Assembly (NCBI RefSeq): GCF_003722335.1
Contig: NZ_CP026100.1
Span: 1,152,001 to 1,216,000, forward strand
DNA: 64,000 nt
Reading direction: 5' to 3'
DNA from: Caulobacter flavus
Lineage (GTDB): Bacteria > Pseudomonadota > Alphaproteobacteria > Caulobacterales > Caulobacteraceae
In this document: positions 1 to 64,000 of the stretch, piece after piece
Numbering within the stretch: position 1 is the first letter of the stretch
Layout: each line of letters begins with the position of its first letter
Program-made: the position numbers and the translations under genes
The notes under the pieces: generated by a model
Seen by the model: the letters and a program-made list of their open reading frames with translations, nothing else
Told to the model about the DNA's origin: nothing
Databases searched by the model: none

Positions 1-1
1 C

Positions 2-1270
2 CGCTCGATGAGCGTGATCTCGTGCCGCGTGGCGGTGGCGCAAGGCCGCAACGCCATCGGCATCGAAATGCCCAACCAGCGTCGCGAGACCGTCTATCTG
101 CGCGACCTGCTGTCGAGCGCCGACTACGACAAGGCCAGCCAGATCCTGCCCATGGCGCTGGGCGAAACCATCGGCGGCGAGCCCTATATCGCCGACCTGG
201 CCAAGATGCCCCACCTGCTGATCGCCGGCACCACCGGCTCGGGCAAGTCGGTCGGCGTCAACGCCATGATCCTGTCGATCCTCTACAAGCTGCCGCCCGA
301 GAAGTGCCGCTTCATCATGATCGACCCGAAGATGCTGGAACTGTCGGTCTACGACGGCATCCCGCACCTGCTGGCCCCGGTCGTGACCGATCCGAAGAAG
401 GCCGTCGTGGCGCTGAAGTGGACCGTCCGCGAGATGGAGGACCGCTATCGCCGCATGTCCAAGATCGGCGTGCGCAACATCGGCGGCTACAACGAGAAGG
501 CCAACGAGGCCCTGGAGAAGGGCGAGCACTTCGAGCGGACCGTGCAGACGGGCTTCGACGACGCCGGCCGTCCGATCTACGAGACCGAGCAGATTCGCCC
601 CGAGGCCATGCCCTATCTCGTGGTGGTCATCGACGAGGTGGCCGACCTGATGATGGTCGCCGGCAAGGACATCGAAGGCGCCGTCCAGCGCCTGGCCCAG
701 ATGGCCCGCGCCGCCGGCATCCACCTGATCATGGCCACCCAGCGTCCGTCGGTCGACGTCATCACCGGCACCATCAAGGCCAACTTCCCGACCCGGATCA
801 GCTTCCAGGTCACCAGCAAGATCGACGCCCGCACCATCCTGGGCGAACAGGGCGCCGAGCAGCTGCTGGGCCAGGGCGACATGCTCTACATGGCCGGCGG
901 CGGCCGCATCACCCGCCTGCACGGCCCGTTCGTCTCCGACGGCGAGGTCGAGGCCGTGGCCAAGTTCCTGCGCGACCAGGGCATCCCCCAGTACCTGGAG
1001 GAAGTCACCGCCGGCGGCGACGAGGAGCAGGAAGAGGCCATCGAGGGCGCCTTCGCCGGCGAGGGCGGGGCCAACGACCTCTACGACCACGCCGTGGCCG
1101 TGGTCACCCGCGACCGCAAGGCCTCGACCAGCTACATCCAGCGCCGCCTGCAGATCGGCTACAACCGCGCCGCCTCCTTGATGGAGCGGATGGAGAAGGA
1201 AGGCGTCGTCGGCGCCGCCAACCACGCCGGCAAGCGCGAGATCCTCGCCCCGCCGCCGCCTCCGCTGTAG
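2..1270 (+). CDS. ftsK: DNA translocase FtsK, C-terminal part (5' end outside window)
   Basis: Septal DNA pump that moves the chromosome dimer-resolution region through the division site and activates XerCD. The frame is open to the window edge, so only the motor and tail are seen. Walker A GTTGSGKS lies at about nt 227-250 and Walker [13 protein letters not shown] at about 616-651. The RecA-like motor runs to about nt 1000. It is followed by an acidic linker and the winged-helix gamma domain (about nt 1075-1250, with [19 protein letters not shown]) that reads KOPS sites. The protein ends in a proline run. The N-terminal membrane domain is not in the window. A strong hairpin terminator follows at 1292. 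Confidence 0.97.
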
Positions 1271-1291
1271 GGCGCGCAAGACCGCAAGAGG

Positions 1292-1327
1292 AAAACGCCG
1301 CGACGTCGCCCGTCGCGGCGTTTTTCG
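1292..1327 (+). terminator. Rho-independent terminator after ftsK
   Basis: A perfect GC-rich stem (AACGCCGCGACG paired with CGTCGCGGCGTT) is followed directly by a T run. It lies 21 bases after the ftsK stop codon. Confidence 0.85.
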
Positions 1328-1357
1328 TTTCGGAGGCGCACCTCAGCCGCCCGCCGC

Positions 1358-1506
1358 TTCGTCATCCCGGAAAGCGCGTAGCGCTTATCCGGGACCCAGG
1401 GGACTGGGCTCGGTAGTTGGGTTCACTGCCCCAGCGGTCGCAGACGCACTGCGGCGGCCCTGGGTCCCGGCTCTGCGCGCTACGCGCTCCGGCCGGGATG
1501 ACGAAA
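1358..1506. repeat. Intergenic palindromic repeat, family R1, full copy
   Basis: The ends are inverted (TCGTCATCCCGG at the left, CCGGGATGACGA at the right). Each arm holds the shared motifs GCGC-TAGCGC and TCCGGGACCCAGG. Related copies lie at 6851, 19037 and 35364. It sits between the convergent ftsK and the small gene at 1536 and could fold into a long cruciform or RNA hairpin. Confidence 0.8.
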
Positions 1507-1535
1507 GAATTGGAGTCCGCCCTGAGGCGAAACCC

Positions 1536-1814
1536 TCAGACCAGGATGTTCAGCAGCGAGCCGGGGCGCAGGATCTTCTGCGGCTGTTCGGTCGGGGCGG
1601 TGAAGGCCTTGGGCGGCACGGTGCGGCGGGCCTGGGGCTCGGTCTGGGTCTGCAGCTGCACGGTCATCGGCGAGGCCGCCGGGCGGGCGCTCGTGGCGTC
1701 GGTGACCGCCGCCTGGAAGAAGGCCGCCGCGCGCGACTGGCCAGCCGGGCTCACGGCGCTCGACGTGGGTCGGGCGGCGACGGCGGGCAGGCCGGTGGGA
1801 CGAACGGTGCTCAT
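1536..1814 (-). CDS. Small hypothetical protein (92 aa)
   Basis: Function not recognised. The protein is rich in Ala, Pro, Thr and Ser and looks disordered for most of its length. It ends in a short hydrophobic tail (PGSLLNILV) that may be a conserved binding motif. There is no signal peptide or membrane segment. It is convergent with ftsK across the R1 repeat. Upstream, at 1833-1872, are two TTAA half-sites, one forming TTAA-N7-CTAA, which resembles a CtrA box. Codon usage looks like that of its neighbours. A real gene is likely but not proven. Confidence 0.55.
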   Translation of the reverse strand: MSTVRPTGLPAVAARPTSSAVSPAGQSRAAAFFQAAVTDATSARPAASPMTVQLQTQTEPQARRTVPPKAFTAPTEQPQKILRPGSLLNILV

Positions 1815-1832
1815 GACGCAGGTGATAGCATG

Positions 1833-1872
1833 GTTAATGCAGAGTGCGCGAGCGTGGTTAACGACCTTCTAA
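1833..1872. promoter_or_regulatory. Possible CtrA-binding motifs
   Basis: TTAA at 1833-1836, and TTAA-N7-CTAA at 1858-1872 (consensus TTAA-N7-TTAA), in the gap between ccmG and the start of the 92-residue gene. One base differs from consensus in the second box. Confidence 0.35.
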
Positions 1873-1892
1873 GCCCAAGGACGCGCGACGCT

Positions 1893-2405
1893 TCAACGCA
1901 GCCTGGCGACGAGCCCGTCCAGATCCTGCGGCGTGATCGGCCCGGTGTGCTTGGCCACGACCTGGCCCCGGGCGTCGACCACGAAGGTCTCGGGCACGCC
2001 GGTGACGCCGAACTCCACGCCTGCGCGGCCGTCGCGATCGACCAGCCGGGCGGCGAACGGATCGCCCAACCGGCCCAGGAACGCCTCGGTGTTGGCCGGG
2101 GCGTCCTTGTAGGCCACGCCGACCACCCGCACGCCGCGGGCCTTCAGCGCCATCAGCTGCGGATGCTCGATCTCGCAGGGCGCGCACCAGGAGGCGAAGA
2201 AGTTGACCAGCATCGGCCCGTCGCCGTCGCCGCGGACCGGGGTCGGCGTCCCGCTGTCGAGATCCGGCAGTGACAGGACGGGCACGGGCTTGCCGACCAG
2301 GGCGTCGGGGCTGACCTGCGGGTTGCGCTTGAGCGCGTAGCCGGCGAACAGCACCGCCAGGGCGGCCAGAACGATCAGCGGCGCGAAGGCCAGCCAGCGC
2401 TTCAC
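1893..2405 (-). CDS. ccmG: Cytochrome c maturation thiol-disulfide oxidoreductase CcmG/DsbE
   Basis: Membrane-anchored periplasmic thioredoxin that reduces the apocytochrome c CXXCH cysteines before heme attachment. The N-terminal anchor spans about residues 5-22. The thioredoxin fold carries the redox site WCAPC (Cys74, Cys77) and the cis-proline loop GVTGVPETF (about Pro138). At 170 aa it has normal family length. The GTG start at 2405 overlaps the ccmD stop (GTGA), which fixes the start and shows coupling. A longer reading upstream in this frame would run through ccmD and ccmC and is not real. No ccmA, ccmB, ccmE, ccmF or ccmH gene is in the window. Confidence 0.93.
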   Translation of the reverse strand: MKRWLAFAPLIVLAALAVLFAGYALKRNPQVSPDALVGKPVPVLSLPDLDSGTPTPVRGDGDGPMLVNFFASWCAPCEIEHPQLMALKARGVRVVGVAYKDAPANTEAFLGRLGDPFAARLVDRDGRAGVEFGVTGVPETFVVDARGQVVAKHTGPITPQDLDGLVARLR

Positions 2406-2569
2406 TTGCCGGGGTCCTTGGTCTCGGCCTGCCGGCGCTGCGCCTCGGCGCGCCAGCGGCGGGCGGCCAGCAGGCTGTCGGCGATCATCCAGGCGAACAC
2501 CGCCGCCGTCAGGGCGAAGGCGGGCCAGACATAGACGGCGTACTTGCCGGCGTCGAAATCGAAGCTCAT
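2402..2569 (-). CDS. ccmD: Heme exporter protein CcmD
   Basis: A 55-residue single-pass membrane protein that helps release holo-CcmE from the CcmABC heme exporter. One hydrophobic helix (about residues 11-36, YAVYVWPAFALTAAVFAWMI) is followed by a basic, Arg-rich cytoplasmic tail, the usual CcmD plan. It starts 6 bases after the ccmC stop and overlaps ccmG by 4 bases. Small size and position between ccmC and ccmG support the call. Confidence 0.88.
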   Translation of the reverse strand: MSFDFDAGKYAVYVWPAFALTAAVFAWMIADSLLAARRWRAEAQRRQAETKDPGK

Positions 2570-2575
2570 CCGGGG

Positions 2576-3325
2576 TCAGGCCTCCGCCGCCTTCAGGGCC
2601 AGGCTGCGCGCCTTGCGCCGCCAGACCAGCGCCCGGATTCGCACCAGCCACAGCGACCCGAACGCCGACAGATAAGCCAGCTGCATCACCAGCATCGGCC
2701 AGGCATAGACGACCGGCAGGCGGTTCTCCGGCTTGGCCAGCAGGGTGGAAGAGCCCTGGTGCAGACTGTTCCACCAGTCGACCGAGAACTTGACGATCGG
2801 CAGGTTGATAACGCCGACCAGGGCCAGGATGGCGGCGGCGCGGGCGGCCTTCTGCTCGTCGTCGATCGCCCCGCGCAGGGCCAGATAGCCGAGATAGAAA
2901 AGCAGCAGCACCAGCACCGAGGTCAGGCGGGCGTCCCACACCCACCAGGTTCCCCACATCGGCTTGCCCCACAGCGAGCCAGTGGCCAGGGCCAGCACCG
3001 TGAAGGCCGCGCCCAGCGGGGCGCAGGCCTGGGCGGCCGCGTCGGCCAGGGCGTGGCGGAACACCAGCGCCAGGAAGCTGGCGATCCCCAGGCACAGATA
3101 GACGAACATCGCCAGCACGGCCGCCGGCACATGGATGAACATCATCCGCACCGTGTCGCCCTGCTGGTAGTCCTCGGGCACCGTGAAGGTCAGAACCAGG
3201 CCGACCACCGCCAGCACGCCGGCGATGGCGCCGAACATGGGCGCGGCCCAGCGCGAGAAGGCCATGAACCGCTCGGGGTTGGCCAGGAAGTCGAACGGGT
3301 TCTTGTTTTGGTTGCGGGCGCCCAT
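2576..3325 (-). CDS. ccmC: Heme ABC exporter permease CcmC
   Basis: Six-helix inner-membrane protein that binds heme and loads it on CcmE for c-type cytochrome assembly. The family's tryptophan-rich motif is present (WGTWWVWDARLTS), flanked by conserved periplasmic histidines (FIHVPAA; NSLHQGSS). Start chosen at the ATG giving MGARNQNKNPFDFL, about 249 aa, since the upstream TTG adds an unlikely basic leader. First gene of a ccmC-ccmD-ccmG operon. Confidence 0.95.
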   Translation of the reverse strand: MGARNQNKNPFDFLANPERFMAFSRWAAPMFGAIAGVLAVVGLVLTFTVPEDYQQGDTVRMMFIHVPAAVLAMFVYLCLGIASFLALVFRHALADAAAQACAPLGAAFTVLALATGSLWGKPMWGTWWVWDARLTSVLVLLLFYLGYLALRGAIDDEQKAARAAAILALVGVINLPIVKFSVDWWNSLHQGSSTLLAKPENRLPVVYAWPMLVMQLAYLSAFGSLWLVRIRALVWRRKARSLALKAAEA

Positions 3326-3374
3326 CGACCTTGACTTAGATCGGCCAGCGGACGCCCGCAATCGTCTCGCGCGC

Positions 3375-4085
3375 TTACGAGCCCGACTTGCGCTGGATGA
3401 TCACCCGGCGTTCGCCCGGACCGCCGAACGACATCGCGCCCAGCCCCTTGGGACCCCGGGCCTCGATGCGGCGCACCGAGACGTTCGGACCGCCGGTCAC
3501 TTCGGGGCCCAGGGCGTCGAAGGCCTTCTTCTGGCTGGGGGTCAGGGCGTTGTAGAAGGCCCGCGTGGCGTCGGCGCGGCTCCGAAGGTCGGCGGCGACC
3601 CTGGTCATCCGCTCGGCCTGCTCGTCGAGGCGCTCCAGCGCGGTCGGCGGGGCCTTGTCCTTGGCGCTCTCGTCACGCGCGGGCTTCGGCTCGGGGCGCT
3701 CCTTCGGGCCGGTGGCGGCGATGTAGGTCTTCAGCGCGCCTTCCTGGCGGTCGGTCAGCTGCAGCACGTCGCGCAGGCGCTGGGCGCGGGCTTCCGGATC
3801 CCTGTGCATGCGGAAGGCCATCGGGCCGGGATGGCCGCGGAACATCAGGTTGTCGAAGGCCGGCGGAGGCGGCGGCGGCTCGGGCGCTTCCGGCGGAGCG
3901 GGCGGCGGAGGCGGCGGCGGCTCGGGCGCTTCCGGCGGAGCGGGCGGCGGCGGCGGCGGCGGCTCGGGCGCTTCCGGCGGAGCGGGCGGCGGCGGCGGGG
4001 CGGCCGGCTGGGCCGAGGCCGCGACGACCCCGGCCGCCAGGGCCGCGCCGGCGGCGAGGGTGAGAGACTTCAGGACGAGGCGCAT
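3375..4085 (-). CDS. Periplasmic LTXXQ (Spy/CpxP-like) protein with proline-rich repeats
   Basis: Putative envelope-stress chaperone or metal sensor of the Spy/CpxP/LTXXQ group. A signal peptide (MRLVLKSLTLAAGAALAAG) is followed by about three copies of a 14-residue unit of the type PPPPPPPAPPEAPE. A helical domain follows with LTDRQ and LTPSQ motifs, the family signature. The ATG at 4085 is chosen because GGAG lies 6 bases upstream; an in-frame ATG four codons earlier is less likely. The proline spacer is unusual for Spy and may reach across the periplasm. It lies 49 bases upstream of ccmC on the same strand. Confidence 0.8.
   Translation of the reverse strand: MRLVLKSLTLAAGAALAAGVVAASAQPAAPPPPPAPPEAPEPPPPPPPAPPEAPEPPPPPPPAPPEAPEPPPPPPAFDNLMFRGHPGPMAFRMHRDPEARAQRLRDVLQLTDRQEGALKTYIAATGPKERPEPKPARDESAKDKAPPTALERLDEQAERMTRVAADLRSRADATRAFYNALTPSQKKAFDALGPEVTGGPNVSVRRIEARGPKGLGAMSFGGPGERRVIIQRKSGS
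3864..3996. repeat. In-gene tandem repeat, 42-bp unit, about three copies
   Basis: Near-identical GC-rich units encoding the proline/glutamate spacer of the LTXXQ protein. They contain the repeated core GGCTCGGGCGCTTCCGGCGG. Confidence 0.85.
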
Positions 4086-4381
4086 GGCGATCTCCATCGC
4101 GAGTGGCGGGAAACGAACTGCGGCCTAGGTTGGAGGCGGTTGTGGCGCGAAAATGTCTGAAGATGTGAACAATGTTACACGAATGAAGCGTAGCCAAGCG
4201 CGATGATACGAAGCGCTTGCAGATCAAGCACTTGCAGCTGTTGCTCGAGCGCCTCGCCACGCCGCCTTTCGAAAATTTCATCTTCGCCGGAGCCCTGCTG
4301 ACAGGCCCTGACACCTCGCTGCGCCATATCCGGGACGCGCCGCCTCTCGCCAGGCGGGCATGGATGCGCCATGAGGCCCCT

Positions 4382-5275
4382 ATGAAACGCGTCGCCTTCC
4401 TCGCCCTGATCCTCGCCGGCACGCTCTGGGGGCTGGGCTTTCCCCTCGGCAAGCTGATCCTGCGCGAGACCGACGCGGCCCACATGGTGCTGCTGCGCTT
4501 CGTCGTCGCCGCCGTGGTCGCCGCGCCCTTCGCCCTGGCCACCAAAGAAGCGCGGGCCCTGTTCAGGTCGCCGGTGATGCTCGCGTCGGGCGCGCTCTAC
4601 GGCGTGGCCTTCATGGTGCAGTTCGAGGGCCTGGCCCATGTCAGCGTCACCCTGGCCGCCCTGCTGGTCGGCGCCATGCCGGCCCTGATCGCCGTCTGCG
4701 CCAAGCTCATGGGCGAGAAGGTCAGCCGGGCTTCGTGGATGGGCGTCGGCGCGGCCACCCTCGGCGCCGTCCTGATCGCCGGCAAGCCGGACGGGGCCGG
4801 CTCGCCGCTGGGCGTGGCGCTGTCTCTGGGCTCTCTGCTGATCTTCCTGGCCTGGCTGGTGGTGCTCAAGCGCGCGCCCAAGGCCCCGACCCCGATGGCC
4901 ATCCCGGCAGTGACCGTGATCGTCGCGGCCTTCACCGTGCTGCCGATCGCCTTCGCCATGCATGGCCCGCCGAACCTGCACCTGTCGACGACCGCCTGGA
5001 GCGGCGTGCTTGGGCTGGGCGTGCTGTCGACCCTGCTGGCCACGGCGGCCTGGCAGTACGGCTCGTCCCGCGTGGGCAGCGCCAGCGCCGGGGTGTTCAT
5101 CAACATCGAGCCGCTGATGGGCGCCTCGATCGGCGTCCTGCTGTTCGGAGACCACCTGACCCTGGCCCTGGCCGTCGGCGGCCTGATGATCATCAGCGGC
5201 AGTTTCGTCGTGGTGCTGGGCGAGAAGCAGGCCGATCCGGAAAGCCTGCAGGCCCAGCCGGCGCCCGCGCCTTAA
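4382..5275 (+). CDS. EamA/DMT-family transporter
   Basis: Ten-helix inner-membrane exporter of the drug/metabolite transporter superfamily; substrate unknown. Two tandem EamA repeats are visible, the first starting GTLWGLGFPLGKLIL and the second ending in ASIGVLLFGDHLTLALAVGGLMIISGS. Start chosen at ATG 4382 (297 aa) with GAGG 5 bases upstream; the 5' extension to 4217 has no membrane helix and poor codon character. The gene ends 4 bases inside the convergent DUF2007 gene. The 300 bases upstream (4086-4381) show no other convincing gene. Confidence 0.87.
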   Translation: MKRVAFLALILAGTLWGLGFPLGKLILRETDAAHMVLLRFVVAAVVAAPFALATKEARALFRSPVMLASGALYGVAFMVQFEGLAHVSVTLAALLVGAMPALIAVCAKLMGEKVSRASWMGVGAATLGAVLIAGKPDGAGSPLGVALSLGSLLIFLAWLVVLKRAPKAPTPMAIPAVTVIVAAFTVLPIAFAMHGPPNLHLSTTAWSGVLGLGVLSTLLATAAWQYGSSRVGSASAGVFINIEPLMGASIGVLLFGDHLTLALAVGGLMIISGSFVVVLGEKQADPESLQAQPAPAP

Positions 5276-5700
5276 CCGAGCAGGACCACGGCCCAGGCGG
5301 CCAGCCCCACGGCGAGGCACAGGCCCGCGACGCCGACCGCGACCGGCCGCATCCAGCCGCCGCGGCCCTTGCCGCCCAGCAGCAGTCCGGCCGTCGGCCC
5401 GAAGGTCGCCGCCAGGGCCAGCGCCGCGCCGGCCTTGGCCGTCGAGGCCGCCCGCCCCGGCGGAGCGGCGTCAGGCGCGCTTTCGCCGCCGCGCAGCTCG
5501 GCGATCAGCCGCCTGGCCTCGTCGGCGTCGACATCGGGCGTCCACAGGCGAAAGCCGCCCATGGCGATGCTCATCAGGTAGTCGCTGGCGCCCCAGTGCT
5601 CGTTCTGGACCAGCACCGGCACGCCCTCGGCCCGCAGGCGCGAGGCGGCGACCTGGGCCTCGACGAGGTCGGCGAAGCGGGCGATCTCGGTCAGGCTCAT
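5272..5700 (-). CDS. DUF2007-type protein with C-terminal membrane helix
   Basis: The N-terminal 70 residues match the DUF2007 (putative signal-transducing) pattern: a short alpha/beta module (EIARFADLVEAQVAASRLRAEGVPVLVQNEHW) that resembles PII-like folds, followed by DVDADEARRLIAEL. The C-terminal half carries two hydrophobic stretches. Function unknown. It is 12 bases downstream of the secreted-protein gene at 5713 and overlaps the convergent transporter stop by 4 bases. Confidence 0.75.
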   Translation of the reverse strand: MSLTEIARFADLVEAQVAASRLRAEGVPVLVQNEHWGASDYLMSIAMGGFRLWTPDVDADEARRLIAELRGGESAPDAAPPGRAASTAKAGAALALAATFGPTAGLLLGGKGRGGWMRPVAVGVAGLCLAVGLAAWAVVLLG

Positions 5701-5712
5701 CGACCGGTCTCC

Positions 5713-6168
5713 TCAGCGCGGCTCGGCTCCCAGCCGCCAGAGATAAAGCTGCCGCGCCGGCGTGCCGACGCGCAAGCCCTCCAGTTCCTCGCGCTCGGCC
5801 TTGGTCAGCTTGAAGCGGGTGTAGCCGCGCCCGGCCAGGCAGGTCTCGACCGCCCCGGTCGCCTGCCGCCGCACCTCGCGCCAGTTGCGGTTCATGTGCA
5901 GCTTCTGCTGGTCGGCATAGGCGTACATGGCGTTCAGCCCGCCCTCCGGATCGACGGCCATGTCCATCTCGAACACCACGTCGACCAGGGGCAGCTTCAC
6001 CGGCGCCTGGGTCTCCACATAGTGCAGGCAGTCGGCGGCATCGGTGCGGTACTTCAGGTAGCTGATCCCCGGCTTGCCCCAGCTTTCCTTGCGCGTGGGG
6101 GCGGCCTGGGCCGCGCCGGCCAGGGCGGCGAGCATCAGCAGCGACAGCGCGACGGCCTTGTTCGTCAT
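5713..6168 (-). CDS. Secreted hypothetical protein
   Basis: Not recognised. The ATG at 6168 gives a clean signal peptide (MTNKAVALSLLMLAALAGAAQAA, cleavage after AQA) and a mature part of about 128 residues. The mature part has two cysteines (one in DAADCLHYV, one in VETCLAGRGYTRFKL) that could form a disulfide. The GRGYTRFKLT segment is typical of small periplasmic proteins of Caulobacterales. Probably co-transcribed with the DUF2007 gene. Confidence 0.7.
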   Translation of the reverse strand: MTNKAVALSLLMLAALAGAAQAAPTRKESWGKPGISYLKYRTDAADCLHYVETQAPVKLPLVDVVFEMDMAVDPEGGLNAMYAYADQQKLHMNRNWREVRRQATGAVETCLAGRGYTRFKLTKAEREELEGLRVGTPARQLYLWRLGAEPR

Positions 6169-6266
6169 CCGCGAGGCCCTCGGCCGGTTGATCGTTCGAA
6201 TACCCATGTTACCGTGACCAGCAACGAAGAAAAGGGCGCTCCCGCGCCCTGCACGGGAGGCCGCCG

Positions 6267-6794
6267 GTGACCATCGCCGATCTGATGCTCGCCGCGGGCC
6301 TGCTGCTGGCGGTCCAGGCCGCCCCGCCGCCGACGGGCCAGGTCTCCGCGCAAACCACCGCCCAGGGCACGATCGACGGCGTCGTCGTCACGCCCGGCGA
6401 AAAGGCCAGGGCCATGCCGCGCTGGGCCCAGAAGGTGCGAGGCGACGGCTGGCCGTTCTTCGCCGCCGGCGAGGACGGGGCGGTGCTGATGTTCGCCAAG
6501 ACCGCCAAGGAGAACGACGGCCTGGCGCCCCGGGGCAAGATCTGGGTCCGCCACGAGTTTCGCGAGCCGCGCACCGAAGCCGAGGCGCCGGGCGCTCCGG
6601 CCTTCCGCTCGGAAAAGCTGCTGGTCGAGGTCGACTGTACGGCCAGCCGCTTCCGCAACGCCGCGGCCTTCCGCTATCCGGACAACAACCTCGAAGGCGC
6701 CGAGGACGCCTATCGCTTCGAGCAGGGCTGGCAGGTCCCGGCCGCCGGCACGCTGGACGCCACCGTGGTCGAGGCCGCCTGCATGACGCCTTAG
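6267..6794 (+). CDS. Hypothetical secreted protein, surface-adhesin-E-like
   Basis: GTG start with GGGAGG upstream. A hydrophobic N-terminus (MTIADLMLAAGLLLAVQAA) looks like a signal peptide. The C-terminal half (IWVRHEF, LLVEVDCTASRFRNAAAFRYPDNN) resembles the short periplasmic domain called surface-adhesin protein E, with two cysteines. Function unknown. Its stop codon abuts the left end of a MITE-like element, which separates it from the convergent DUF885 gene. Confidence 0.65.
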   Translation: MTIADLMLAAGLLLAVQAAPPPTGQVSAQTTAQGTIDGVVVTPGEKARAMPRWAQKVRGDGWPFFAAGEDGAVLMFAKTAKENDGLAPRGKIWVRHEFREPRTEAEAPGAPAFRSEKLLVEVDCTASRFRNAAAFRYPDNNLEGAEDAYRFEQGWQVPAAGTLDATVVEAACMTP

Positions 6795-6926
6795 GGTATG
6801 GACTCAATTGAGCGGTGTTTCGGATCCGCGAAATTCAATCACTTAATCTTCGTCATCCCGGAAAGCGCGAAGCGCTTGTCCGGGAGGACGAGTAAGAATG
6901 GTCGCGCAATTGAGTACGGATCCTAG
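6791..6926. mobile_element. MITE-like element, short copy
   Basis: The inverted ends carry CTCAATTGAGCG on the left and CGCAATTGAGTACG on the right, each about 20 bases and imperfect, flanked by TA on both sides (TTAG left, CTAG right). The interior holds GGATCC, AAATTCAATC and one arm of an R1 palindromic repeat at 6851-6891. The same design, with both R1 arms, recurs at 18978. No coding capacity. Confidence 0.7.
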
Positions 6927-8719
6927 GCCTTCCGCGCCGCGATCCAGGCGTCGACCTGAACCTCCAGCACGTCGAGCGGAACCGAGCCGTTCTTCAGCAC
7001 CGCGTCGTGGAAGCCCCGCAGGTCGAACTTGTCGCCCAGCGCCGTCTCGGCCCGGGTGCGCAACTCGCGGATCTTCAGCTCGCCCAGCTTGTAGGCCAGG
7101 GCCTGGCCCGGCCAGGTGATGTAGCGGTCGACCTCGGCCTCGATGTTGGTGCGCGACAGGGCCGTGTTCTCCAGCATGAAGGCGATGGCCTGGTCACGGG
7201 TCCAGCCCTTGGAATGGATGCCGGTGTCGACCACCAGGCGGCAGGCCCGCCACATCTCGTAGGACAGGCGGCCCATGTCCTTCTCGGGCGTATCGTAGAG
7301 GCCCATCTCGATGCCCAGGCGCTCGGAATAGAGCCCCCAGCCCTCGACGAAGCCGGTGAAGAAGGCCGCGTTCTTGCGGAACTCCGGCAAGTCCAGCTCC
7401 TGCTGCAGCGCGATCTGGTGATGGTGGCCCGGCACGGCCTCGTGCACCGTCAGGGCCGGCATCTCGTAGAGCGGCCGCTGGTCCAGATGGGTGGTGTTGA
7501 CGAAATAGACCCCGGGCGAGCCCGTGCTGGCGAAGCCGGCGTTGTAGTAGGCCGTGGTGTTGCCCTCGGCGATCTCGGCGGGGATCTCGCGCACGGTGTA
7601 GGGCAGGCGGGGCAGGGTTCCGAACAGCCTGGGCATCCAGCCGTCGATGGTCTTGGCCAGATAGGTGGCCTCGCGCATCAGCTCGGCCGGGGTCTTGGCG
7701 TAATATTTGGGATCGGTGCGCAGCTTCTCGATGAAAGCCTTGCGGTCGGGCGCGATCCCGCTCTTGCGGGCCACCTCGTCCATCTCGGCGCGGATGCGGG
7801 CGACCTCGGAAAGACCCAGCTGGTGGATCTCCTCGGGCGTCCTGGTCGTCGTGGTCATCACACGCACCTGGTAGGCGTACCAGGCCGGCCCCTGGGGCAG
7901 GGCGGTCGCGGCCACGTCCCGGCGGCACCTGGGCGCGTAGTCCTTCTCGTAGAAGTCCGACATCGCCTGGTAGGCGGGATTGATCCCGCCGGTGATCGAC
8001 GCCTTGGCGCGGGCCTGCATGGCGGCCCAGTCGGCCTCGCCGATGGTCTGCGGCCGGGCCCGCTTGAACGGCTTGTAGAAGGCCGACGCCTCCGGGTCCC
8101 TGGCGATAGTGGCGGTGATCGTCGCCCCGAACGCCCTCATCGGCGCGCACGGCTGGACGTATCCCTTGGCCAGGCCCTCGCGCACCGTGGCGATCGAGGC
8201 GGCGTTGTAGGCCGGATAGAGGTCCAGCCGCTTCAGGTAGCTGTCGTAGTCGGCCTTGGTGAAGAACGGCAGCATGTCGGGCAGGGCGGCGAAATACTGG
8301 TGCCAGCTGCCGATGCTGGAGAACAGCATGGTGCGCTGGCCGAACCCGTTGCCCTCGACCTGCTCGGCCAGCATCCTGTGCAGGATCGCCTTGTTGACCC
8401 GATCGGCCTGCGAAAGACCGGCGTCGGGAATGGCGTCGAGCCGCTTCAGGAACGCGGCGGCCTCGGCGGCGCGGCGGTCGGCGAAGGCCAGGGAGGGGTC
8501 GTCCAGCTGGTCGTCATAGGTCCGCACGCCCAGCAGGGTGGCCTGCACCGGCGCGCCCTTCAGCCACCAGGCCCAGTGCTCGTCGACCACGGCCTTCAGC
8601 GCCGGAGACGCCACCCCGATCGAGGCGCTCGCGGCTGGCGCCTGCGCCAGCACCGGCGAGGCAAAGGTTCCAGCCAGCACGGCGGCCATGCAGGCCGCTC
8701 CCATCCAACGCTTGAGCAT
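6923..8719 (-). CDS. DUF885 family secreted metallohydrolase
   Basis: Large periplasmic protein (598 aa) of the DUF885 family, helical zinc-peptidase-like proteins. Signal peptide MLKRWMGAACMAAVLAGTFA (start at 8719, behind a GGAGGGGG ribosome site). The family signature HEAVPGHHHQ is a probable metal-binding helix, followed by EGWGLYSERLG, which would supply the third ligand. Substrate unknown; peptide hydrolysis is likely. The stop codon TAG lies in the right boundary of the MITE-like element. Confidence 0.88.
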   Translation of the reverse strand: MLKRWMGAACMAAVLAGTFASPVLAQAPAASASIGVASPALKAVVDEHWAWWLKGAPVQATLLGVRTYDDQLDDPSLAFADRRAAEAAAFLKRLDAIPDAGLSQADRVNKAILHRMLAEQVEGNGFGQRTMLFSSIGSWHQYFAALPDMLPFFTKADYDSYLKRLDLYPAYNAASIATVREGLAKGYVQPCAPMRAFGATITATIARDPEASAFYKPFKRARPQTIGEADWAAMQARAKASITGGINPAYQAMSDFYEKDYAPRCRRDVAATALPQGPAWYAYQVRVMTTTTRTPEEIHQLGLSEVARIRAEMDEVARKSGIAPDRKAFIEKLRTDPKYYAKTPAELMREATYLAKTIDGWMPRLFGTLPRLPYTVREIPAEIAEGNTTAYYNAGFASTGSPGVYFVNTTHLDQRPLYEMPALTVHEAVPGHHHQIALQQELDLPEFRKNAAFFTGFVEGWGLYSERLGIEMGLYDTPEKDMGRLSYEMWRACRLVVDTGIHSKGWTRDQAIAFMLENTALSRTNIEAEVDRYITWPGQALAYKLGELKIRELRTRAETALGDKFDLRGFHDAVLKNGSVPLDVLEVQVDAWIAARKA

Positions 8720-8847
8720 GTTTCCCCCTCCAGGACATCGACAGCCGCCGCAGAGAGCCATGCGTCGGGAAGACCACGCAAGTCGCGCCCCCGTTTCGCC
8801 ATCCGCCGACGCGCACTATGTCTGGCCGCAAGCAGGAGGAGTACCCC

Positions 8848-9828
8848 ATGGCCGCTTCGAGATCCGCCCGCGTCGCGGCCCTCGCCGCCCTGGCGCTCGC
8901 CTTCGCCGTTCCCGCCGCCGCCCAGACGCCGACCGTCGAGCTGCAGCCGGCCGATCCCGGCAGCGCCGTCGTCGAGGAACTGCTGGTGGTCGCCCGCCCG
9001 CCGGGCCCGGCCTTGTGGCTGGTCGAGAAGAACGGCGCCAAGCTCTACGTGTTGGGCTCGGCCGCGCCCCTGCCGCACCAGCTGAAGTGGGACAGCCCTC
9101 GCCTCAACCGGGCCCTCGACCAGGCCAGCCTCGTGCTGGTCCCGCCCGAGGCCTCGGTCGGGCCGATGCAGGTCACCAAGTTCTTCCTCACCGGCGGCGG
9201 CGGGGTGCGCCAGGGCTTCGGCAAGAAGCTGGAGGACCGGCTGCCGCCCGACCTGAAGGAGCGCTTCGTCAAGGCCCGCACCCAGGCCCGCCGCACCGCC
9301 ATCCCCTACAAGGACTGGAAGCCGGCCGTGGCGGGCTTCGTCGTGCTGTCCGACTTCCGCCAGGCCGCCGGCCTCTCTGAGGCCAAGCCGGTCAGCACCA
9401 TCGAGCGCATGGCCAAGGCCAAGGGCGTCAAGGTCAAGGCCATGAGCCAGTACCGCCTGGGTCCGGTGCTGAGCGCGGCCGGCAAGCTCTCTGACGAGGC
9501 CAATCTCGCCTGCCTACGCGACGCCCTCGACGAGATCGACTACGAGGCGCCGCGCTGGAACACCCTGGGGACCGATTGGGCCAATGGCGACATCGCCTCG
9601 GTGCGGGCCCGCTACTCGTCCAGCGCAGCCCAGCGCTGTCTGCTGCGCGCGCCCGGGGGCGCGGGCCTGCTCGCCGACCAGATCGGCCAGTCGGCCAAGA
9701 CCCTGTCCGAAGCCCTGGAGCGGCCCGGCGTCACCGTCGCCGTCGTCGACCTGGCCTTCCTGCTGCCCAGCAACGGCGTGCTCGACCGCCTGAGGGCCCA
9801 GGGCGCGACGGTGACGTCGCCCAATTGA
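8848..9828 (+). CDS. TraB/GumN-family protein lacking the usual catalytic His
   Basis: Periplasmic protein of 326 aa with a signal peptide (ending AVPAAAQ) and a strong AGGAGG site 8 bases upstream of ATG 8848. The order of elements fits TraB/GumN: LWLVEKNGAKLYVLGS, NRALDQASLVLVPPE, and a C-terminal LAFLLPSNGVLDRLRAQGATV. Active members normally have a GXXH motif after the first strand; here it reads GSAAPLP with no His. It may be a non-catalytic relative. Divergent from the DUF885 gene. Confidence 0.75.
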   Translation: MAASRSARVAALAALALAFAVPAAAQTPTVELQPADPGSAVVEELLVVARPPGPALWLVEKNGAKLYVLGSAAPLPHQLKWDSPRLNRALDQASLVLVPPEASVGPMQVTKFFLTGGGGVRQGFGKKLEDRLPPDLKERFVKARTQARRTAIPYKDWKPAVAGFVVLSDFRQAAGLSEAKPVSTIERMAKAKGVKVKAMSQYRLGPVLSAAGKLSDEANLACLRDALDEIDYEAPRWNTLGTDWANGDIASVRARYSSSAAQRCLLRAPGGAGLLADQIGQSAKTLSEALERPGVTVAVVDLAFLLPSNGVLDRLRAQGATVTSPN

Positions 9829-10004
9829 GGGCGACGGCGCGCGCTGTTCGCCGTCTTTTCAATGCTTCCCTCGCCCTCGTGGCGAGGGCCCATGCCAGCG
9901 ACGTCTCAGACCTGAGCGATCTTGAGGAGGTCTGAGCGGCTGAACCATGGATCCCGGGCACGAGGCCCGGGAAAGCAAGAGAAGGGAAGGGGCGCGGGGG
10001 CGCC
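9829..10004. other. Intergenic gap with two small palindromes
   Basis: Between convergent genes. It contains the hairpin CCCTCGCCCTCGTGGCGAGGG (about 9867-9887) and GATCCCGGGCACGAGGCCCGGG (about 9949-9970), either of which could end transcription. No gene is seen. Confidence 0.5.
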
Positions 10005-10802
10005 CTACCGTCCGATGAACCGCCGCACGACGATCAGGCCGCCGCGGTACTCGTCCTGCTGGCCGAACCGCTCGATCAGCGGGCTGTCGGCGGCGTCGCC
10101 CAGGATGCGCTCGTAGTTGGCGAAGGTTCCCACGGCGTACTTGTCGCCGATCGGGGTCATCATCAGGAAGGCGACGCCGACCTGGTTCAGTCCGCCCTTG
10201 GGATCGTACTGCGCCAGGCTCGGCACGGCCGCCACGTCCTTGGCGGTGACGCCGTAGAAGGTGCGGTTGGTGTTCTTGTCGCCGCCGCGGGCGTAGACCA
10301 TCGACTGCAGCAGGCCCACCGGCGTCACGTCCTGGCGCGACACCGAGCCCCAGAAGTCCCAGCCGTCGGACACGCCGGTGACGTCGCGGCCGATACGGCC
10401 GCCGACCACGAAGTCCTTCCAGGTGCGCTTGTAGGCATAGACGGCCAGATCCGCGCCGGTGTCGGGGCTCTGGATGCCGCTGTCGGTGTCGTCAGGACCG
10501 CCCCAGCGCGGGCGCAGCTGGGCGCCGACGTGGAAGTCCTCGTCGTTGACGACGTTGTAGCCCAGGCCATCCAGGCCGTTGGCGTAGATCTTACCCTTCC
10601 AGTGGGCGCTGCCCCAGAAGGTGAAGTTGGTCTTGTGGGGGTCCTTGCCGCCGGGGCTGAAGCCGTAGACGGGGCCGCCGCCGACATCGACCTCCCAGGT
10701 CGCGGGCGCTTCGACGTCCTTGTAGGGCAGGGCCTGGGCGAGGGCGGAGACGGGCAGCAGGGCGAGAGCCGCGACGGCGGCGAACAGGAGCTTGGTCGAC
10801 AT
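10005..10802 (-). CDS. MipA/OmpV family outer-membrane protein
   Basis: Outer-membrane beta-barrel of about 265 aa. The signal peptide ends SALAQA. The features are typical of MipA/OmpV: an early GGGPVYGF, alternating aromatic strands, and a C-terminal strand EYRGGLIVVRRFIGR. MipA-like proteins are linked to murein synthesis scaffolds or to outer-membrane transport; the role here is not shown. ATG 10802 is preceded by AAGGA. It stands alone, with repeats on the 3' side (9829-10004). Confidence 0.85.
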   Translation of the reverse strand: MSTKLLFAAVAALALLPVSALAQALPYKDVEAPATWEVDVGGGPVYGFSPGGKDPHKTNFTFWGSAHWKGKIYANGLDGLGYNVVNDEDFHVGAQLRPRWGGPDDTDSGIQSPDTGADLAVYAYKRTWKDFVVGGRIGRDVTGVSDGWDFWGSVSRQDVTPVGLLQSMVYARGGDKNTNRTFYGVTAKDVAAVPSLAQYDPKGGLNQVGVAFLMMTPIGDKYAVGTFANYERILGDAADSPLIERFGQQDEYRGGLIVVRRFIGR

Positions 10803-11163
10803 GGAGTCCTTGCGAGCAGACCAGACGAAACGGGACCCCAATCCCTGACCGCATCCCGTCGAACGCGTTCGATGAAGCCCTTAATCCTCCGCGAACGGAA
10901 AGGCAAAGGCCTTCGCGCCGGCGCCCGCCCCTCGGCGAGCCCCTCGACCAACTGGGGCCAAGCGACTCGAAATCCTTGCATTTTCCACAGCGCTCCCGCA
11001 TAAGCGCCCACTTCCGGCGCTTTATCAGCAGCGCCTCCACCGTCACGACCCCGCCCCGGTAGCCCGGGACACCATGCGGACGAGGACGGCGAGGACCCCC
11101 GTCGACGTGATCGTCCACGGGGGCTGATGGCGTTTGGATCTTTGTTTTTGTCCAGGGTTTCGC
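10803..11163. other. Divergent regulatory gap before ffh
   Basis: 360 bases between the divergent porin gene and ffh. A stem of 11 pairs with one mismatch (CCCCCGTCGAC / GTCCACGGGGG) at 11096-11123 is followed by a T-rich stretch, so it may be a leader hairpin or attenuator for ffh. No RNA gene was recognised, and the 4.5S RNA loop motif is absent. Confidence 0.4.
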
Positions 11164-12687
11164 ATGTTCGACGGCCTTACAGAGCGACTTTCAGGGGTCT
11201 TCGACCGCCTCGGCGGTCGCGGCGTGCTGTCCGAAAAGGACATCGACGAGGCCCTGCGCGAAGTCCGCGTCGCCCTGCTGGAAGCCGACGTCGCCCTGCC
11301 GGTGGTCAAGGACTTCATCTCCAAGGCCAAGGAAAAGGCCTCGGGCGAGTCCGTCATCCGCTCGGTCAAGCCGGCCGACCAGGTGGTCAAGATCGTCTAT
11401 GACGGCCTGGTCGACATGCTGGGCGGCGACGTCCCCACCGGCCTGAACCTGGCCCTGAACCCGCCGACCATCATCCTGATGGCCGGCCTGCAGGGCTCGG
11501 GCAAGACCACCACCACCGGCAAGCTGGCGCTGCGTCTCTCCAAGACCGAGCGCAAGAAGGTGCTGGTCGCCTCGCTCGACACCCGCCGCCCGGCCGCCAT
11601 GGAGCAGCTGGCGACCCTGGCCAAGCAGGTCGGCGTCGAGAGCCTGCCGATCGTCGCCGGCCAGAGCGCCCCCGACATCGCCAAGCGCGCCCTGACCGCC
11701 GCAAAGCTCAGCGGCTACGACGTCCTGATCCTCGACACCGCCGGCCGCACCACGCTGGACGAGGCGATGATGAGCGAAGCGGCGGAAATCGCCCGCATCG
11801 CGGGTCCGTCCGAGACCATCCTGGTCGCCGACAGCCTGACCGGCCAGGACGCCGTGCGTACGGCGAAAGCCTTCCATGAGCGCCTGCCGCTCACCGGCCT
11901 GATCCTGACCCGCGCCGACGGCGACGGCCGCGGCGGCGCGGCGCTGTCGATGCGCCACGTCACCGGCCTGCCGATCAAGTTCCTCGGCGCCGGCGAGAAG
12001 ATCGACCAGCTCGACGTGTTCGACGCCCGCCGCGTCGCCGGCCGAATCCTGGGCCAGGGCGACGTCGTGGCCCTGGTCGAGAAGGCCGCCGCCGACCTCG
12101 ACGCGGCCGAAGCCGAGCGCATGGCCACGAAGCTGGCCAAGGGCAAGTTCGACCTCGACGACCTGTCTTCCCAGCTGTCGCAGATGCAGAAGATGGGCGG
12201 CATGGAAGGCATCATGGGCCTTCTGCCGGGCGTCCAGAAGGTCAAGAAGCAGATCGCCGAAAGCGGCATCGACGACAGCATCTTCCGCCGCCAGCAGGCG
12301 ATCATCAGCTCGATGACCAAGGAAGAGCGCAAGAAGCCCGACATCCTGGCGGCCTCGCGCAAGCGCCGCATCGCCGCCGGTTCGGGCGTCGACGTGGCCG
12401 AGGTCAACCGCCTGCTCAAGCAGCACCGCCAGATGGCCGACATGTTCAAGTCGATGAGCAAGGACGGCGGCAAGGGCCTGGCCCGCATGGCCGGCATGCT
12501 CGGCGGCGGCGACATGGCCCGACTGAAATCCCTCGGCGGCGGCAAGATGCCCGCTTCCGATCCCAACGCGACGGAAGGCCAAGGCCTTTCGGGGCTGCCC
12601 GGTCTGCCGGGCCTCGGGGGCGGGGCCAACCCGCTCTCCGGCCTGGGCGGCCTGCCGCCCGGCTTCAATCCGTTCAAGAAAAAATAG
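11164..12687 (+). CDS. ffh: Signal recognition particle protein Ffh
   Basis: SRP54 GTPase that binds signal sequences of nascent membrane proteins and delivers ribosomes to FtsY (also in this window, at 48879). N domain about 1-90, G domain with GLQGSGKTTTTGKL (about residues 106-119), DTAGR and TRADGDGRGG, then the Met-rich M domain (QMQKMGGMEGIMGLLPG). The tail is Gly/Pro-rich. Start at ATG 11164 (MFDGLTERLSGVF), the conserved family N-terminus. The upstream ATG adds ten non-conserved residues. First gene of ffh-rpsP-rimM. Confidence 0.97.
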   Translation: MFDGLTERLSGVFDRLGGRGVLSEKDIDEALREVRVALLEADVALPVVKDFISKAKEKASGESVIRSVKPADQVVKIVYDGLVDMLGGDVPTGLNLALNPPTIILMAGLQGSGKTTTTGKLALRLSKTERKKVLVASLDTRRPAAMEQLATLAKQVGVESLPIVAGQSAPDIAKRALTAAKLSGYDVLILDTAGRTTLDEAMMSEAAEIARIAGPSETILVADSLTGQDAVRTAKAFHERLPLTGLILTRADGDGRGGAALSMRHVTGLPIKFLGAGEKIDQLDVFDARRVAGRILGQGDVVALVEKAAADLDAAEAERMATKLAKGKFDLDDLSSQLSQMQKMGGMEGIMGLLPGVQKVKKQIAESGIDDSIFRRQQAIISSMTKEERKKPDILAASRKRRIAAGSGVDVAEVNRLLKQHRQMADMFKSMSKDGGKGLARMAGMLGGGDMARLKSLGGGKMPASDPNATEGQGLSGLPGLPGLGGGANPLSGLGGLPPGFNPFKKK

Positions 12688-12711
12688 CTTTAGATCCAAG
12701 GACTAACGACA

Positions 12712-13191
12712 ATGCTGAAGATCCGTCTCGCCCGTGGCGGCGCCAAGAAGCGTCCGTACTACTCGATCGTCATCGCCGACAGCCACTCGCCGCGCGATGG
12801 CCGCTTCATCGAGAAGGTCGGCACCTACAACCCGCTGCTGAAGAAGGATGACCCCGCGCGCGTCACCCTGAAGCTGGAGTCGATCCAGGAGTGGCTCAAG
12901 AAGGGCGCCCAGCCGACCGACCGCGTCGCCCGCTTCCTGGCCGCCCAAGGCGTCGGCGCCTGGACCGCCGGCAACAACCCGAAGAAGGCCGAGCCGGGCA
13001 AGAAGGCCAAGGAACGCACCGCCGAGCGCGCCCAGCGCGAAGAAGAGCGCGCCGCCGCCGAAGCTCAGGCCAAGGAAGACGCCAAGGCCGCCGCTGAAGC
13101 CGCCGCCGCCGCGGCCGCCGAAGCCGCCGCTGCTCCGGCTGAAGAAGCCCCGGCCGCCGAGGCCCCGGCCGAAGAAGCTTCGGAAGGCTAA
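12712..13191 (+). CDS. rpsP: 30S ribosomal protein S16
   Basis: The N-terminal 80 residues match S16 ([45 protein letters not shown]). The C-terminal half is an Ala/Glu/Lys-rich helical extension of about 75 residues, common in alphaproteobacterial S16 and absent from E. coli S16. It lies 24 bases after ffh and ends in a strong terminator. Confidence 0.97.
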
Positions 13192-13198
13192 GGGATAC

Positions 13199-13232
13199 GG
13201 CGCCGCTCTCCTCGTGAGAGCGGCGCCTTTCT
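13199..13232 (+). terminator. Terminator between rpsP and rimM
   Basis: A perfect 12-bp stem (GGCGCCGCTCTC / GAGAGCGGCGCC) with a 5-base loop, followed by a pyrimidine-rich tract. It may reduce read-through from the ribosomal operon into rimM. Confidence 0.75.
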
Positions 13233-13278
13233 CTTCTCTACCCACGGACGCCGGCTTCGCCCGGAAAGCCTCCTGTCG

Positions 13279-13833
13279 ATGCCCATCTCTTCCGATGACC
13301 CGATGATCCTGGTCGGCCGCGTGGCCGGCGGCTTCGGCGTGCGCGGCGAGGTGCGGATCTCGACCTATACCGAAGAGCCGATGGCCCTGAAGGGCTTCAA
13401 GCGGCTCCTGCGCCAGGACGGTTCGACCGCCCTCAGCATCTCGCAGGCCCGGGCCGTCAAGGACGGCCTGATCTGCCGCTGCCCCGAGATCACGACCAAG
13501 GAAGCCGCCGACGCCCTGCGCGGCCTCAAGCTCTTCGTCCCCCGCTCGGCCCTGCCCGAGCCCGACGAGGACGAGTTCTACCTCACCGACCTGATCGGCA
13601 TGGCCGTGCGCCACGTCGCCACCGGCGAGGACCTGGGCAAGATCAAGAGCGTCCAGGACTTCGGCGCCGGCGACCTGCTCGAGATCATCCCCCCGCTCGG
13701 CGGACAGACCTGGTACCTGCCCTTCACCCGCGCCGCCGCGCCGGAAGTGAAGCTGGCCGAGCGCCTGGTCCTGGCCGACCCGCCCAACCTCGTCGGCGAC
13801 CCCGAAGGGCCCCAGTCCGACGAAGAAGACTAG
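13279..13833 (+). CDS. rimM: Ribosome maturation factor RimM
   Basis: Factor that helps late 30S assembly by binding S19. The N-terminal barrel begins ILVGRVAGGFGVRGEVRI; the PRC-like C-terminal barrel has EFYLTDLIGM and GDLLEI. Length 184 aa, acidic tail. In many bacteria trmD and rplS follow, but here the next gene is an opposite-strand glycosidase across a repeat fragment. Confidence 0.96.
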   Translation: MPISSDDPMILVGRVAGGFGVRGEVRISTYTEEPMALKGFKRLLRQDGSTALSISQARAVKDGLICRCPEITTKEAADALRGLKLFVPRSALPEPDEDEFYLTDLIGMAVRHVATGEDLGKIKSVQDFGAGDLLEIIPPLGGQTWYLPFTRAAAPEVKLAERLVLADPPNLVGDPEGPQSDEED

Positions 13834-13863
13834 AGACCTTCTCCCGAAAGGGGGAGGATCGCT
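13834..13863. repeat. Repeat family R2, fragment
   Basis: The short CCTTCTCCCGAAAGGGGGAGGATCG-type inverted motif (CTCCC/GGGAG) matches the arms of the longer R2 copies at 32046, 48066 and 61684. It runs up to the stop codon of the convergent alpha-galactosidase gene. Confidence 0.55.
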
Positions 13864-15214
13864 AGCCGCCCAGCCGCAGCAGCGCCGAGCCATGCGCCGG
13901 CAAGGTCCGCTCCACGCGGCCGCTCACCCGACCCAGCGCCTGCCCGCTCCACAGGTCGCGCGCCGAGACGCCGTCCGGCAGGCCAAGGTCGCGCAGTCCG
14001 ATCCCCGCCGTCTTCGGCTTTCCGGTGGTGTTGAACAGCGCCAGATAGCGGTCGGCCGGCTTGCCCTCCGGCCGCGCCGACCACACCCGAGTCCCGTCCT
14101 CGACGAAGTGCGGCTGGTTGTCGGTGCTGGCCTGGTTGACCGCCAGCACCTCCCGGTTGGTCAGCAAAGCGAGGGTCGGCTCGTCCAGGTGGCGCAGGTC
14201 GCCGCCCATGATCAGCGGCGAGCGGGCGATCGACCACAGGGTCATCAGTGTGCGCTGCTCGTCGGGAGTAAACTTGCTATCGCGCTTGCCCAGCGCCAGC
14301 CGGCCCAGCGGCAGCATGTCGGCGTCCGGCCAGGCCCCCGGGGCGCGGAAGGCGTTCCAGTTCTCCAGCCGCGTGAACTGGGCCTCCAGCATCGCCCACT
14401 CATCCCAGAAGTCGTCCGAGATGCGCCACATCTGGGCGTACTTGCGCACGTGCTCGGCGCGCGGGACCGGCGTCTCGCCGGGCGACAGGCTGAGGATCAT
14501 CGGCCGGCCGCAGGCGGCGATGGCCTTGTGAGCCGCCTCGATCTCGGCGGCGTGGGCGTCGTAGGGCCGGCTCATGTCGTCCATCTTCACGAAGTCGACG
14601 CCCCACTGGGCGAAGAGGCGGAAGACGCTGTCGTAATAGGCCTGGGCGCCGGGCTTGCGCATGTCGACGCCGTACATGTCGGGGTTCCAGGAACAGGTGC
14701 TGGAGGTGTCGGCGACCTCGGCGGCGCGGACGCTGGTCCCCAGCACCGGCAGGTCAGCCTTCACCGCCCCGCGCGGAATCCCCCGCATCAGGTGCACCCC
14801 GAACTTCAGGCCCAGCGCGTGGACCTGATCGGCCAGCGGCTTGAAGCCCGCGCCGCCGGCGCTGGACGGAAAGCGGTTGGGGGCTGGAACGAGGCGGCCA
14901 TGGCCGTCCATCGTCGGCTCGGGCGCGCGGTTATAGTCGTAGCCGACGGCCGCCGGCTCGTACCACTGGATGTCGACCGTGAAGACGTCATAGCCGAACG
15001 GCGCCAGCCGGGCGGCCATGATCCGGGCCGTCTCCAGCGCCTGGGCCTCGTTGATGGTGGTGGCGAAGCTGTTCCAGCTGTTCCAGCCCATCGGCGGACG
15101 CGGGGCCAACACGGTCTTGCGGGCCGGCGCCGCCGCGACGTCGGAAGCGGCCGCCAGGCTTGCCCCCATGCCCGCCAGCAGCACCCCGCGCCGATCCATC
15201 GAGAGTCCCGTCAT
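13862..15214 (-). CDS. Secreted alpha-galactosidase-like glycoside hydrolase, family GH27
   Basis: Retaining glycosidase probably releasing alpha-galactose or related sugars in the periplasm. The N-terminus carries a Tat-type signal (DRRGVLLAGMGASLAAA). GH27 marks: PPMGWNSWNSF at the barrel start, nucleophile region DFVKMDDMSR (about residue 208) and acid/base region RISDDFWDEW (about 266). A C-terminal beta-sandwich follows. Length 450 aa; start could also be the ATG at 15199. A TTGTC-N-GACAA palindrome upstream at 15269 suggests repression by a GntR-family sugar regulator. Confidence 0.88.
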   Translation of the reverse strand: MTGLSMDRRGVLLAGMGASLAAASDVAAAPARKTVLAPRPPMGWNSWNSFATTINEAQALETARIMAARLAPFGYDVFTVDIQWYEPAAVGYDYNRAPEPTMDGHGRLVPAPNRFPSSAGGAGFKPLADQVHALGLKFGVHLMRGIPRGAVKADLPVLGTSVRAAEVADTSSTCSWNPDMYGVDMRKPGAQAYYDSVFRLFAQWGVDFVKMDDMSRPYDAHAAEIEAAHKAIAACGRPMILSLSPGETPVPRAEHVRKYAQMWRISDDFWDEWAMLEAQFTRLENWNAFRAPGAWPDADMLPLGRLALGKRDSKFTPDEQRTLMTLWSIARSPLIMGGDLRHLDEPTLALLTNREVLAVNQASTDNQPHFVEDGTRVWSARPEGKPADRYLALFNTTGKPKTAGIGLRDLGLPDGVSARDLWSGQALGRVSGRVERTLPAHGSALLRLGG

Positions 15215-15268
15215 CGCCTGCCTCCCGCCCGGCCGGCCACCGCGCCGATCCTCCCTGGGCGGCGCTAT

Positions 15269-15279
15269 TTGTCAGACAA
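15269..15279. promoter_or_regulatory. Candidate GntR-family operator
   Basis: TTGTCAGACAA, a palindrome around a central A, lies 55 bases upstream of the alpha-galactosidase start. The TTGTC-N-GACAA pattern is typical of GntR/FadR-subfamily regulators of sugar and sugar-acid genes. Confidence 0.5.
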
Positions 15280-15393
15280 TTTCCCGTTCGAGCAAGCCGC
15301 CACCGGCGGATGAACAATGGGTCATGACGCAAGCTTAACTGGCGTCACCCCGATGCGCCGTGGCCCATGGTCGCCGCTCAAGAGGGACCTTCC

Positions 15394-16449
15394 ATGCGCC
15401 GCATGCTCGCCGCCACAGCCGCCATCGCCTTGCTGGCCGCAACCCCCGCCTTGGCGGAGGATGGCGAGACCCTGAACGCCGTCCAGTCGGCCCAGGTGGT
15501 CGACACCCTGATCCGTGACCTCGACGGCTATTTCGACCCGGCCAGGGCGGCCGCCGTTAAGGAGGCGCTGCGGGCCCGCCGGGCGGAGTTCACCAGGATC
15601 GGCGACCGCGCCAAGCTGGCCGAGGCGCTCAGCGCCATCACCCTGGGCGTTTCGAACGACCAGCACCTGCGGGTCTCGGTCGCCACCACCAGCGCCAAGG
15701 TCCCCGCCCTGACCGACGCCGAGCAGGCCTTGCTCGACCAGCGCCTGGCCTACGGCCTGATGGCCGCGCGCCGCCTGCCGGCCAACATCGGCTATCTGAA
15801 GCTGCGCTACTTCGAACAGTCCGACGCCGGCGCCGACATGGTCGACGCGGCGCTGGGCCTGCTGAAGGACACCGACGCCCTGGTCATCGACCTGCGCGAG
15901 AACACCGGCGGCGGCGGCGCGGCCGACGAGCGTCTGCTGGGCCATCTGTCGAAGAAACCCCTGGTGCTGGAGACCATCCGCTGGACGCAAGCCGACGGCG
16001 GCGTCGAGGTGCAGCAGCGCAAGGTCCGCCAGGGGCCCGGCGCGCCGCTCTATGCCGACAAGCCGGTCTTCGTGCTGACCGCCGCCCGCACCTTCTCGGC
16101 CGCCGAGGCCTTCGCCTACAGCCTGCAAGCCAATGGCCGCGCCGTTCTGGTGGGCGAGAAGACCCGCGGCGGCGGCAATCCCGCCAACCGGCCCTCGCCG
16201 CCCCTGGGCTTCGGCCTCGTCGTGTTCGTGCCCAACGGCCAGGTGGTGCATCCTCTGACCGGCAAGGGCTGGGAAGGGACCGGCGTCGTCCCGGACGTCG
16301 CCACCGCCCCGGACGCGGCCCTGACCGAGGCCTACCGCCGCGCCCTCGCCGTGGCCAAGCCGCTGGTCTCGACTCCGAAGTCGGAAAAGGAGCGCGCCGA
16401 CGCCATCGCCGATCCGGCCGGAGCCCTGACCGCCGATCAGAGGCTTTGA
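15394..16449 (+). CDS. S41 family (tricorn/IRBP-like) serine peptidase
   Basis: Periplasmic C-terminal-processing-like protease of the IRBP subgroup. The signal peptide ends ATPALAE; a helical N-terminal region of about 100 residues is followed by the catalytic core. Core motifs: NIGYLKLRYF, DALVIDLRENTGGGGAA, and the nucleophile loop RTFSAAEAFAY (Ser near residue 234), then GEKTRGGGN. A PDZ domain is not evident. ATG 15394 has GAGG upstream. Substrate unknown. Confidence 0.87.
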   Translation: MRRMLAATAAIALLAATPALAEDGETLNAVQSAQVVDTLIRDLDGYFDPARAAAVKEALRARRAEFTRIGDRAKLAEALSAITLGVSNDQHLRVSVATTSAKVPALTDAEQALLDQRLAYGLMAARRLPANIGYLKLRYFEQSDAGADMVDAALGLLKDTDALVIDLRENTGGGGAADERLLGHLSKKPLVLETIRWTQADGGVEVQQRKVRQGPGAPLYADKPVFVLTAARTFSAAEAFAYSLQANGRAVLVGEKTRGGGNPANRPSPPLGFGLVVFVPNGQVVHPLTGKGWEGTGVVPDVATAPDAALTEAYRRALAVAKPLVSTPKSEKERADAIADPAGALTADQRL

Positions 16450-16494
16450 GCCCCTAAGCCTTGAGCTGGCCGCCAAGGCGTCTAGGCTGGCGGC

Positions 16495-17034
16495 ATGATC
16501 CGTCTGTTCACCGCGATCGCCGTCCCGCCCGAGATCGGCGCGCCGCTGCAAGCCCGACAATCCGGCATCGAAGGCGCCCACTGGCGGCCGCTGGAGGCCT
16601 TCCACATCACCCTGCGCTTCATCGGCGACGTGGCCGAGCCGGTCGCCGCCGACCTCGACGAAGCGCTCGCCGAGATCGAGGCGCCGGCCTTCGACCTGGA
16701 GCTCAAGGGCGCGGGCCATTTCGGCGAAGGCGCCGACATCCACGCCGTCTGGGCCGGGGTCGAGGACCAGCCGCTGCTGCGCCGCCTGCAGAAGGCCAAC
16801 GAAAGCGCGGCCCGCAAGGCCGAGCTGAAGCCCGAAACCCGCACCTACCTGCCGCACGTCACCCTGGCCTATCTGAAGCGCCCGCCCGTGCCCGAGGTCG
16901 GCGCCTGGATCCAGCGCCACAACCTGCTGCACTCCCCGCCCTTCCATGTCGACCGCTTCGGCCTCTATTCCAGCTGGCGGACCAAGGAGGGCTCGGCCTA
17001 TCGGCTGGAGCGGGAGTACCCGCTGGCGGATTGA
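16495..17034 (+). CDS. thpR: RNA 2',3'-cyclic phosphodiesterase ThpR (LigT)
   Basis: Member of the 2H phosphoesterase family that opens 2',3'-cyclic phosphates on RNA ends. Both catalytic H-X-T-X motifs are present: HITL (His37) and HVTL (His121). Length 179 aa, normal for the family, starting MIRLFTAIAVP. Precedes the DUF4126 gene on the same strand. Confidence 0.93.
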   Translation: MIRLFTAIAVPPEIGAPLQARQSGIEGAHWRPLEAFHITLRFIGDVAEPVAADLDEALAEIEAPAFDLELKGAGHFGEGADIHAVWAGVEDQPLLRRLQKANESAARKAELKPETRTYLPHVTLAYLKRPPVPEVGAWIQRHNLLHSPPFHVDRFGLYSSWRTKEGSAYRLEREYPLAD

Positions 17035-17130
17035 TTGGCGAACCACCGCCGGAACATCCAAGCCCGAGACCGGCGCTTGCGGTTTGCTCCGATCGCGCGC
17101 CTGATCGCGGCGACGCTCGGGAGTTCTCGC

Positions 17131-17595
17131 ATGACCCTCTACGTCCTCGCCCTGCTGATCGGCGTGATCGCCGGCCTGCGGGCCATGACCGCCCCCGCCG
17201 CCGTCGCCTGGGGCGCGCACCTGGGCTGGATTCCGCTGGCCGGCACGCCGCTGGCCTGGCTGGGCGGAAACATCGCCATCTGGATTCTCACCGCCCTGGC
17301 GGCGGTCGAGCTGATCACCGACCAGCTGCCGATGACCCCCAGCCGCAAGGTCCCGCCGCAGTTCGGCGCGCGGATCGTCGCCGGCGGCTTCTCGGGCGCG
17401 GCTATCGGCTTCGCCGGCGGTTCGTGGATCGTCGGCGCGATCCTCGGCGTGGTCGGCGCGGTCATCGGCGCCCTGGGCGGCGCCGAGCTGCGCAGCCGGC
17501 TGGCCAAGGCCTTCAAGCGCGACACGCCCGCCGCTCTTGTCGAAGACGTGATCGCCCTGGGCGGCGCCTATCTGATCGTCTCGGCGGTTTCGTGA
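17131..17595 (+). CDS. DUF4126-like small membrane protein
   Basis: A hydrophobic protein of 154 aa with about four membrane segments and Gly-rich helices (GARIVAGGFSGAAIGFAGGSWIVGAILGVVGAVIGALGGAEL), as in DUF4126 proteins. Function unknown. ATG 17131 is chosen over the earlier in-frame start because the extra 32 residues are basic and not membrane-like, and GGGAG precedes it. The stop codon overlaps an in-frame GTG two codons before the next gene's ATG. Confidence 0.75.
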   Translation: MTLYVLALLIGVIAGLRAMTAPAAVAWGAHLGWIPLAGTPLAWLGGNIAIWILTALAAVELITDQLPMTPSRKVPPQFGARIVAGGFSGAAIGFAGGSWIVGAILGVVGAVIGALGGAELRSRLAKAFKRDTPAALVEDVIALGGAYLIVSAVS

Positions 17596-17597
17596 GC

Positions 17598-18971
17598 ATG
17601 AACTTCGACGCCATAATCATCGGCGCCGGCCAGGCCGGTCCTTCTCTCGCCGGACGTCTGACCGCCGCCGGCTGGAAAGTCGCCCTGGTCGAGCGCAAGC
17701 TGTTCGGCGGCACCTGCGTCAACACCGGCTGCATGCCGACCAAGACCCTGGTGGCCAGCGCCTACGCCGCGCATCTGGCCCGCCGGGCCGCCGACTACGG
17801 CGTCGTGCTGCAGGGACCCGTCGGCGTCGACATGAAGGCCGTCAAGGAACGCCAGCAGACCGTGGTCCGCAACGCCCGCGGCAATGTCGAGAAATGGCTC
17901 AGGGGCATGAAGGGGCTGACGGTCCTCGAAGGCCACGCCCGCCTGACCTCGCCTACCACCGTCGAGGTCGACGGCCAGGTGCTGGAAGCCCCCAGGATCT
18001 TCCTCAATGTCGGCGGCCGCGCCAACGTGCCCGACATGCCGGGCGTGAACGACGTGCCCTACCTGACCAATGTCGGCATGATGCAGCTGGACGCTCTGCC
18101 CGAGCATCTGGTCATCGTCGGCGGCAGCTATATCGGGCTGGAGTTCGCCCAGATGTACCGCCGCTTCGGCGCCCAGGTCACCGTGGTCGAGATGGGCCCG
18201 CGCCTGATCGGCCGCGAGGATCCTGAGGTCTCCGACGCCGTGCGCGAGATCCTCGAGGCCGAGGGGATCGCCGTACGCCTCAACGCCGAATGCATCAGCT
18301 TCTCGCCCTGCGACGAGGGCGCCTGCGTCCACGTCAGCTGCAAGGAGGGCGAGCCGGCGGTGAAGGGCTCGCACGTGCTGCTGGCGGTCGGCCGCAAGCC
18401 CAACACCGACGACCTGGGGCTGGAGGCCGCCGGGGTCCCCGTCGACAAGCGCGGCTACGTGACCGTCGACGAGACCTTGCGCACCAACGTCCCGTCGATC
18501 TGGGCCATGGGCGACTGCAACGGCCGCGGGGCCTTCACCCACACCGCCTACAACGACTTCGAGATCATCGCCGCCAACCTGCTGGATGACGATCCCAGGA
18601 AGGTCACCGACCGCCTGACCGCCTACGCCCTCTACACCGACCCGCCGCTGGGCCGGGTAGGCATGACAGAGGCCGAGATCCGCGCCTCGGGCCGTGCGGC
18701 CCTGGTCGGAACCCGCCCCATGACCCGTGTCGGCCGCGCCATCGAGAAGGGCGAGACGCAAGGCTTCATGAAGGTGCTGGTCGACGCCGAGAGCAAGCAA
18801 ATCCTCGGCGCCGCGTTCCTCGGCACGTCGGGCGACGAAGCCATCCACGGGATCCTCGACGTCATGTACGCCAAGGCCCCCTACACCGTCCTGCAGCGCA
18901 CCGTGCCGATCCACCCCACGGTGTCGGAACTGATCCCTACGGTGCTGGGCGAGCTGAAGCCGCTGGATTAG
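17598..18971 (+). CDS. FAD-dependent pyridine nucleotide-disulfide oxidoreductase (MerA/Lpd-like)
   Basis: Flavoprotein of the glutathione/mercuric reductase superfamily, 457 aa. FAD-binding GAGQAGPSLAGRL near the N-terminus; redox disulfide in GGTCVNTGCMPTK (Cys40, Cys45); NAD(P) motif GGSYIGLEFAQMYRRFGA; second FAD motif TNVPSIWAMGDCNG; dimerisation domain ending HPTVSELIPTVLGELKPL. The HP pair fits the active-site base of the family. Such proteins are often named mercuric reductase, but no vicinal C-terminal cysteine pair or mer genes are seen, so the substrate is open. Confidence 0.85.
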   Translation: MNFDAIIIGAGQAGPSLAGRLTAAGWKVALVERKLFGGTCVNTGCMPTKTLVASAYAAHLARRAADYGVVLQGPVGVDMKAVKERQQTVVRNARGNVEKWLRGMKGLTVLEGHARLTSPTTVEVDGQVLEAPRIFLNVGGRANVPDMPGVNDVPYLTNVGMMQLDALPEHLVIVGGSYIGLEFAQMYRRFGAQVTVVEMGPRLIGREDPEVSDAVREILEAEGIAVRLNAECISFSPCDEGACVHVSCKEGEPAVKGSHVLLAVGRKPNTDDLGLEAAGVPVDKRGYVTVDETLRTNVPSIWAMGDCNGRGAFTHTAYNDFEIIAANLLDDDPRKVTDRLTAYALYTDPPLGRVGMTEAEIRASGRAALVGTRPMTRVGRAIEKGETQGFMKVLVDAESKQILGAAFLGTSGDEAIHGILDVMYAKAPYTVLQRTVPIHPTVSELIPTVLGELKPLD

Positions 18972-18977
18972 GCCCCG

Positions 18978-19187
18978 CTAGGGTTTGGGCTCAATTGAGC
19001 GAGACATCGGATCCAAGAAATTCAATCGCTTATCGCTCGTCATCCCGGAAAGCGCGAAGCGCTTATCCGGGACCCAAGGGCCGGCGCAATGCAGGTGGCC
19101 CCTGGGTCCCGGCTCTACGGTCCGCTACTCGGCCCTTCGGCCGGGATGACGAGCAGAACCGTTCGCGCAATTGAGTACGGACTCTAG
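18978..19187. mobile_element. MITE-like element, long copy
   Basis: About 206 bases between two CTAG sites. The inverted ends (GGGTTTGGGCTCAATTGAGC left; complement of GCGCAATTGAGTACGGACTC right) share the core CTCAATTG-GCGA. The interior carries GGATCC, AAATTCAATC and a complete R1 palindromic repeat (19037-19152). Shares ends and left interior with the short copy at 6791. Flanking TA on both sides fits TA-duplicating (IS630/Tc1-type) mobilisation. Confidence 0.75.
19037..19152. repeat. R1 palindromic repeat nested in the MITE-like element
   Basis: Ends TCGTCATCCCGG and CCGGGATGACGA; arms with AGCGCGAAGCGCTTATCCGG and GGGTCCCGG. Same family as 1358 and 35364. Confidence 0.8.
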
Positions 19188-20092
19188 CGCTCCGCCTTCT
19201 CCTTGGCCAACCGCTTGTCCAGCCGCGCGGCGTAGCGGTCGGCATAGGCGCGGCAGGCGCCCGGATCAACGAAGGGGTTGGGCTTCTCGCCGCGCCGGGC
19301 CCGCGCCAGCTTGGCGTCGCCGCCCGACTGGTCGGGATGGGCGGTGATCAGCACGTCGCACTTGAGGCCCCGCACGACGTCGAAGCTCCGGCGGAAGCTG
19401 GCGACGACCCCGGCGTTCTTCGGATCCGAGAACCGGTAGCCGTCGGACGACACCGGATTGAGGCTGGAGCCGAACACCACCGCCTTGCAGTCGCGCCGCT
19501 CGCACGAGGTCCAGGTCCAGCTCATGCTGCCGGCCGTATGGCCCGGCGTGGCGCGGGCGGTGACGGCCACGTCGCCCAGCCGGATGACCTCGCCGTCCTT
19601 GACCGCGCGCAGCTTCGCCACGCCCGGAAACGGCACGAGGTCGCCCAGCTGGGGATCGTCCTGGCCCGGCCGGCCGCGCCGCAGCGCCTCGGCCGCCGGG
19701 GCGCTGGCCAGCACAGTCGAGCCGCTGTCGCGAGCCAGGGCCGCCAGGCCGCCGGCGTGATCGTAGTGCGGTTCGGTGCTGAGGATCAGCTTGATGTCCG
19801 AGACCTTGAAGCCCAGCGCCCTGACGTTGGCCTCGATGGCCGGCACGGCCTGGGGCAGGGCGCCGTCGACCAGGATCAGGCCCTGGCTGGTCTTGATCAG
19901 CCCGACGCTGAGACCCGAGAAGCCCACAATGTAGCTATTGCCGTAGACCTTGATCGGCGTCTCCGCGCCCAGCCAGCGGGCGGCGTATTCGGGCTCGATC
20001 GGCGCCAGCAGCGGGTCGTGCGCCGCCGCCGGTCCAGCCATGGCGCCCAGCGCCCAGGCCATGCTCGAAACCGCGATCCACTTGCTCTTCAT
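19184..20092 (-). CDS. Subclass B3 metallo-beta-lactamase with Glu at the first zinc position
   Basis: Periplasmic zinc enzyme hydrolysing beta-lactams. Signal peptide ends GPAAAHD. The B3 pattern is clear, but the usual H-X-H-X-D-H reads E-P-H-Y-D-H (Glu107 in place of the first zinc His, then His109, Asp111, His112). The other ligands are kept: His185 in TPGHTAG and His252 in ITAHPDQSGG. The B3 serine is in GSSLNPVS. A few B3 enzymes with Glu at this place (B3-E type) are known to be active. ATG 20092 has GGGGAGAG upstream. Divergently paired with ampR, 103 bases apart. Confidence 0.9.
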   Translation of the reverse strand: MKSKWIAVSSMAWALGAMAGPAAAHDPLLAPIEPEYAARWLGAETPIKVYGNSYIVGFSGLSVGLIKTSQGLILVDGALPQAVPAIEANVRALGFKVSDIKLILSTEPHYDHAGGLAALARDSGSTVLASAPAAEALRRGRPGQDDPQLGDLVPFPGVAKLRAVKDGEVIRLGDVAVTARATPGHTAGSMSWTWTSCERRDCKAVVFGSSLNPVSSDGYRFSDPKNAGVVASFRRSFDVVRGLKCDVLITAHPDQSGGDAKLARARRGEKPNPFVDPGACRAYADRYAARLDKRLAKEKAER

Positions 20093-20170
20093 GCCGCTCT
20101 CCCCTTCGGTTGGCGCGGCGAACCTGCCGGGCGAGGCTCCCGGCGACAAAGCATCATATCTGGACGCAGC

Positions 20171-20187
20171 CATGAGCTGGGTTCATG
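20171..20187. promoter_or_regulatory. Candidate AmpR (LysR-type) box
   Basis: CATGAGCTGGGTTCATG is an inverted repeat with exact T-N11-A spacing (T20173, A20185) in the gap between the beta-lactamase and ampR starts. LysR-type regulators bind such sites. Confidence 0.45.
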
Positions 20188-20195
20188 ACTTGGCC

Positions 20196-21062
20196 ATGGA
20201 CCGCGCCCAGCTTCCCCTCAACGCCCTGCGCGCCTTCGAGGCCGCCGCCCGGCACCTGAACTTCACCCGCGCCGCCGTCGAACTGTGCGTCAGCCAGGGC
20301 GCGGTCAGCCATCAGGTCGCTCAGCTGGAGGCGCGCCTGGGCGTCGCCCTGTTCCGCCGCCTGCCGCGCGGCCTGGCCCTGACCGACGAGGGCCAGGCCC
20401 TGGTTCCGGTGCTGGTCGACGCCTTCGACCGCATCGGCGCGACGCTCGACCGCTACAGCGACGGGCGCCTGCGCGAGGTGTTGACCCTGGGCGTCGTCGG
20501 GTCGTTCGCCACGGGCTGGCTGCTGCCGCGGCTGGACGCCTTCCGCCGGGCCTGCCCGCATGTCGACCTGCGGGTGATGACCAACAACAACCGCGTCGAT
20601 CTGGCCGGCGAGGGGCTGGATCTGGCCATCCGCTTCGGCGACGGCGCCTGGCACGGCGTCCATGCCGAGCCGATCCTGACCGCGCCTCTGACAGCCCTGT
20701 GCGCGCCCTCGGTCGCCGAACGGCTGGCCGCGCCCGCCGACCTGTCGCGCGAGACCCTGCTGCGCTCGTACCGCGCGGACGAGTGGCCGCGCTGGTTCGC
20801 CGCCGCCGGGGCCGAGACGCCGCCGCTGCGCGGGCCGATGTTCGACAATTCGGTGCTGATGGTCGCCGCCGCCGTCGCCGGCCAGGGCGTGGCCCTGGCG
20901 CCCGCCGCCCTGTTCGCCCCCGAACTGTCGGCCGAGCGCCTTGTTCGCCCCTTCGCCGCCGAGGTGGTCACCGGCCGCTACTGGCTGACCCGCCTGCATT
21001 CGCGCCCCGACGGCGCGGCCATGGCCGCCTTCCGCGACTGGCTGCACGGCGAGATCGGATAG
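20196..21062 (+). CDS. ampR: LysR-type regulator AmpR
   Basis: Transcription factor that senses muropeptides and switches on beta-lactamase. The N-terminal winged helix (LNALRAFEAAARHLNFTRAA, then CVSQGAVSHQVAQLEARLG) and the effector domain (NNNRVDLAGEGLDLAIRFGD, LLRSYRADEWPRWF, ending YWLTRLHSR) follow AmpR closely along all 288 residues. ATG 20196 aligns its first residues with the usual AmpR start (M-x-R-x-x-x-PLN). The divergent layout with the beta-lactamase is the classical ampR-bla arrangement. No ampD or ampG is in the window. Confidence 0.9.
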   Translation: MDRAQLPLNALRAFEAAARHLNFTRAAVELCVSQGAVSHQVAQLEARLGVALFRRLPRGLALTDEGQALVPVLVDAFDRIGATLDRYSDGRLREVLTLGVVGSFATGWLLPRLDAFRRACPHVDLRVMTNNNRVDLAGEGLDLAIRFGDGAWHGVHAEPILTAPLTALCAPSVAERLAAPADLSRETLLRSYRADEWPRWFAAAGAETPPLRGPMFDNSVLMVAAAVAGQGVALAPAALFAPELSAERLVRPFAAEVVTGRYWLTRLHSRPDGAAMAAFRDWLHGEIG

Positions 21063-21130
21063 AGGCCCCACGCCCGTCGCGGGCCTGGCGATCGCGGCGC
21101 AGCCTGCGGGTCATGACTACGTCCTGACGC

Positions 21131-22519
21131 TCAAGCCCGTTCCCTGACCGCCTCGTCCCGGGCCGCCAGCGGCAGCACGACGCTGAACGCCGAGCCTTCG
21201 CCCGGCCGGCTGTCGACGCCTAGGCGCCCGCCATGGGCCTCGACGATGGCCTTGCTGATCGCCAGGCCAAGACCGTTGCCGTGCGCCGCGGCCGCCTCGC
21301 CCTGCCAGCGGCGGTCGAACACCCGGGCGGCCTGCTCGGGCGTCATGCCCCAGCCGGTGTCGCGCACCTCGATCAGCACCGCCTCGCCCTCGATCCGGCT
21401 GGTCAGCGACACCGTCCCGCCCGGCTCGGTGAACTTGACGGCGTTGGACAGCAGGTTGGCCACCACCTGGCCGAGGCGCGAGCCGTCAGCGTCGAGCACC
21501 GGCTCGGCCCCGCCAGGCGCATAGGCGAAGTTCAGGCCCTTGCGAGCCGCCGAAAGGGCGAACTGTTCGGCCGCATCGGCCAGCAGGCGGCCCAGGTCGA
21601 CGCGCTCGCGGGCCAGCACCAGGCCGCCGGCCTCGATCTTGGAGTGGTCGAGGATGTTGCGGATCAGCCGCCGCATCGTCTCGGTGGCCAAAAGGATGGC
21701 CTCGACGCCCGACCGCACCCTGGGCTGGTCCTCGACGCCGGGCTGGGCCAGCAGGTTCTCGCTGGCGAACAGGATGGTGGTGATCGGGTTGTTGAGGTCG
21801 TGGGCCACCACCTCGACCGCCTCCTTGCGGGCCAGCGAGATCGCCTTCTCGCGCTCGGCCAGGCGCGCGGCGACCTGGTCGTAGCTCCGCTTCTGCTCGA
21901 CCAGCCGCAGCAGCAGCCGCCCCAGGAAGGCGCAGAACACGAAGGCGAACAGCGAGGCCAGGACCAGCACCCCGAACACGCCGCGCACCACGCGCTGATT
22001 GCGCGCCCGTTCGGCCTGGTAGCGGGCGGCCGAGCGGTCGGTGAAGCGATCGATGGCCGCGTCTATGCTGCTGGTCAGGGGGCCGGCGTTCTTCTGGAAA
22101 TAGGCGTTGGCCCCGCTCATCGTGCCGCCGTCGAGGCGCTGGGCGACGCCCGTCCGCTGCAGCGCCAGCAGCCGGCGCTGCAGGGTCGACACCGCGTCCA
22201 GCGCCGCCCGCGTCTCGGCGTCGCCGGCCAGGGTCTTCAGCTCGCCGACGATCAGGTCGAAGCGCCGGTTCGAACGCTCCAGTTCGGCCAGCAGGCCCTT
22301 ATCGCCATTGATGACGATGACCGGCACCAGGGAATTCTGGCGCATCTTTTCGCTTCGCAGGTCGTGGGCGAGGATGACGGTGCGGGTGTAGACGGCGTCC
22401 AGCCGGTCCTGGGCGCTCGAAAAGCGGGCGAGGAAGAACAGCGACGCGGCCAGCAGCGGCAGGAAGGCTAGGGCGATCAGCCCCACCAGCACCAGCAGCC
22501 TGCGTTCGTAACCGACCAT
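21131..22519 (-). CDS. Membrane sensor histidine kinase
   Basis: Orphan two-component kinase of 462 aa. Two membrane helices (about 9-31 and 181-204) enclose a helical periplasmic sensor. The HisKA phosphoacceptor is His240 in EVVAHDLNNPIT. The ATPase domain has the N box NLLSNAVKF (about Asn359), the G1 box DTGWGM (about Asp387) and the G2 box GNGLGLAIS. No response regulator lies next to it. It follows the DUF2237 gene by 25 bases and is probably co-transcribed. The signal is unknown. Confidence 0.92.
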   Translation of the reverse strand: MVGYERRLLVLVGLIALAFLPLLAASLFFLARFSSAQDRLDAVYTRTVILAHDLRSEKMRQNSLVPVIVINGDKGLLAELERSNRRFDLIVGELKTLAGDAETRAALDAVSTLQRRLLALQRTGVAQRLDGGTMSGANAYFQKNAGPLTSSIDAAIDRFTDRSAARYQAERARNQRVVRGVFGVLVLASLFAFVFCAFLGRLLLRLVEQKRSYDQVAARLAEREKAISLARKEAVEVVAHDLNNPITTILFASENLLAQPGVEDQPRVRSGVEAILLATETMRRLIRNILDHSKIEAGGLVLARERVDLGRLLADAAEQFALSAARKGLNFAYAPGGAEPVLDADGSRLGQVVANLLSNAVKFTEPGGTVSLTSRIEGEAVLIEVRDTGWGMTPEQAARVFDRRWQGEAAAAHGNGLGLAISKAIVEAHGGRLGVDSRPGEGSAFSVVLPLAARDEAVRERA

Positions 22520-22544
22520 CCGGGACCCTTCGGCCGTGCGCGGG

Positions 22545-22940
22545 TCAGACCACCGCGTGGTCCTTCAGTACGCCCAGCGACACGATGGCCAGGGTCTCCT
22601 CGTGGGTGGCCTCGAGGATGACCTGCGGGGCCATGCCGGCGTCCAGCGCCTCGCGCCAGCGGCCGGCGCACAGGCACCAGCGGTCACCGGGCTTCAGACC
22701 CCGGAAGGCGAACTCGGGACGCGGGGTCGACAGGTCGTTGCCGGTGGACTTGGAGAAGGCCAGGAACTCCTCGGTCATCACAGCGCAGACGGTGTGCAGG
22801 CCAAGGTCGTGCGGGCCGGTTTCGCAGCAGCCGTTGCGGTAGAAGCCGGTCACCGGATCGAGCGAGCAGGGGATCAGTTCGCCGCCCAGCACGTTGCGGG
22901 CCGTCTCGTCATAGCGCGTGGGGGCCGGTTGCGTGGTCAT
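22545..22940 (-). CDS. DUF2237 family protein
   Basis: Compact cytoplasmic protein of 131 aa with the DUF2237 signature: NVLGGELIPCSLDPVTGFYRNGCCET, HTVCAVMTEEFLAFSKSTGNDL, and the C-terminal PGDRWCLCAGRWREAL. Several conserved cysteines suggest metal or redox chemistry, but function is unknown. No signal peptide. Confidence 0.88.
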   Translation of the reverse strand: MTTQPAPTRYDETARNVLGGELIPCSLDPVTGFYRNGCCETGPHDLGLHTVCAVMTEEFLAFSKSTGNDLSTPRPEFAFRGLKPGDRWCLCAGRWREALDAGMAPQVILEATHEETLAIVSLGVLKDHAVV

Positions 22941-23040
22941 GGCGCCAGCTTAACCCCGTTTCCGGCTTTCCCGCCATGTCTTCGCCCGCCGCGAGATCGA
23001 TGCTTTACAGTAGCCCCGTCCCTGCCAGGATGACTTCGCC

Positions 23041-23919
23041 ATGACCGATCTTCCCCGGCCGCGCCGCAGCGCCCTCTACATGCCCGCCTCCAACGCCAAG
23101 GCCGTGGAGAAGGCGCGCGCGCTCGACGCCGACGTGATCATCCTCGACCTGGAGGACGCCGTGGCGCCGGAGATGAAGCTCGCCGCGCGCGAGGCCGCCG
23201 TCGCGGCGGTCAAGGCGGGTGGTTTCGGCCCGCGCGAGATCGTCATCCGCACCAACGGCCTCGACACCCCCTGGGGCGCCGACGACCTCAAGGCCGCCGC
23301 CGAGGCCGGGCCCGACGCGGTGCTCGTGCCCAAGGTCAACGACGCCGCCGACGTCCACGCCTACGAAGCGGCCCTGCACGCCGCCCCCGTCCACACCCGC
23401 CTGTGGACGATGATCGAGACCGCCAAGGCCGCCTTCCACCTGTGGGAGATCGCCGAGGCGGCCAGGACGACCCGGCTGTCGGCCTGGGTCATGGGGGTCA
23501 ACGACCTGGCCAAGGAGATGCGGGCGCGGCAGACCCCGGGCCGCGAGGCCTTCCTGCCGATCCTGTCGCAGGCGGTCGCCGCCGCGCACGGCCACGGCCT
23601 GTCGATCCTCGACGGGGTGCACAACGACATCGACGACCTGGCGGCGCTGGAAACCGTCTGCGGCCAGGCCGTCGACTTCGGCTTCGACGGCAAGACCCTG
23701 ATCCATCCCAAGCACCTCGAGATCTGCAACCGGGCGTTCTCGCCCGGCGACGACGAGATCGCCTGGAGCCGGGCGGTGATCGCCGCCTTCGCCGCGCCCG
23801 AGAACACGGGCAAAGGCGCCCTGCGCGTCGAGGGCCGGATGGCCGAGCGGCTGCACCTGGTTCAGGCCCAACGGCTGGTCGCCGTCTCGGAGGCCATCGC
23901 CGCGAAGACGGCGGGCTGA
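23041..23919 (+). CDS. CitE-like HpcH/HpaI aldolase (CoA ester lyase)
   Basis: TIM-barrel enzyme of the citrate lyase beta / malyl-CoA lyase group, probably cleaving or hydrolysing a beta-hydroxy acyl-CoA. Motifs: RSALYMPASNAKAVEKA at the start, ILDLEDAVAPE (metal-binding acids), VPKVNDAADV, MIETAKA (Mg ligand Glu), and FDGKTLIHPKHLEICN near the C-terminus. No citD or citF is nearby, so it is a stand-alone member. It is followed 11 bases later by a secreted-protein gene. Confidence 0.88.
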   Translation: MTDLPRPRRSALYMPASNAKAVEKARALDADVIILDLEDAVAPEMKLAAREAAVAAVKAGGFGPREIVIRTNGLDTPWGADDLKAAAEAGPDAVLVPKVNDAADVHAYEAALHAAPVHTRLWTMIETAKAAFHLWEIAEAARTTRLSAWVMGVNDLAKEMRARQTPGREAFLPILSQAVAAAHGHGLSILDGVHNDIDDLAALETVCGQAVDFGFDGKTLIHPKHLEICNRAFSPGDDEIAWSRAVIAAFAAPENTGKGALRVEGRMAERLHLVQAQRLVAVSEAIAAKTAG

Positions 23920-23930
23920 TAAGGACCCCC

Positions 23931-24992
23931 ATGCGTCGCCTTCTCGCCGTTTCCCTGTCCGCCCTGCTGTCGTTTCCGGCCGCCGCCCTCGCCCAGGCGC
24001 CGGCCTCCGAGGTGGTGACGACGAACCCGGCCGCGCCGGCCCAGCCCGAGCCGGCGATCCCGCTGGTCGCCGCGCCGGCGGCGGCGGCCTCGGCATCCAC
24101 AGGTCAGCCGACGGCTTCCGTTCCCCAGGTCGCCACGCCGCCCGCCGCCAGCGACCCGCTGGCCGACCTGATCGCCGCCAGCGGCCCCCAGACCACCGAC
24201 GAGGAAGACGAGGCGCCGGCCGCGCCCGCGCCGCGCCACAAGCCGACCATCCTGCCGATCCCGGCCCCGGAATCCGCCGCCCCGGCCGCGCCCGGCGCGG
24301 CGATGAGCGTCGAGCAGGCCTACGAGTTGCGGGTCAAGGGTTCGATCGCCGCGGCGCAGGGCCTGCAGGGCCCGCTGGACGGCGGCTGGATGCTGCGTGG
24401 CGCCGACGGCGCGGCCCTCTACTCGCTGCAGATCGTCGATCCGGCCGGCGGCTACGGCCCCGTCGAGGGCGCCTGGCGCGACCTGCGCCGCGCCGGCGCG
24501 GTGGGCTCCACCGGCCTGATCGACAGCATCGAACGCACCTATGACGGCGGCGCGGCCGTGCGGTTCATGGCCCGACCCGGCGTCGGCTCGACCCTGGCCC
24601 TCAGCGTCGGCCCCGACGGCGCCTGGACCGGCCGGCTGACCGAGGACGGCGCGGTCCCGGCCGCGGTGACCATCGAGCGCACCGGCGCGCCGGCGCTGCC
24701 CGCCGGCTACGCCGTCGCCGCGCGGGGACCGGTGATCTGGCCGCCGCGCGTCGCCCCGGCCGCGACCCGCACAACCTCGACCGCCCCGGCCCGCGCCGCG
24801 CCCTGCTCCACCAGGGGCAAGAAGGGCAAGGCCCTGAAGGCGGCCAAGGCCAAGTGCGCCGCCGCCGCCAAGAAATCTGGCGGGAAAGGCAAGGCTGGCG
24901 CCCGCTCGGGCAAGGCCGGCAAGGGCAAGGTGGTCAAGTCGGGCGGCCGCAAGAAGGCGGCCGCCGCCGGAGCGCGCAAGAAACGGCGGTAG
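23931..24992 (+). CDS. Secreted protein with basic, histone-like C-terminal tail
   Basis: Function not recognised; 353 aa. ATG 23931 has AAGGA upstream and opens a signal peptide ending AAALAQA. Residues about 25-125 are an Ala/Pro-rich linker. A folded middle domain follows (about 125-270; AYELRVKGSIAAAQGLQGPLDGGW, IERTYDGGAAVRF). The last 70 residues are almost only Lys, Ala, Gly and Arg (KGKAGARSGKAGKGK), like a histone H1 tail. The tail is odd for a secreted protein and may bind acidic envelope polymers or DNA. Confidence 0.75.
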   Translation: MRRLLAVSLSALLSFPAAALAQAPASEVVTTNPAAPAQPEPAIPLVAAPAAAASASTGQPTASVPQVATPPAASDPLADLIAASGPQTTDEEDEAPAAPAPRHKPTILPIPAPESAAPAAPGAAMSVEQAYELRVKGSIAAAQGLQGPLDGGWMLRGADGAALYSLQIVDPAGGYGPVEGAWRDLRRAGAVGSTGLIDSIERTYDGGAAVRFMARPGVGSTLALSVGPDGAWTGRLTEDGAVPAAVTIERTGAPALPAGYAVAARGPVIWPPRVAPAATRTTSTAPARAAPCSTRGKKGKALKAAKAKCAAAAKKSGGKGKAGARSGKAGKGKVVKSGGRKKAAAAGARKKRR

Positions 24993-25208
24993 ACGTTGGG
25001 CGGTAGCCCGCCGGCAGGCGGCGGCGTCCGCGCGCCAGACGTGCGATCGCGGGGTGCGGCTTTCGATACCAGAGAAGCCGCCGTCTCGGCGAGCGATCTC
25101 ACACGGCGTCGACGCGACCGGAATATCGCCCAGGACTCCGGCGGGTCCGACGGCCGAAGCAGGCGAGGCCGCTGGCCCTGAACGGCGCCCCGCGCCGACG
25201 GGTCGCGA
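24993..25208. other. Intergenic gap without recognisable gene
   Basis: 216 bases of GC-rich sequence between convergent genes. No clear terminator, repeat or small gene stands out. Confidence 0.4.
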
Positions 25209-25589
25209 TCAACCTTCCGTGCGCGCCCGCGCCATCGCCTCGACCTCGGACAGCAGCGCAACCAGCACGTCGTGGTCGGTTTCGGAAGGACCCGCCTGAG
25301 CGGCGCGCCGGCGGATGTCCTCCAGCTTCGGATCGGTGATCGGCACGCTCTCGAAGTCGTCCCAATCGTTCGGTCCGCCCGTTCCCTCGAGGAAATCCCG
25401 CAGGATCGCGGCCACCGCCTCGGGCGTCCGGTCGACCGCCCGCTCGAAGGGCCAAAGGCGGGCCAGCAACGCGACCGGCAGCGCCACGGCCAGCGTCAGC
25501 ATGGCGGCCCAGGCGGGCATCGTCCTGACGGCCCCATCGCTCGCCCCGGGCTCCCCGCTGATCGGCGAAGGCGCCTCATGGCCCGTCAC
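25209..25589 (-). CDS. Hypothetical single-pass membrane protein
   Basis: Not recognised. GTG start at 25589 overlaps the upstream hydrolase stop (GTGA), giving 126 aa and translational coupling; an ATG at 25616 is an alternative. One membrane helix (PAWAAMLTLAVALPVALLARLW) and a charged C-terminal region with VDRTPEAVAAILRDFLEG. Confidence 0.6.
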   Translation of the reverse strand: MTGHEAPSPISGEPGASDGAVRTMPAWAAMLTLAVALPVALLARLWPFERAVDRTPEAVAAILRDFLEGTGGPNDWDDFESVPITDPKLEDIRRRAAQAGPSETDHDVLVALLSEVEAMARARTEG

Positions 25590-26629
25590 CGCGCGGCGTC
25601 CATGCGGCGCAGCCACTGACGCAGCACGGCCACGGTCTCTTCGGGACGGTCGGTGAAGGTGGCGTGGCCGGCGCCGGGCACCACCGCCAGTTCCGATCCC
25701 CTGGCCCGGCGGGAGAAGGCGATGGTCGTGGCCGGCCTAGCCTCGTCGTACTGGCCGACCATGAACAGAGTGCGCGGCCCGTCCAGCCGGTCGAGCAGCG
25801 GCTCGCCGTCATAGCCCTTCAGCGTGCCGGTGGCCGAGAACTCGGTCGCGCCCCACATCGTCTTGTAGAGCACGGGATTGAAGCCCTTGTCGCCCGCCGG
25901 CCGATAGGCGCGGTGGGCCGCGGACGGCGGCTCCCGAGTCAGGAAGGCGGCGTAGAAGGCGTTCGTCGCCGCGTCGCAGGCCGCCGAAAGCGCCTTGTCG
26001 GAAGGCGGCGGCGCGGCCGTCTCGCAGCGGGCCAGTTGCGCCTGCACGTCCGGCGGCAGGTCGCCGCGCAGCAGGTTGGCGTCGGCGATCCAGCTGCGGG
26101 TCGACACCAGCGGACTGGCCAGCGTCAGGCTGGCCAGGGCCGGCGAGCGCCGTGCGCCGTACTCCAGGGCGACCGTGCCGCCCCAGCTGTGGCCCAGCAC
26201 GTGCCAGCGCGGGATCTTCAGCGCCTGGCGCACCGCCTCCAGCTCGTCGACGAAGCGGCCCACGGTCCAGTTGGCGGGATCCATCGGGTGGTCGGAAAGC
26301 CCGCTGTCGAGCTGGTCGTAGAGGATCACCGCGCGCTCGTCCGACAGCGCCAGGGCGTCGAGGAACCCCGAGTGGGTTCCGCCCGGCCCGCCGTGGACCA
26401 TGACGATCGGCGGCGGCCCCGCGCCGGCCACGGCGGCGTCGAGATCGCCGTTGATCCGCGCATAGATCCGCCCGCCGGGAACTTGCAGGCGCGCTTCACG
26501 GTCAGGCCCGGGAAAGGTCGCCGGCCCCCGTCGCGCCACGTCCGCCCAGGCCCCGCCCCCGACGGCGGACGCCAGGGTCGTGCCCCCGGCGGCGGCGAAC
26601 AGGCCCAGCAGTTTTCGTCGATCGATCAC
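25586..26629 (-). CDS. Exported alpha/beta hydrolase, proline iminopeptidase-like
   Basis: Hydrolase of 347 aa resembling prolyl aminopeptidases and related amidases. Twin-arginine-type N-terminus (IDRRKLLGLFAAAGG). Oxyanion motif HGGPGG, nucleophile elbow GHSWGG, acid in GQYDEARP and His in PGAGHATF near the end. The cap domain lies between the elbow and the acid. Coupled to the small membrane-protein gene downstream. Confidence 0.87.
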   Translation of the reverse strand: MIDRRKLLGLFAAAGGTTLASAVGGGAWADVARRGPATFPGPDREARLQVPGGRIYARINGDLDAAVAGAGPPPIVMVHGGPGGTHSGFLDALALSDERAVILYDQLDSGLSDHPMDPANWTVGRFVDELEAVRQALKIPRWHVLGHSWGGTVALEYGARRSPALASLTLASPLVSTRSWIADANLLRGDLPPDVQAQLARCETAAPPPSDKALSAACDAATNAFYAAFLTREPPSAAHRAYRPAGDKGFNPVLYKTMWGATEFSATGTLKGYDGEPLLDRLDGPRTLFMVGQYDEARPATTIAFSRRARGSELAVVPGAGHATFTDRPEETVAVLRQWLRRMDAAR

Positions 26630-26660
26630 GCCCGTTCCCCTTCATGCGCCCCTGGCGCAC

Positions 26661-26730
26661 GTGCTTTTGGCCAAGCGCCTTTGCCCAGGTGCTTCTTGGC
26701 CGAGTGCTTCCGCCCAAGTGCTCCTGGCTA
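26661..26730. repeat. Degenerate short tandem repeat
   Basis: About five variants of a 14-base unit like GTGCTTNTTGGCCAA (GTGCTTTTGGCCAA, GCGCCTTTGCCCAG, GTGCTTCTTGGCCGA, GTGCTTCCGCCCAA, GTGCTCCTGGC), upstream of the hydrolase start. The rest of the 26630-26890 gap shows no gene. Confidence 0.5.
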
Positions 26731-26890
26731 CAGCCGGCGCCGCGCCAGGCGTCCGGATGCGCCGGAGCCCCCGCTCCCGTCGCATCCGGCCATCCGGCCG
26801 CCGGCACGGCCGAACCTTCGCCCTTAGCCGCGCGTCCGGCGCGCGACTGTGACACGGCGCACGCCAACCCGCGACGCCGTCCCGCTTTGT

Positions 26891-27235
26891 TCAGTGCGCC
26901 TTGGTCTGGCCAGCCTCGGGTTCATCGTCGCGCGACCGCGCCAGACCGCCCCTGATCGGCGAACTGGGACAGGCCAGTTCGTCGCGCATCGCCTCCAGCA
27001 GGACGTCCACCACCTCGACCGGATCGCGGCGATAGTAGTCCGACAGGCCGCGACCCAGATGGCGCAGCAGGTCGGCCAGCATCATGCCCCAGGCCCTGGC
27101 CTCGTCGATCGGCGTCTCGTCATAGGCGCCGATGCGCAGCGCGCAGTGCAGGCCGTGCTCGGCGACCCAGATCCGCGCCAGTTCGGTGGCCGTCGGATCG
27201 CGCGTCGCCGCATCCGGGATCGGCTGCTCCCTCAT
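26891..27235 (-). CDS. Small cytoplasmic protein, DUF5076-like
   Basis: 114 aa. The core ELARIWVAEHGLHCALRIGAYDE followed by WGMMLADLLRHLG resembles the DUF5076 family found in Alphaproteobacteria; function unknown. Starts 27 bases after the lipoprotein gene on the same strand and may share its transcript. Confidence 0.65.
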   Translation of the reverse strand: MREQPIPDAATRDPTATELARIWVAEHGLHCALRIGAYDETPIDEARAWGMMLADLLRHLGRGLSDYYRRDPVEVVDVLLEAMRDELACPSSPIRGGLARSRDDEPEAGQTKAH

Positions 27236-27262
27236 GCTCTTTCCCCCCTCCTGATCGCTGGA

Positions 27263-27841
27263 TCAGCCGTTTCCGCCCTGGCCGCGCCGGTCGGAGACGG
27301 CCGTGCGGCGAGCCGCGCCCTCTTTCTGCCGGCGCCAGTAGTCGGCGCCGTCGTCGGGCTTGAACATGGTGCGCGGGGCCCCCGTCCGGGTGACTACCGC
27401 GAACACGTTGCCCGCCGGGTCGTAGATCAGGGTGTCGCCGTTCGACCGCTTCAGGGTCTGGGCTCCGGCCGGCGGCTTGGCCACGAAGGCATGGGTCTTG
27501 CGGACATAGTCGTCGACGTCACGGGCCCCGAAGGCCTCGCCGAAACGTTCGAAACCGCGCTGGGCGTTCTCCTCGGCGCCGCGAGTGCGATTGGCCGCCC
27601 ACATCGGCCGGCCCGAGATCAGCCGCACCGGCGCGTCGCGCGGATCGGCCGCCTGCCGCGCGGCGGCCGAGGCTTCGGCGATCTCGGTCGCGGCCGGCGC
27701 GCCGCCGCTTCTGTTGCTCGTCCCCTCGGCCGAAGCGACCTGGTCGCCCCTGGGGGCCTTCACCGCCGAGGCCCCGCCGTCGCAGGCGGCCAGCACCAAG
27801 GCCGGCAAGGCCAGAAATCCGAAACGCCACGCTCCCGTCAT
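27263..27841 (-). CDS. Lipoprotein with toxin-like C-terminal domain
   Basis: 192 aa. The signal peptide ends in the lipobox LAAC (Cys20), so the protein is probably membrane-anchored. A disordered linker (about 21-90) follows. The C-terminal 80 residues (DDYVRKTHAFVAKPP, KRSNGDTLIYDP, NVFAVVTRTGAPRTMFKPDDG, YWRRQ) resemble the C-terminal nuclease-type modules (Barnase-EndoU-ColicinE5/D-RelE superfamily) of CDI toxins and S-type pyocins. The family match is by pattern only; whether the catalytic residues are intact is not known. No clear immunity gene, though the small gene just downstream is a candidate. Confidence 0.6.
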   Translation of the reverse strand: MTGAWRFGFLALPALVLAACDGGASAVKAPRGDQVASAEGTSNRSGGAPAATEIAEASAAARQAADPRDAPVRLISGRPMWAANRTRGAEENAQRGFERFGEAFGARDVDDYVRKTHAFVAKPPAGAQTLKRSNGDTLIYDPAGNVFAVVTRTGAPRTMFKPDDGADYWRRQKEGAARRTAVSDRRGQGGNG

Positions 27842-27868
27842 GATCGCTGCACCCCGTTATTTACCACT

Positions 27869-27883
27869 TTAACGATTAGTGAA
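27869..27883. promoter_or_regulatory. Weak CtrA-like motif
   Basis: TTAA-N7-TGAA in the divergent gap between the lipoprotein gene and coaBC; one mismatch to TTAA-N7-TTAA. Confidence 0.25.
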
Positions 27884-28007
27884 CGAAAAAAGAACGCGAG
27901 TCGAGTCCCGCCGTTAAGCTTTCGCGTCCCTGACGCGCGCCGCGATTGCCTGCGGGCGCGAGGCGCTCTATGCGCGGAGGGGAACGGGCGGACGAAAGGC
28001 CTTCAAG

Positions 28008-29213
28008 GTGAGCGACATCCCGGGCGGCAAGCGCGTGCTCCTGATCGTCGGCGGCGGCGTGGCGGCCTACAAGGCCCTGGAGCTGACCCGTCTGCTGCGC
28101 AAGGCCGGGATCGGCGTGCGGCCGATCCTGACCAAGGCCGGCGCCGAGTTCGTCACCCCGCTGTCGCTGGCGGCCCTGAGCGAGGACAAGGTCTATGACG
28201 ACCTGTTCTCGCTGACCGACGAGGCCGAGATGGGCCACATCCAGCTGTCGCGCTCGGCCGACCTGGTGGTGGTCGCCCCGGCCACCGCCGACCTGATCGC
28301 CAAGGCCGCCAACGGCCTCGCCGGCGACATGGCCTCGACGACCCTGCTGGCCACCGACAAGCCGGTGCTGATGGCCCCGGCCATGAACGTGCGGATGTGG
28401 CTCCACCCCGCCGTGCAGCGCAACGTGGCGACCCTCAAGGCCGACGGCGTGGCGTTCGTAGGCCCCGACGAGGGGGCCATGGCCTGCGGCGAGTTCGGCC
28501 CCGGGCGCCTGGCCGAACCGCCGGAGATCTTCGAGGCGATCGTGGCGATGCTGCAGGGCCCGGCGGCGCGGCCGCTAGCCGGCAAGCACGCCCTGGTCAC
28601 GGCCGGTCCGACCTTCGAGGCGATCGACCCGGTGCGCGGGATCACCAACCGCTCCAGCGGCCGGCAGGGCTACGCCATCGCCGAGGCGCTGGCCAGGCTG
28701 GGCGCGCGCGTCACCCTGGTCAGCGGCCCCGTGGCCCTGGCCACCCCGCCGGGCGTCACCCGCATCGACGTCGAGAGCGCCCGCGAGATGCTGGCCGCCT
28801 CGCAAGCCGCCCTCCCGGCCGACGTCGGGGTGTTCGTCGCCGCCGTCGCCGACTGGCGCGTCGACGAGGTGTTCGGCTCCAAGCTGAAGAAGGACAAGGG
28901 CGGCCCGCCGGCCCTGACCTTCGTCGAGAACCCCGACATCCTGGCGACCCTGGCCGCCACCGGTCCCGACCGGCCCAGGCTGGTGGTCGGCTTCGCGGCC
29001 GAGACCGACGACGTCGAGGCCCATGCCCGCGCCAAGCTGGCGCGCAAGGGCTGCGACTGGATCATCGCCAACGACGTCACCCAGCCGGGCGTCATGGGCG
29101 GAACCGAGAACGCGGTCCTGCTGATCGCCAAGGACCACACCGAACGCTGGGAGCGCGCGTCCAAGGACGCCGTCGCCCAGGCCATCGCCCAACGCATCGC
29201 GGAAGCCCTATGA
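28008..29213 (+). CDS. coaBC: Bifunctional phosphopantothenoylcysteine decarboxylase/synthetase CoaBC
   Basis: Converts 4'-phosphopantothenate and cysteine to 4'-phosphopantetheine for coenzyme A. The N-terminal flavin half has [27 protein letters not shown] and the PAMN motif APAMNVRMW. The C-terminal synthetase half starts [26 protein letters not shown] and has the lysine-rich [10 protein letters not shown] start, 401 aa. Overlaps dut by 4 bases (ATGA), the usual coaBC-dut pair. Confidence 0.97.
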
Positions 29214-29671
29214 CCACTACGCCCCACATTCCCGTCGTGCAGCTCGCCCACGCCCACGGCTTGCCGCTGCCCGCCTACGAGACGGTCGGCGCCGCCGGCA
29301 TGGACCTGCGCGCCGCCGTCGGGGAAGACGCGCCCCTGACCCTGAAGCCGGGCGCGCGGTTCATGGTCCCGACGGGCCTGGCCTTCGCCGTGCCGCAGGG
29401 CTTCGAGGCCCAGGTGCGGCCGCGCTCGGGCCTGGCGGCCAAGGCGGGGATCACCTGCCTGAACTCGCCCGGCACCATCGACAGCGACTACCGCGGCGAA
29501 GTGAAGGTGATCCTGGCCAATCTGGGCGAAGAGGACTTCGTCATCCGTCGCGGCGACCGTATCGCCCAGCTGGTCATCGCCCCCGTGGTGCAGGCGGCCT
29601 GGAACCTGGTGGCCAGCCTCGACGAGACCGATCGCGGCGCCGGCGGCTTCGGGTCGACCGGCGGCCGATAG
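29210..29671 (+). CDS. dut: dUTP diphosphatase
   Basis: Trimeric enzyme that removes dUTP and makes dUMP for thymidylate synthesis. The five motifs are present: [31 protein letters not shown] and the C-terminal [10 protein letters not shown]. 153 aa. ATG lies within the coaBC stop, so the two are translationally coupled. Confidence 0.97.
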
Positions 29672-29750
29672 ACGCTGGAGAATATCCGCCGTCGTTCCCG
29701 GCCTCGTGTCGGGAGCGACGGCGACGTCCCGGGAGCGGAACGATCCGCCC

Positions 29751-29861
29751 CTATCGCGCGCCCAGGCCCATCAGCAGGTAGCCGCCGAAGCCGGCCGAGA
29801 AGGCCGCGGCGGCCAGCCACAGCATGGGACCGATCAGGGGCAGGGGACGAGGGGCTTCCAT
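29751..29861 (-). CDS. Very small membrane protein (36 aa)
   Basis: Short reading frame with AGGA 8 bases before its ATG. It encodes a basic/proline N-terminus (MEAPRPLPLIGP) and one Gly/Ala-rich membrane helix (MLWLAAAAFSAGFGGYLLMG). Codon use is like that of neighbours. No family recognised. Convergent with dut. The rest of 29672-30243 is intergenic. Confidence 0.5.
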   Translation of the reverse strand: MEAPRPLPLIGPMLWLAAAAFSAGFGGYLLMGLGAR

Positions 29862-30243
29862 CGGGGACGTCCTGGCTCGGCCGAGCGCTCGGCCACGCTT
29901 GCAATACGCGCGGCCCCGCCCCCCGGTTGCGACCGTGCGCCGTTCTTTGTCTCACGATTCTCGCCAAGCGGGTGTACGACGGATTTTCGCCAAAATGGCG
30001 ATTTCAGCTGCAATGTAACCGCAAGTAATCAGCATACGGATCAATATCGACGATTTCGACAGGCCGGGTCGATGTCCGCGGCGAGATGACGCACCACCCC
30101 GTTCTCTCCTTTTGACGCAATGATTTCGTCGCCGCCGAACAGTGTAGAATGACGACCGATCAGCGGTGTCGGCACTCATGAATAACATCCATTAATTCTA
30201 TTCGACGAAACTCTTCCCAATTCTATCCTGGGAAGTTCTCGAT
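29862..30243. promoter_or_regulatory. AT-rich leader of the chemoreceptor gene
   Basis: The stretch is clearly more AT-rich than its surroundings. At 30213-30235 a 7-bp stem (CTTCCCA / TGGGAAG) contains the probable ribosome site GGAAG (30231-30235) 8 bases before the ATG, so a hairpin could hide it. Confidence 0.45.
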
Positions 30244-32040
30244 ATGCTCAGCAACCTCAAGGTGGCGCACAAGCTGGTGGTCGCCTTCGCCGTCCTGGTG
30301 GCGGCCGTGGCCGGCGCCGGCGCTCTGGCCTGGAGCGGCCTGTCGTCGATCCAGCGCGTCACCGCCCTGAACGCCGAGAGCTACGCCTACCGCGCCACGG
30401 TCGAGAAGGCCGCGGCCGAACTGGTCGAGCAGCAGAACGCCGCGCGCGGCTTCGTGGCCAGCCTCGACCCCTCGTTCGTCAAGAAGTACGAGGACTTCCA
30501 AGGCAAGTACGACGAAGCCTACAAGGTCCTGAACGCCGGAGCCGAACAGCAGGAGCAGCAGGCGCGCCTGGCCCAGCTGGATCAGGCCGTGGGCGTGTTC
30601 CGCGCCGAGACCCGCGCCCAGATCGCCGCCGCCCAGGATCCGGCCCGGCTGGACGCCGCCCGCCTCGACATCGGCAAGAGCGGCCGCCTGACCAACGTGC
30701 GCAAGGCGCTGAAGACCATCGACGAGGCCGAAAGCGCCGAACTGGCCGCGCGTATCGCCGCCCAGGACAAGGCCTTCACCGCCGCGACCCTGGCCCTGGC
30801 CCTGGGCGGCGCGGCCGCCGTGGCCATCGCCGTGCTGATGGGCTGGCTGCTGGCGCGCAGCATAGCCGCCCCGGTCGACGCCATGACCACCGCCATGCGC
30901 CGCCTGGCCGGCGGCGACAACGCCGTGGCCGTGCCGGCCCTAGGCCGTCGCGACGAGATCGGGGCGATGGCCCAGGCCGTGCTGACCTTCAAGGACGCCG
31001 CCATCGAGAAGCTGCGCGTCGAGGGCGAGGCCGCCGAGCACCGCCGGCAGGCCGAGGTCGAGCGCGGCGCCAACGAGGCCGAGCGCGCGGCGTCGGCGCA
31101 GGAGCAGGCGGCCGTCGTCGCCCGGGTCGGAGAGGCCCTGGAGCGCCTGGCGGCCGGCGACCTGACTGCCCGTCTCGACCAGGCCTTCCCGCCCGCCTAT
31201 CGCAAGCTGCAGAGCGACTTCAACGCCGCCATGGGCCAGCTGCAGGAGACCATGACGACGATCAACGGCGCGGTCGGCGGCATCCGCGCCGGCTCGGGCG
31301 AGATCAGCCACGCGGCCGACGACCTGTCGCGTCGCACCGAGCAGCAGGCCGCCAGCCTGGAAGAGACCGCCGCGGCCCTCGACGAGATCACCGCCACAGT
31401 CCGCCGCGCCGCCGAGGGCGCCGGCCATGCCCGCAAGTCGGTCGACGCCGCCCGCAAGGACGCCGAGGCCGGCGGCGAGGTGGTCGAGCGCGCCGTCGCG
31501 GCGATGACGCAGATCGAGGCCTCCTCGCGGGAGATCGGCAACATCATCGGCGTGATCGACGAGATCGCCTTCCAGACCAACCTCCTGGCCCTGAACGCCG
31601 GCGTCGAGGCCGCCCGAGCCGGCGACGCCGGCAAGGGCTTCGCGGTCGTGGCCTCCGAAGTGCGGGCCCTGGCCCAGCGCTCGGCCGAAGCGGCCAAGGA
31701 GATCAAGAGCCTGATCGGCGCCTCGGGCCAGCAGGTCGACGCGGGCGTGTCGCTGGTCGGCCAGACCGGCGAGGCCCTGCGCCGCATCACCGCCGGCGTG
31801 CAGGACATCAACCGCACCGTCGCCGAGATCGCCGCCGGCGCCCAGGAACAGGCCACGGGCCTGGCCCAGGTCAACGTCGCCGTGAACCAGATGGACCAGG
31901 CCACCCAGCAGAACGCCGCCATGGTCGAGCAGTCGACCGCCGCCAGCCACTCGCTGTCCAACGAGGCGGCCGAACTGGCGCGGCTGGTGGGACGGTTCAA
32001 GGTGGACGCGGGCGCAAGCGCGGCCCGGCGGGCGGCCTGA
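30244..32040 (+). CDS. Methyl-accepting chemotaxis protein
   Basis: Chemoreceptor of 598 aa. Two membrane helices (about residues 10-30 and 182-203) enclose a helical periplasmic sensor (about 35-180). A HAMP domain ([22 protein letters not shown]) and a second HAMP-like segment ([17 protein letters not shown]) follow. The signalling hairpin has the conserved tip [22 protein letters not shown] receptor-type C-terminal pentapeptide for CheR/CheB is not seen. No che genes nearby. Ligand unknown. Confidence 0.95.
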
Positions 32041-32045
32041 ACAAG

Positions 32046-32157
32046 ACCCTTTCCCTCTGGAAGAGGGGAGCAGCTGCGTAATCGGCAGGCCATCGCGGCG
32101 GCTGAAAACGCCCCCTCCGGCGCTTCGCGCCACCTCGCCCAGAGGGGGAGGATTTAA
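32046..32157. repeat. Repeat family R2, complete copy
   Basis: CCCTTTCCCTCTGG ... CCCCCTCCGGCGCTTCGCGC ... CCCAGAGGGGGAGG; a GC-rich inverted element between convergent genes, matching arms at 48066 and 61684. Confidence 0.65.
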
Positions 32158-32161
32158 CAAA

Positions 32162-32195
32162 AACGCCCCGCCTGGCTTTCACCGGGCGGGGCGTT
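32162..32195 (-). terminator. Terminator of the M3 peptidase gene
   Basis: An 11-bp perfect stem (AACGCCCCGCC / GGCGGGGCGTT). On the minus strand it is followed by GTTTTTG, so it best ends transcription of the leftward peptidase gene; it could also stop the chemoreceptor transcript. Confidence 0.8.
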
Positions 32196-32219
32196 CTCGT
32201 TTCAGATCAGGTCGGCCGA

Positions 32220-34361
32220 TCAGGCGCCCGGGGGCACCGGGAAGCCGCGGTCGCGCATCAGGGCGCCGATCTTCACGTCGCGGCCGCGGAAGGCGCGGAA
32301 CTGTTCGGCCGGGTCGACCGAGTTGCCGCGCGACATGATCGTCTTGATCAGCCGCTGGCCGGTGGGCTTGTCGTAGAAGCCGGCCGGCGCCTCTTGGAAG
32401 GCCTCGGCGACGTCGGCGGTCAGGGTGTCGGCCCACAGGTAGCTGTAGTAGCCGGCCGAGTAGCCGTCGCCCGAGAACACGTGACCGAACTGCGGCGTAC
32501 GGTGCCGCATGACGATCTCCTTGGGCATCTTCAGCTTGGTCAGCTCGTCGCGCTCGAAGGAGTCCGGATCGATGTCGGCGTCGCCGGCCAGGTGCAGCTT
32601 CATGTCGATGAGGGCGCTGGCCAGGTACTCGGTGGTGTCGAAGCCCTGGTTGAAGGTCGAGGCCTTCTTGATCTTGTCGACCAGTTCCTGCGGGATCGGC
32701 TTGCCGGTCTTGTAATGGACGCAGAACTTGTTCAGCACTTCCGGCGTCGACAGCCAGTGCTCATTGAGCTGGCTGGGGAATTCGACGTAATCGCGGGCGA
32801 CGTTGGTGCCCGAGACGGTCGGATAGGTGACGTCGCTGTTGAGGCCGTGGATGGCGTGGCCGAACTCGTGGAACAGGGTGTTGGCGTCGTCCCAGGAGAT
32901 CAGCACCGGCTCGCCGGGCTCGCCCTTGATGAAGTTGGAGTTGTTGGAGACGATCGTCGAGATCGGCTTCTTGAAACGCTCCTGGTTGCGGTAGGCGTTC
33001 ATCCAGGCGCCCGAGCGCTTGGTCGGACGGGCGTAGGGGTCGAAGTACCACAGGCCCACGTGCTTGCCGCCGCGCAGCACCTCGTAGACGGTCATGTCCG
33101 GATCATAGACCGGCACGCCCTCGACCTTCTTGAACTCGAAGCCGTAGACCTGGCCGGCGGCCCAGAACATGCCCTCGCGCAGCTTCTCCAGCTGCATGTA
33201 CGGCTTCACCTCGTTCATATCGAGGTCGTACTTCGCCTTGCGGACCTTCTCGGCGTAGAAGCGGTAGTCCCACGGCTCGATCTTGAAGCTCGCCCCCCCA
33301 TTCGCCTTAACTTCGGCGTCGACGATGGCCTGCATGTCGGCCACGTCCTTGGCCACCTGCTCGATGGCTGGGGTCCAGACGGCTTCCATCAGGGCCATGG
33401 CCTTGTCGGGCGTCTTGGCCATGGCGTTCTCGAGGCGCCAGTGAGCGTGGGTCTGGTAGCCAAGCAGCTTGGCGCGCTCGGCGCGCAGCTTGAGGATCTT
33501 GGCGATCAGGGCGTTGTTGTCGGTCGCGCCGCCGTTGTCGCCGCGGTTGACGAAGGCCTTCCACACCTTCTCGCGGGTGGCGCGCACCGGCGAGCTGGTC
33601 AGGTAGGGGTCCACGCTGGAGCGCGTGTTGACGATGATGAACTTGCCCGGAAGCTTGCGCTGGGCGGCCGCCGAGGCGGTCGAGGCGCGGATCGAGTCCG
33701 GCAGGCCGGCCAGGTCGGCTTCGGTCAGCTCGATATAGGTGTTCTCGTCGGCCAGCAGGTTCTGGCTGAACTTCGTGAACAGGCCCGACAGCTCGGTGTT
33801 GATCGCCGCCACGCGGGCCTTGGCGGCCGGGGCCAGCTTGGCGCCCGAGCGCACGAAGTTGGTGTAGTAGATCCAGACGAGGCGCTGCTGCTCGGGGGTC
33901 AGCTTGGCCTTCTCGGGGCTGTTGTAGACGGCCTCGATGCGGGCGAAGAGGCCAGCGTTCTGGGTGATCTTGTCGCCGATTTCCGAGAACTTGGCGTCGA
34001 TCGCCGGCTCGATGGCCTGGTACTCGGGCGAGCTCATGTTCGAGCCCCAGATGCCGTAGTAGCAGGCGACGTCGGCCAGGGTGCGGCCGGTGTCTTCCAG
34101 CGCCGCGATGGTGTTGGCGAAGGTCGGCGCGGCCTTGTTGGCGACGATGGCGTCGATCTCGGCCAGGTTCCGGGCCATGGCCGTGTCGACCGCCGAGGTC
34201 AGGTCGGTGACCTTCATCTTGTCGAAGGCGGGAACGCCGCCGTACGGACCGGTCCAGGGGGCGAGCAAGGGGTTGGTCTCCGCGGCGAAGGAAAGGCCGG
34301 GCGCGGCGGCGCTCGCGGCGGCGGCCGCGGCGGTCGTGAGAAGGAAGGTGCGACGTTGCAC
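32220..34361 (-). CDS. Exported M3-family zinc metallopeptidase (Dcp-like)
   Basis: Peptidyl-dipeptidase/oligopeptidase of 713 aa. Signal peptide with an Arg pair (QRRTFLLTTAAAAAA), so Tat or Sec export. Thimet-family catalytic helix HEFGHAIHGL, with the third ligand Glu downstream in VEFPSQLNEHW. The C-terminal region has GYSAGYYSYLWAD, conserved in Dcp for substrate binding. Likely degrades small peptides in the periplasm. Stands alone on this strand. Confidence 0.93.
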   Translation of the reverse strand: MQRRTFLLTTAAAAAASAAAPGLSFAAETNPLLAPWTGPYGGVPAFDKMKVTDLTSAVDTAMARNLAEIDAIVANKAAPTFANTIAALEDTGRTLADVACYYGIWGSNMSSPEYQAIEPAIDAKFSEIGDKITQNAGLFARIEAVYNSPEKAKLTPEQQRLVWIYYTNFVRSGAKLAPAAKARVAAINTELSGLFTKFSQNLLADENTYIELTEADLAGLPDSIRASTASAAAQRKLPGKFIIVNTRSSVDPYLTSSPVRATREKVWKAFVNRGDNGGATDNNALIAKILKLRAERAKLLGYQTHAHWRLENAMAKTPDKAMALMEAVWTPAIEQVAKDVADMQAIVDAEVKANGGASFKIEPWDYRFYAEKVRKAKYDLDMNEVKPYMQLEKLREGMFWAAGQVYGFEFKKVEGVPVYDPDMTVYEVLRGGKHVGLWYFDPYARPTKRSGAWMNAYRNQERFKKPISTIVSNNSNFIKGEPGEPVLISWDDANTLFHEFGHAIHGLNSDVTYPTVSGTNVARDYVEFPSQLNEHWLSTPEVLNKFCVHYKTGKPIPQELVDKIKKASTFNQGFDTTEYLASALIDMKLHLAGDADIDPDSFERDELTKLKMPKEIVMRHRTPQFGHVFSGDGYSAGYYSYLWADTLTADVAEAFQEAPAGFYDKPTGQRLIKTIMSRGNSVDPAEQFRAFRGRDVKIGALMRDRGFPVPPGA

Positions 34362-34495
34362 GGAAGGCTCTCCGTTGAGTGTGGCCGGACCCTAGGCCAA
34401 GGTCGCGGCCCCGTCACATGACAGGACCGTAACCTTTTCGCCAAGCCGCCCCCGGCGCATGGACGCCGGCGCCGACCGGGTCTAATGCTCGCCGT

Positions 34496-35347
34496 ATGAC
34501 CATCGGCGTCTTCGACTCCGGCGTGGGGGGACTGAGCGTCCACCGCGCCCTCGTGCAGCGTCTGCCGCAGGCGGACTTCGTCTATCTGGCCGACCAGGCC
34601 AACGCCCCCTATGGCGGCCGTCCCGGCGAGGAGATCGTCGACCTGACGCGGGCCGGCTGCGAGCGCCTGTTCGAGGCCGGCGCCAGCCTGGTGGTCCTGG
34701 CCTGCAACACCGCCAGCGCCATCGCCCTTCGCCGCCTGCAGCAGACCTGGCTTCCGGGCTACCGCAAGCAGCTGGGCCGGCCGGTCAACATCCTGGGCAT
34801 CATCGTGCCGACCATCGAGGCGGCCACGGGCCTGCCCTGGGAGCACGAGGCCGAGCGCCGGGGCGACAAGGTCGAGCAGCTGGACGTGCTGGGGGTGTTC
34901 TCCACCCAGGGCACGACCAATTCGCGCGTCTACGAGATCGAGATCGACAAGCGCAAGCAGGACCTGGCGGTGTTCTCGCAGCCCTGTCCGGACCTGGTGC
35001 CGATGATCGAGGCCGACGCCGGCGTGGTCGAGCTGGCCAAGGCCGTCGAGGGCTACGTCCAGGCGCTGAAAACCCGCATCGGCCGCTATCCCGACCGCGC
35101 GGTGCTGGGCTGCACCCACTACGAGATCATCGCCGACATCTTCCGCGCCGCCCTGCCGGCCGGCACGCCGGTGATCCACCAGCCCAAGTCGACCGCCGAC
35201 TCCCTGGAGCGCTACCTGGAGCGCCATCCCGAGTACGACCCGGGAACCGGCGGCGGTCGCGTGTTCCTGACCACCGGCCAGCCCGGCCCGCAGAACGGCC
35301 TCGTCCAGAGCTTCTGGGGCGGCCCGCTGGTGTTCGAGAAGGCGTAG
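34496..35347 (+). CDS. murI: Glutamate racemase
   Basis: Makes D-glutamate for peptidoglycan. Two-cysteine racemase: the first catalytic Cys is in LACNTAS and the second in GCTHYE. The N-terminus GVFDSGVGGLSV carries the catalytic Asp. 283 aa, slightly long for the family; the ATG at 34496 leaves a normal start. Monocistronic, bordered by an R1 repeat downstream. Confidence 0.95.
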   Translation: MTIGVFDSGVGGLSVHRALVQRLPQADFVYLADQANAPYGGRPGEEIVDLTRAGCERLFEAGASLVVLACNTASAIALRRLQQTWLPGYRKQLGRPVNILGIIVPTIEAATGLPWEHEAERRGDKVEQLDVLGVFSTQGTTNSRVYEIEIDKRKQDLAVFSQPCPDLVPMIEADAGVVELAKAVEGYVQALKTRIGRYPDRAVLGCTHYEIIADIFRAALPAGTPVIHQPKSTADSLERYLERHPEYDPGTGGGRVFLTTGQPGPQNGLVQSFWGGPLVFEKA

Positions 35348-35363
35348 CCCGCTCGCAGATCCG

Positions 35364-35518
35364 CTCGTCTTCCCGGAAGCGCGCAGCGCTATCCGGGATC
35401 CAGGGGACCGGGCGCGACACTAGGGTCGGCCCCCCTGGCGATCGCCGGCGCATTGCGGCTGCTCCTGGGTCCAGGCTCTACCGCCCGCTTTCGCGGGCGT
35501 CCGGCCGCGATGACGAAC
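35364..35518. repeat. R1 palindromic repeat, diverged copy
   Basis: TCGTCTTCCCGGAAGCGCGC at the left, CCGGCCGCGATGACGA at the right, with TATCCGGGATCCAGGGGACC and CTCCTGGGTCCAGG arms. No CAATTG ends, so it is not within a MITE copy. Confidence 0.7.
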
Positions 35519-35583
35519 TTGAGTGCTTGTTCAAAAGCTCAAGCTGGCGCTTCATCGCGGAACTTCGGCCTCGGAGACGCGCC

Positions 35584-36117
35584 ATGAAGCTCGCCGCCCC
35601 TGTTCTCGCCGCCCTCGTCCTGCTGGCCGCCGGCGCCGCCGACGCGGAGGTTATCGACGCCCAGCCGAACGGCTTCGCCACCAAGCGTTCGGTGGTGATC
35701 GCCAAACCCGCCGCCGAAGTGTGGGCGGCGCTGGTCCAGCCCGCCAGGTGGTGGAGCAGTGATCACACCTGGTCGGGCTCGGCCGCCAACCTGTCGCTGG
35801 GCGCGGCCTCGGGGGCCTGCTTCTGCGAGAAGATGCCCAATGGCGGCTCGGTGCTGCACATGACCACGGTCAACGCCCAGCCCGGCAAGCAGCTGACCCT
35901 GTTCGGCGGCCTGGGGCCGCTGCAGCTGTCGGGCGCCACAGGGCACATGATCTGGGCCCTGGCCGAAAAGGACGGCAAGACCACGGTGACCTGGAGCTAC
36001 GACGCCGGCGGCTACATGCGCGGCGGCCTCGACAAGATCGCCCCGATCGTCGACCAGGTGCTGGGCCAGCAGCAGGACCGTCTCAAGGCCTATGTCGAGA
36101 CCGGCAAGGCCGGGTAG
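35584..36117 (+). CDS. Secreted SRPBCC (START/Bet v1-like) protein
   Basis: 177 aa with a signal peptide (KLAAPVLAALVLLAAGAADAE). The mature part matches the SRPBCC ligand-binding fold: KRSVVIAKPAAEVWAALVQPARWWS near the start, a mid-strand GHMIWALAEKDGKTTVTWSYDAGG, and a C-terminal long helix. Probably binds a hydrophobic ligand. Start at 35584; an upstream ATG at 35527 would add a basic leader. Confidence 0.8.
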   Translation: MKLAAPVLAALVLLAAGAADAEVIDAQPNGFATKRSVVIAKPAAEVWAALVQPARWWSSDHTWSGSAANLSLGAASGACFCEKMPNGGSVLHMTTVNAQPGKQLTLFGGLGPLQLSGATGHMIWALAEKDGKTTVTWSYDAGGYMRGGLDKIAPIVDQVLGQQQDRLKAYVETGKAG

Positions 36118-36121
36118 GGCC

Positions 36122-36478
36122 TCAGCGCGCCGCCGGTTCGACCACCACCCAGCCGTCGGCCTGGGGCTGGCTGGGCGAAGGCCGGCGCGCCCGCTCGAAA
36201 GTCCGCGTCCGAGACGTCCATTCGTCGGGCCCGATCCGGGGCGCCGTCTCGTAGGCGCATTCCACGCGACCCATGTCCACCGGACCGCAGCGAAGGGCGC
36301 GGACACGGGTCCTGGCGGCGCGGGCCATGGCGGCGCTGTCGCCGACGCCGACGGCCTGGATGTCCTCGATCGTGGTGATGGCGGTTTCGATACGGGCGAC
36401 ATCCCTGGCGCTGGGCGTGGAGCCGCCCGACGCGCAGCCGGCCGCGCACAGCATCGTCAACAGAAACAATCGCCGCAT
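36122..36478 (-). CDS. Small lipoprotein
   Basis: 118 aa with lipobox CAAGC (Cys15) after a hydrophobic signal. The mature part has one helical segment (ARIETAITTIEDIQAVGVGD) and two further cysteines (ALRCGPVDMGRVEC). Function not recognised. Ends 4 bases from the convergent SRPBCC gene. Confidence 0.7.
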   Translation of the reverse strand: MRRLFLLTMLCAAGCASGGSTPSARDVARIETAITTIEDIQAVGVGDSAAMARAARTRVRALRCGPVDMGRVECAYETAPRIGPDEWTSRTRTFERARRPSPSQPQADGWVVVEPAAR

Positions 36479-36532
36479 AGCGTCCTCCCGCCTAGGCCGA
36501 CAGCTTAGCCCGCGCGGACGCCTTGGCCAGCC

Positions 36533-37618
36533 TCAGTGCAGGCCGCGCAGCAGGTCGATGCGGCGCATGGCCTTGCCCGGCAGCTGCGACATGCGGCCCA
36601 GCGGCAGGGCTTCGGCGACCTGGCGCACGCCCCAGGCGGCCGAGCGCACGAAGGTGGCCGGCGAGGGCGAGCCGTAGAAGCCGAACACCACGGTCTGGCG
36701 GGCGTTGGAGAGCTCGCGCTTGAAGCGGTAGTCCCCGGTGCCGAGGTCCAGGCGATGGTAGGACCCGGCGTGCATGCCCTTCAGGATGTCCTGGAACAGC
36801 AGCAGGCCCGGTGAATAGCGGTCGAACTTGGCGTTGTGGGCGATCAGCCAGCCGTGGATCGTGTGCTTGCCGCGCAGGTGCAGATGCACCGCCGCCAGCT
36901 CGTCGCCCAGGTGCAGGGTGTAGAGCCCGCCGCCGAAATCGCCGTCGCGGCGCTCGAAGAGATCGGTGACCAGCTTGGTCACCCAGTCGGTCTTGAAGAG
37001 GTCGGTCTGGCCGGTGGCCAGCAGCTGTTCGCGCTTCCAGGCGACCAGCTGGTCGAAGTCGGCCTGGCTGTCCGACATCGGCGTGTAGCGGCAGGGTCCG
37101 ACCTCGCGCTCGGCCTTGCGGCGCTTCTTGTCGATGTCCTTGAGCACGCCCACGCCCGCCGTCTTGCGGTCGGCGGCATAGGCCTCGTAGCCGGCCGAGA
37201 CGTCGACGATCCACGAGTCCGCCTGGCCGCGACCGTGCCGGGCCAGGGTCTCGTCGTCGGCCAGCATGTGGCAGAAATCCAGGCGCTGGGCCTTCAGGGC
37301 CGCCAGCAGATGGCGCGGGTCGACCGCCACGTCGGGCGCCGAGACCAGGGCCTGATAGTCGCACATCGGCGCGCCGGCGGGCATGGCCACGCCCGCCTTG
37401 ATGCGCGCGGGCAGGAAGGCCAGGGCCTGGCCGTCCTCGCCGCGGATCACGGCCACCTTCACGCGATCGCCCTTCTCGCCCTGGGCGACGGCGACGGCCT
37501 TGGCCCATTCGGGCGACAGGAAAGGAGAATCCAGGCGTGGCTGCAGGGTCTGCAGGTCGGTCCAGCGAGCGCTGTCCTCCGGCGATAGCTGCAGGGCCTC
37601 GACGACGTCGATCTTCAC
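36533..37618 (-). CDS. GNAT-type acyltransferase, possibly holdfast-modifying (HfsK-like)
   Basis: About 361 aa with a BioF2/CelD-like GNAT fold: DSPFLSPEWAKAVAVAQ near the start, VGVLKDIDKKRRKAEREVGP, and the C-terminal LHLRGKHTIHGWLIAHNAKFDRYSPGLLLFQDILKGM, LDLGTGDYRFKREL. Proteins of this build acylate cell-surface polysaccharide; in Caulobacter, HfsK (a c-di-GMP effector of the holdfast) belongs here. Assignment to HfsK is inference. GTG at 37618 is preferred (GGGGGG upstream); an ATG at 37669 would extend the N-terminus. Confidence 0.6.
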   Translation of the reverse strand: MKIDVVEALQLSPEDSARWTDLQTLQPRLDSPFLSPEWAKAVAVAQGEKGDRVKVAVIRGEDGQALAFLPARIKAGVAMPAGAPMCDYQALVSAPDVAVDPRHLLAALKAQRLDFCHMLADDETLARHGRGQADSWIVDVSAGYEAYAADRKTAGVGVLKDIDKKRRKAEREVGPCRYTPMSDSQADFDQLVAWKREQLLATGQTDLFKTDWVTKLVTDLFERRDGDFGGGLYTLHLGDELAAVHLHLRGKHTIHGWLIAHNAKFDRYSPGLLLFQDILKGMHAGSYHRLDLGTGDYRFKRELSNARQTVVFGFYGSPSPATFVRSAAWGVRQVAEALPLGRMSQLPGKAMRRIDLLRGLH

Positions 37619-37710
37619 GGGCGCCCCCCGAGCGCTGATCCGAGCCTCCAGAAGGCCAGCTCGGATCATGACGCCCAGAGATTGCAGTCCGGTTTACGGA
37701 CCTTGCGCGA

Positions 37711-39873
37711 TCAGTCCATCAGTTTGCGGGTCAGATACGTGTACTCGAGCGACACCCGGCGGGCCGTCTCGGCGAGGTTGGCGCTGGCGGCGTGACCGCC
37801 GTCGACGTTCTCGTAATAAAGAACCGGATAGCCCAGGGCTTCCAGCCTGGCCGCCGCCTTGCGGGCGTGGGCCGGGTGGACGCGATCGTCCTTGGTCGAG
37901 GTCTCGATGAACACCTCGGGGTACTTCTGGCCGGCCTTGAGGTTCTGGTAGGGCGAGTACTTCTCGATCACCGCCAGGTCGGACGGGATCTGCGGATCGC
38001 CGTACTCGCCCATCCACGACGAGCCCGCGCCGATCTGGCTGTAGCGGACCATGTCGAACAGCGGCACCTGAATGACGATGGCGTTGTAGAGCTCCGGCCG
38101 CTGGGTCAGGGCCACGCCCATCAGCAGGCCGCCGTTGCTGCCGCCCATGATCCCCAGGCGTCGCGGCGAGGTGATCTTGCGGGCGATCAGGTCTTCGGAC
38201 ACCGCGAAGAAGTCGTCATAGACCCGTTGGCGGTTGGCCTTCAGGCCCTGCTCGTGCCAGCTGGGGCCGAACTCGCCGCCGCCGCGGATGTTGGCGACCA
38301 CGTAGGCGCCGCCGCGCTCCAGCCACAGCTTGCCCATGGTCGGCGAGTAGCCCGGCGTCATCGACGCCTGGAAGCCGCCGTAGGCGTAGAGCAGGGTCGG
38401 GGTCGAGCCGTCGTACTTGGTGTTCTTCGGGCGAACCAGGAAGTAGGGGATCTTGGTCCCGTCCTTCGACGTCGCCTCGAACTGCTCGACCACGTGGGTC
38501 GAGGCGTCGAACTTGGCCGGGGCGGCCTTGACCTGGTCCAGCTTGCCCGTGGCCGCATCGGCCAGCCAGTAGGTCGTGGGGGTAAGGTACCCGGTCACGC
38601 TGACGAAGATGCGGTCGTCCTTGTCCGAGGCCGAGCCCAGGCTGACCGACGAATTGGCCGGCAGGTCGAGCTTGCCGCGGGTCCAGGCGCCGCCCTTGAA
38701 GTCGTATGCGTAAGCCGCGCCCTTGACGTTCTCGAACAGCGCCACGACCAGCCGGTCGCGCGTGGCGTTGACGCCCTGCACCGACTCCCGGGCCGTCGGC
38801 CGCAGGATCAGGGTCGCCTTGAACGCCCCTTGGGCCTTGGCGGCGTCGGCCTTCAGCGCGGCCAGGTCGAAGGCGGCCAGGTCGCCGGTCTTCAGGCCCT
38901 GCTCGGCCCAGTCCTGCTCGACGCTGAACACCAGCTGGCCCTTGACCAGGGCCTGGATCGACGACTTCAGCGGGAAGGGCAGCTTCACCGTCGTCTCGCC
39001 GGTCACCAGGTGGGTCTCGGCGTTGAAGGTGTCGAGCGGACGCAGCACGAACACCGCCCGCACCACGCCGTCATGATCACGCACGGCGTAGGGGCTGACC
39101 CCGTAGCCGCCGTCGTCCTTGGCGCCGCGATAGACTTCCTTGGCCGCGCTCAGGGGCTGACCGCGTTTGACCAGCTTGACCACGTAGGGATAGCCCGAGG
39201 TGGTGACCTCGCCCGGCGTCCAGTCGGTGGCGACGATCAGGGTGTCCTTGTCGATCCAGTCGAACCGGTGCTTGCCCTCGGGCAACTCGAAGCCGCCGGC
39301 GACGAAGGTCTTGGTCTGGGTGTCGTACTCACGCACGACCACGGCGTCCTTGCCGCCGTTCGACAGCGAGACCAGGCAATACCGGCTTTCCGGCGCCAGG
39401 CAGTCGGCGCCCTTCCAGACCCAGTTCTTGCCCTCGGCCTTGGCCAGGGCGTCGAGGTCGAGAATGGTCGACCAGGCCGGCTGCGCCGTGCGGTAGCTGG
39501 CCAGGGTGGTGGTGCGCCAGACGCCGCGCACGTGGTCGGCGTCCTGCCAGTAGTTCCGCAGGTCGTCCTCGGCCACGAACGACACGCCGGGGATCCGGTC
39601 CTTGGCGTTGACGATGGTCAGGGCCGCGTCGTGCAGGCCCGCATAGCGCGCGTCGCCTTGCAGCACCGGCAGGGTGCGGTCGTTCTGGGCCTTGGCCCAG
39701 TCGAGCGCGCGCTGGCCCTCGATCTCCTCCATCCAGATGTAGGGATCGTCCTTGCCCAGCTCGGCCAGCGGCGTGCGGACGGCGGCTGCGGCGGGCGCGG
39801 TGTCGGAAGCGGCGTGTGCGGAAACGGTCATGAGGCTCGTGGCGGCGAAGAGGGCCAGGGTGAGCTTACGCAT
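37711..39873 (-). CDS. Prolyl oligopeptidase family (S9) serine peptidase, second copy
   Basis: Exported peptidase of 720 aa. Signal peptide ends VSAHAAS. N-terminal beta-propeller, then an alpha/beta hydrolase with GGSNGGLLMG (Ser near 577), Asp in TKDDRVHPAHARK (about 661) and His in DGGHAAS (about 693). The start codon directly follows the stop of the upstream S9 gene with no spacer. The two are paralogues, about the same length, from a tandem duplication. Confidence 0.95.
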   Translation of the reverse strand: MRKLTLALFAATSLMTVSAHAASDTAPAAAAVRTPLAELGKDDPYIWMEEIEGQRALDWAKAQNDRTLPVLQGDARYAGLHDAALTIVNAKDRIPGVSFVAEDDLRNYWQDADHVRGVWRTTTLASYRTAQPAWSTILDLDALAKAEGKNWVWKGADCLAPESRYCLVSLSNGGKDAVVVREYDTQTKTFVAGGFELPEGKHRFDWIDKDTLIVATDWTPGEVTTSGYPYVVKLVKRGQPLSAAKEVYRGAKDDGGYGVSPYAVRDHDGVVRAVFVLRPLDTFNAETHLVTGETTVKLPFPLKSSIQALVKGQLVFSVEQDWAEQGLKTGDLAAFDLAALKADAAKAQGAFKATLILRPTARESVQGVNATRDRLVVALFENVKGAAYAYDFKGGAWTRGKLDLPANSSVSLGSASDKDDRIFVSVTGYLTPTTYWLADAATGKLDQVKAAPAKFDASTHVVEQFEATSKDGTKIPYFLVRPKNTKYDGSTPTLLYAYGGFQASMTPGYSPTMGKLWLERGGAYVVANIRGGGEFGPSWHEQGLKANRQRVYDDFFAVSEDLIARKITSPRRLGIMGGSNGGLLMGVALTQRPELYNAIVIQVPLFDMVRYSQIGAGSSWMGEYGDPQIPSDLAVIEKYSPYQNLKAGQKYPEVFIETSTKDDRVHPAHARKAAARLEALGYPVLYYENVDGGHAASANLAETARRVSLEYTYLTRKLMD

Positions 39874-42045
39874 CTAGTGATCCATCAGCTGGCGCGACAG
39901 GTAGGTGTAGTGCAGAGCCCAGCGCTTGGCGTTGGCCGCCGGGTCCGCCCCGTTGGCGTGACCGCCGTCGGTGTTCTCGTAGTACATGTAGGGCTGGCCC
40001 AGGTCGGCCAGGCGGGCCGAGAACTTGCGGGCATGGCCGGGGTGCACCCGGTCGTCCTTGGTCGAGGTGGTGATGTAGGCCAGCGGGTATTTCACCCCGG
40101 CCTTCAGGTTCTGGTACGGGCTGTAGGTCTCGATCCAGGCCCGCTCCTGCGGCTTGTCGGGATCGCCATACTCGCCGATCCACGAGGCCCCGGCCGGCAG
40201 CTTGGTGTAGCGGATCATGTCCAGCAGCGGGCTTTCCACCACCACGGCGTTCCACAGGTCAGGCCGCTGGGTCAGGGCCACGCCCATCAGCAGGCCGCCG
40301 TTCGACCGGCCATATGCGCCCAGATGGCGCGGGCTGGTGACCTTGGTCGAGATCAGGTCCTCGGCCACGGCGAAGTAGTCGTCGTAGGCCCGCTGGCGGT
40401 TGGCCTTCAGCGCCGCCTCGTGCCAAGCCGGACCGAACTCGCCGCCGCCGCGGATGTTGGCCACGGCGTAGGCGCCGCCGCGCTCGAGCCACAGCTTGCC
40501 GATCACCGGGTCGTAGACCGGCAGCTTCGACAGCTGGAAGCCGCCGTAGGCGTGCAGCAGGGTGGGAGCCGAGCCGTCGAGCTTGCCGCCCTTCTGGCTG
40601 ACCAGGAAGTAGGGGATCTTCGTGCCGTCCTTGGAGGTGGCCTCCTTCTGCTCGACCTGCAGCTTCGAGGCGTCGAAGCGGGCGGGCAGGGTCCTGACGG
40701 TCTCGGCGCCGGCCTTGGTCGCGTCGGCCAGCTTCAGCTGCGTCGGGGTGACGAAGCCCTCGACGGTGTAGAACACCTGGTCGCCGCTATCGGCGGTGGC
40801 GACGATCGAGACCGCGGCGTTGTCTAGGCCCGGCAGGCCCTGGCTGCGCCAGCCGAACTCGCCGTGGTCGCTGAAGCTGCGGATGCCGCCCTTGACGTTG
40901 TCGTAGATCACCGCGACCACGCGGTTGTCGGTCACCGCCACCTGGTCGATCGACTGGCGCGGGCCCGGCTGGAAGATCGTGCAGGGATCGCAGTCGTTGC
41001 TGATGACGATGTCGCCGGTGGGCGACGCCGGCTTGGGCAGCAGGGCCTTGGGGCTGACCGAGACCAGCGACCCGGCCGGGAAGTTGCGGCCCAGCGACGG
41101 CATCGGCTCGTAGTTCCAGACCTCTTCGACCGTCAGGATCAGGTCGCCGCCGACCATGCCCCGGATCGACGAGCGCTCGGGGATAGGCAGCAGGGCCGCC
41201 TTGCCGGCGTCGTCGAGCAGGAAGGTCTTGGTGTGGAAGAAGTCGGTGGCGCGCTCGATCAGCACCACCCGATTGCCCTTGGCGTCGCGCAGCACGTGCG
41301 GACGGGCGCTGACGTCGGCCTTCTCGCCGCGGAACACCTCGACGGCCTGGTCCCGCGCCTGGCCGCGCTTGAGCGTCTTCACCACCATGCCGTAGCCGCT
41401 GTCGGTGGTCGTGCCCGCGCCCCAGTCGCGGGTCAGGATCAGGGTGTCGGCGTCCAGCCAGTCGACGGTCTGCTTGCTCTCGGGCAGGAAGAAGCCGTCC
41501 TTGACGAAGGTCTTCGTGGCCAGGTCGAACTCGCGCACCTCGACGGCGTCCTTGCCGCCGTTGGATAGCGAGATCAGGCAGCGGTCGTGGGTCTTGGGAC
41601 GACAGTCGGCGCCCTTCCAGATCCAGTTCTTGCCCTCGGCCTTGGCCAGGGCGTCCAGGTCGATGACCGTCTCCCACTTGGGATCGGCCGAGCGGTAGCT
41701 GTCCATGCTGGTGCGCCGCCAGACGCCGCGCACGTGGTCGGCGTCCTGCCAGAAGTTGAACACGCTGGTCCCGACGAAGGCCGGGGCGGCGATGCGGTCC
41801 TTGGCGGACAGCACCTTCAGAGCCGCGTCGTGCAGGCCCTGGTAGCGCGCGTCGCCGGTCAGCACCGGAAGGGTCTTGGCGTTCTCGGCCTTCACCCAGT
41901 CCAGCGACGCCGGCGTCTCGACGCCCTCCAGCGCCAGGTGGGGATCCTCCTGGGCGCGGGCGGGGCCGGCGGCGAGGAGGGCGAGGGCCAGGGCGGCGGG
42001 CGAAACGGAACGGAGCGTCAGCATGGCGGGGGACGTTAATGCCAT
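39874..42045 (-). CDS. Prolyl oligopeptidase family (S9) serine peptidase, first copy
   Basis: 723 aa, signal peptide ending GPARAQ. Same architecture as the next gene: propeller starting LALEGVETPASLDWVKAENAKTLPVL, catalytic GRSNGGLLMG (about 580), TKDDRVHPGHARK and DGGHANG. The first serine motif has GRSNGG where the second copy has GGSNGG. Start at 42045 or at ATG 42024. Ends TAG immediately before the next ATG. Confidence 0.95.
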   Translation of the reverse strand: MALTSPAMLTLRSVSPAALALALLAAGPARAQEDPHLALEGVETPASLDWVKAENAKTLPVLTGDARYQGLHDAALKVLSAKDRIAAPAFVGTSVFNFWQDADHVRGVWRRTSMDSYRSADPKWETVIDLDALAKAEGKNWIWKGADCRPKTHDRCLISLSNGGKDAVEVREFDLATKTFVKDGFFLPESKQTVDWLDADTLILTRDWGAGTTTDSGYGMVVKTLKRGQARDQAVEVFRGEKADVSARPHVLRDAKGNRVVLIERATDFFHTKTFLLDDAGKAALLPIPERSSIRGMVGGDLILTVEEVWNYEPMPSLGRNFPAGSLVSVSPKALLPKPASPTGDIVISNDCDPCTIFQPGPRQSIDQVAVTDNRVVAVIYDNVKGGIRSFSDHGEFGWRSQGLPGLDNAAVSIVATADSGDQVFYTVEGFVTPTQLKLADATKAGAETVRTLPARFDASKLQVEQKEATSKDGTKIPYFLVSQKGGKLDGSAPTLLHAYGGFQLSKLPVYDPVIGKLWLERGGAYAVANIRGGGEFGPAWHEAALKANRQRAYDDYFAVAEDLISTKVTSPRHLGAYGRSNGGLLMGVALTQRPDLWNAVVVESPLLDMIRYTKLPAGASWIGEYGDPDKPQERAWIETYSPYQNLKAGVKYPLAYITTSTKDDRVHPGHARKFSARLADLGQPYMYYENTDGGHANGADPAANAKRWALHYTYLSRQLMDH

Positions 42046-42104
42046 TCCCGCCGCTGACTAGGCCATTTTTGACCCTCGACAAGGTGGATCGTTCTCTTCT
42101 CCGT

Positions 42105-42200
42105 TAAACCCCCGCGAAAGCGGGGGCCCAGGTGTTTTATCGTCGGGCGCCACGCGTTTCAGAAAAAGCCTGGGTCCCCGCGTTCGCGGGGATTTTGCGG
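42105..42200. repeat. Repeat family R3
   Basis: CCCCCGCGAAAGCGGGGGCCCAGG at the left and CCTGGGTCCCCGCGTTCGCGGGG at the right: two hairpins that are also inverted copies of each other, between two same-strand genes. Confidence 0.7.
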
Positions 42201-42213
42201 GATCAAATGAGCC

Positions 42214-42990
42214 TCAGGCCCCGTCGTCGGGGATGCACAGCAGCTTGCCGCAGGCCTTGCAGTGCACCGCGTCGGGGTCGTGCTTGCGCAGGCCGCAGTC
42301 GGGGCAGGGGAAGGTCACCTTGTGGGGCCGCAGGATCGACTGGATCAGGCCGATGAACAGCGACACCCCGCCGATCATCACCGCCATCGACAGGAGCTTG
42401 CCCCACACGCCCGGCAGGGTGACGTCGCCGTAGCCCGTCGTCGTCAGGCTGGTGACGGTGAAATAGAGGGCGTCCACATAGCCGGCGATGCCGTCGTGCC
42501 GGCCCGCGAAGCTGGAATAGACGAAGCCCGTCACCACGAAGACGAAGGTCAGCAGCGACGAGGCCGCACGGGTGATGTCCTCGATGCGGGTGTCGTCGTA
42601 GCGCCGCGCCACCGTGCGCCAGAAGAACTCGCTGTGCACCAGCGTCCACAGCCGCAGCACCCGCAGGAAGCCGAAGTTGTAGAGCCAGGCGGGGAACAGC
42701 AGGGTGGCGAGCACAAATAGGTCGACCCAGTTGATCGGCTTCTTCAGCCAGCTGCGGATGTCGCCATAGGCGATGATCCGGGCAATCAGGTCGGCGGCCA
42801 GGAAGGTCGCCACCCCATAGTCCAGCAGATAGAACGTCACCCCGTGGTGGTGCATCAGCGGCGCGGCCACGAAGAAGGCGATGATGATCAGGTCGATCAG
42901 GATTACCGCGTAGCGGAACCTCACCGCTGCGGGCGAGGCGCCGTGATAGAGGGCTCGCAGCCGGGCGCGCAGGCGCAGGTCTTCAGCCAT
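42214..42990 (-). CDS. Potassium channel with C-terminal zinc ribbon
   Basis: 258 aa. Voltage-sensor-like helices S1-S4 (S4-like FLRVLRLWTLVHSEFFWRTVARR, modest charge), then the pore with selectivity filter TTTGYGD (residues 183-189) between two helices. After the last helix, a short tail carries CPDCGLRKHDPDAVHCKACG (Cys229, 232, 244, 247), a zinc-ribbon pair, unusual on a channel. Probably cytoplasmic and possibly regulatory. Confidence 0.88.
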   Translation of the reverse strand: MAEDLRLRARLRALYHGASPAAVRFRYAVILIDLIIIAFFVAAPLMHHHGVTFYLLDYGVATFLAADLIARIIAYGDIRSWLKKPINWVDLFVLATLLFPAWLYNFGFLRVLRLWTLVHSEFFWRTVARRYDDTRIEDITRAASSLLTFVFVVTGFVYSSFAGRHDGIAGYVDALYFTVTSLTTTGYGDVTLPGVWGKLLSMAVMIGGVSLFIGLIQSILRPHKVTFPCPDCGLRKHDPDAVHCKACGKLLCIPDDGA

Positions 42991-43073
42991 TCTCGCCCCT
43001 TTCCAGGGTCATATCGGCGCAGAGGGCGCGGCGCCCTGACGCGGCGCGCGATTTTCGACTATATAGCCCGGCC

Positions 43074-43928
43074 ATGAGCCGCACCTTCCTGAAGATGAAC
43101 GGCCTCGGCAACGACTTCGTCGTCATCGAGTCCCTCACCCAGCCTTTCGACCCTTCGCCCGAGCAGATCCGCCAGATCGCCAAACGCGGCCAGGGCGGGA
43201 TCGGCTGCGACCAGGTGGTGGCCATCGATCCGCCCAAGGCGCCGGGCGCCAGCGCCTACGTGCGCTTCTGGAACGCCGACGGCGAGGAAGCCGGCGCCTG
43301 CGGCAACGCCACGCGCTGCGTGGCCTGGCTCTTGATGCGGTCGGGCGGCAAGGACGCCGTGGCCTTCGACACCAGCGCCGGCCGCCTGTCGGGCGTCATG
43401 GCCGGCGACAAGCGCGTCACCGTCGACATGGGCGAGCCCCGCCTGGCCTGGGAGCAGATCCCGCTGGCCGAGGAAATGGACACCGCCCGGGTCGAGCTGC
43501 AGGTCGGCCCCATCGACGCGCCCTGGGTGCACACCCCGGTCTGCGTCTCGATGGGCAATCCGCACGTGGTGTTCTTCGTCGACGCCCCCGTTTCGGACGA
43601 ATTCGCCGAGAAGACCGGCAGCCTGGTCGAGCATCACCCGCTGTTCCCGGAAGGCGTCAATGTCGGCTTCGCCCATGTCGTCTCGCGCGACCACATCAAG
43701 CTGAAGGTGTGGGAACGGGGCGCGGGCCTGACGGCCGCCTGCGGCACCGGCGCCTGCGCGGCCCAGGTCGCCGCCGTGCGCCGCGGCCTGACCGATCGGG
43801 TCGCCACCGTCGAGTTCGAGAGCGGACCGCTGGTGATCGAGTGGCGGCAGGCCGACGGCCACGTCATCATGACCGGCCCGGTGGCCCTGGAGTTCACCGG
43901 CAAGCTGCCGGAAGGGATCGCGGCGTGA
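43074..43928 (+). CDS. dapF: Diaminopimelate epimerase
   Basis: Makes meso-DAP for lysine and peptidoglycan. Start MSRTFLKMNGLGNDFVVIE; the two catalytic cysteines lie in EAGACGNATRC and in TAACGTGACA. 284 aa. The stop overlaps the next GTG start (GTGA). Confidence 0.97.
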   Translation: MSRTFLKMNGLGNDFVVIESLTQPFDPSPEQIRQIAKRGQGGIGCDQVVAIDPPKAPGASAYVRFWNADGEEAGACGNATRCVAWLLMRSGGKDAVAFDTSAGRLSGVMAGDKRVTVDMGEPRLAWEQIPLAEEMDTARVELQVGPIDAPWVHTPVCVSMGNPHVVFFVDAPVSDEFAEKTGSLVEHHPLFPEGVNVGFAHVVSRDHIKLKVWERGAGLTAACGTGACAAQVAAVRRGLTDRVATVEFESGPLVIEWRQADGHVIMTGPVALEFTGKLPEGIAA

Positions 43929-44752
43929 GCGAGCTGCACCCCGCCCTCGCCCCCGGCAAGACCGCCGTCGTCACCGGCGCGGCCGACGGCATCGGCCTGG
44001 CCGCCGCCAAGGCCTTCGCCGAGCTGGGCCTCAACGTGGTCATGGCCGACGTCACCGGCCGCAAGCTGAAGCAGGAAGCCGAAGCCATCGGCGCCCTGGC
44101 CGTGCCCACCGACGTGGCCGACCGCGCCGCCGTCGAGGCCCTGCGCGACGTCACGATCGAGCGCTTCGGCGCCGTCGACGTCTTGATGAACAACGCCGGC
44201 GTGGGCGGCGGCGGCGACGCCTTCTCGGGCGACGACGCCTGGAAGCGCATCCTCGACGTCAACCTGTGGGGCGTGATCAACGGCGTCCAGGTGTTCGGCG
44301 AAGAGATGGCCGAGAGCGGCCGTCCGGGCCTGATCATCAACACCGGCTCCAAGCAGGGCATCACCCAGCCGCCGGGCGACACGGCCTACAACGTCTCCAA
44401 GTCGGCGGTGAAAGCCCTGACCGAAGGCCTGGCCCACACCCTGCGCGAGATCGTCGACTGCCAGGTCAGCGCCCACCTGCTGATCCCCGGCTACACCTTC
44501 ACCGGCATGACCAAGCGCGGCCCCGGCGGCAAGCCTGACGCGGCCTGGACGGGCGAGCAGGTCGTCCACTTCATGCTGGCCCGCATCGCCGCCGGCGACT
44601 TCTACATCCTGTGCCCCGACAACGACGTACCGCGGGCCCTGGACGAGAAGCGCATGGCCTGGGCCATGGGCGACGTCATCGAGAACCGCCCGGCCCTGTC
44701 GCGCTGGCACGACGACTGGAAGGACGCCTTCGCGGCGTTCGTCGGTTCATGA
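43925..44752 (+). CDS. Short-chain dehydrogenase/reductase
   Basis: NAD(P)-dependent oxidoreductase of 275 aa, SDR superfamily. Rossmann motif TGAADGIGLAAAKAF, NNAGVGGGG, catalytic Ser before GITQPPGDTAYNVSKS (Tyr-X3-Lys). Substrate unknown. GTG start coupled to dapF; it ends inside the mtaB start (ATGA). Sits between dapF and mtaB, which are neighbours in many alphaproteobacteria. Confidence 0.9.
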   Translation: MSELHPALAPGKTAVVTGAADGIGLAAAKAFAELGLNVVMADVTGRKLKQEAEAIGALAVPTDVADRAAVEALRDVTIERFGAVDVLMNNAGVGGGGDAFSGDDAWKRILDVNLWGVINGVQVFGEEMAESGRPGLIINTGSKQGITQPPGDTAYNVSKSAVKALTEGLAHTLREIVDCQVSAHLLIPGYTFTGMTKRGPGGKPDAAWTGEQVVHFMLARIAAGDFYILCPDNDVPRALDEKRMAWAMGDVIENRPALSRWHDDWKDAFAAFVGS

Positions 44753-46080
44753 CCGTCTACACCGTCATCAAGGCCAACCCGACGCCCAAGCCGGAAGTCG
44801 GCGAAGAGGGCGGTCCGGCCACGACCATGGTCGGCGCCAACGGCGTCGACGTCGTCACCTTCGGCTGCCGCCTGAACGCCTACGAGAGCGAGGCCATGCG
44901 CGCCCGCGCCGCCGCGGACGGTCTTTCGGACGCCGTGGTGTTCAACACCTGCGCGGTGACCAACGAGGCCGTGCGCCAGGCCCGCCAGGCGATCCGCAAG
45001 GCCCGCCGCGAGCGCCCCGGCGCGCGGATCATCGTCACCGGCTGCGCCGCCCAGATCGACCCGGCCGCCTTCGCCGCCATGCCGGAAGTCGACCTGGTGC
45101 TCGGCAACGCCGAAAAGGCCGCGCCCGGCGCCCTGACCGAGACCACGGCCCGCGTGCGGGTCAACGACATCATGTCGGTCAAGGAGACCGCCGGCCACCT
45201 GATCGACGGCCTCAAGGACCGCGCCCGCGCCTATGTCGAGGTCCAGAACGGCTGCGATCACCGCTGCACCTTCTGCATCATCCCCTATGGCCGCGGAAAC
45301 TCGCGCTCGGCCCCGGCCGGCGAGGTGGTCGAGCAGGTCCGCAAGCTCGCGGCCGAAGGCTATCGCGAGGTGGTGCTGACCGGCGTCGACGTCACCTCCT
45401 GGGGCGCCGACCTGCCGGGCGAGCCGACCCTGGGCCAGCTGGTGGGCCGCATCCTGCGCATGGTCCCCGACCTGCCGCGCCTGCGCCTGTCGTCGATCGA
45501 TGCGGCCGAGATCGACCCGGACCTGCTGAAGCTCTTCGCCGAAGAGCCGCGCCTGATGCCCTACCTGCACCTGTCCCTGCAGGCGGGGGACGACCTGATC
45601 CTCAAGCGCATGAAGCGCCGCCACAATCGCACCGACGCCCTGAACCTGGTGGCCAGCGTGCGCGCGGTGCGCCCGGACGTGGCCTTCGGCGCCGACCTGA
45701 TCGCCGGCTTCCCGACCGAGAGCGAAGAGGCGTTCGAGAACACCGTCCGCCTCGTCGAGGAGGCGGGCCTGGCCTTCCTGCACGTCTTCCCCTACAGCGC
45801 CCGCCCCGGCACCCCGGCCGCGCGGATGCCGCCGGTGAAGGGGCCGGTGATCAAGGACCGCGCCAGGCGCCTGCGCGAAGCGGGCCAGCGCGGCCTGGAA
45901 CGCCACCTGGCCGCCCAGGTCGGCCGCGTGCTGCCCGGCCTCGTCGAGCGCGAGGGCCTGGCCCGAGCCGAGGACTTCACCGAGATCGCCTTCACCGGCG
46001 AGGCGCCGGCCGGCCAGATCGTCGCCTTCCGCGTCACCGGCCACGATGGCGCCCGCGTGATCGCCGAGCGGGCGGCTTGA
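44749..46080 (+). CDS. mtaB: tRNA N6-threonylcarbamoyladenosine methylthiotransferase MtaB
   Basis: Radical-SAM enzyme that converts t6A to ms2t6A at tRNA position 37. The auxiliary-cluster cysteines are Cys40, Cys68 and Cys99; the SAM cluster is CDHRCTFC (Cys169, 173, 176). A C-terminal TRAM-like domain follows. 443 aa with a short unusual N-terminal extension before VVTFGCRLNAYE; an internal ATG at 44827 is an alternative start. Coupled by ATGA to the SDR gene and by TTGA to the next gene. Confidence 0.93.
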   Translation: MTVYTVIKANPTPKPEVGEEGGPATTMVGANGVDVVTFGCRLNAYESEAMRARAAADGLSDAVVFNTCAVTNEAVRQARQAIRKARRERPGARIIVTGCAAQIDPAAFAAMPEVDLVLGNAEKAAPGALTETTARVRVNDIMSVKETAGHLIDGLKDRARAYVEVQNGCDHRCTFCIIPYGRGNSRSAPAGEVVEQVRKLAAEGYREVVLTGVDVTSWGADLPGEPTLGQLVGRILRMVPDLPRLRLSSIDAAEIDPDLLKLFAEEPRLMPYLHLSLQAGDDLILKRMKRRHNRTDALNLVASVRAVRPDVAFGADLIAGFPTESEEAFENTVRLVEEAGLAFLHVFPYSARPGTPAARMPPVKGPVIKDRARRLREAGQRGLERHLAAQVGRVLPGLVEREGLARAEDFTEIAFTGEAPAGQIVAFRVTGHDGARVIAERAA

Positions 46081-47048
46081 GGCGCGTTCTCTCGGCCGTT
46101 CTCGCTGGCCTGCTCGCCGCGCCCGTCGCGGCGCGGGCGCAGGACGCGCCGGTCAGCTTCAGCGTCATGACCTACAACGTCGCCGGCCTGCCCTGGCCGG
46201 TGAAGAAGGGGCGCGGCGAGGCCCTGCGCAAGATCGGCGACGAGCTGGCCAGGATGCGCGCCGCCGGGACCGAGCCCGACGTCGTCCTGATCCAGGAGGG
46301 CTTCCGCAAGGAGATCGGCGAGCTGATCGACCGCTCCGGCTATCCCTATGTGGCGCGCGGCCCCAAGCGCAAGCAGCGCGACCAGAGCCTGTGGGCCAAG
46401 GGCGAGAAGCCCGACTATCGCCGCGTGGCCTATCGCTGGAAAGGCGAGGGCCTGGGCAAGTGGGGCTCCAGCGGCCTGTGGGTGCTGAGCAACCACCCGA
46501 TCGAGGACGTGAAGTCGCACGCCTACCACTACTGCGCGGGCCTCGACTGCCTGGCCAACAAGGGCGTCATGCTGGTCAGCCTCAACGTGCCGGGCCTGCC
46601 GACCCCGGTCGAGGTGGCCGACACCCACCTCAATTCCAAGGGCGCCTCGCGCGTGCCCCGGCCGCGCAACCGCATGGCCCACCACCTGCAGGCCGACGAG
46701 TTCAAGCGCTTCATGGCCGCCGACCGCACGCCCGGCGCGCCCCTGATCGTCGGCGGCGACTTCAACGTCATGCACGCGCCCGACCGCTTCGACTACGTGA
46801 TGGCCGACTATCCGTTCGAGGTCGTCAGCCGCTGGTGCCACAACCTGCCGGGCGCCTGCGACACCCAGATCTCCTATGACGGCGACGCGCCCTGGCTCGA
46901 CACCCAGGACCTGATCGGCTTCCTCGACGGCGACAAGGTCGACGTCACCCCCACGCGGGTGGAGGCCACCTTCGACGGCGCCCAGGAGCCGGTGCTGTCC
47001 GACCACGACGGCTACCGCGTGACCTTCCAGCTGACGCCCAAGCCCTAG
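46077..47048 (+). CDS. Secreted endonuclease/exonuclease/phosphatase-family protein (sphingomyelinase-like)
   Basis: 323 aa with a signal peptide (RRVLSAVLAGLLAAPVAARAQ). EEP-fold motifs in order: VMTYNVAGLP, VLIQEGF, DTHLNS, GGDFNVM and SDHDGY (catalytic His). This set fits neutral sphingomyelinase/phospholipase C-type enzymes; exported nuclease is less likely. The TTG start overlaps the mtaB stop (TTGA). Confidence 0.8.
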   Translation: MRRVLSAVLAGLLAAPVAARAQDAPVSFSVMTYNVAGLPWPVKKGRGEALRKIGDELARMRAAGTEPDVVLIQEGFRKEIGELIDRSGYPYVARGPKRKQRDQSLWAKGEKPDYRRVAYRWKGEGLGKWGSSGLWVLSNHPIEDVKSHAYHYCAGLDCLANKGVMLVSLNVPGLPTPVEVADTHLNSKGASRVPRPRNRMAHHLQADEFKRFMAADRTPGAPLIVGGDFNVMHAPDRFDYVMADYPFEVVSRWCHNLPGACDTQISYDGDAPWLDTQDLIGFLDGDKVDVTPTRVEATFDGAQEPVLSDHDGYRVTFQLTPKP

Positions 47049-47051
47049 CCT

Positions 47052-47462
47052 CTAGCGCCGGCCGCCCCGGCCGTTGCCGCCCTCGACGCCGCCGCGAGCC
47101 CGCAGCAGGTCGCCCACCGACGCGCCGTCGATGGTGCAGCGGGCCACCACGCGGTCGTACGAGTGCTTGATCGCCCGGCACTGGAGGTACTGCCGCCAGA
47201 CCACGTCCTCGAGCATGGTCTTGGCCGCCCGGCCGCCGGCCGCGTGCAGCTCGGGGGCGTAGAAGTCGGCGATGCGCACCTCGATCCAGGTGGCCGGATC
47301 GCTGCTTCGTCCCACGCACAGGCTGTCGCCGTCGCCGACATAGCGGACCGGTCCGTCGAAGCGCGCGCCGGGCGCGGGCAGGGCGCCCTCGCAGGGATCG
47401 GCCAGCGCCACGGCCGGAGCCGCCAGGAACGCCGCCGCCAGAACCAGTCGCCACCCCGTCAT
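47052..47462 (-). CDS. Secreted staphylococcal-nuclease-like protein
   Basis: 136 aa, start at 47462 behind GGAGG. Signal peptide ends AVALAD. SNase features: VRYVGDGDSLCVG, IRIADFYAPEL, then helix and strand VVARCTIDG. Catalytic Arg/Glu pattern is only partly visible, so activity is uncertain. Three or four cysteines may form disulfides. Convergent with the phosphodiesterase gene, 3 bases apart. Confidence 0.75.
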   Translation of the reverse strand: MTGWRLVLAAAFLAAPAVALADPCEGALPAPGARFDGPVRYVGDGDSLCVGRSSDPATWIEVRIADFYAPELHAAGGRAAKTMLEDVVWRQYLQCRAIKHSYDRVVARCTIDGASVGDLLRARGGVEGGNGRGGRR

Positions 47463-47629
47463 CGAACCCTCCGCCTTGCGCGAGAGGAATCGGTACGCCC
47501 TATCGAAGCGGTTGTATTTTCTCACGATTTACTAACTCGAACGCACTACTGCGTCCGTTGGACACCGCGTCGGCCCTTGCTGTCATCCCCGATCTCGCCT
47601 TTGTTGCCGCCCTGCTTGTGGAGGGGATC

Positions 47630-48064
47630 ATGGGCTTGAGCGGCGGCTGCCAGTGCGGCGCGGTGCGGTTCCGGGTGGAGGGCGAGCCTGGCCGGGCCTC
47701 CATCTGTCATTGCCGGATGTGCCAGAAGGCGTTCGGCGGCCCTTTCGGGGCGCTGGTGACGGTGAACCAGGCTGACCTGACCTGGACCCGCGGCGAGCGC
47801 GCGACCTTCCGGAGCTCCGACGCGATCCGCCGCGGCTTCTGCGCCGCCTGCGGCACGCCGCTGACCTACGAATGGAGCGCCGACAAGATCGACCTGGCCG
47901 TCTTCGCCTTCGACGATCCGTCGGCGGTGGAGCCTGTCGTCCAATTGGCGATCGATACCCGCCCGGCCTGGATCGAACACCTGGCCGACATGCCGGTGCG
48001 CCCGCCGATGGGCGGATCGGCGAGCTCGGTCGTCAGCCGGCAGCATCCGGATCGGGATAGCTGA
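47630..48064 (+). CDS. GFA-domain (CENP-V-like) zinc protein
   Basis: 144 aa. The zinc motifs are clear: GGCQCGAVRF, CHCRMCQKAFGG and FCAACGTPL. The family includes glutathione-dependent formaldehyde-activating enzymes, but most members are of unknown function. ATG 47630 has GGAGG 5 bases upstream. An R2 repeat follows at once. Confidence 0.88.
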   Translation: MGLSGGCQCGAVRFRVEGEPGRASICHCRMCQKAFGGPFGALVTVNQADLTWTRGERATFRSSDAIRRGFCAACGTPLTYEWSADKIDLAVFAFDDPSAVEPVVQLAIDTRPAWIEHLADMPVRPPMGGSASSVVSRQHPDRDS

Positions 48065-48065
48065 A

Positions 48066-48136
48066 GACCCCCTCAGTCGCTTCGCGACAGCTCTCCCAGA
48101 GGGGGAGGTGGCCCGGAGGGCCGGAGGGGGTCAGTC
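48066..48136. repeat. Repeat family R2, compact copy
   Basis: CCCCCTCAGTCGCTTCGCGA ... CAGAGGGGGAGGTGGCCCGG ... CCGGAGGGGG, nearly the same as 61684-61791. Placed between convergent genes. Confidence 0.75.
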
Positions 48137-48763
48137 CCCCGCCTTCTCTTCCCCGCCCATGAACCCGGGCAGGCTCCAGCCCAGCTTGATGGCGCCCGCC
48201 CGCAGGCAGAAGGCCGCCGCGAAGCCGGCGACGCCCGCCGGCCAGAACGGCACGCGCCACCACTGCAGGATCGCGAACACCGCGGCCCCCAGCAGGGCGG
48301 CGGTGATGTAGATCTCGCGGCGCAGCAGCAGGTTGGGCTCCTCGGCCAGCACGTCGCGCACCACCCCGCCGAACGCCGTGGTCAGCACGCCCATGATCAC
48401 CGCGGTGAAGGGATGCACGCCCAGGCTCAGCGCCTTGGCCGTGCCGACCACGGCGTAGGCGGCCATGCCCAGGGCGTCGAGCCACAGCAGCGCCCGAAAC
48501 CGCCAGCCGCGCTGGCCCAGCAGCCAGATCACCAGCGCCGCCGCCAGGCACGCGAGAATGTAGCCCGGCCGCTGGATCCAGAACACCGGCGCGCCGATCA
48601 GCAGGTCGCGCAGCGTGCCGCCGCCGACGCCGGTGATGGCGGCGAAGAAGCCGAAGGTGATGATGTCGTGCTTGCGCCGCGCGGCCGCCAGCGCCCCGGT
48701 CGCGCCGAACACGGCGGCGGCGGCGTAGTCGAGCCAGAACAGGGCGGCGGCTAGGGGATCCAT
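48131..48763 (-). CDS. TRIC-type cation channel family protein (YicG-like)
   Basis: 210 aa, about seven membrane helices with internal two-fold repeats. Both halves carry the family turn: GVGGGTLRDLL and AFGGVVRDVL. Bacterial TRIC channels conduct monovalent cations. The last residues overlap the R2 repeat. Confidence 0.9.
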   Translation of the reverse strand: MDPLAAALFWLDYAAAAVFGATGALAAARRKHDIITFGFFAAITGVGGGTLRDLLIGAPVFWIQRPGYILACLAAALVIWLLGQRGWRFRALLWLDALGMAAYAVVGTAKALSLGVHPFTAVIMGVLTTAFGGVVRDVLAEEPNLLLRREIYITAALLGAAVFAILQWWRVPFWPAGVAGFAAAFCLRAGAIKLGWSLPGFMGGEEKAGD

Positions 48764-48878
48764 GGTCTCTAGACGCCATGCTCCGGCGCCAAGCGCAACC
48801 GTTCACGCTTCCGTGGCGCTAACCCTGAATCGTAAATCGCGTCTTCACTTTTCCACCCACCTCGCTACAGGAGCGCGG

Positions 48879-49820
48879 ATGAGCGAAAAGCCCTCGCAGA
48901 AACAAGGCTGGTTCCAGCGGCTTACGGCCGGCCTGACCAAGTCCTCCCAGCAGATGACCGAGCAGGTCACCGGCGCCTTCACCAAGAAGCCGCTGGACCA
49001 GGAACAGCTCGACGCGCTGGAGGAAATGCTGATCGAGGCGGACCTTGGTCCGCAGATCGCCGCCCGCATCACCGACGCCTTCGGCAAGGCCCGCTTCGGC
49101 AAGGCGTCGAGCGACCGCGAGGTCAAGGAAGCCCTGGCCGAGCTGATCACCGCCGAACTGGCCGACCGCGAAGGCCGCTTCGATCCGCTGGACGGCCCCC
49201 GCCCCTATGTCGTGCTGTTCATCGGCGTCAACGGCTCGGGCAAGACCACGACGCTGGGCAAGATCGCCGCCGACCTGACCGAGAAGGGCGCCCGCGTCCT
49301 GATCGCCGCCGGCGACACCTTCCGCGCCGCCGCCGTCGAGCAGCTGAAGGTGTGGGCCGACCGGGCCGGCGCCGACTTCATGTCCAAGCCCACCGGCAGC
49401 GACGCCGCCGCCCTGGCCTTCGAGGCCGTCGAGCGCGCCAAGGCCGAGGGCTACGACGTGGTGCTGATCGACACCGCCGGCCGCCTGCAGAACAAGCAGG
49501 GCCTGATGGACGAGCTCCTGAAGGTCATCCGCGTGGTCAAGAAGGTCGACCCGGACTATCCGCACGAGACCCTGCTGGTGCTCGACGCCACCGTCGGCCG
49601 CAACGCGCTGGCCCAGGAAAAGGTGTTCGGCAACAGCGTCGGCGTGTCGGGCATCGTCATGACCAAGCTGGACGGCACCGCCCGCGGCGGCGTGCTGATC
49701 CCCGTCGCCCGCGCCTCGGACAGCCCGATCAAGTTGATCGGCGTCGGCGAGGGGATCGACGACCTGCAGCCGTTCGACGCGCGCGCCTTCTCGCGCTCGC
49801 TGGTCGGCCTGGAGGACTGA
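48879..49820 (+). CDS. ftsY: Signal recognition particle receptor FtsY
   Basis: SRP receptor GTPase that meets Ffh at the membrane. Short basic N-terminus (MSEKPSQKQGWFQRL), N domain about 40-100, G domain with GVNGSGKTTTLGKIA (about 114-128), DTFRAAA, DTAGRLQNK and TKLDGTARGG. 313 aa, without the long acidic A domain of E. coli FtsY. ATG 48879 chosen; a longer frame upstream lacks homology. yciB follows 5 bases later. Confidence 0.97.
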   Translation: MSEKPSQKQGWFQRLTAGLTKSSQQMTEQVTGAFTKKPLDQEQLDALEEMLIEADLGPQIAARITDAFGKARFGKASSDREVKEALAELITAELADREGRFDPLDGPRPYVVLFIGVNGSGKTTTLGKIAADLTEKGARVLIAAGDTFRAAAVEQLKVWADRAGADFMSKPTGSDAAALAFEAVERAKAEGYDVVLIDTAGRLQNKQGLMDELLKVIRVVKKVDPDYPHETLLVLDATVGRNALAQEKVFGNSVGVSGIVMTKLDGTARGGVLIPVARASDSPIKLIGVGEGIDDLQPFDARAFSRSLVGLED

Positions 49821-49825
49821 AGCGC

Positions 49826-50431
49826 GTGAGCCAGTCCCCCGACAGCAAGAAGAAGAACGCCTGGGTGCGGACCGCCGTCGACTACGGCGCGCCGATCGCC
49901 TTCGCCGTTACCTACTTCGCCACCAAGAACTTCCAGACCGCCACCTGGGTGCTGGTCGCCGCCTCGGCCCTGGCCCTGGCGGTCGGCTACGCGGTCGAGC
50001 GGCGAGTGGCCCTGCTGCCGCTGTTCTCGGGCGTGATGGCACTGGTGTTCGGCGTGCTGGGCCTGGTCTTCCACAGCGACGTGTTCGTCAAGATCAAGGT
50101 CACCGTCGTCAACGGCGCCTTGGCCGCCTTCATGATCGGCGGGGCGCTGCTGAACCGCGCGCCGCTGAAGGCGCTGATGGGCGAGGCGCTGCACATGTCC
50201 GACGCCGCCTGGCGGACCCTGACCCTGCGCTATGGCGGCTATTTTGCGGTGGCCGCCATCGCCAACGAGGTCGTGCGCCTGACCCAGGACACCCCGACCT
50301 GGGTGAAGTTCCGCATCGCGCTGCTGCCGCTGGCCCTGGTCTTCTCGCTGACCCAGACGCCCTTCATCATGAAGCACATGGCCAAGCCCGACGACCAGAA
50401 GACCCCCGAACCGCCCGACGCCGGGTTCTGA
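49826..50431 (+). CDS. yciB: Inner-membrane septation protein YciB/IspZ
   Basis: 201 aa, five to six membrane helices. Family marks: YGAPIAFAVTYF in helix 1, VFHSDVFVKIKVTVVNG, LNRAPLKALMG, WRTLTLRYGGYFAVAAIANEVV. Needed for normal septation and envelope integrity in several bacteria. GTG start with GGAGG inside the ftsY end. Confidence 0.9.
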   Translation: MSQSPDSKKKNAWVRTAVDYGAPIAFAVTYFATKNFQTATWVLVAASALALAVGYAVERRVALLPLFSGVMALVFGVLGLVFHSDVFVKIKVTVVNGALAAFMIGGALLNRAPLKALMGEALHMSDAAWRTLTLRYGGYFAVAAIANEVVRLTQDTPTWVKFRIALLPLALVFSLTQTPFIMKHMAKPDDQKTPEPPDAGF

Positions 50432-50558
50432 CGACCCGCTTTCGCACAGGCCTCGTCCAGAGCCTGTCGAAGGATCCGCCGCCCACGGACCATCTGTCGT
50501 CAAACCGACGCGTTAGCGTGCTAGCTGGACGTCCGTCAGCGGAAACGGGGCGGACGAC

Positions 50559-51128
50559 ATGGCCAAGCACAAGAGCGAGAAGACCGCGGCGCGCGAAGTC
50601 GGGGTGCTGGACCGCTCGCCCAGCCACCTGCTGCACCGGGTGCTGCAGACCGCCCTCGACATCTATGTGGAAGAGACCGGCGCGGGCGGGATCACCCAGC
50701 GCCAGTTCGCGGTTCTGGCCGCCGTGGCCCAGCACGAGGGCGTCACCCAGACCGGCCTGGTCAAGGCCACCGGCATCGACCGCTCGACCCTGGCCGACAT
50801 GGTCGCCCGGATGATCGCCAAGGGTCACCTGGAACGTCAGCGTTCGGAACAGGACGCCCGCGCCAACTCCGTGCGCCTCACCGAGGCCGGACGGCTGATC
50901 CTCGAAGAGAGCCTGCCGCGCGTGGCCTCCGCCGACGCCCGCATCCTGTCGCTGCTGAAGGCCGGCAAGCGCGACGGCTTCCTCGACCTGCTGGCCGAGA
51001 TGGCGGCCGTGGACCTCAGCGCGCCGCGTCCCGAGCCCAAGGCCAAGAAGCCCAAGGCTGAGAAAGCCGACAAGCCGAAGAAGGACAAGAAGACCAAGAA
51101 GGACAAGGACGCCAAGAAGGCGGCCTGA
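50559..51128 (+). CDS. MarR-family transcriptional regulator with Lys-rich tail
   Basis: 189 aa. MarR winged helix: ITQRQFAVLAAVAQHEGVTQTGLVKATGIDRSTLADMVARM, wing HLERQRSEQDARANSVRLT. The last 35 residues are nearly all Lys, Ala, Asp and Pro (PKKDKKTKKDKDAKKAA), which may add unspecific DNA affinity. Not next to an obvious target operon; autoregulation is plausible. Upstream, 50432-50558 holds the short repeat CGTCCAGAGCCTGTCGAAGG. Confidence 0.88.
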   Translation: MAKHKSEKTAAREVGVLDRSPSHLLHRVLQTALDIYVEETGAGGITQRQFAVLAAVAQHEGVTQTGLVKATGIDRSTLADMVARMIAKGHLERQRSEQDARANSVRLTEAGRLILEESLPRVASADARILSLLKAGKRDGFLDLLAEMAAVDLSAPRPEPKAKKPKAEKADKPKKDKKTKKDKDAKKAA

Positions 51129-51277
51129 CCTGTCCCGGCCGCGAAACCTCCGCTGTTTCGCGGCGTTTCCTTCAGCCCCGACCTGAACGGCCCTTCATCG
51201 CAGCGCCGGAAAACGGCCGCTCCATGGCCTTTCCCGCGACGCGCGCACAGGGCAAAGGTGGAGGTGAAGGAGTTCGC

Positions 51278-51928
51278 ATGACGCAGACCGCTATGAACCG
51301 ACGCACTCTGATCGCCGCCGGCGGCGCGGGCCTGATGGCCGCCGCCTTCGGCGCGCCGGCGCTCGCCCAGGAACTGTCGGACGAGGACAAGGCGCTGATC
51401 GCCAAGGCCACGACCTATATCCAGAGCCTGTCCAACGCCAAGGGCCGCTTTACCCAGACCGATCCGCGCGGCGTCACCACGCAGGGCACCCTGTGGCTGC
51501 AGCGGCCGGGCAAGGCGCGCTTCGAGTACGACGGTCCGGGCGGCTTGCTGGTCGTCAGCAACGGCAATAACGTCAACATCTTCGACAGCCGCCTGAAGAC
51601 CTTCGAAAGCTATCCGCTGAGCCGCACGCCGCTGGCCCTGCTGCTGGCGCGCGAGGTGCGCCTGGATCGCGGCGTGAAGATCACCAGCGTGCGCAAGCTG
51701 GCCGACGGCTTCACGATCGTGGCCCAGGACGCCAAGCGCCAGACCCTGGGCCGGCTGGAAATGAACTTCAGCAACGAACCCGAGCTGATCGGCTGGACCA
51801 TCAGCGACGTGAAGGGCGGCCAGACGCGCGTGCGCCTGTCGGGGCTCGACAAGGTCGGCGCCATCGATCCGAAGCTGTTCGTGCTGACCGATCCGCGCCG
51901 CCGCACGGGCAAGCCGGCCACCGGCTGA
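51278..51928 (+). CDS. lolA: Outer-membrane lipoprotein carrier protein LolA
   Basis: Periplasmic chaperone that takes lipoproteins from LolCDE to the outer membrane. 216 aa with an N-terminal export signal containing an Arg pair (MNRRTLIAAGGAGLMAAAFG). Mature LolA pattern: YIQSLSNAKGRFTQTDPRG, TQGTLWLQRPGKARFEYDGP, VSNGNNVNIFD. No lolB nearby. ATG 51278 is preceded by AAGGAG. Confidence 0.9.
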   Translation: MTQTAMNRRTLIAAGGAGLMAAAFGAPALAQELSDEDKALIAKATTYIQSLSNAKGRFTQTDPRGVTTQGTLWLQRPGKARFEYDGPGGLLVVSNGNNVNIFDSRLKTFESYPLSRTPLALLLAREVRLDRGVKITSVRKLADGFTIVAQDAKRQTLGRLEMNFSNEPELIGWTISDVKGGQTRVRLSGLDKVGAIDPKLFVLTDPRRRTGKPATG

Positions 51929-51992
51929 CATGCGTGCAAGCAGGCCGGTTTGTGACATTCTCACAACATGCAATAGATAAGCTGTTTTTCGC

Positions 51993-52023
51993 TTGACTAA
52001 AAGTTTCGGCGTGGCAGTTTTAT
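51993..52023 (+). promoter_or_regulatory. Candidate promoter of an intergenic transcript
   Basis: TTGACT (51993) and TTTTAT (52018) separated by 19 bases, in a locally AT-rich stretch after lolA. Confidence 0.4.
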
Positions 52024-52029
52024 CACGCA

Positions 52030-52146
52030 TGGCGATGAGCGCCCGACCCGCTCTTCGCAAACCGTGCCGGATCTATCCCCTCCCGGCGGCGGCATGAGAG
52101 ACCTGACTTTCGCCCGGACGCTTCGCGCGTCCGGGCGTTTTTCTTT
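52030..52146 (+). ncRNA. Candidate small RNA between lolA and xthA
   Basis: A promoter-like element and a strong intrinsic terminator (52111-52146) enclose about 120 bases with no reading frame of note. The unpaired part contains a pyrimidine-rich CCCCTCCCGGC stretch that could pair with ribosome-binding sites. The terminator lies over 180 bases from lolA, farther than expected for its own end. No known RNA family was recognised. Confidence 0.4.
52111..52146 (+). terminator. Strong intrinsic terminator
   Basis: Stem CGCCCGGACGC / GCGTCCGGGCG with a TTCGC-type loop followed by TTTTTCTTT. Confidence 0.85.
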
Positions 52147-52178
52147 GTGGCGACGCTAAACCGGAGTAGGGGAGCGGC

Positions 52179-52985
52179 ATGCGCCTCCGTATCGCCACCT
52201 GGAACGTCAATTCCGTCCGCCTCCGCGCCGAGCAGGCCGCCCGTTTCGTCGACGAGGCCGCTCCCGACGTCCTGTGTATGCAGGAGATCAAGTGCCAGGA
52301 CGGCGAATTCCCCCGCGAGGCCTTCGAGGCCATGGGTCTGCCGCACATCAAGATCGCCGGCCAGAAGGGCTGGCACGGCGTAGCCATCGCCTCGCGCCTG
52401 CCGATCGAGGACACGCCGACCCTGATGAACTGCCGCGAGGGCCATGCCCGCTGCGTGGCGGTGAAGGTGGCCGGCGTCGAGATCCAGAACTTCTACATCC
52501 CGGCCGGCGGCGATCTGCCCGACCGCGTCGCCAACCCGAAGTTCGACCACAAGCTCGATTTCTACGAGACCCTGACCGCCGCCCTGAAGCGTCGTGATCC
52601 GAAGGCGCCGCTGATCGTCACCGGCGATCTCAACATCGCCCCCGGCGAGAACGACGTCTGGAGCCACCGCCAGATGCTGAAGGTCGTCAGCCACACGCCG
52701 GCCGAGCTCGAGGCCTTCGACGCCCTGATCAAGTCGATGGACCTGCTCGACCTGCCGCGCCTGGCTACGCCCGAGCCGGAAAAGCTGTTTTCCTGGTGGA
52801 GCTATCGCGCCGCCGACTTCCGCAAGTCCAATCGCGGCCTGCGCCTGGACCACATCCTGGCCAGTCCCGGCCTGCGCGACGCGGCGATCGTCGACGGCAA
52901 GGTCTCGGCCCGAGTGCACGACACCGTCCGCGAATGGGAACGTCCCAGCGACCACGCACCGGTGACGGCGGATCTGAAGCTGTAG
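52179..52985 (+). CDS. xthA: Exodeoxyribonuclease III
   Basis: AP endonuclease / 3' exonuclease of base-excision repair. Motifs in order: ATWNVNSVRLR, CMQEIKCQD, FYIPAGGD, GDLNIAPGENDVWS, and SDHAPV. 268 aa. ATG 52179 has GGGGAG upstream. An inverted repeat separates it from the convergent dnaQ. Confidence 0.95.
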   Translation: MRLRIATWNVNSVRLRAEQAARFVDEAAPDVLCMQEIKCQDGEFPREAFEAMGLPHIKIAGQKGWHGVAIASRLPIEDTPTLMNCREGHARCVAVKVAGVEIQNFYIPAGGDLPDRVANPKFDHKLDFYETLTAALKRRDPKAPLIVTGDLNIAPGENDVWSHRQMLKVVSHTPAELEAFDALIKSMDLLDLPRLATPEPEKLFSWWSYRAADFRKSNRGLRLDHILASPGLRDAAIVDGKVSARVHDTVREWERPSDHAPVTADLKL

Positions 52986-52990
52986 AAATC

Positions 52991-53132
52991 ATCCCGTCAT
53001 TCTCGCCCTTGTGGCGGGAAGCCCTAGGTCTGCCTGCACGCGAAGCGCTCGCGGCGTGCCGAGCACGCCGCCCAATCCGCACCTGCAGCTGATAGAGGGG
53101 TTCTCGCCACAAGGGCGAGAATGACGGGAGCG
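52991..53132. repeat. Long inverted repeat between xthA and dnaQ (family R4)
   Basis: CCGTCATTCTCGCCCTTGTG at the left is complementary to CACAAGGGCGAGAATGACGG at the right, with a GC-rich interior, giving a stem of over 20 bp. It could end transcription from both sides. Confidence 0.8.
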
Positions 53133-53143
53133 GTAGGGGCGCG

Positions 53144-53869
53144 CTACTCCGCCGCGGGCGGCGCCAGTTCCGGCAGGTCGAACTTCAGCCAGACGGCCTT
53201 GTCCTTGAGCGTCGACTTCACCCAGTCGGCGTGCACCGCGCGCTCGGCGTCGGTCGAGCGGAAGGGCAGCGGGCGAGGGCGGGCGCCGTAGCCGCCGGCG
53301 CGGGCGGCGCTGACGGCCGTCGCGGCGACCGCATGGGTCAGTTCCAGCGCGCGCTCCTTGCCGCCCTGCAGCTCCAGATAGACCTCGGCCAGCAGGTGGG
53401 AGTCGATCAGCGCCCCGTGCTTGTCGCGGCTGTCGAGGCTGATCTTGAAGCGTTTGCAGAGCGCGTCGAGCGAGTTGTACATGCCCGGAAAGCGCTTCTT
53501 GGCCATGGCCAGGGTGTCGACCCAGCGCTCTTCGGGCAGCGGCGGGCGGCCGCACTTCTCGAGCTCGAAATTGACGAAGCTGCGGTCGAACGAGGCGTTG
53601 TGGGCCACGACGACGCTGTCGCCGACGAACTCCAGGAACTTGTCGGCGATCTCGTGGAACTTCGGCTTGCCGGTCAGGAAGGCGGCCGACAGGCCGTGCA
53701 CCTTCTCGGCCTCGGCCGGCATGTCGCGCAGCGGGTCGCAATATTCGTGGAACGAACGGCCGGTGGGCATGTAGTCGACCACCTCGATGCAGCCGATTTC
53801 GACCAGGCGGTCGCCCGTCTTCGGATCGAAGCCGGTGGTTTCGGTGTCGAGGATGATTTCCCGGGCCAT
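53144..53869 (-). CDS. dnaQ: DNA polymerase III epsilon subunit (proofreading)
   Basis: 3'-5' exonuclease of the replicase. DEDDh motifs: ILDTETTGFDP (Asp8, Glu10), VVAHNASFDRSF, and HGALIDSHLLAEVY. 241 aa with a C-terminal extension for binding the alpha subunit. Last gene of the ppsR-maf-aroE-coaE-dnaQ operon. Confidence 0.96.
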   Translation of the reverse strand: MAREIILDTETTGFDPKTGDRLVEIGCIEVVDYMPTGRSFHEYCDPLRDMPAEAEKVHGLSAAFLTGKPKFHEIADKFLEFVGDSVVVAHNASFDRSFVNFELEKCGRPPLPEERWVDTLAMAKKRFPGMYNSLDALCKRFKISLDSRDKHGALIDSHLLAEVYLELQGGKERALELTHAVAATAVSAARAGGYGARPRPLPFRSTDAERAVHADWVKSTLKDKAVWLKFDLPELAPPAAE

Positions 53870-53900
53870 GGCCTTTCAATGGGCCGGTTCGAGTCCGGCA

Positions 53901-54500
53901 TCAAGCTTGGGCGGAGGTTCTCAACAGGGTCAGGATGTCGCGCACCTGGTCCTCGGCCGCCTGCAGGCCCCGGCCGGTATCGACCACGAAGTCGGCGCGG
54001 GCGCGCTTTTCGGCGTCGGGCAGCTGGCGGGCCAGGATCGCCTCGAACTTCTCGGGCGTCATGCCAGGGCGAGCCAGCACCCGCTCGCGCTGGACATCTG
54101 CCGGCGCGCTGACCACCACCACCTTGTGGACGTTCTTCTGGCCGCCGGTCTCGTAGAGCAGCGGCACGTCCAGTACGACGATGTCGTGGCCGTCGGCCCG
54201 CGCCGTCTCGAAGAAGCCGATGCGATGGGCCCCGACCAGCGGGTGGACGATGGCCTCCAGCTTCTCCAGCGCCTCGGGATCGCCGACGACCTGGGCGCTG
54301 AGCCGCGCCCTGTCGATCGCGCCGTCGACGACGACGCCGGGAAAGGCCGCCTCGACGGGTCCGACGGCCGCGCCGCCGACGGAATAGAGCGCGTGCACGG
54401 CGGCGTCGGAGTCGTAGACCGGCGCGCCCTGGGCCTCGAACATCTTGGCCGTGGTCGACTTGCCCATGCCGATGGAGCCGGTGAGGCCGAGGATGATCAC
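53901..54500 (-). CDS. coaE: Dephospho-CoA kinase
   Basis: Last step of coenzyme A synthesis. P-loop [13 protein letters not shown] at the N-terminus, [10 protein letters not shown], and [10 protein letters not shown]. 199 aa. GTG start overlaps the aroE stop by 4 bases (GTGA). Confidence 0.95.
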
Positions 54501-55360
54501 TTCGAAGCTTCTCCCAGATGCGCCAGGGCGACGCCGCGAACGTCGACATCGGCCGGCGGCGCCTGGCCGAAGAACGCCTCGAACGACGGCACGGCCTGCA
54601 GCAGCAGCATCTCCAGCCCGTCCACCGTGGCGCGGCCAGCGGCCTGCGCCCGTTGCAGGAACTCTGTGCGCAGCGGCTTGTAGACCATGTCCATGACCAC
54701 GCAGCCTCGCGGCGTAAGCGTCAGGTCGGCCGGCGGACCGTCGCCGCCGCCAAGGCCCAGCGAGGTGGCGTTGATCACCAGGCCGGCGTCGGCCAGCAGG
54801 CCGGGAAGGGCGTCCTCGCCGGCCGCCGTGACCTTGTCGCCAAGGGCGTCGGCGATGGCCTGGGCCTTGGCGACCGTGCGGTTGACGACGCACACCGCCG
54901 GCGCGCCGGCCAGCAGCAGGGCCGCCGCCGCGCCGCGCGCCGCGCCGCCGGCGCCGAGGATCACCACCGGCGCGGCCGCAAGGTCGAAATCCGGCGCCTG
55001 AGCGGCGATGGCGCCCAGCAGGCCAGGGCCGTCGGTGTTGTCGGCGAAGATCGTGCCGTCTTCGCGAAAGCGCAGCAGGTTGGCGGCCCCGGCCAGGCGG
55101 GCCAGGTCACTGGCCTCGTCGGCGCAGGCCAGCGCTCTCTCCTTGAAGGGAATGGTGACGTTGAGACCGCGGATCACCCCGCCCCGGAAGCCGTTCACGA
55201 AGGCCTCGAACCGCTCTTCGGGCGGCCCCATCGGCACGTACGCGCCGTCGATCCCGGCGCCGGCCAGCCAGGCGTTGTGCAGCAGCGGGCTCATCGAATG
55301 GACGATCGGCTGGCCGCAGACGCCGGCCACCAGGGCCTGGCCGGTGATCTTGAAACTCAT
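54497..55360 (-). CDS. aroE: Shikimate dehydrogenase
   Basis: NADPH-dependent step of aromatic amino acid synthesis. Substrate site [13 protein letters not shown] and [10 protein letters not shown] (catalytic Lys); nucleotide-binding [13 protein letters not shown] and NRT. 287 aa. Overlaps maf by ATGA and coaE by GTGA. Confidence 0.96.
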
Positions 55361-55965
55361 GCCTGGAGGGCTCCGTGCAGGCGCAGGAAGTCGAGCAGGC
55401 CGGTCATCGGCAGCCCGAGGATGGTGAAATAGTCGCCGTCGATCCGGTCGAACATCTGCAGGCCTTCGCCCTCCAACATGTAGCAGCCCACAGACGACCG
55501 GATGTGCTCGCCGTTGCGCTCCAGATAGCCGTCGAGCCAGGCCTCGCTGAACGGGCGCACCGACAGCCTGGCGGTCTCGACGATGCGCCAGATCGGCTGG
55601 CCGTCACGGGCTATCACGACGCCGGAATGCAGCTTGTGGACTTCTCCGCGCAGCTCCAGCAGGCGGGTGCGGGCCGCGTCCAGAGTGTCGACCTTGTCGA
55701 ACAGCCGGCCCTTCAGCTCCAGCGTCTGGTCCGAGCCGATCACGAGACTTCCGGGGCGCTTGTGGGAAACCTTGACCGCCTTCATCTCGGACAGGGCGTC
55801 GGCCACGTCGCGCGGGGTGACCTCCTCGGCCAGCAGGCCGGCCTTGGCGGCCTCTTCGTCCACACCCGAAGCCACGGCCTCGAACGGCACGCCGGCGTTC
55901 TTGAGGATCGTCTGGCGGGTCCAGCTGGTCGAGGCCAGCACGATGGGGGGAGGGGAGGCGCTCAT
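55357..55965 (-). CDS. maf: Maf-family nucleotide pyrophosphatase
   Basis: House-cleaning enzyme that hydrolyses modified nucleoside triphosphates. Start with [20 protein letters not shown], then DQTLEL and the C-terminal [12 protein letters not shown]. 202 aa. Overlaps both neighbours by 4 bases. Confidence 0.94.
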
Positions 55966-56864
55966 CCCAGCACCTCGACCTGGCCGCGGCCGCCCGACAG
56001 CAGGTTGATGATCGCCGCGGCCGTTTCCTCCACGGAGCGGCGGGTGACGTCGATGATCGGCCAGCCGTTCTTCTCGAACAGGCGGCGGGCGGCGATGATC
56101 TCGGCGCGCACGCTGTCAGTGTCGATATAGTCGCTCTCTCTATTCTCCTTGAGCGACAGCAGGCGGTTGCGGCGGATCTGGATCAGCCGCTCGGGCGTGG
56201 TCATCAGGCCGACGATCAGGGTGTTCTTCAGCTCGAACAGCTGCTCGGGCGGCGGCCGGCCCGGCACCAGCGGCACGTTGGCGGCGCGTACGCCGCGATG
56301 GGCCAGATAGATGCAGGTCGGGGTCTTGGAGGTGCGCGACACGCCCACCAGGATCACGTCGGCCTGGGTCAGGTCCTGGCCGCCCTGCCCGTCGTCGTGG
56401 GCGATGGCGTAATCCAGGGCCTCGATCCGGTCGAAATAGTCGTTGTTCAGCGCGTGCTGCGCGCCCACGCGCGTGGAGATCTTGGCCCCCAGATAGCGCG
56501 ACATGGCGCTCACCACCGGATCCAGCGCCGCGATGCACGGCATGTCGAGCTTGCGGCAGCCTTCCTCGAGCGCGGCGCGCAGGCCCGGATCGATGATGGT
56601 GTGCATGACCACGCCAGGCGCCCCGGCGATTTCCTCCAGGGCCCGGTCCAACTGCCGGATGGAACGAACCAGCGCGTAGATGTGTTCGATCGGCAGGATA
56701 TCGGTGAAGCGTGCACAGACCGCCCGAGCCATGGCGTTCAGGGTCTCGCCCGTCGAGTCCGAAACCAGGTGGATATGGAAGTAGGTCGCGAACCGCGCGG
56801 TGTGGCGATCGGCCTCAGGCGACGCACTGTCCTGTGGATCATCCGTTAAGGGTTGCTTTACCAC
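55962..56864 (-). CDS. ppsR: Putative pyruvate, phosphate dikinase regulatory protein (DUF299)
   Basis: Bifunctional kinase/phosphorylase of the PEP synthase/PPDK regulator family. FHIHLVSDSTGETLNAMARA near the start and the P-loop GVSRTSKTPTCIYLA in the second half, then RRLFEKNGWPIIDVTRRSVEETAA. GTG 56864 (300 aa) is chosen; the first 40 bases also hold a DnaA-box-like and a CtrA-like motif, so an ATG-rich longer start is less likely. In Caulobacter this gene flanks the chromosome origin on the side opposite hemE. Confidence 0.92.
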   Translation of the reverse strand: MVKQPLTDDPQDSASPEADRHTARFATYFHIHLVSDSTGETLNAMARAVCARFTDILPIEHIYALVRSIRQLDRALEEIAGAPGVVMHTIIDPGLRAALEEGCRKLDMPCIAALDPVVSAMSRYLGAKISTRVGAQHALNNDYFDRIEALDYAIAHDDGQGGQDLTQADVILVGVSRTSKTPTCIYLAHRGVRAANVPLVPGRPPPEQLFELKNTLIVGLMTTPERLIQIRRNRLLSLKENRESDYIDTDSVRAEIIAARRLFEKNGWPIIDVTRRSVEETAAAIINLLSGGRGQVEVLG

Positions 56865-57311
56865 TCTGGGAGCCTTCTGGGGACAAGCGGGCGCCAAATG
56901 CGCCCCAGCGCGACGCTGCGCCGCGCCCCTGTGATAAACGGCCTCATTGACGCCGGACAATCCCCAGCTTGAACCTGACCACCGGGACTTGTGCCCGCGC
57001 GTTTTCCCGCGCCTGTGGAAAGTCCTAACGGATGGTTAATTCCGCATTCACCATCGTCTGGGTTTCGTAAGGAATCCGATGGGTTGGAAGCTTGTCCACG
57101 AAGTTCACAAGGTATGACTCCCATGTGCACCAAGCTGGGGCATACCGAGTAGGGCCTGTTGGAGTTGTCCACCGGGGCGGACTTATCCCCGTGTTGCACT
57201 TGCCCTCCCCCTTCTTCCTCTCTTTCTAAGATTCTTATTTTTAAGAAGAATATGAGGGTACGGGATCGCACGGACTTGAGTGGAACGGCTCGCCGGGATT
57301 TAACGCCGGGT
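56821..57311. other. Probable chromosomal replication origin (Cori)
   Basis: The 447-base gap between divergent ppsR and hemE, plus the start of ppsR, matches the place of Cori in Caulobacter. Seen: TGTGGATCA (56833; complement of TGATCCACA, the Caulobacter DnaA G-box), TTGTCCACG (57092), TTGTCCACC (57165), TTATCCCCG (57183); CtrA-like TTAA-N7-TTTA (56846) and CTAA-N7-TTAA (57025); three GANTC methylation sites (57072, 57116, 57230); and an AT-rich tract (57222-57254) before hemE that could be the unwinding element. Confidence 0.85.
57025..57039 (-). promoter_or_regulatory. CtrA-like site in the origin
   Basis: On the minus strand TTAACCATCCGTTAG, i.e. TTAA-N7-TTAG, including the TTAACCAT half-site. 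Confidence 0.6.
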
Positions 57312-58340
57312 ATGACGAGCGCACCGATCCCGAAGTTTCTCTCCGTGCTGGCCGGCGAGACCGCCCAGAGGCCTCCGGTCTGGTTCATGCGCCAGGCGGG
57401 CCGGTATCTCCCCGAGTATCGCGCCGTCCGGGCGACGACGCCGGACTTCATCAGCTTCTGCCTGAACCCGGAAAAGGCCGCCGAGGTCACCCTGCAGCCG
57501 CTGCGCCGCTTTCCGTATGACGCCGCCATCGTCTTCGCCGACATCCTGCTGATCCCCGGCGCGCTGGGCCAGAAGGTCTGGTTCGAGGCCGGCGAGGGTC
57601 CCAAGCTCGGCGAGCTGCCCGATCTGGACGCCATGGCCGACAAGACCCAGCAGGCCGGCGAGGCCCTGAGGGCCGTCGGCGAGACCCTTTCGCGGGTCCG
57701 CGCCGACATCGATCCGTCCAAGGCCCTGATCGGCTTCGCCGGCGCGCCGTGGACGGTGGCGACCTACATGATCGAGGGCGGCTCCAGCGATCGTTCGGGC
57801 GCGCGCACCTTCGCCTATCAGCACGCCGACAAGCTGGACCGGCTGATCCAGATCCTGGTCGACGCCACGGTGGATTATCTGGCCATGCAGGCCGCTTCCG
57901 GCGCCCAGGCGCTGAAGCTGTTCGAGAGCTGGGCTGAGGGTCTCTCCGAGCCGCTTTTCGAGCGTCTGGTGACCAGGCCCCACATCGCCATCGTCGAAGG
58001 CCTTCGGGCGCGCGGCGTGACCGTGCCGCTCATCGGCTTCCCGCGGGGGGCCGGCACACTCGTCGAGGCCTACGCGCAGGCCGTGCCGGTGGACGGCGTG
58101 GCGCTGGACACCTCGGCCTCGGCGAAGCTGGGCCAGGCGATCCAGAAGACCAAGACCATCCAGGGCGCGCTCGACCCGCTGCTGCTGCGGGCCGGCGGTC
58201 CGGCGCTGGACGAGCGCGTCGACCAGATGCTCGAGCAATGGGGGCAGGGCCCCTATATCTTCAATCTGGGCCACGGCATCCTGCCCGACACGCCGATCGC
58301 TCATGTCGAGCAGGTGCTGAAGCGGGTGACTGGCCTGTGA
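57312..58340 (+). CDS. hemE: Uroporphyrinogen decarboxylase
   Basis: Heme synthesis: converts uroporphyrinogen III to coproporphyrinogen III. Signature PPVWFMRQAGRYLPEYR near the start, FADILLIPGALGQKV, and GFAGAPWTVATYMIEGG. 342 aa, starting at ATG 57312; upstream in-frame ATGs fall in the origin. The stop overlaps the hemH start (GTGA). Its promoter region lies within the origin, as in Caulobacter. Confidence 0.97.
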   Translation: MTSAPIPKFLSVLAGETAQRPPVWFMRQAGRYLPEYRAVRATTPDFISFCLNPEKAAEVTLQPLRRFPYDAAIVFADILLIPGALGQKVWFEAGEGPKLGELPDLDAMADKTQQAGEALRAVGETLSRVRADIDPSKALIGFAGAPWTVATYMIEGGSSDRSGARTFAYQHADKLDRLIQILVDATVDYLAMQAASGAQALKLFESWAEGLSEPLFERLVTRPHIAIVEGLRARGVTVPLIGFPRGAGTLVEAYAQAVPVDGVALDTSASAKLGQAIQKTKTIQGALDPLLLRAGGPALDERVDQMLEQWGQGPYIFNLGHGILPDTPIAHVEQVLKRVTGL

Positions 58341-59392
58341 GCGAATTGAAGAGCGGGCGAAAGATCGCCGTCGTCCTGTTCAATCTGGGCGGGCCCGACG
58401 GCCAGGCGGCGGTGCGGCCGTTCCTGTTCAACCTGTTTCGCGACCCGGCGATCATCCAGGCGCCGTTCTTCATCCGCTATCCGGTCGCCGCCCTGATCTC
58501 CACCACCCGGGCCAAGTCGGCGCGCGCCAACTACGCCCTGATGGGCGGCGGCTCGCCCCTGCTGCCGGAAACGGAGAAACAGGCGCGGGCTCTGGAGGCG
58601 GTGCTGGCCCAGCGCCTGCCGGACGACGAGGTCAAGGCCTTCGTCGCCATGCGCTACTGGGATCCGCTGACCGGGCAGACCGCCCGGGCGGTGAAGGCCT
58701 GGAAGCCCGACGAGGTCGTGCTGCTGCCGCTCTATCCGCAGTATTCGACGACGACGACGGCGTCGTCGCTGAAGGCGTGGGAGCGCGCCTGGCGCAAGGT
58801 CGGCGGGCGCAGGGGGGCGGCTCGCACGACGACCGTGTGTTGCTATCCCACGGCCGACGGTTTCGTGCAGGCGCACGCGGATCTGATCCGCGCCGAATAC
58901 GCCAAGGCCGGTTCGCCCAGGCCCGCGCGCATCCTTTTCTCGGCTCACGGCCTGCCGGAAAAGGTGATCCTGGCCGGCGATCCCTACCAGCGCCAGGTCG
59001 AGGCCACGGCCGCCGCGGTCGCCGAAAGGCTTGGCGACGTCCTGGGCGAGGGCGTCGACTGGAAGATCAGCTACCAGAGCCGCGTCGGCCCGCTGAAATG
59101 GATCGGCCCGTCCACCGACGACGAGATCAAGGCCGCGTCCGAGGCCGGCCTGGCGCTGGTCGTCACGCCGATCGCCTTCGTCTCCGAGCACATCGAGACG
59201 CTGGTCGAGCTGGACGTCGAATATCGCGAGCTGGCCTACGAGCACGGCGGTTCGATCTACGCCCGCGTGCCGGCCCTTGGCGTCGCGCCCGCGTTCATCG
59301 ATTGTTTGGGGACTCTCGTCACCGAGGCCCTCGCCGATGCTTCGTCGCTGATCTGCGAAGAAGACCAACCCTGCCCCGGAGCCGCCGCGTGA
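58337..59392 (+). CDS. hemH: Ferrochelatase
   Basis: Inserts Fe2+ into protoporphyrin IX. Motifs: VVLFNLGGPD, PLYPQYSTTTTASS, LFSAHGLPEKVI (catalytic His), YQSRVGPLKWIGP, and PIAFVSEHIETLVELD. 351 aa. A C-terminal Cys pair (LICEEDQPCPG) is present, but no full cluster motif is evident. GTG start coupled to hemE, stop coupled to hemJ. Confidence 0.97.
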   Translation: MSELKSGRKIAVVLFNLGGPDGQAAVRPFLFNLFRDPAIIQAPFFIRYPVAALISTTRAKSARANYALMGGGSPLLPETEKQARALEAVLAQRLPDDEVKAFVAMRYWDPLTGQTARAVKAWKPDEVVLLPLYPQYSTTTTASSLKAWERAWRKVGGRRGAARTTTVCCYPTADGFVQAHADLIRAEYAKAGSPRPARILFSAHGLPEKVILAGDPYQRQVEATAAAVAERLGDVLGEGVDWKISYQSRVGPLKWIGPSTDDEIKAASEAGLALVVTPIAFVSEHIETLVELDVEYRELAYEHGGSIYARVPALGVAPAFIDCLGTLVTEALADASSLICEEDQPCPGAAA

Positions 59393-59853
59393 CCGACTTC
59401 CTGGTCGAGCATTTCAACCTGATCCGCGGCCTGCACATCCTGGCCGTGATCGCCTGGATGGCGGGGATGCTCTACCTGCCGCGCCTCTACGTCTACCACA
59501 CCGGGGCCACGCTCGGCTCGGAGATGGACGCCACCTTCAAGGTCATGGAGCGGCGGCTGCTGCGCGGGATCATCAATCCGGCGATGATCGCGGCCCTGGT
59601 CTTCGGCCTCTGCCTGATCATGGCGGACGGCGTGATCCGCGGCTGGGACTTCCTGCTGAAGCCCTGGATGCTGGCCAAGCTGGCCGGCGTGTTCTTCCTG
59701 TTCGGCTGGCACGGCTTCCTGTCGAAGGCCCGAAAGGCGTTCGAGGCCGGCCAGAACACCCGCTCGGAGAAGTTCTGGCGGGCGACCAACGAGCTGCCCT
59801 TCGTGGCGGCGATCGTCATCGTGCTGTCGGTGACGACCAAGTACCTGAACTAG
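59389..59853 (+). CDS. hemJ: Protoporphyrinogen oxidase HemJ
   Basis: Four-helix membrane protein catalysing the step before HemH. Conserved N-terminal HILAVIAWMAGMLYLPRLYVYH with the essential His, and KPWMLAKLAGVFFLFGWHGFL. 154 aa. GTG start coupled to hemH. hemE-hemH-hemJ give three of the last four heme steps. Confidence 0.93.
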   Translation: MTDFLVEHFNLIRGLHILAVIAWMAGMLYLPRLYVYHTGATLGSEMDATFKVMERRLLRGIINPAMIAALVFGLCLIMADGVIRGWDFLLKPWMLAKLAGVFFLFGWHGFLSKARKAFEAGQNTRSEKFWRATNELPFVAAIVIVLSVTTKYLN

Positions 59854-60160
59854 CGGGAAGGGCGCCTGGCCCGGCATTCTCCCGTCTTCATCCCCCGCCT
59901 GTGTGGCGACAGCCCACAGGACTGCTCTGGTAGCGCTTGACCGGGACCCCGCCTTGTGGTTCCCGTCTTGGTCAGACGTTGTGGTCATACCGCAGCGTTC
60001 CCGCCTTTCACGGATCGCGCCCGTCCTGGAGCGCCCCATGATCCGTTCCCCTGATCGATCCGCGCCGTCGTCATGGCGCGACCCCATCGCCGCCTTCCCG
60101 TGAAGCCGGCTGAATTTCTATCCAAGCCCGGATCGTATCCGGGCCACTGTGAGTCTATGC
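59854..60160 (+). promoter_or_regulatory. Leader of rho
   Basis: About 300 bases, pyrimidine-rich stretches (CCCGTCTTCATCCCCCGCC), and a perfect 8-bp hairpin (GCCCGGAT-CGT-ATCCGGGC, 60126-60144) 16 bases before ATG. Rho commonly limits its own synthesis through such leaders. No gene is seen here. Confidence 0.5.
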
Positions 60161-61606
60161 ATGTCTGAAGACACCGACCCGCAAGTCCCCGAACTGGAAA
60201 CCGTCGACGCGACGGAAGAGGGTTCGGCCGAGATCGCGATCGACACCACCGTCGAAGCTTCCGTCGAGGGCGCCTCCGAAGGCGACATGGGCGACGAAGA
60301 CGACAACGCCGAGATCACGGCGGCCATCGCCGCCATGGGCCTGACGCGCATGTCGCTGCAGGAACTGAAGGAAAAGTCCCCGGCCGACCTGCTGGCGTTC
60401 GCCGAGACCTTCGAGGTCGAGAACGCCAACTCCATGCGCAAGCAGGACATGATGTTCGCCATCCTGAAGACCCTCGCCGAGGAAGGCGTGGAGATCTTCG
60501 GTTCGGGCACCATGGAAGTGGTTCAGGACGGCTTCGGCTTCCTGCGCTCGCCGGAAGCCAACTACCTGCCCGGTCCGGACGACATCTACGTCTCGCCCTC
60601 GCAGATCCGCAAGTTCGGCCTGCGCACCGGCGACAGCGTCGAGGGCGCGATCCGCTCGCCGCGCGAAGGCGAGCGCTACTTCGCCCTGACCAGCGTCTCG
60701 AAGATCAACTTCGAAAGCCCGGAAAACGTGCGTCACAAGGTGCACTTCGACAACCTGACGCCGCTCTATCCCGAAGAGCGCCTGAACATGGAACTGCCCG
60801 ATCCGACCATCAAGGATCGCTCGGGCCGCGTCATCGACATCGTCGCTCCGCTCGGCAAGGGCCAGCGCTGCCTGATCGTCGCCCCGCCGCGGGTGGGTAA
60901 GACGGTGATGTTGCAGAACATCGCCAAGTCGATCGAGACCAACCACCCCGAGTGCTATCTGATCGTCCTGCTGATCGACGAGCGCCCGGAAGAAGTCACC
61001 GACATGCAGCGTACGGTGAAGGGCGAGGTCATCGCCTCGACCTTCGACGAGCCGGCCACGCGCCACGTGCAAGTCGCCGAGATGGTTATCGAGAAGGCCA
61101 AGCGCCTGGTCGAGCACAAGCGCGACGTCGTCATCCTGCTGGACTCGGTCACCCGCCTGGGCCGCGCCTACAACACCACCGTCCCGTCGTCGGGCAAGGT
61201 GCTGACCGGCGGCGTCGACGCCAACGCCCTGCAGCGCCCCAAGCGCTTCTTCGGCGCCGCGCGCAACGTGGAAGAGGGCGGCTCGCTGTCGATCATCGCC
61301 ACGGCCCTGATCGACACCGGCAGCCGCATGGACGAAGTCATCTTCGAAGAGTTCAAGGGCACCGGTAACTCGGAAATCGTCCTCGACCGCAAGGTGGCCG
61401 ACAAGCGCATATTCCCGGCCATCGACGTGCTCAAGTCGGGCACCCGCAAGGAAGAGCTCATCACCCCGCGCGACCAGCTGCAGAAGACCTATGTGCTGCG
61501 CCGGATCCTCAATCCGATGGGCGCTTCGGACGCCATCGAGTTCCTGCTCGACAAGCTCCGTCAGTCGAAGACGAACGGGGATTTCTTCCAGAGCATGAAT
61601 ACTTAA
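60161..61606 (+). CDS. rho: Transcription termination factor Rho
   Basis: Hexameric RNA helicase. An acidic N-terminal extension of about 55 residues (rich in Glu/Asp) precedes the usual N-terminal domain ([19 protein letters not shown]). The RNA-binding OB fold has [22 protein letters not shown]. The ATPase core has Walker A APPRVGKT (about 241-248), [13 protein letters not shown] and [13 protein letters not shown]. 481 aa. Start at ATG 60161; GTG 60149 is possible. parS and a terminator follow. Confidence 0.97.
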
Positions 61607-61612
61607 GCTTGG

Positions 61613-61628
61613 TGTTTCACGTGAAACA
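61613..61628. other. parS (ParB-binding site)
   Basis: TGTTTCACGTGAAACA, a perfect 16-bp palindrome identical to the conserved bacterial parS consensus, 7 bases after the rho stop and about 4.3 kb from the origin. Confidence 0.93.
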
Positions 61629-61632
61629 CGAG

Positions 61633-61663
61633 AAAGGCCCCGGAGCGATCCGGGGCCTTTTTT
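61633..61663 (+). terminator. Terminator after rho
   Basis: Stem AAAGGCCCCGGA / TCCGGGGCCTTT with a GCGA loop and a T run of six. Confidence 0.9.
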
Positions 61664-61683
61664 GTTGGTAAACTGGTGGTGGG

Positions 61684-61791
61684 ACCCCCTCAGTCGGCTC
61701 CGCCGACAGCTCCCCCAAGGGGGGAGCATCCCCGCACCAGATCCTCCCCTTGGGGGGAGGTGGCCCGGAGGGCCGGAGGGGGACTTCTCCG
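61684..61791. repeat. Repeat family R2, complete copy
   Basis: CCCCCTCAGTCGGCTCCGCC ... CTTGGGGGGAGGTGGCCCGG ... CCGGAGGGGGACTTCTCC. Matches 48066-48136 closely; sits after rho and the parS site, before the convergent oxidoreductase. Confidence 0.75.
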
Positions 61792-61841
61792 GCCGTGGAA
61801 ATTTCCCTCGACGGCTACAGGACGAAACCCTCGCTCCCGCC

Positions 61842-62807
61842 CTAAGGCACGAGCACCGTCGCCCCGGTCGTCTTCCGTCCCTCCAACGCCTCATGCGCCG
61901 CCCGAGCCTCGGACAGCGGGAACCGCTGGCCGATCTCGACCTTCACCGCGCCCGAGGCCAGAACCTCGAACAGCGCCGCGGCGCTCTCGTCGAGCTCCTC
62001 GGTAGTGACGATGTAGTCGAACAGCCGGGGCCGGGTGATCCACGCCGACTTGGCGCCCAGCTCCAGCGGCGCGAATGGCGGCACGGGCCCCGAGGCGTTG
62101 CCGTAGGTCACCAGCACGCCGCGCCGGCCCAGGCTCTTGAGGCTGCCCCGGAACGTCGCCGCGCCGACGCCGTCATAGACGACCGGCACACCGGCCCCGC
62201 CGGTGATCTCGGCCACACGGGCGGCGACGTCCTGGTGGTCGTAGAGGATCACGTGGTCGGCGCCGAGGTCGCGAACGACCTGGGCCTTGGCCTCCGAGCC
62301 AACCGTGGCGATGACCGTGGCGCCCAGGGCCTTGACCCACTGCACCAGGATCTGGCCGACCCCGCCGGCGGCGGCATGGACCAGCACGGCCTGGCCGGTC
62401 TTCACGGGAAAGCAGCGACGCACCAGGAATTCGGCCGTCATGCCCTTGAGCAGGGACGCGGCAGCCACGTCCAGTTCGACGTCGTCCGGAACCTTCACCG
62501 CCCGATCGGCCGGGACGACCGAAGCCTCCGCATAGGCGCCCATCGTGCCGTTGTAGGCGACACGGTCGCCCACGGCGAAGCGGCTGACGCCCTCGCCGAC
62601 GGCCTCCACGTGACCGGCGGCCTCCAGGCCCAGCACCTGCGGGTACTTCACGGGATAAAGGCCCGAGCGGTGATAGGTGTCGATGAAATTCAGTCCGACG
62701 GCCGCGTGGCGGACGAGGATCTGGCCGGGGCCGGGCGAGGGGAGGTCGCGCTCCACGACCTCCAGAACCTCGGGGCCGCCCGCGGCCTTGGCTTCGACCG
62801 CCAGCAT
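61842..62807 (-). CDS. Zinc-independent quinone oxidoreductase (QOR-type MDR)
   Basis: NADPH:quinone reductase-like protein of 321 aa. GroES-like N-terminus with IDTYHRSGLYPVKYP and GLEAAGHVEAVGEGV; NADPH-binding HAAAGGVGQILVQWVKALGA; no zinc cysteines. Starts one base within the stop of the upstream dienelactone hydrolase (TGATG). Confidence 0.92.
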   Translation of the reverse strand: MLAVEAKAAGGPEVLEVVERDLPSPGPGQILVRHAAVGLNFIDTYHRSGLYPVKYPQVLGLEAAGHVEAVGEGVSRFAVGDRVAYNGTMGAYAEASVVPADRAVKVPDDVELDVAAASLLKGMTAEFLVRRCFPVKTGQAVLVHAAAGGVGQILVQWVKALGATVIATVGSEAKAQVVRDLGADHVILYDHQDVAARVAEITGGAGVPVVYDGVGAATFRGSLKSLGRRGVLVTYGNASGPVPPFAPLELGAKSAWITRPRLFDYIVTTEELDESAAALFEVLASGAVKVEIGQRFPLSEARAAHEALEGRKTTGATVLVP

Positions 62808-63499
62808 CAGGCGAGGGTCTTCTTGAAGAAGTCCAGGCTGCGGCCGTTGGCCAGGGCGGCGTCGGCGGCGTCATAGTGCTCGCCGCCTTCGCGGGCGAAG
62901 GCGTGGTCGCGGCCAGCATAGGTGTGCAGGGTGATCTGCGGATGATCCTTCAGGGCGGCGAAGATCACTTGCTGGGCTTCCTTGGGCACGAACTTGTCTT
63001 CCTCGGCCACGTGAAGCAGCAGCGGCTTTTCCAGCTTCTCGGCCTCGCCGACATGTTTCTCGAGCCCGACGCCGTAATAGGAAACGGACGCGTCGGCGTC
63101 GGTGCGGGTCGCCGTCAGGAAGGCCAGCAGGCCGCCCAGGCAGTAGCCGACCGCCCCGACCTTGCCCGACGACTGCGGACGGATGGCGTCGATGGTCGCG
63201 TCGATGTCGGCGACGCCGGCGTCCACGTCGAACGCGTTGAACAGTTCGAAGGCCTTCTTCCACTCGGCCTCGGACTTGTCGGTGATGTCGATGCCGGGCT
63301 CGATCCGCCAGAACAGGTCGGGGCATACGGCCAGGAAGCCTTCGCCGGCCAGCTTGTCGCAGATGTCGCGCATCACCTGGTTGACGCCGAAGATCTCCTG
63401 GATGACGACGACGGCCGGCGGGTTGTCTCCCGTGGCGGGGCGCGCCACATAGGCCGAAAAGTCGCCATCGGGCGTGTTGATCGTGAGGGTCTCGCTCAT
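62807..63499 (-). CDS. Dienelactone hydrolase family protein
   Basis: Alpha/beta hydrolase of 230 aa. Catalytic Cys in VGYCLGGLLAF, Asp in AEEDKFVP and His in GRDHAFAR; VVIQEIFGVNQ near the start is the DLH motif. Likely acts on lactones or related esters. ATG 63499 chosen over 63517. Confidence 0.92.
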   Translation of the reverse strand: MSETLTINTPDGDFSAYVARPATGDNPPAVVVIQEIFGVNQVMRDICDKLAGEGFLAVCPDLFWRIEPGIDITDKSEAEWKKAFELFNAFDVDAGVADIDATIDAIRPQSSGKVGAVGYCLGGLLAFLTATRTDADASVSYYGVGLEKHVGEAEKLEKPLLLHVAEEDKFVPKEAQQVIFAALKDHPQITLHTYAGRDHAFAREGGEHYDAADAALANGRSLDFFKKTLA

Positions 63500-63614
63500 G
63501 GGGCTCTCCACATACAATAAGCCGTCGATGGGACTTTCGACCGAAGCGCTCTAACCTGCCGCGAGCAGGGCGCGGCGTCACAATCTCGTGGCCTGCCGCC
63601 AGGGAACCTTTTCG

Positions 63615-63860
63615 ATGAAGATGACGATCGAGATCGACTGCACCCCCGTGGAGGCCCGGGCCTTCCTGGGCCTGCCCGACGTGAGCGCCCTCAACGATCA
63701 CCTGGTCAAGGAGATGCAGGCGCGCATGGACGCCAACATGGCGATGCTGGCCCCCGAGGAACTGCTGAAGAACTGGATGGCGTTCGGAGCCGGGGCTCAG
63801 GACAGCTTCCGCAAGCTGATGACGGCGGCGGCCGGGGCGGCGGTCGGCAAGCGCGACTGA
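63615..63860 (+). CDS. Small conserved protein, DUF6489-like
   Basis: 81 aa: [44 protein letters not shown], then a basic tail. Widespread in Alphaproteobacteria; function unknown. Its stop overlaps the mnmE start by one base (TGATG), so it is coupled to tRNA-modification gene expression. Confidence 0.75.
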
Positions 63861-64000
63861 TGACCGATACGATCTACGCGCCGGCGACGGCGGCCGGTCG
63901 CGCAGCCGTGGCGGTGATCCGCGTCTCGGGCCCGGCCAGCGGCGAGGCCGTGCGCGCCCTGATCGGCGGACTGCCCAAGCCGCGCCAGGCGACCCTGCGC
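63860..64000 (+). CDS. mnmE: tRNA modification GTPase MnmE, N-terminal part (truncated by window)
   Basis: Only the first 47 codons are seen: [25 protein letters not shown], the MnmE N-terminal tetrahydrofolate-binding fold. With MnmG it makes cmnm5U at tRNA position 34. Its place between the origin and parAB agrees with Caulobacter gene order. Confidence 0.93.

Follow-up and report, generated by a model that had tools for sequence, protein, structure and literature searches.

Does the interval between ppsR and hemE act as the chromosome replication origin of Caulobacter flavus, and is it wired to the cell cycle like its counterpart in C. crescentus? Cori of C. crescentus is the textbook origin under a cell-cycle response regulator, and the ppsR-hemE interval is the established origin of that species (PMC1914354; PMC4468827; PMC4285127). 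We found that the interval described here is very probably an origin of this known kind and that what differs is the degraded look of its CtrA sites, in one branch of the genus.

The ppsR-hemE interval and its setting in the chromosome

The chromosome is a single contig of 5,659,202 bases, from which a 64-kb stretch (C1:1152001-1216000; the window) was analysed. Positions 56821-57311 of the window form the interval between the divergent genes ppsR (minus strand) and hemE (plus strand), and hemE is followed by hemH and rho. The features expected of a hemE/COG1806-type origin were all found, namely the divergent gene pair, a cluster of DnaA boxes, raised AT content and, close by, parS and a skew switch (on sampled stretches). 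Because gene order, motif cluster, sampled skew, the placement of parS and dnaA and the published status of the C. crescentus interval agree, we place the chromosome replication origin between about codon 11 of ppsR and the hemE start and take it to be orthologous to Cori, with a probability of about 0.95. A sequence-only reading of the window had named the same interval as the origin, and gene order, motifs, sampled skew, parS and the position of dnaA bear it out. In G011 and G072, two relatives with single-contig chromosomes, base numbering begins within the ppsR-hemE interval.

The motifs are collected in Table 1. The G-box, three DnaA-like motifs, two CtrA-like boxes, three GANTC sites and AT-rich tract listed by the earlier reading were all recovered at their places. 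GC content is 57% in the interval and 70% in the window, and the lowest-GC 40-mer of the whole window (25% GC) lies at 57212-57251. Four of the eight TTNTCCMC matches in the window fall within 56700-57420, where its density predicts 0.09, and DnaA-like 9-mers with up to two mismatches number seven in the same segment (0.71 expected). A scan of DnaA-box density over 734,000 bases (13% of the genome, the dnaA stretch included) placed the densest 500-bp cluster of TTNTCCMC or [TC]GATCCACA in this interval, with five boxes and a maximum of two elsewhere. The genome contains 61 copies of TGATCCACA and five of the E. coli box TTATCCACA, none of the latter at the origin. No match to the IHF pattern WATCAANNNNTTR, a consensus and not the published C. 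crescentus IHF sequence, was found within 721 bp at up to one mismatch.

Table 1. Features of the ppsR-hemE interval and its surroundings, in window coordinates. Conservation counts over nine genomes derive from an alignment of the clade to which this genome belongs.
Feature	Position	Strand	Remarks
ppsR (COG1806/DUF299)	55962..56864	-	GTG start at 56864, 300 aa; NCBIfam NF003742, 342.7 bits (cut-off 225)
DnaA G-box TGATCCACA (also written TGTGGATCA)	56833..56841	-	ppsR codons 8-11; exact in 7/9 clade genomes, CGATCCACA in 2
CtrA-type site 1 (TTAA-N7-TTTA, one mismatch)	56846..56860		ppsR codons 2-6; perfect in 14/14 aligned non-clade rows
W-box-type DnaA site TTGTCCCCA	56878..56886	-	unchanged in 9/9 clade genomes
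W-box TCCCCA	56961..56966	+	unchanged in 9/9 clade genomes
Weak DnaA-like site CTTTCCACA	57014..57022	-	same in 6/9 clade genomes
CtrA-type site 2' (CTAA-N7-TTAA, one mismatch)	57025..57039		half-sites kept in 9/9 clade genomes, spacer variable
GANTC (CcrM) site	57072..57076		GAATC in 6, GATTC in 3; GANTC in 9/9
DnaA box TTGTCCACG (TTGTCCAC core)	57092..57100	+	9/9 clade genomes; TCCMC core here in 18/18 aligned rows
GANTC site	57116..57120		present in 6/9 clade genomes
DnaA-like site TTGTCCACC (TTGTCCAC core, 57165)	57165..57173	+	5/9 clade genomes; TCNTCCACA in 4
DnaA-like site TTATCCCCG (TTATCCCC at 57183)	57183..57191	+	unchanged in 9/9 clade genomes
AT-rich tract, presumed unwinding element	57212..57257		contains the lowest-GC 40-mer of the window
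GANTC site	57230..57234		GATTC in 7, GAATC in 2; GANTC in 9/9
hemE, uroporphyrinogen decarboxylase	57312..58340	+	TIGR01464, 386.8 bits (cut-off 302.95)
parS GTTTCACGTGAAAC	61614..61627		first of three exact genome copies

Across the nine clade genomes the box cores are kept while the spacers of the CtrA sites vary, a pattern that resembles a footprint. The W-box TCCCCA known from Cori is represented by two exact, clade-invariant copies; for C. crescentus itself five W-boxes are reported (PMC4285127). The likeness to Cori extends to the flanking genes (hemE and CC_0001/COG1806), the G-box TGATCCACA, the TCCCCA W-boxes, the AT-rich region and a parS within 8 kb (PMC1914354; PMC4285127; PMC4468827; PMC8959179). 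Pattern searches revealed one TGATCCACA G-box here where the literature counts two, yet the same pattern also finds only one in the C. crescentus-like genome G072. Exact TTNTCCAC-type DnaA boxes, absent in G072, occur once or twice in each clade origin and once in 6 of 47 other rows of the genus. The origins of other Caulobacter lineages share the aligned DnaA box, the AT tract and, in most, a G-box in the same ppsR phase.

The wider chromosome was surveyed through 20 sampled 20-kb stretches. Seven of nine stretches on the ppsR side had negative GC skew, and ten of eleven on the hemE side had positive skew; this skew is weak, and both portions of the window are slightly negative. The cumulative minimum, computed on a contiguous 264 kb, lies at 1,214,637, which is 5.3 kb from the interval. 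The cumulative maximum is at 4,118,524 (within 4.10-4.19 Mb) and the far skew switch falls at 4.12-4.17 Mb; the antipode, at 4.04 Mb, is about 0.1 Mb away. A skew switch elsewhere, which the earlier reading had named as evidence against its own proposal, was looked for on the sampled stretches and did not appear. The genome has a sole parS cluster (1,213,614-1,217,272; three exact copies and one with a single mismatch) at 4.3-8 kb from the interval, and one further single-mismatch match stands isolated at 2.28 Mb. The DnaA family has a single match, at 1,236,834, 27.5 kb from the interval. For the terminus the picture is less tidy, since the strand bias of GGGNAGGG, which we take to be a KOPS-like motif, flips at 3.70-3.96 Mb, ahead of the skew maximum. 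No dif site was found with an E. coli-like pattern at up to three mismatches.

That the motif cluster is a mere divergent ppsR/hemE promoter under DnaA and CtrA, with replication starting elsewhere, for example beside dnaA, is highly improbable: the two genes are indeed divergent, the motifs double as transcription-factor sites and dnaA is 27.5 kb off, but both the skew minimum and parS are located at the ppsR-hemE interval, the 20-kb stretch bearing dnaA lacks any 500-bp window with at least two boxes, and the same interval is the known C. crescentus origin (PMC1914354; PMC4468827).

An Rfam search over 55500-62500 returned eight matches up to E = 1, none of them inside the interval. Sub-threshold matches (BjrC68, Phe_leader, CsrC and others) pile up at 61594-61669 on the parS palindrome behind rho; the inverted repeat probably attracts them by chance.

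Origin motifs inside the ppsR reading frame

The last ATG, GTG or TTG ahead of the conserved PpsR domain is the GTG at 56864, so that the G-box and CtrA site 1 fall inside the ppsR frame. Both are held by codons 2-11 (GTA AAG CAA CCC TTA ACG GAT GAT CCA CAG). The earlier reading had already placed a G-box and a CtrA-like box within the start of ppsR, and comparison across the genus strengthens this observation. In 41 of 48 genus loci [TC]GATCCACA was found upstream of the PpsR domain at distances of 61, 64, 67 or 70 bases, that is, in a single phase. The other seven loci lack it, and their HemE is 71-77% identical to that of the window over the part compared.

Codon usage in this stretch was counted in rows picked by the peptide alone, which avoids a bias towards the G-box. 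This retained 48 of 58 genomes, 44 of them with a G-box, and left out one genome without the domain motif and nine without the peptide. Leucine codon 6 was TTA in 48/48, a codon used for none of the 526 leucines that these genes have within the domain's first 100 codons. Proline codon 10 was CCA in 48/48 (5/235 in the domain's first 100 codons), and glutamine codon 4 was CAA in all 46 genomes with glutamine at this position (11/49 in the domain). The start codon was GTG in 41 genomes and TTG in seven. Within the clade, the CtrA spacer in ppsR tolerates a change from proline to serine, with the half-sites unchanged among nine genomes.

These codons might also have been frozen by selection on translation initiation or on the peptide that they encode at the N-terminus. 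The peptide VKQPLTDDPQ is itself conserved, and AT-rich codons are often favoured in the start regions of genes. We nonetheless regard this explanation as improbable, since TTA and CCA were invariant in 48 rows chosen by peptide against 0/526 and 5/235 in the domain, the proline-to-serine change is allowed in the CtrA spacer while the half-sites stay fixed, and the frozen stretch is the very place of the G-box and the CtrA box. The single-phase G-box, the frozen codons and the half-sites that remain fixed despite the amino acid change thus argue that the origin reaches into ppsR and that selection acts on the DNA. On these comparative grounds the overlap is judged real and old. With its frozen codons, ppsR offers a clean example of replication control overlapping a protein code. 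Our literature search, of partial coverage, found no report of frozen G-box codons in ppsR or of a Caulobacter clade without full CtrA boxes.

The ppsR leader may have a further counterpart in C. crescentus. The published ncRNA CcnA is described as having a CtrA box in its promoter, another at its end and three weak DnaA boxes inside; from that description CcnA would run toward ppsR and end near its start codon. The corresponding stretch of this genome (window 56846-57003, minus strand) is conserved in the clade and differs in its promoter box. Two inverted W-boxes could form the stem of a CcnA-like RNA, and a consensus of the ppsR leader from 20 genomes contains this stem with a z-score of about -7 against shuffled columns, a shuffle that destroys local order. 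The ends of the stem are DnaA boxes; hence no conclusion about RNA was drawn.

Loss of perfect CtrA boxes in one Caulobacter clade

The two CtrA-like boxes of the sequence-only reading are present, and what that reading did not contain is their degeneracy relative to the rest of the genus, which emerged from comparison only. CtrA matches with up to one mismatch number three in this region; 2000 first-order simulations gave 0.09 on average (P about 0.0005). The third match (57036-57050) overlaps the second (57025-57039), and these two have a half-site in common. The multiple full boxes of a C. crescentus-type Cori were not found, and two separate, conserved one-mismatch sites occupy the interval instead. 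This contrasts with Cori itself, for which the literature gives five binding sites, and with G072, where four perfect boxes are found by pattern.

A sample of 75 Caulobacter genomes (three without a match) yielded 58 loci for analysis, with 17 left out, and 55 of these entered a tree built from the flanking ppsR and hemE DNA. No perfect TTAA-N7-TTAA was found between the PpsR domain and HemE in any of the nine clade genomes (8/8 of those in the tree; the ninth, L104, stands outside the tree and is counted in the alignment). All 47 other delimited origins of the genus retain two, three or four perfect boxes. Outside the delimited set, L120 (G023) has an undelimited locus with two perfect boxes, and L174 (G007) is a ppsR without adjoining hemE. 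The SH-aLRT support of the clade is 100, and a single change accounts for the loss, which is one event and not nine. An assembly or alignment error was ruled out as its source, since nine genomes agree.

An alignment of 18 representatives shows how the boxes were lost. G072 and G011 have four perfect boxes, of which one carries a single mismatch in the clade rows and the other three carry three to six. The first is the ppsR box, whose mismatch in the clade is a synonymous change of codon 2 from GTT to GTA. The AT-tract box is perfect in 13/14 aligned non-clade rows. Here it shows four mismatches, and a GANTC site now occupies its place and is kept in 9/9 clade genomes despite a varying middle base. 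The two middle boxes have three to six mismatches in the clade. Loss of the one closer to hemE is not confined to the clade, as 10 of the 14 other rows lack it too. Site 2' is not new: in the same alignment columns L139 has a perfect box and L124 has one with a single mismatch. Genome-wide, TTAA-N7-TTAAC occurs 5-10 times in the nine clade genomes and 7-17 times in other genomes of the genus with at least 90% completeness, and part of this gap consists of the origin boxes themselves.

Strength of CtrA control and comparison with other hemE origins

CtrA is present in the clade at 97-98% identity (97% in this genome). Relative to CtrA of C. crescentus, the DNA-binding half has V133I and H206Q in the clade, and some members show a further change in the tail, at 228 or 229. 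An altered specificity of CtrA was considered and rejected, since V133I and H206Q are shared by G009 and G040, whose origins (L117 and L112) keep two perfect boxes, and since a perfect box persists upstream of ftsZ (TIGR00065, 344.6 bits) in the C. flavus genome. The box upstream of ctrA is TTAACCAGTCTTAAA, with one mismatch, and is identical in this genome and in G072.

With two one-mismatch sites remaining and a CtrA of 97-98% identity, control of the clade origin is probably weakened and not gone. One-mismatch sites may work, as the ctrA-promoter box itself has one mismatch, and we give somewhat under even odds to the alternative that control is intact because the two one-mismatch sites equal perfect boxes in their binding of CtrA. 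The half-sites are kept while the spacers vary, including the proline-to-serine change in ppsR, a one-mismatch box precedes ctrA in G072 as well, and site 2' occupies the columns of the perfect L139 box, all of which would fit intact control. Against it stand the 47 other delimited origins of the genus with their two to four perfect boxes, and the clade's having only one of the four G072/G011 boxes at a single mismatch and three at three to six. Beyond weakened control, the whole clade could have unplugged its origin from the CtrA brake while keeping other CtrA targets such as ftsZ, with the synonymous change in ppsR codon 2 as one step. We consider this doubtful. If true, replication timing in the clade would rest on DnaA and methylation alone, and the clade would be a natural version of the laboratory mutants without CtrA sites.

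For the working of the origin, C. crescentus serves as our guide. DnaA-ATP would bind the G-box and the TTGTCCACG box, spread over the weak boxes and open the AT-rich tract beside hemE. Phosphorylated CtrA would compete from the weak sites 1 and 2', site 1 being four bases from the G-box within ppsR codons 2-6, and this competition should be weaker here. CcrM would methylate the conserved GANTC sites, and parS, 4-8 kb away, would then drive segregation.

With lineages that have two perfect boxes, others that have four and a clade that has none, the genus makes it possible to ask what purpose CtrA control serves. A review describes the use of CtrA at origins as flexible in evolution and states that freshwater Caulobacter conserve four of the five sites (PMC4468827). 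The same review reports that lowering CtrA affinity at all five Cori sites in the laboratory caused only a mild disturbance of the cycle (PMC4468827, on Bastedo and Marczynski 2009).

Zero boxes are not unique to the clade, an idea ruled out by such origins in other genera: hemE origins of this type also occur in the family genera g3 and g7 and in Brevundimonas diminuta (L054), in other lineages. For g3 and g7, 39 genomes were taken from 298 searched, and the g7 loci were located by tblastn (2/20 dropped). A perfect box was lacking in 2/18 genomes of g7 and 7/19 of g3, and four g3 genomes were without even a one-mismatch site. These hemE origins (L275, L276, L283 and L285) also lack the TCCACA core. 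Among 32 named loci, those without a perfect box were L010 (Phenylobacterium), L023, L029 (Maricaulaceae) and L054. The CtrA wiring of hemE origins beyond the genus is therefore loose.

More distantly, Rickettsia and Wolbachia have origins beside hemE with predicted DnaA, CtrA and IHF sites (PMC1914354), although their genomes are AT-rich and Wolbachia has COG1253 in place of COG1806 beside hemE. In the stalked budding species Hyphomonas neptunium, CtrA is reported to bind next to the origin (PMC7200025), a likeness by description and not by origin sequence.

Two further observations concern the loci sampled. L067, L080 and L023, titled Bacillus sp., Bacillus subtilis and Bordetella sp., contain ppsR-hemE pairs of alphaproteobacterial type and are probably mislabelled or contaminated. 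In G007, a member of the genus, ppsR and hemE (L174 and L217; C1:4381947 and C1:95687) lie about 290 kb apart when the contig is taken as circular. A CtrA box, W-boxes and an AT-richer tract adjoin hemE in this genome and were not seen next to ppsR, and the split is a natural test for which flank bears the origin.
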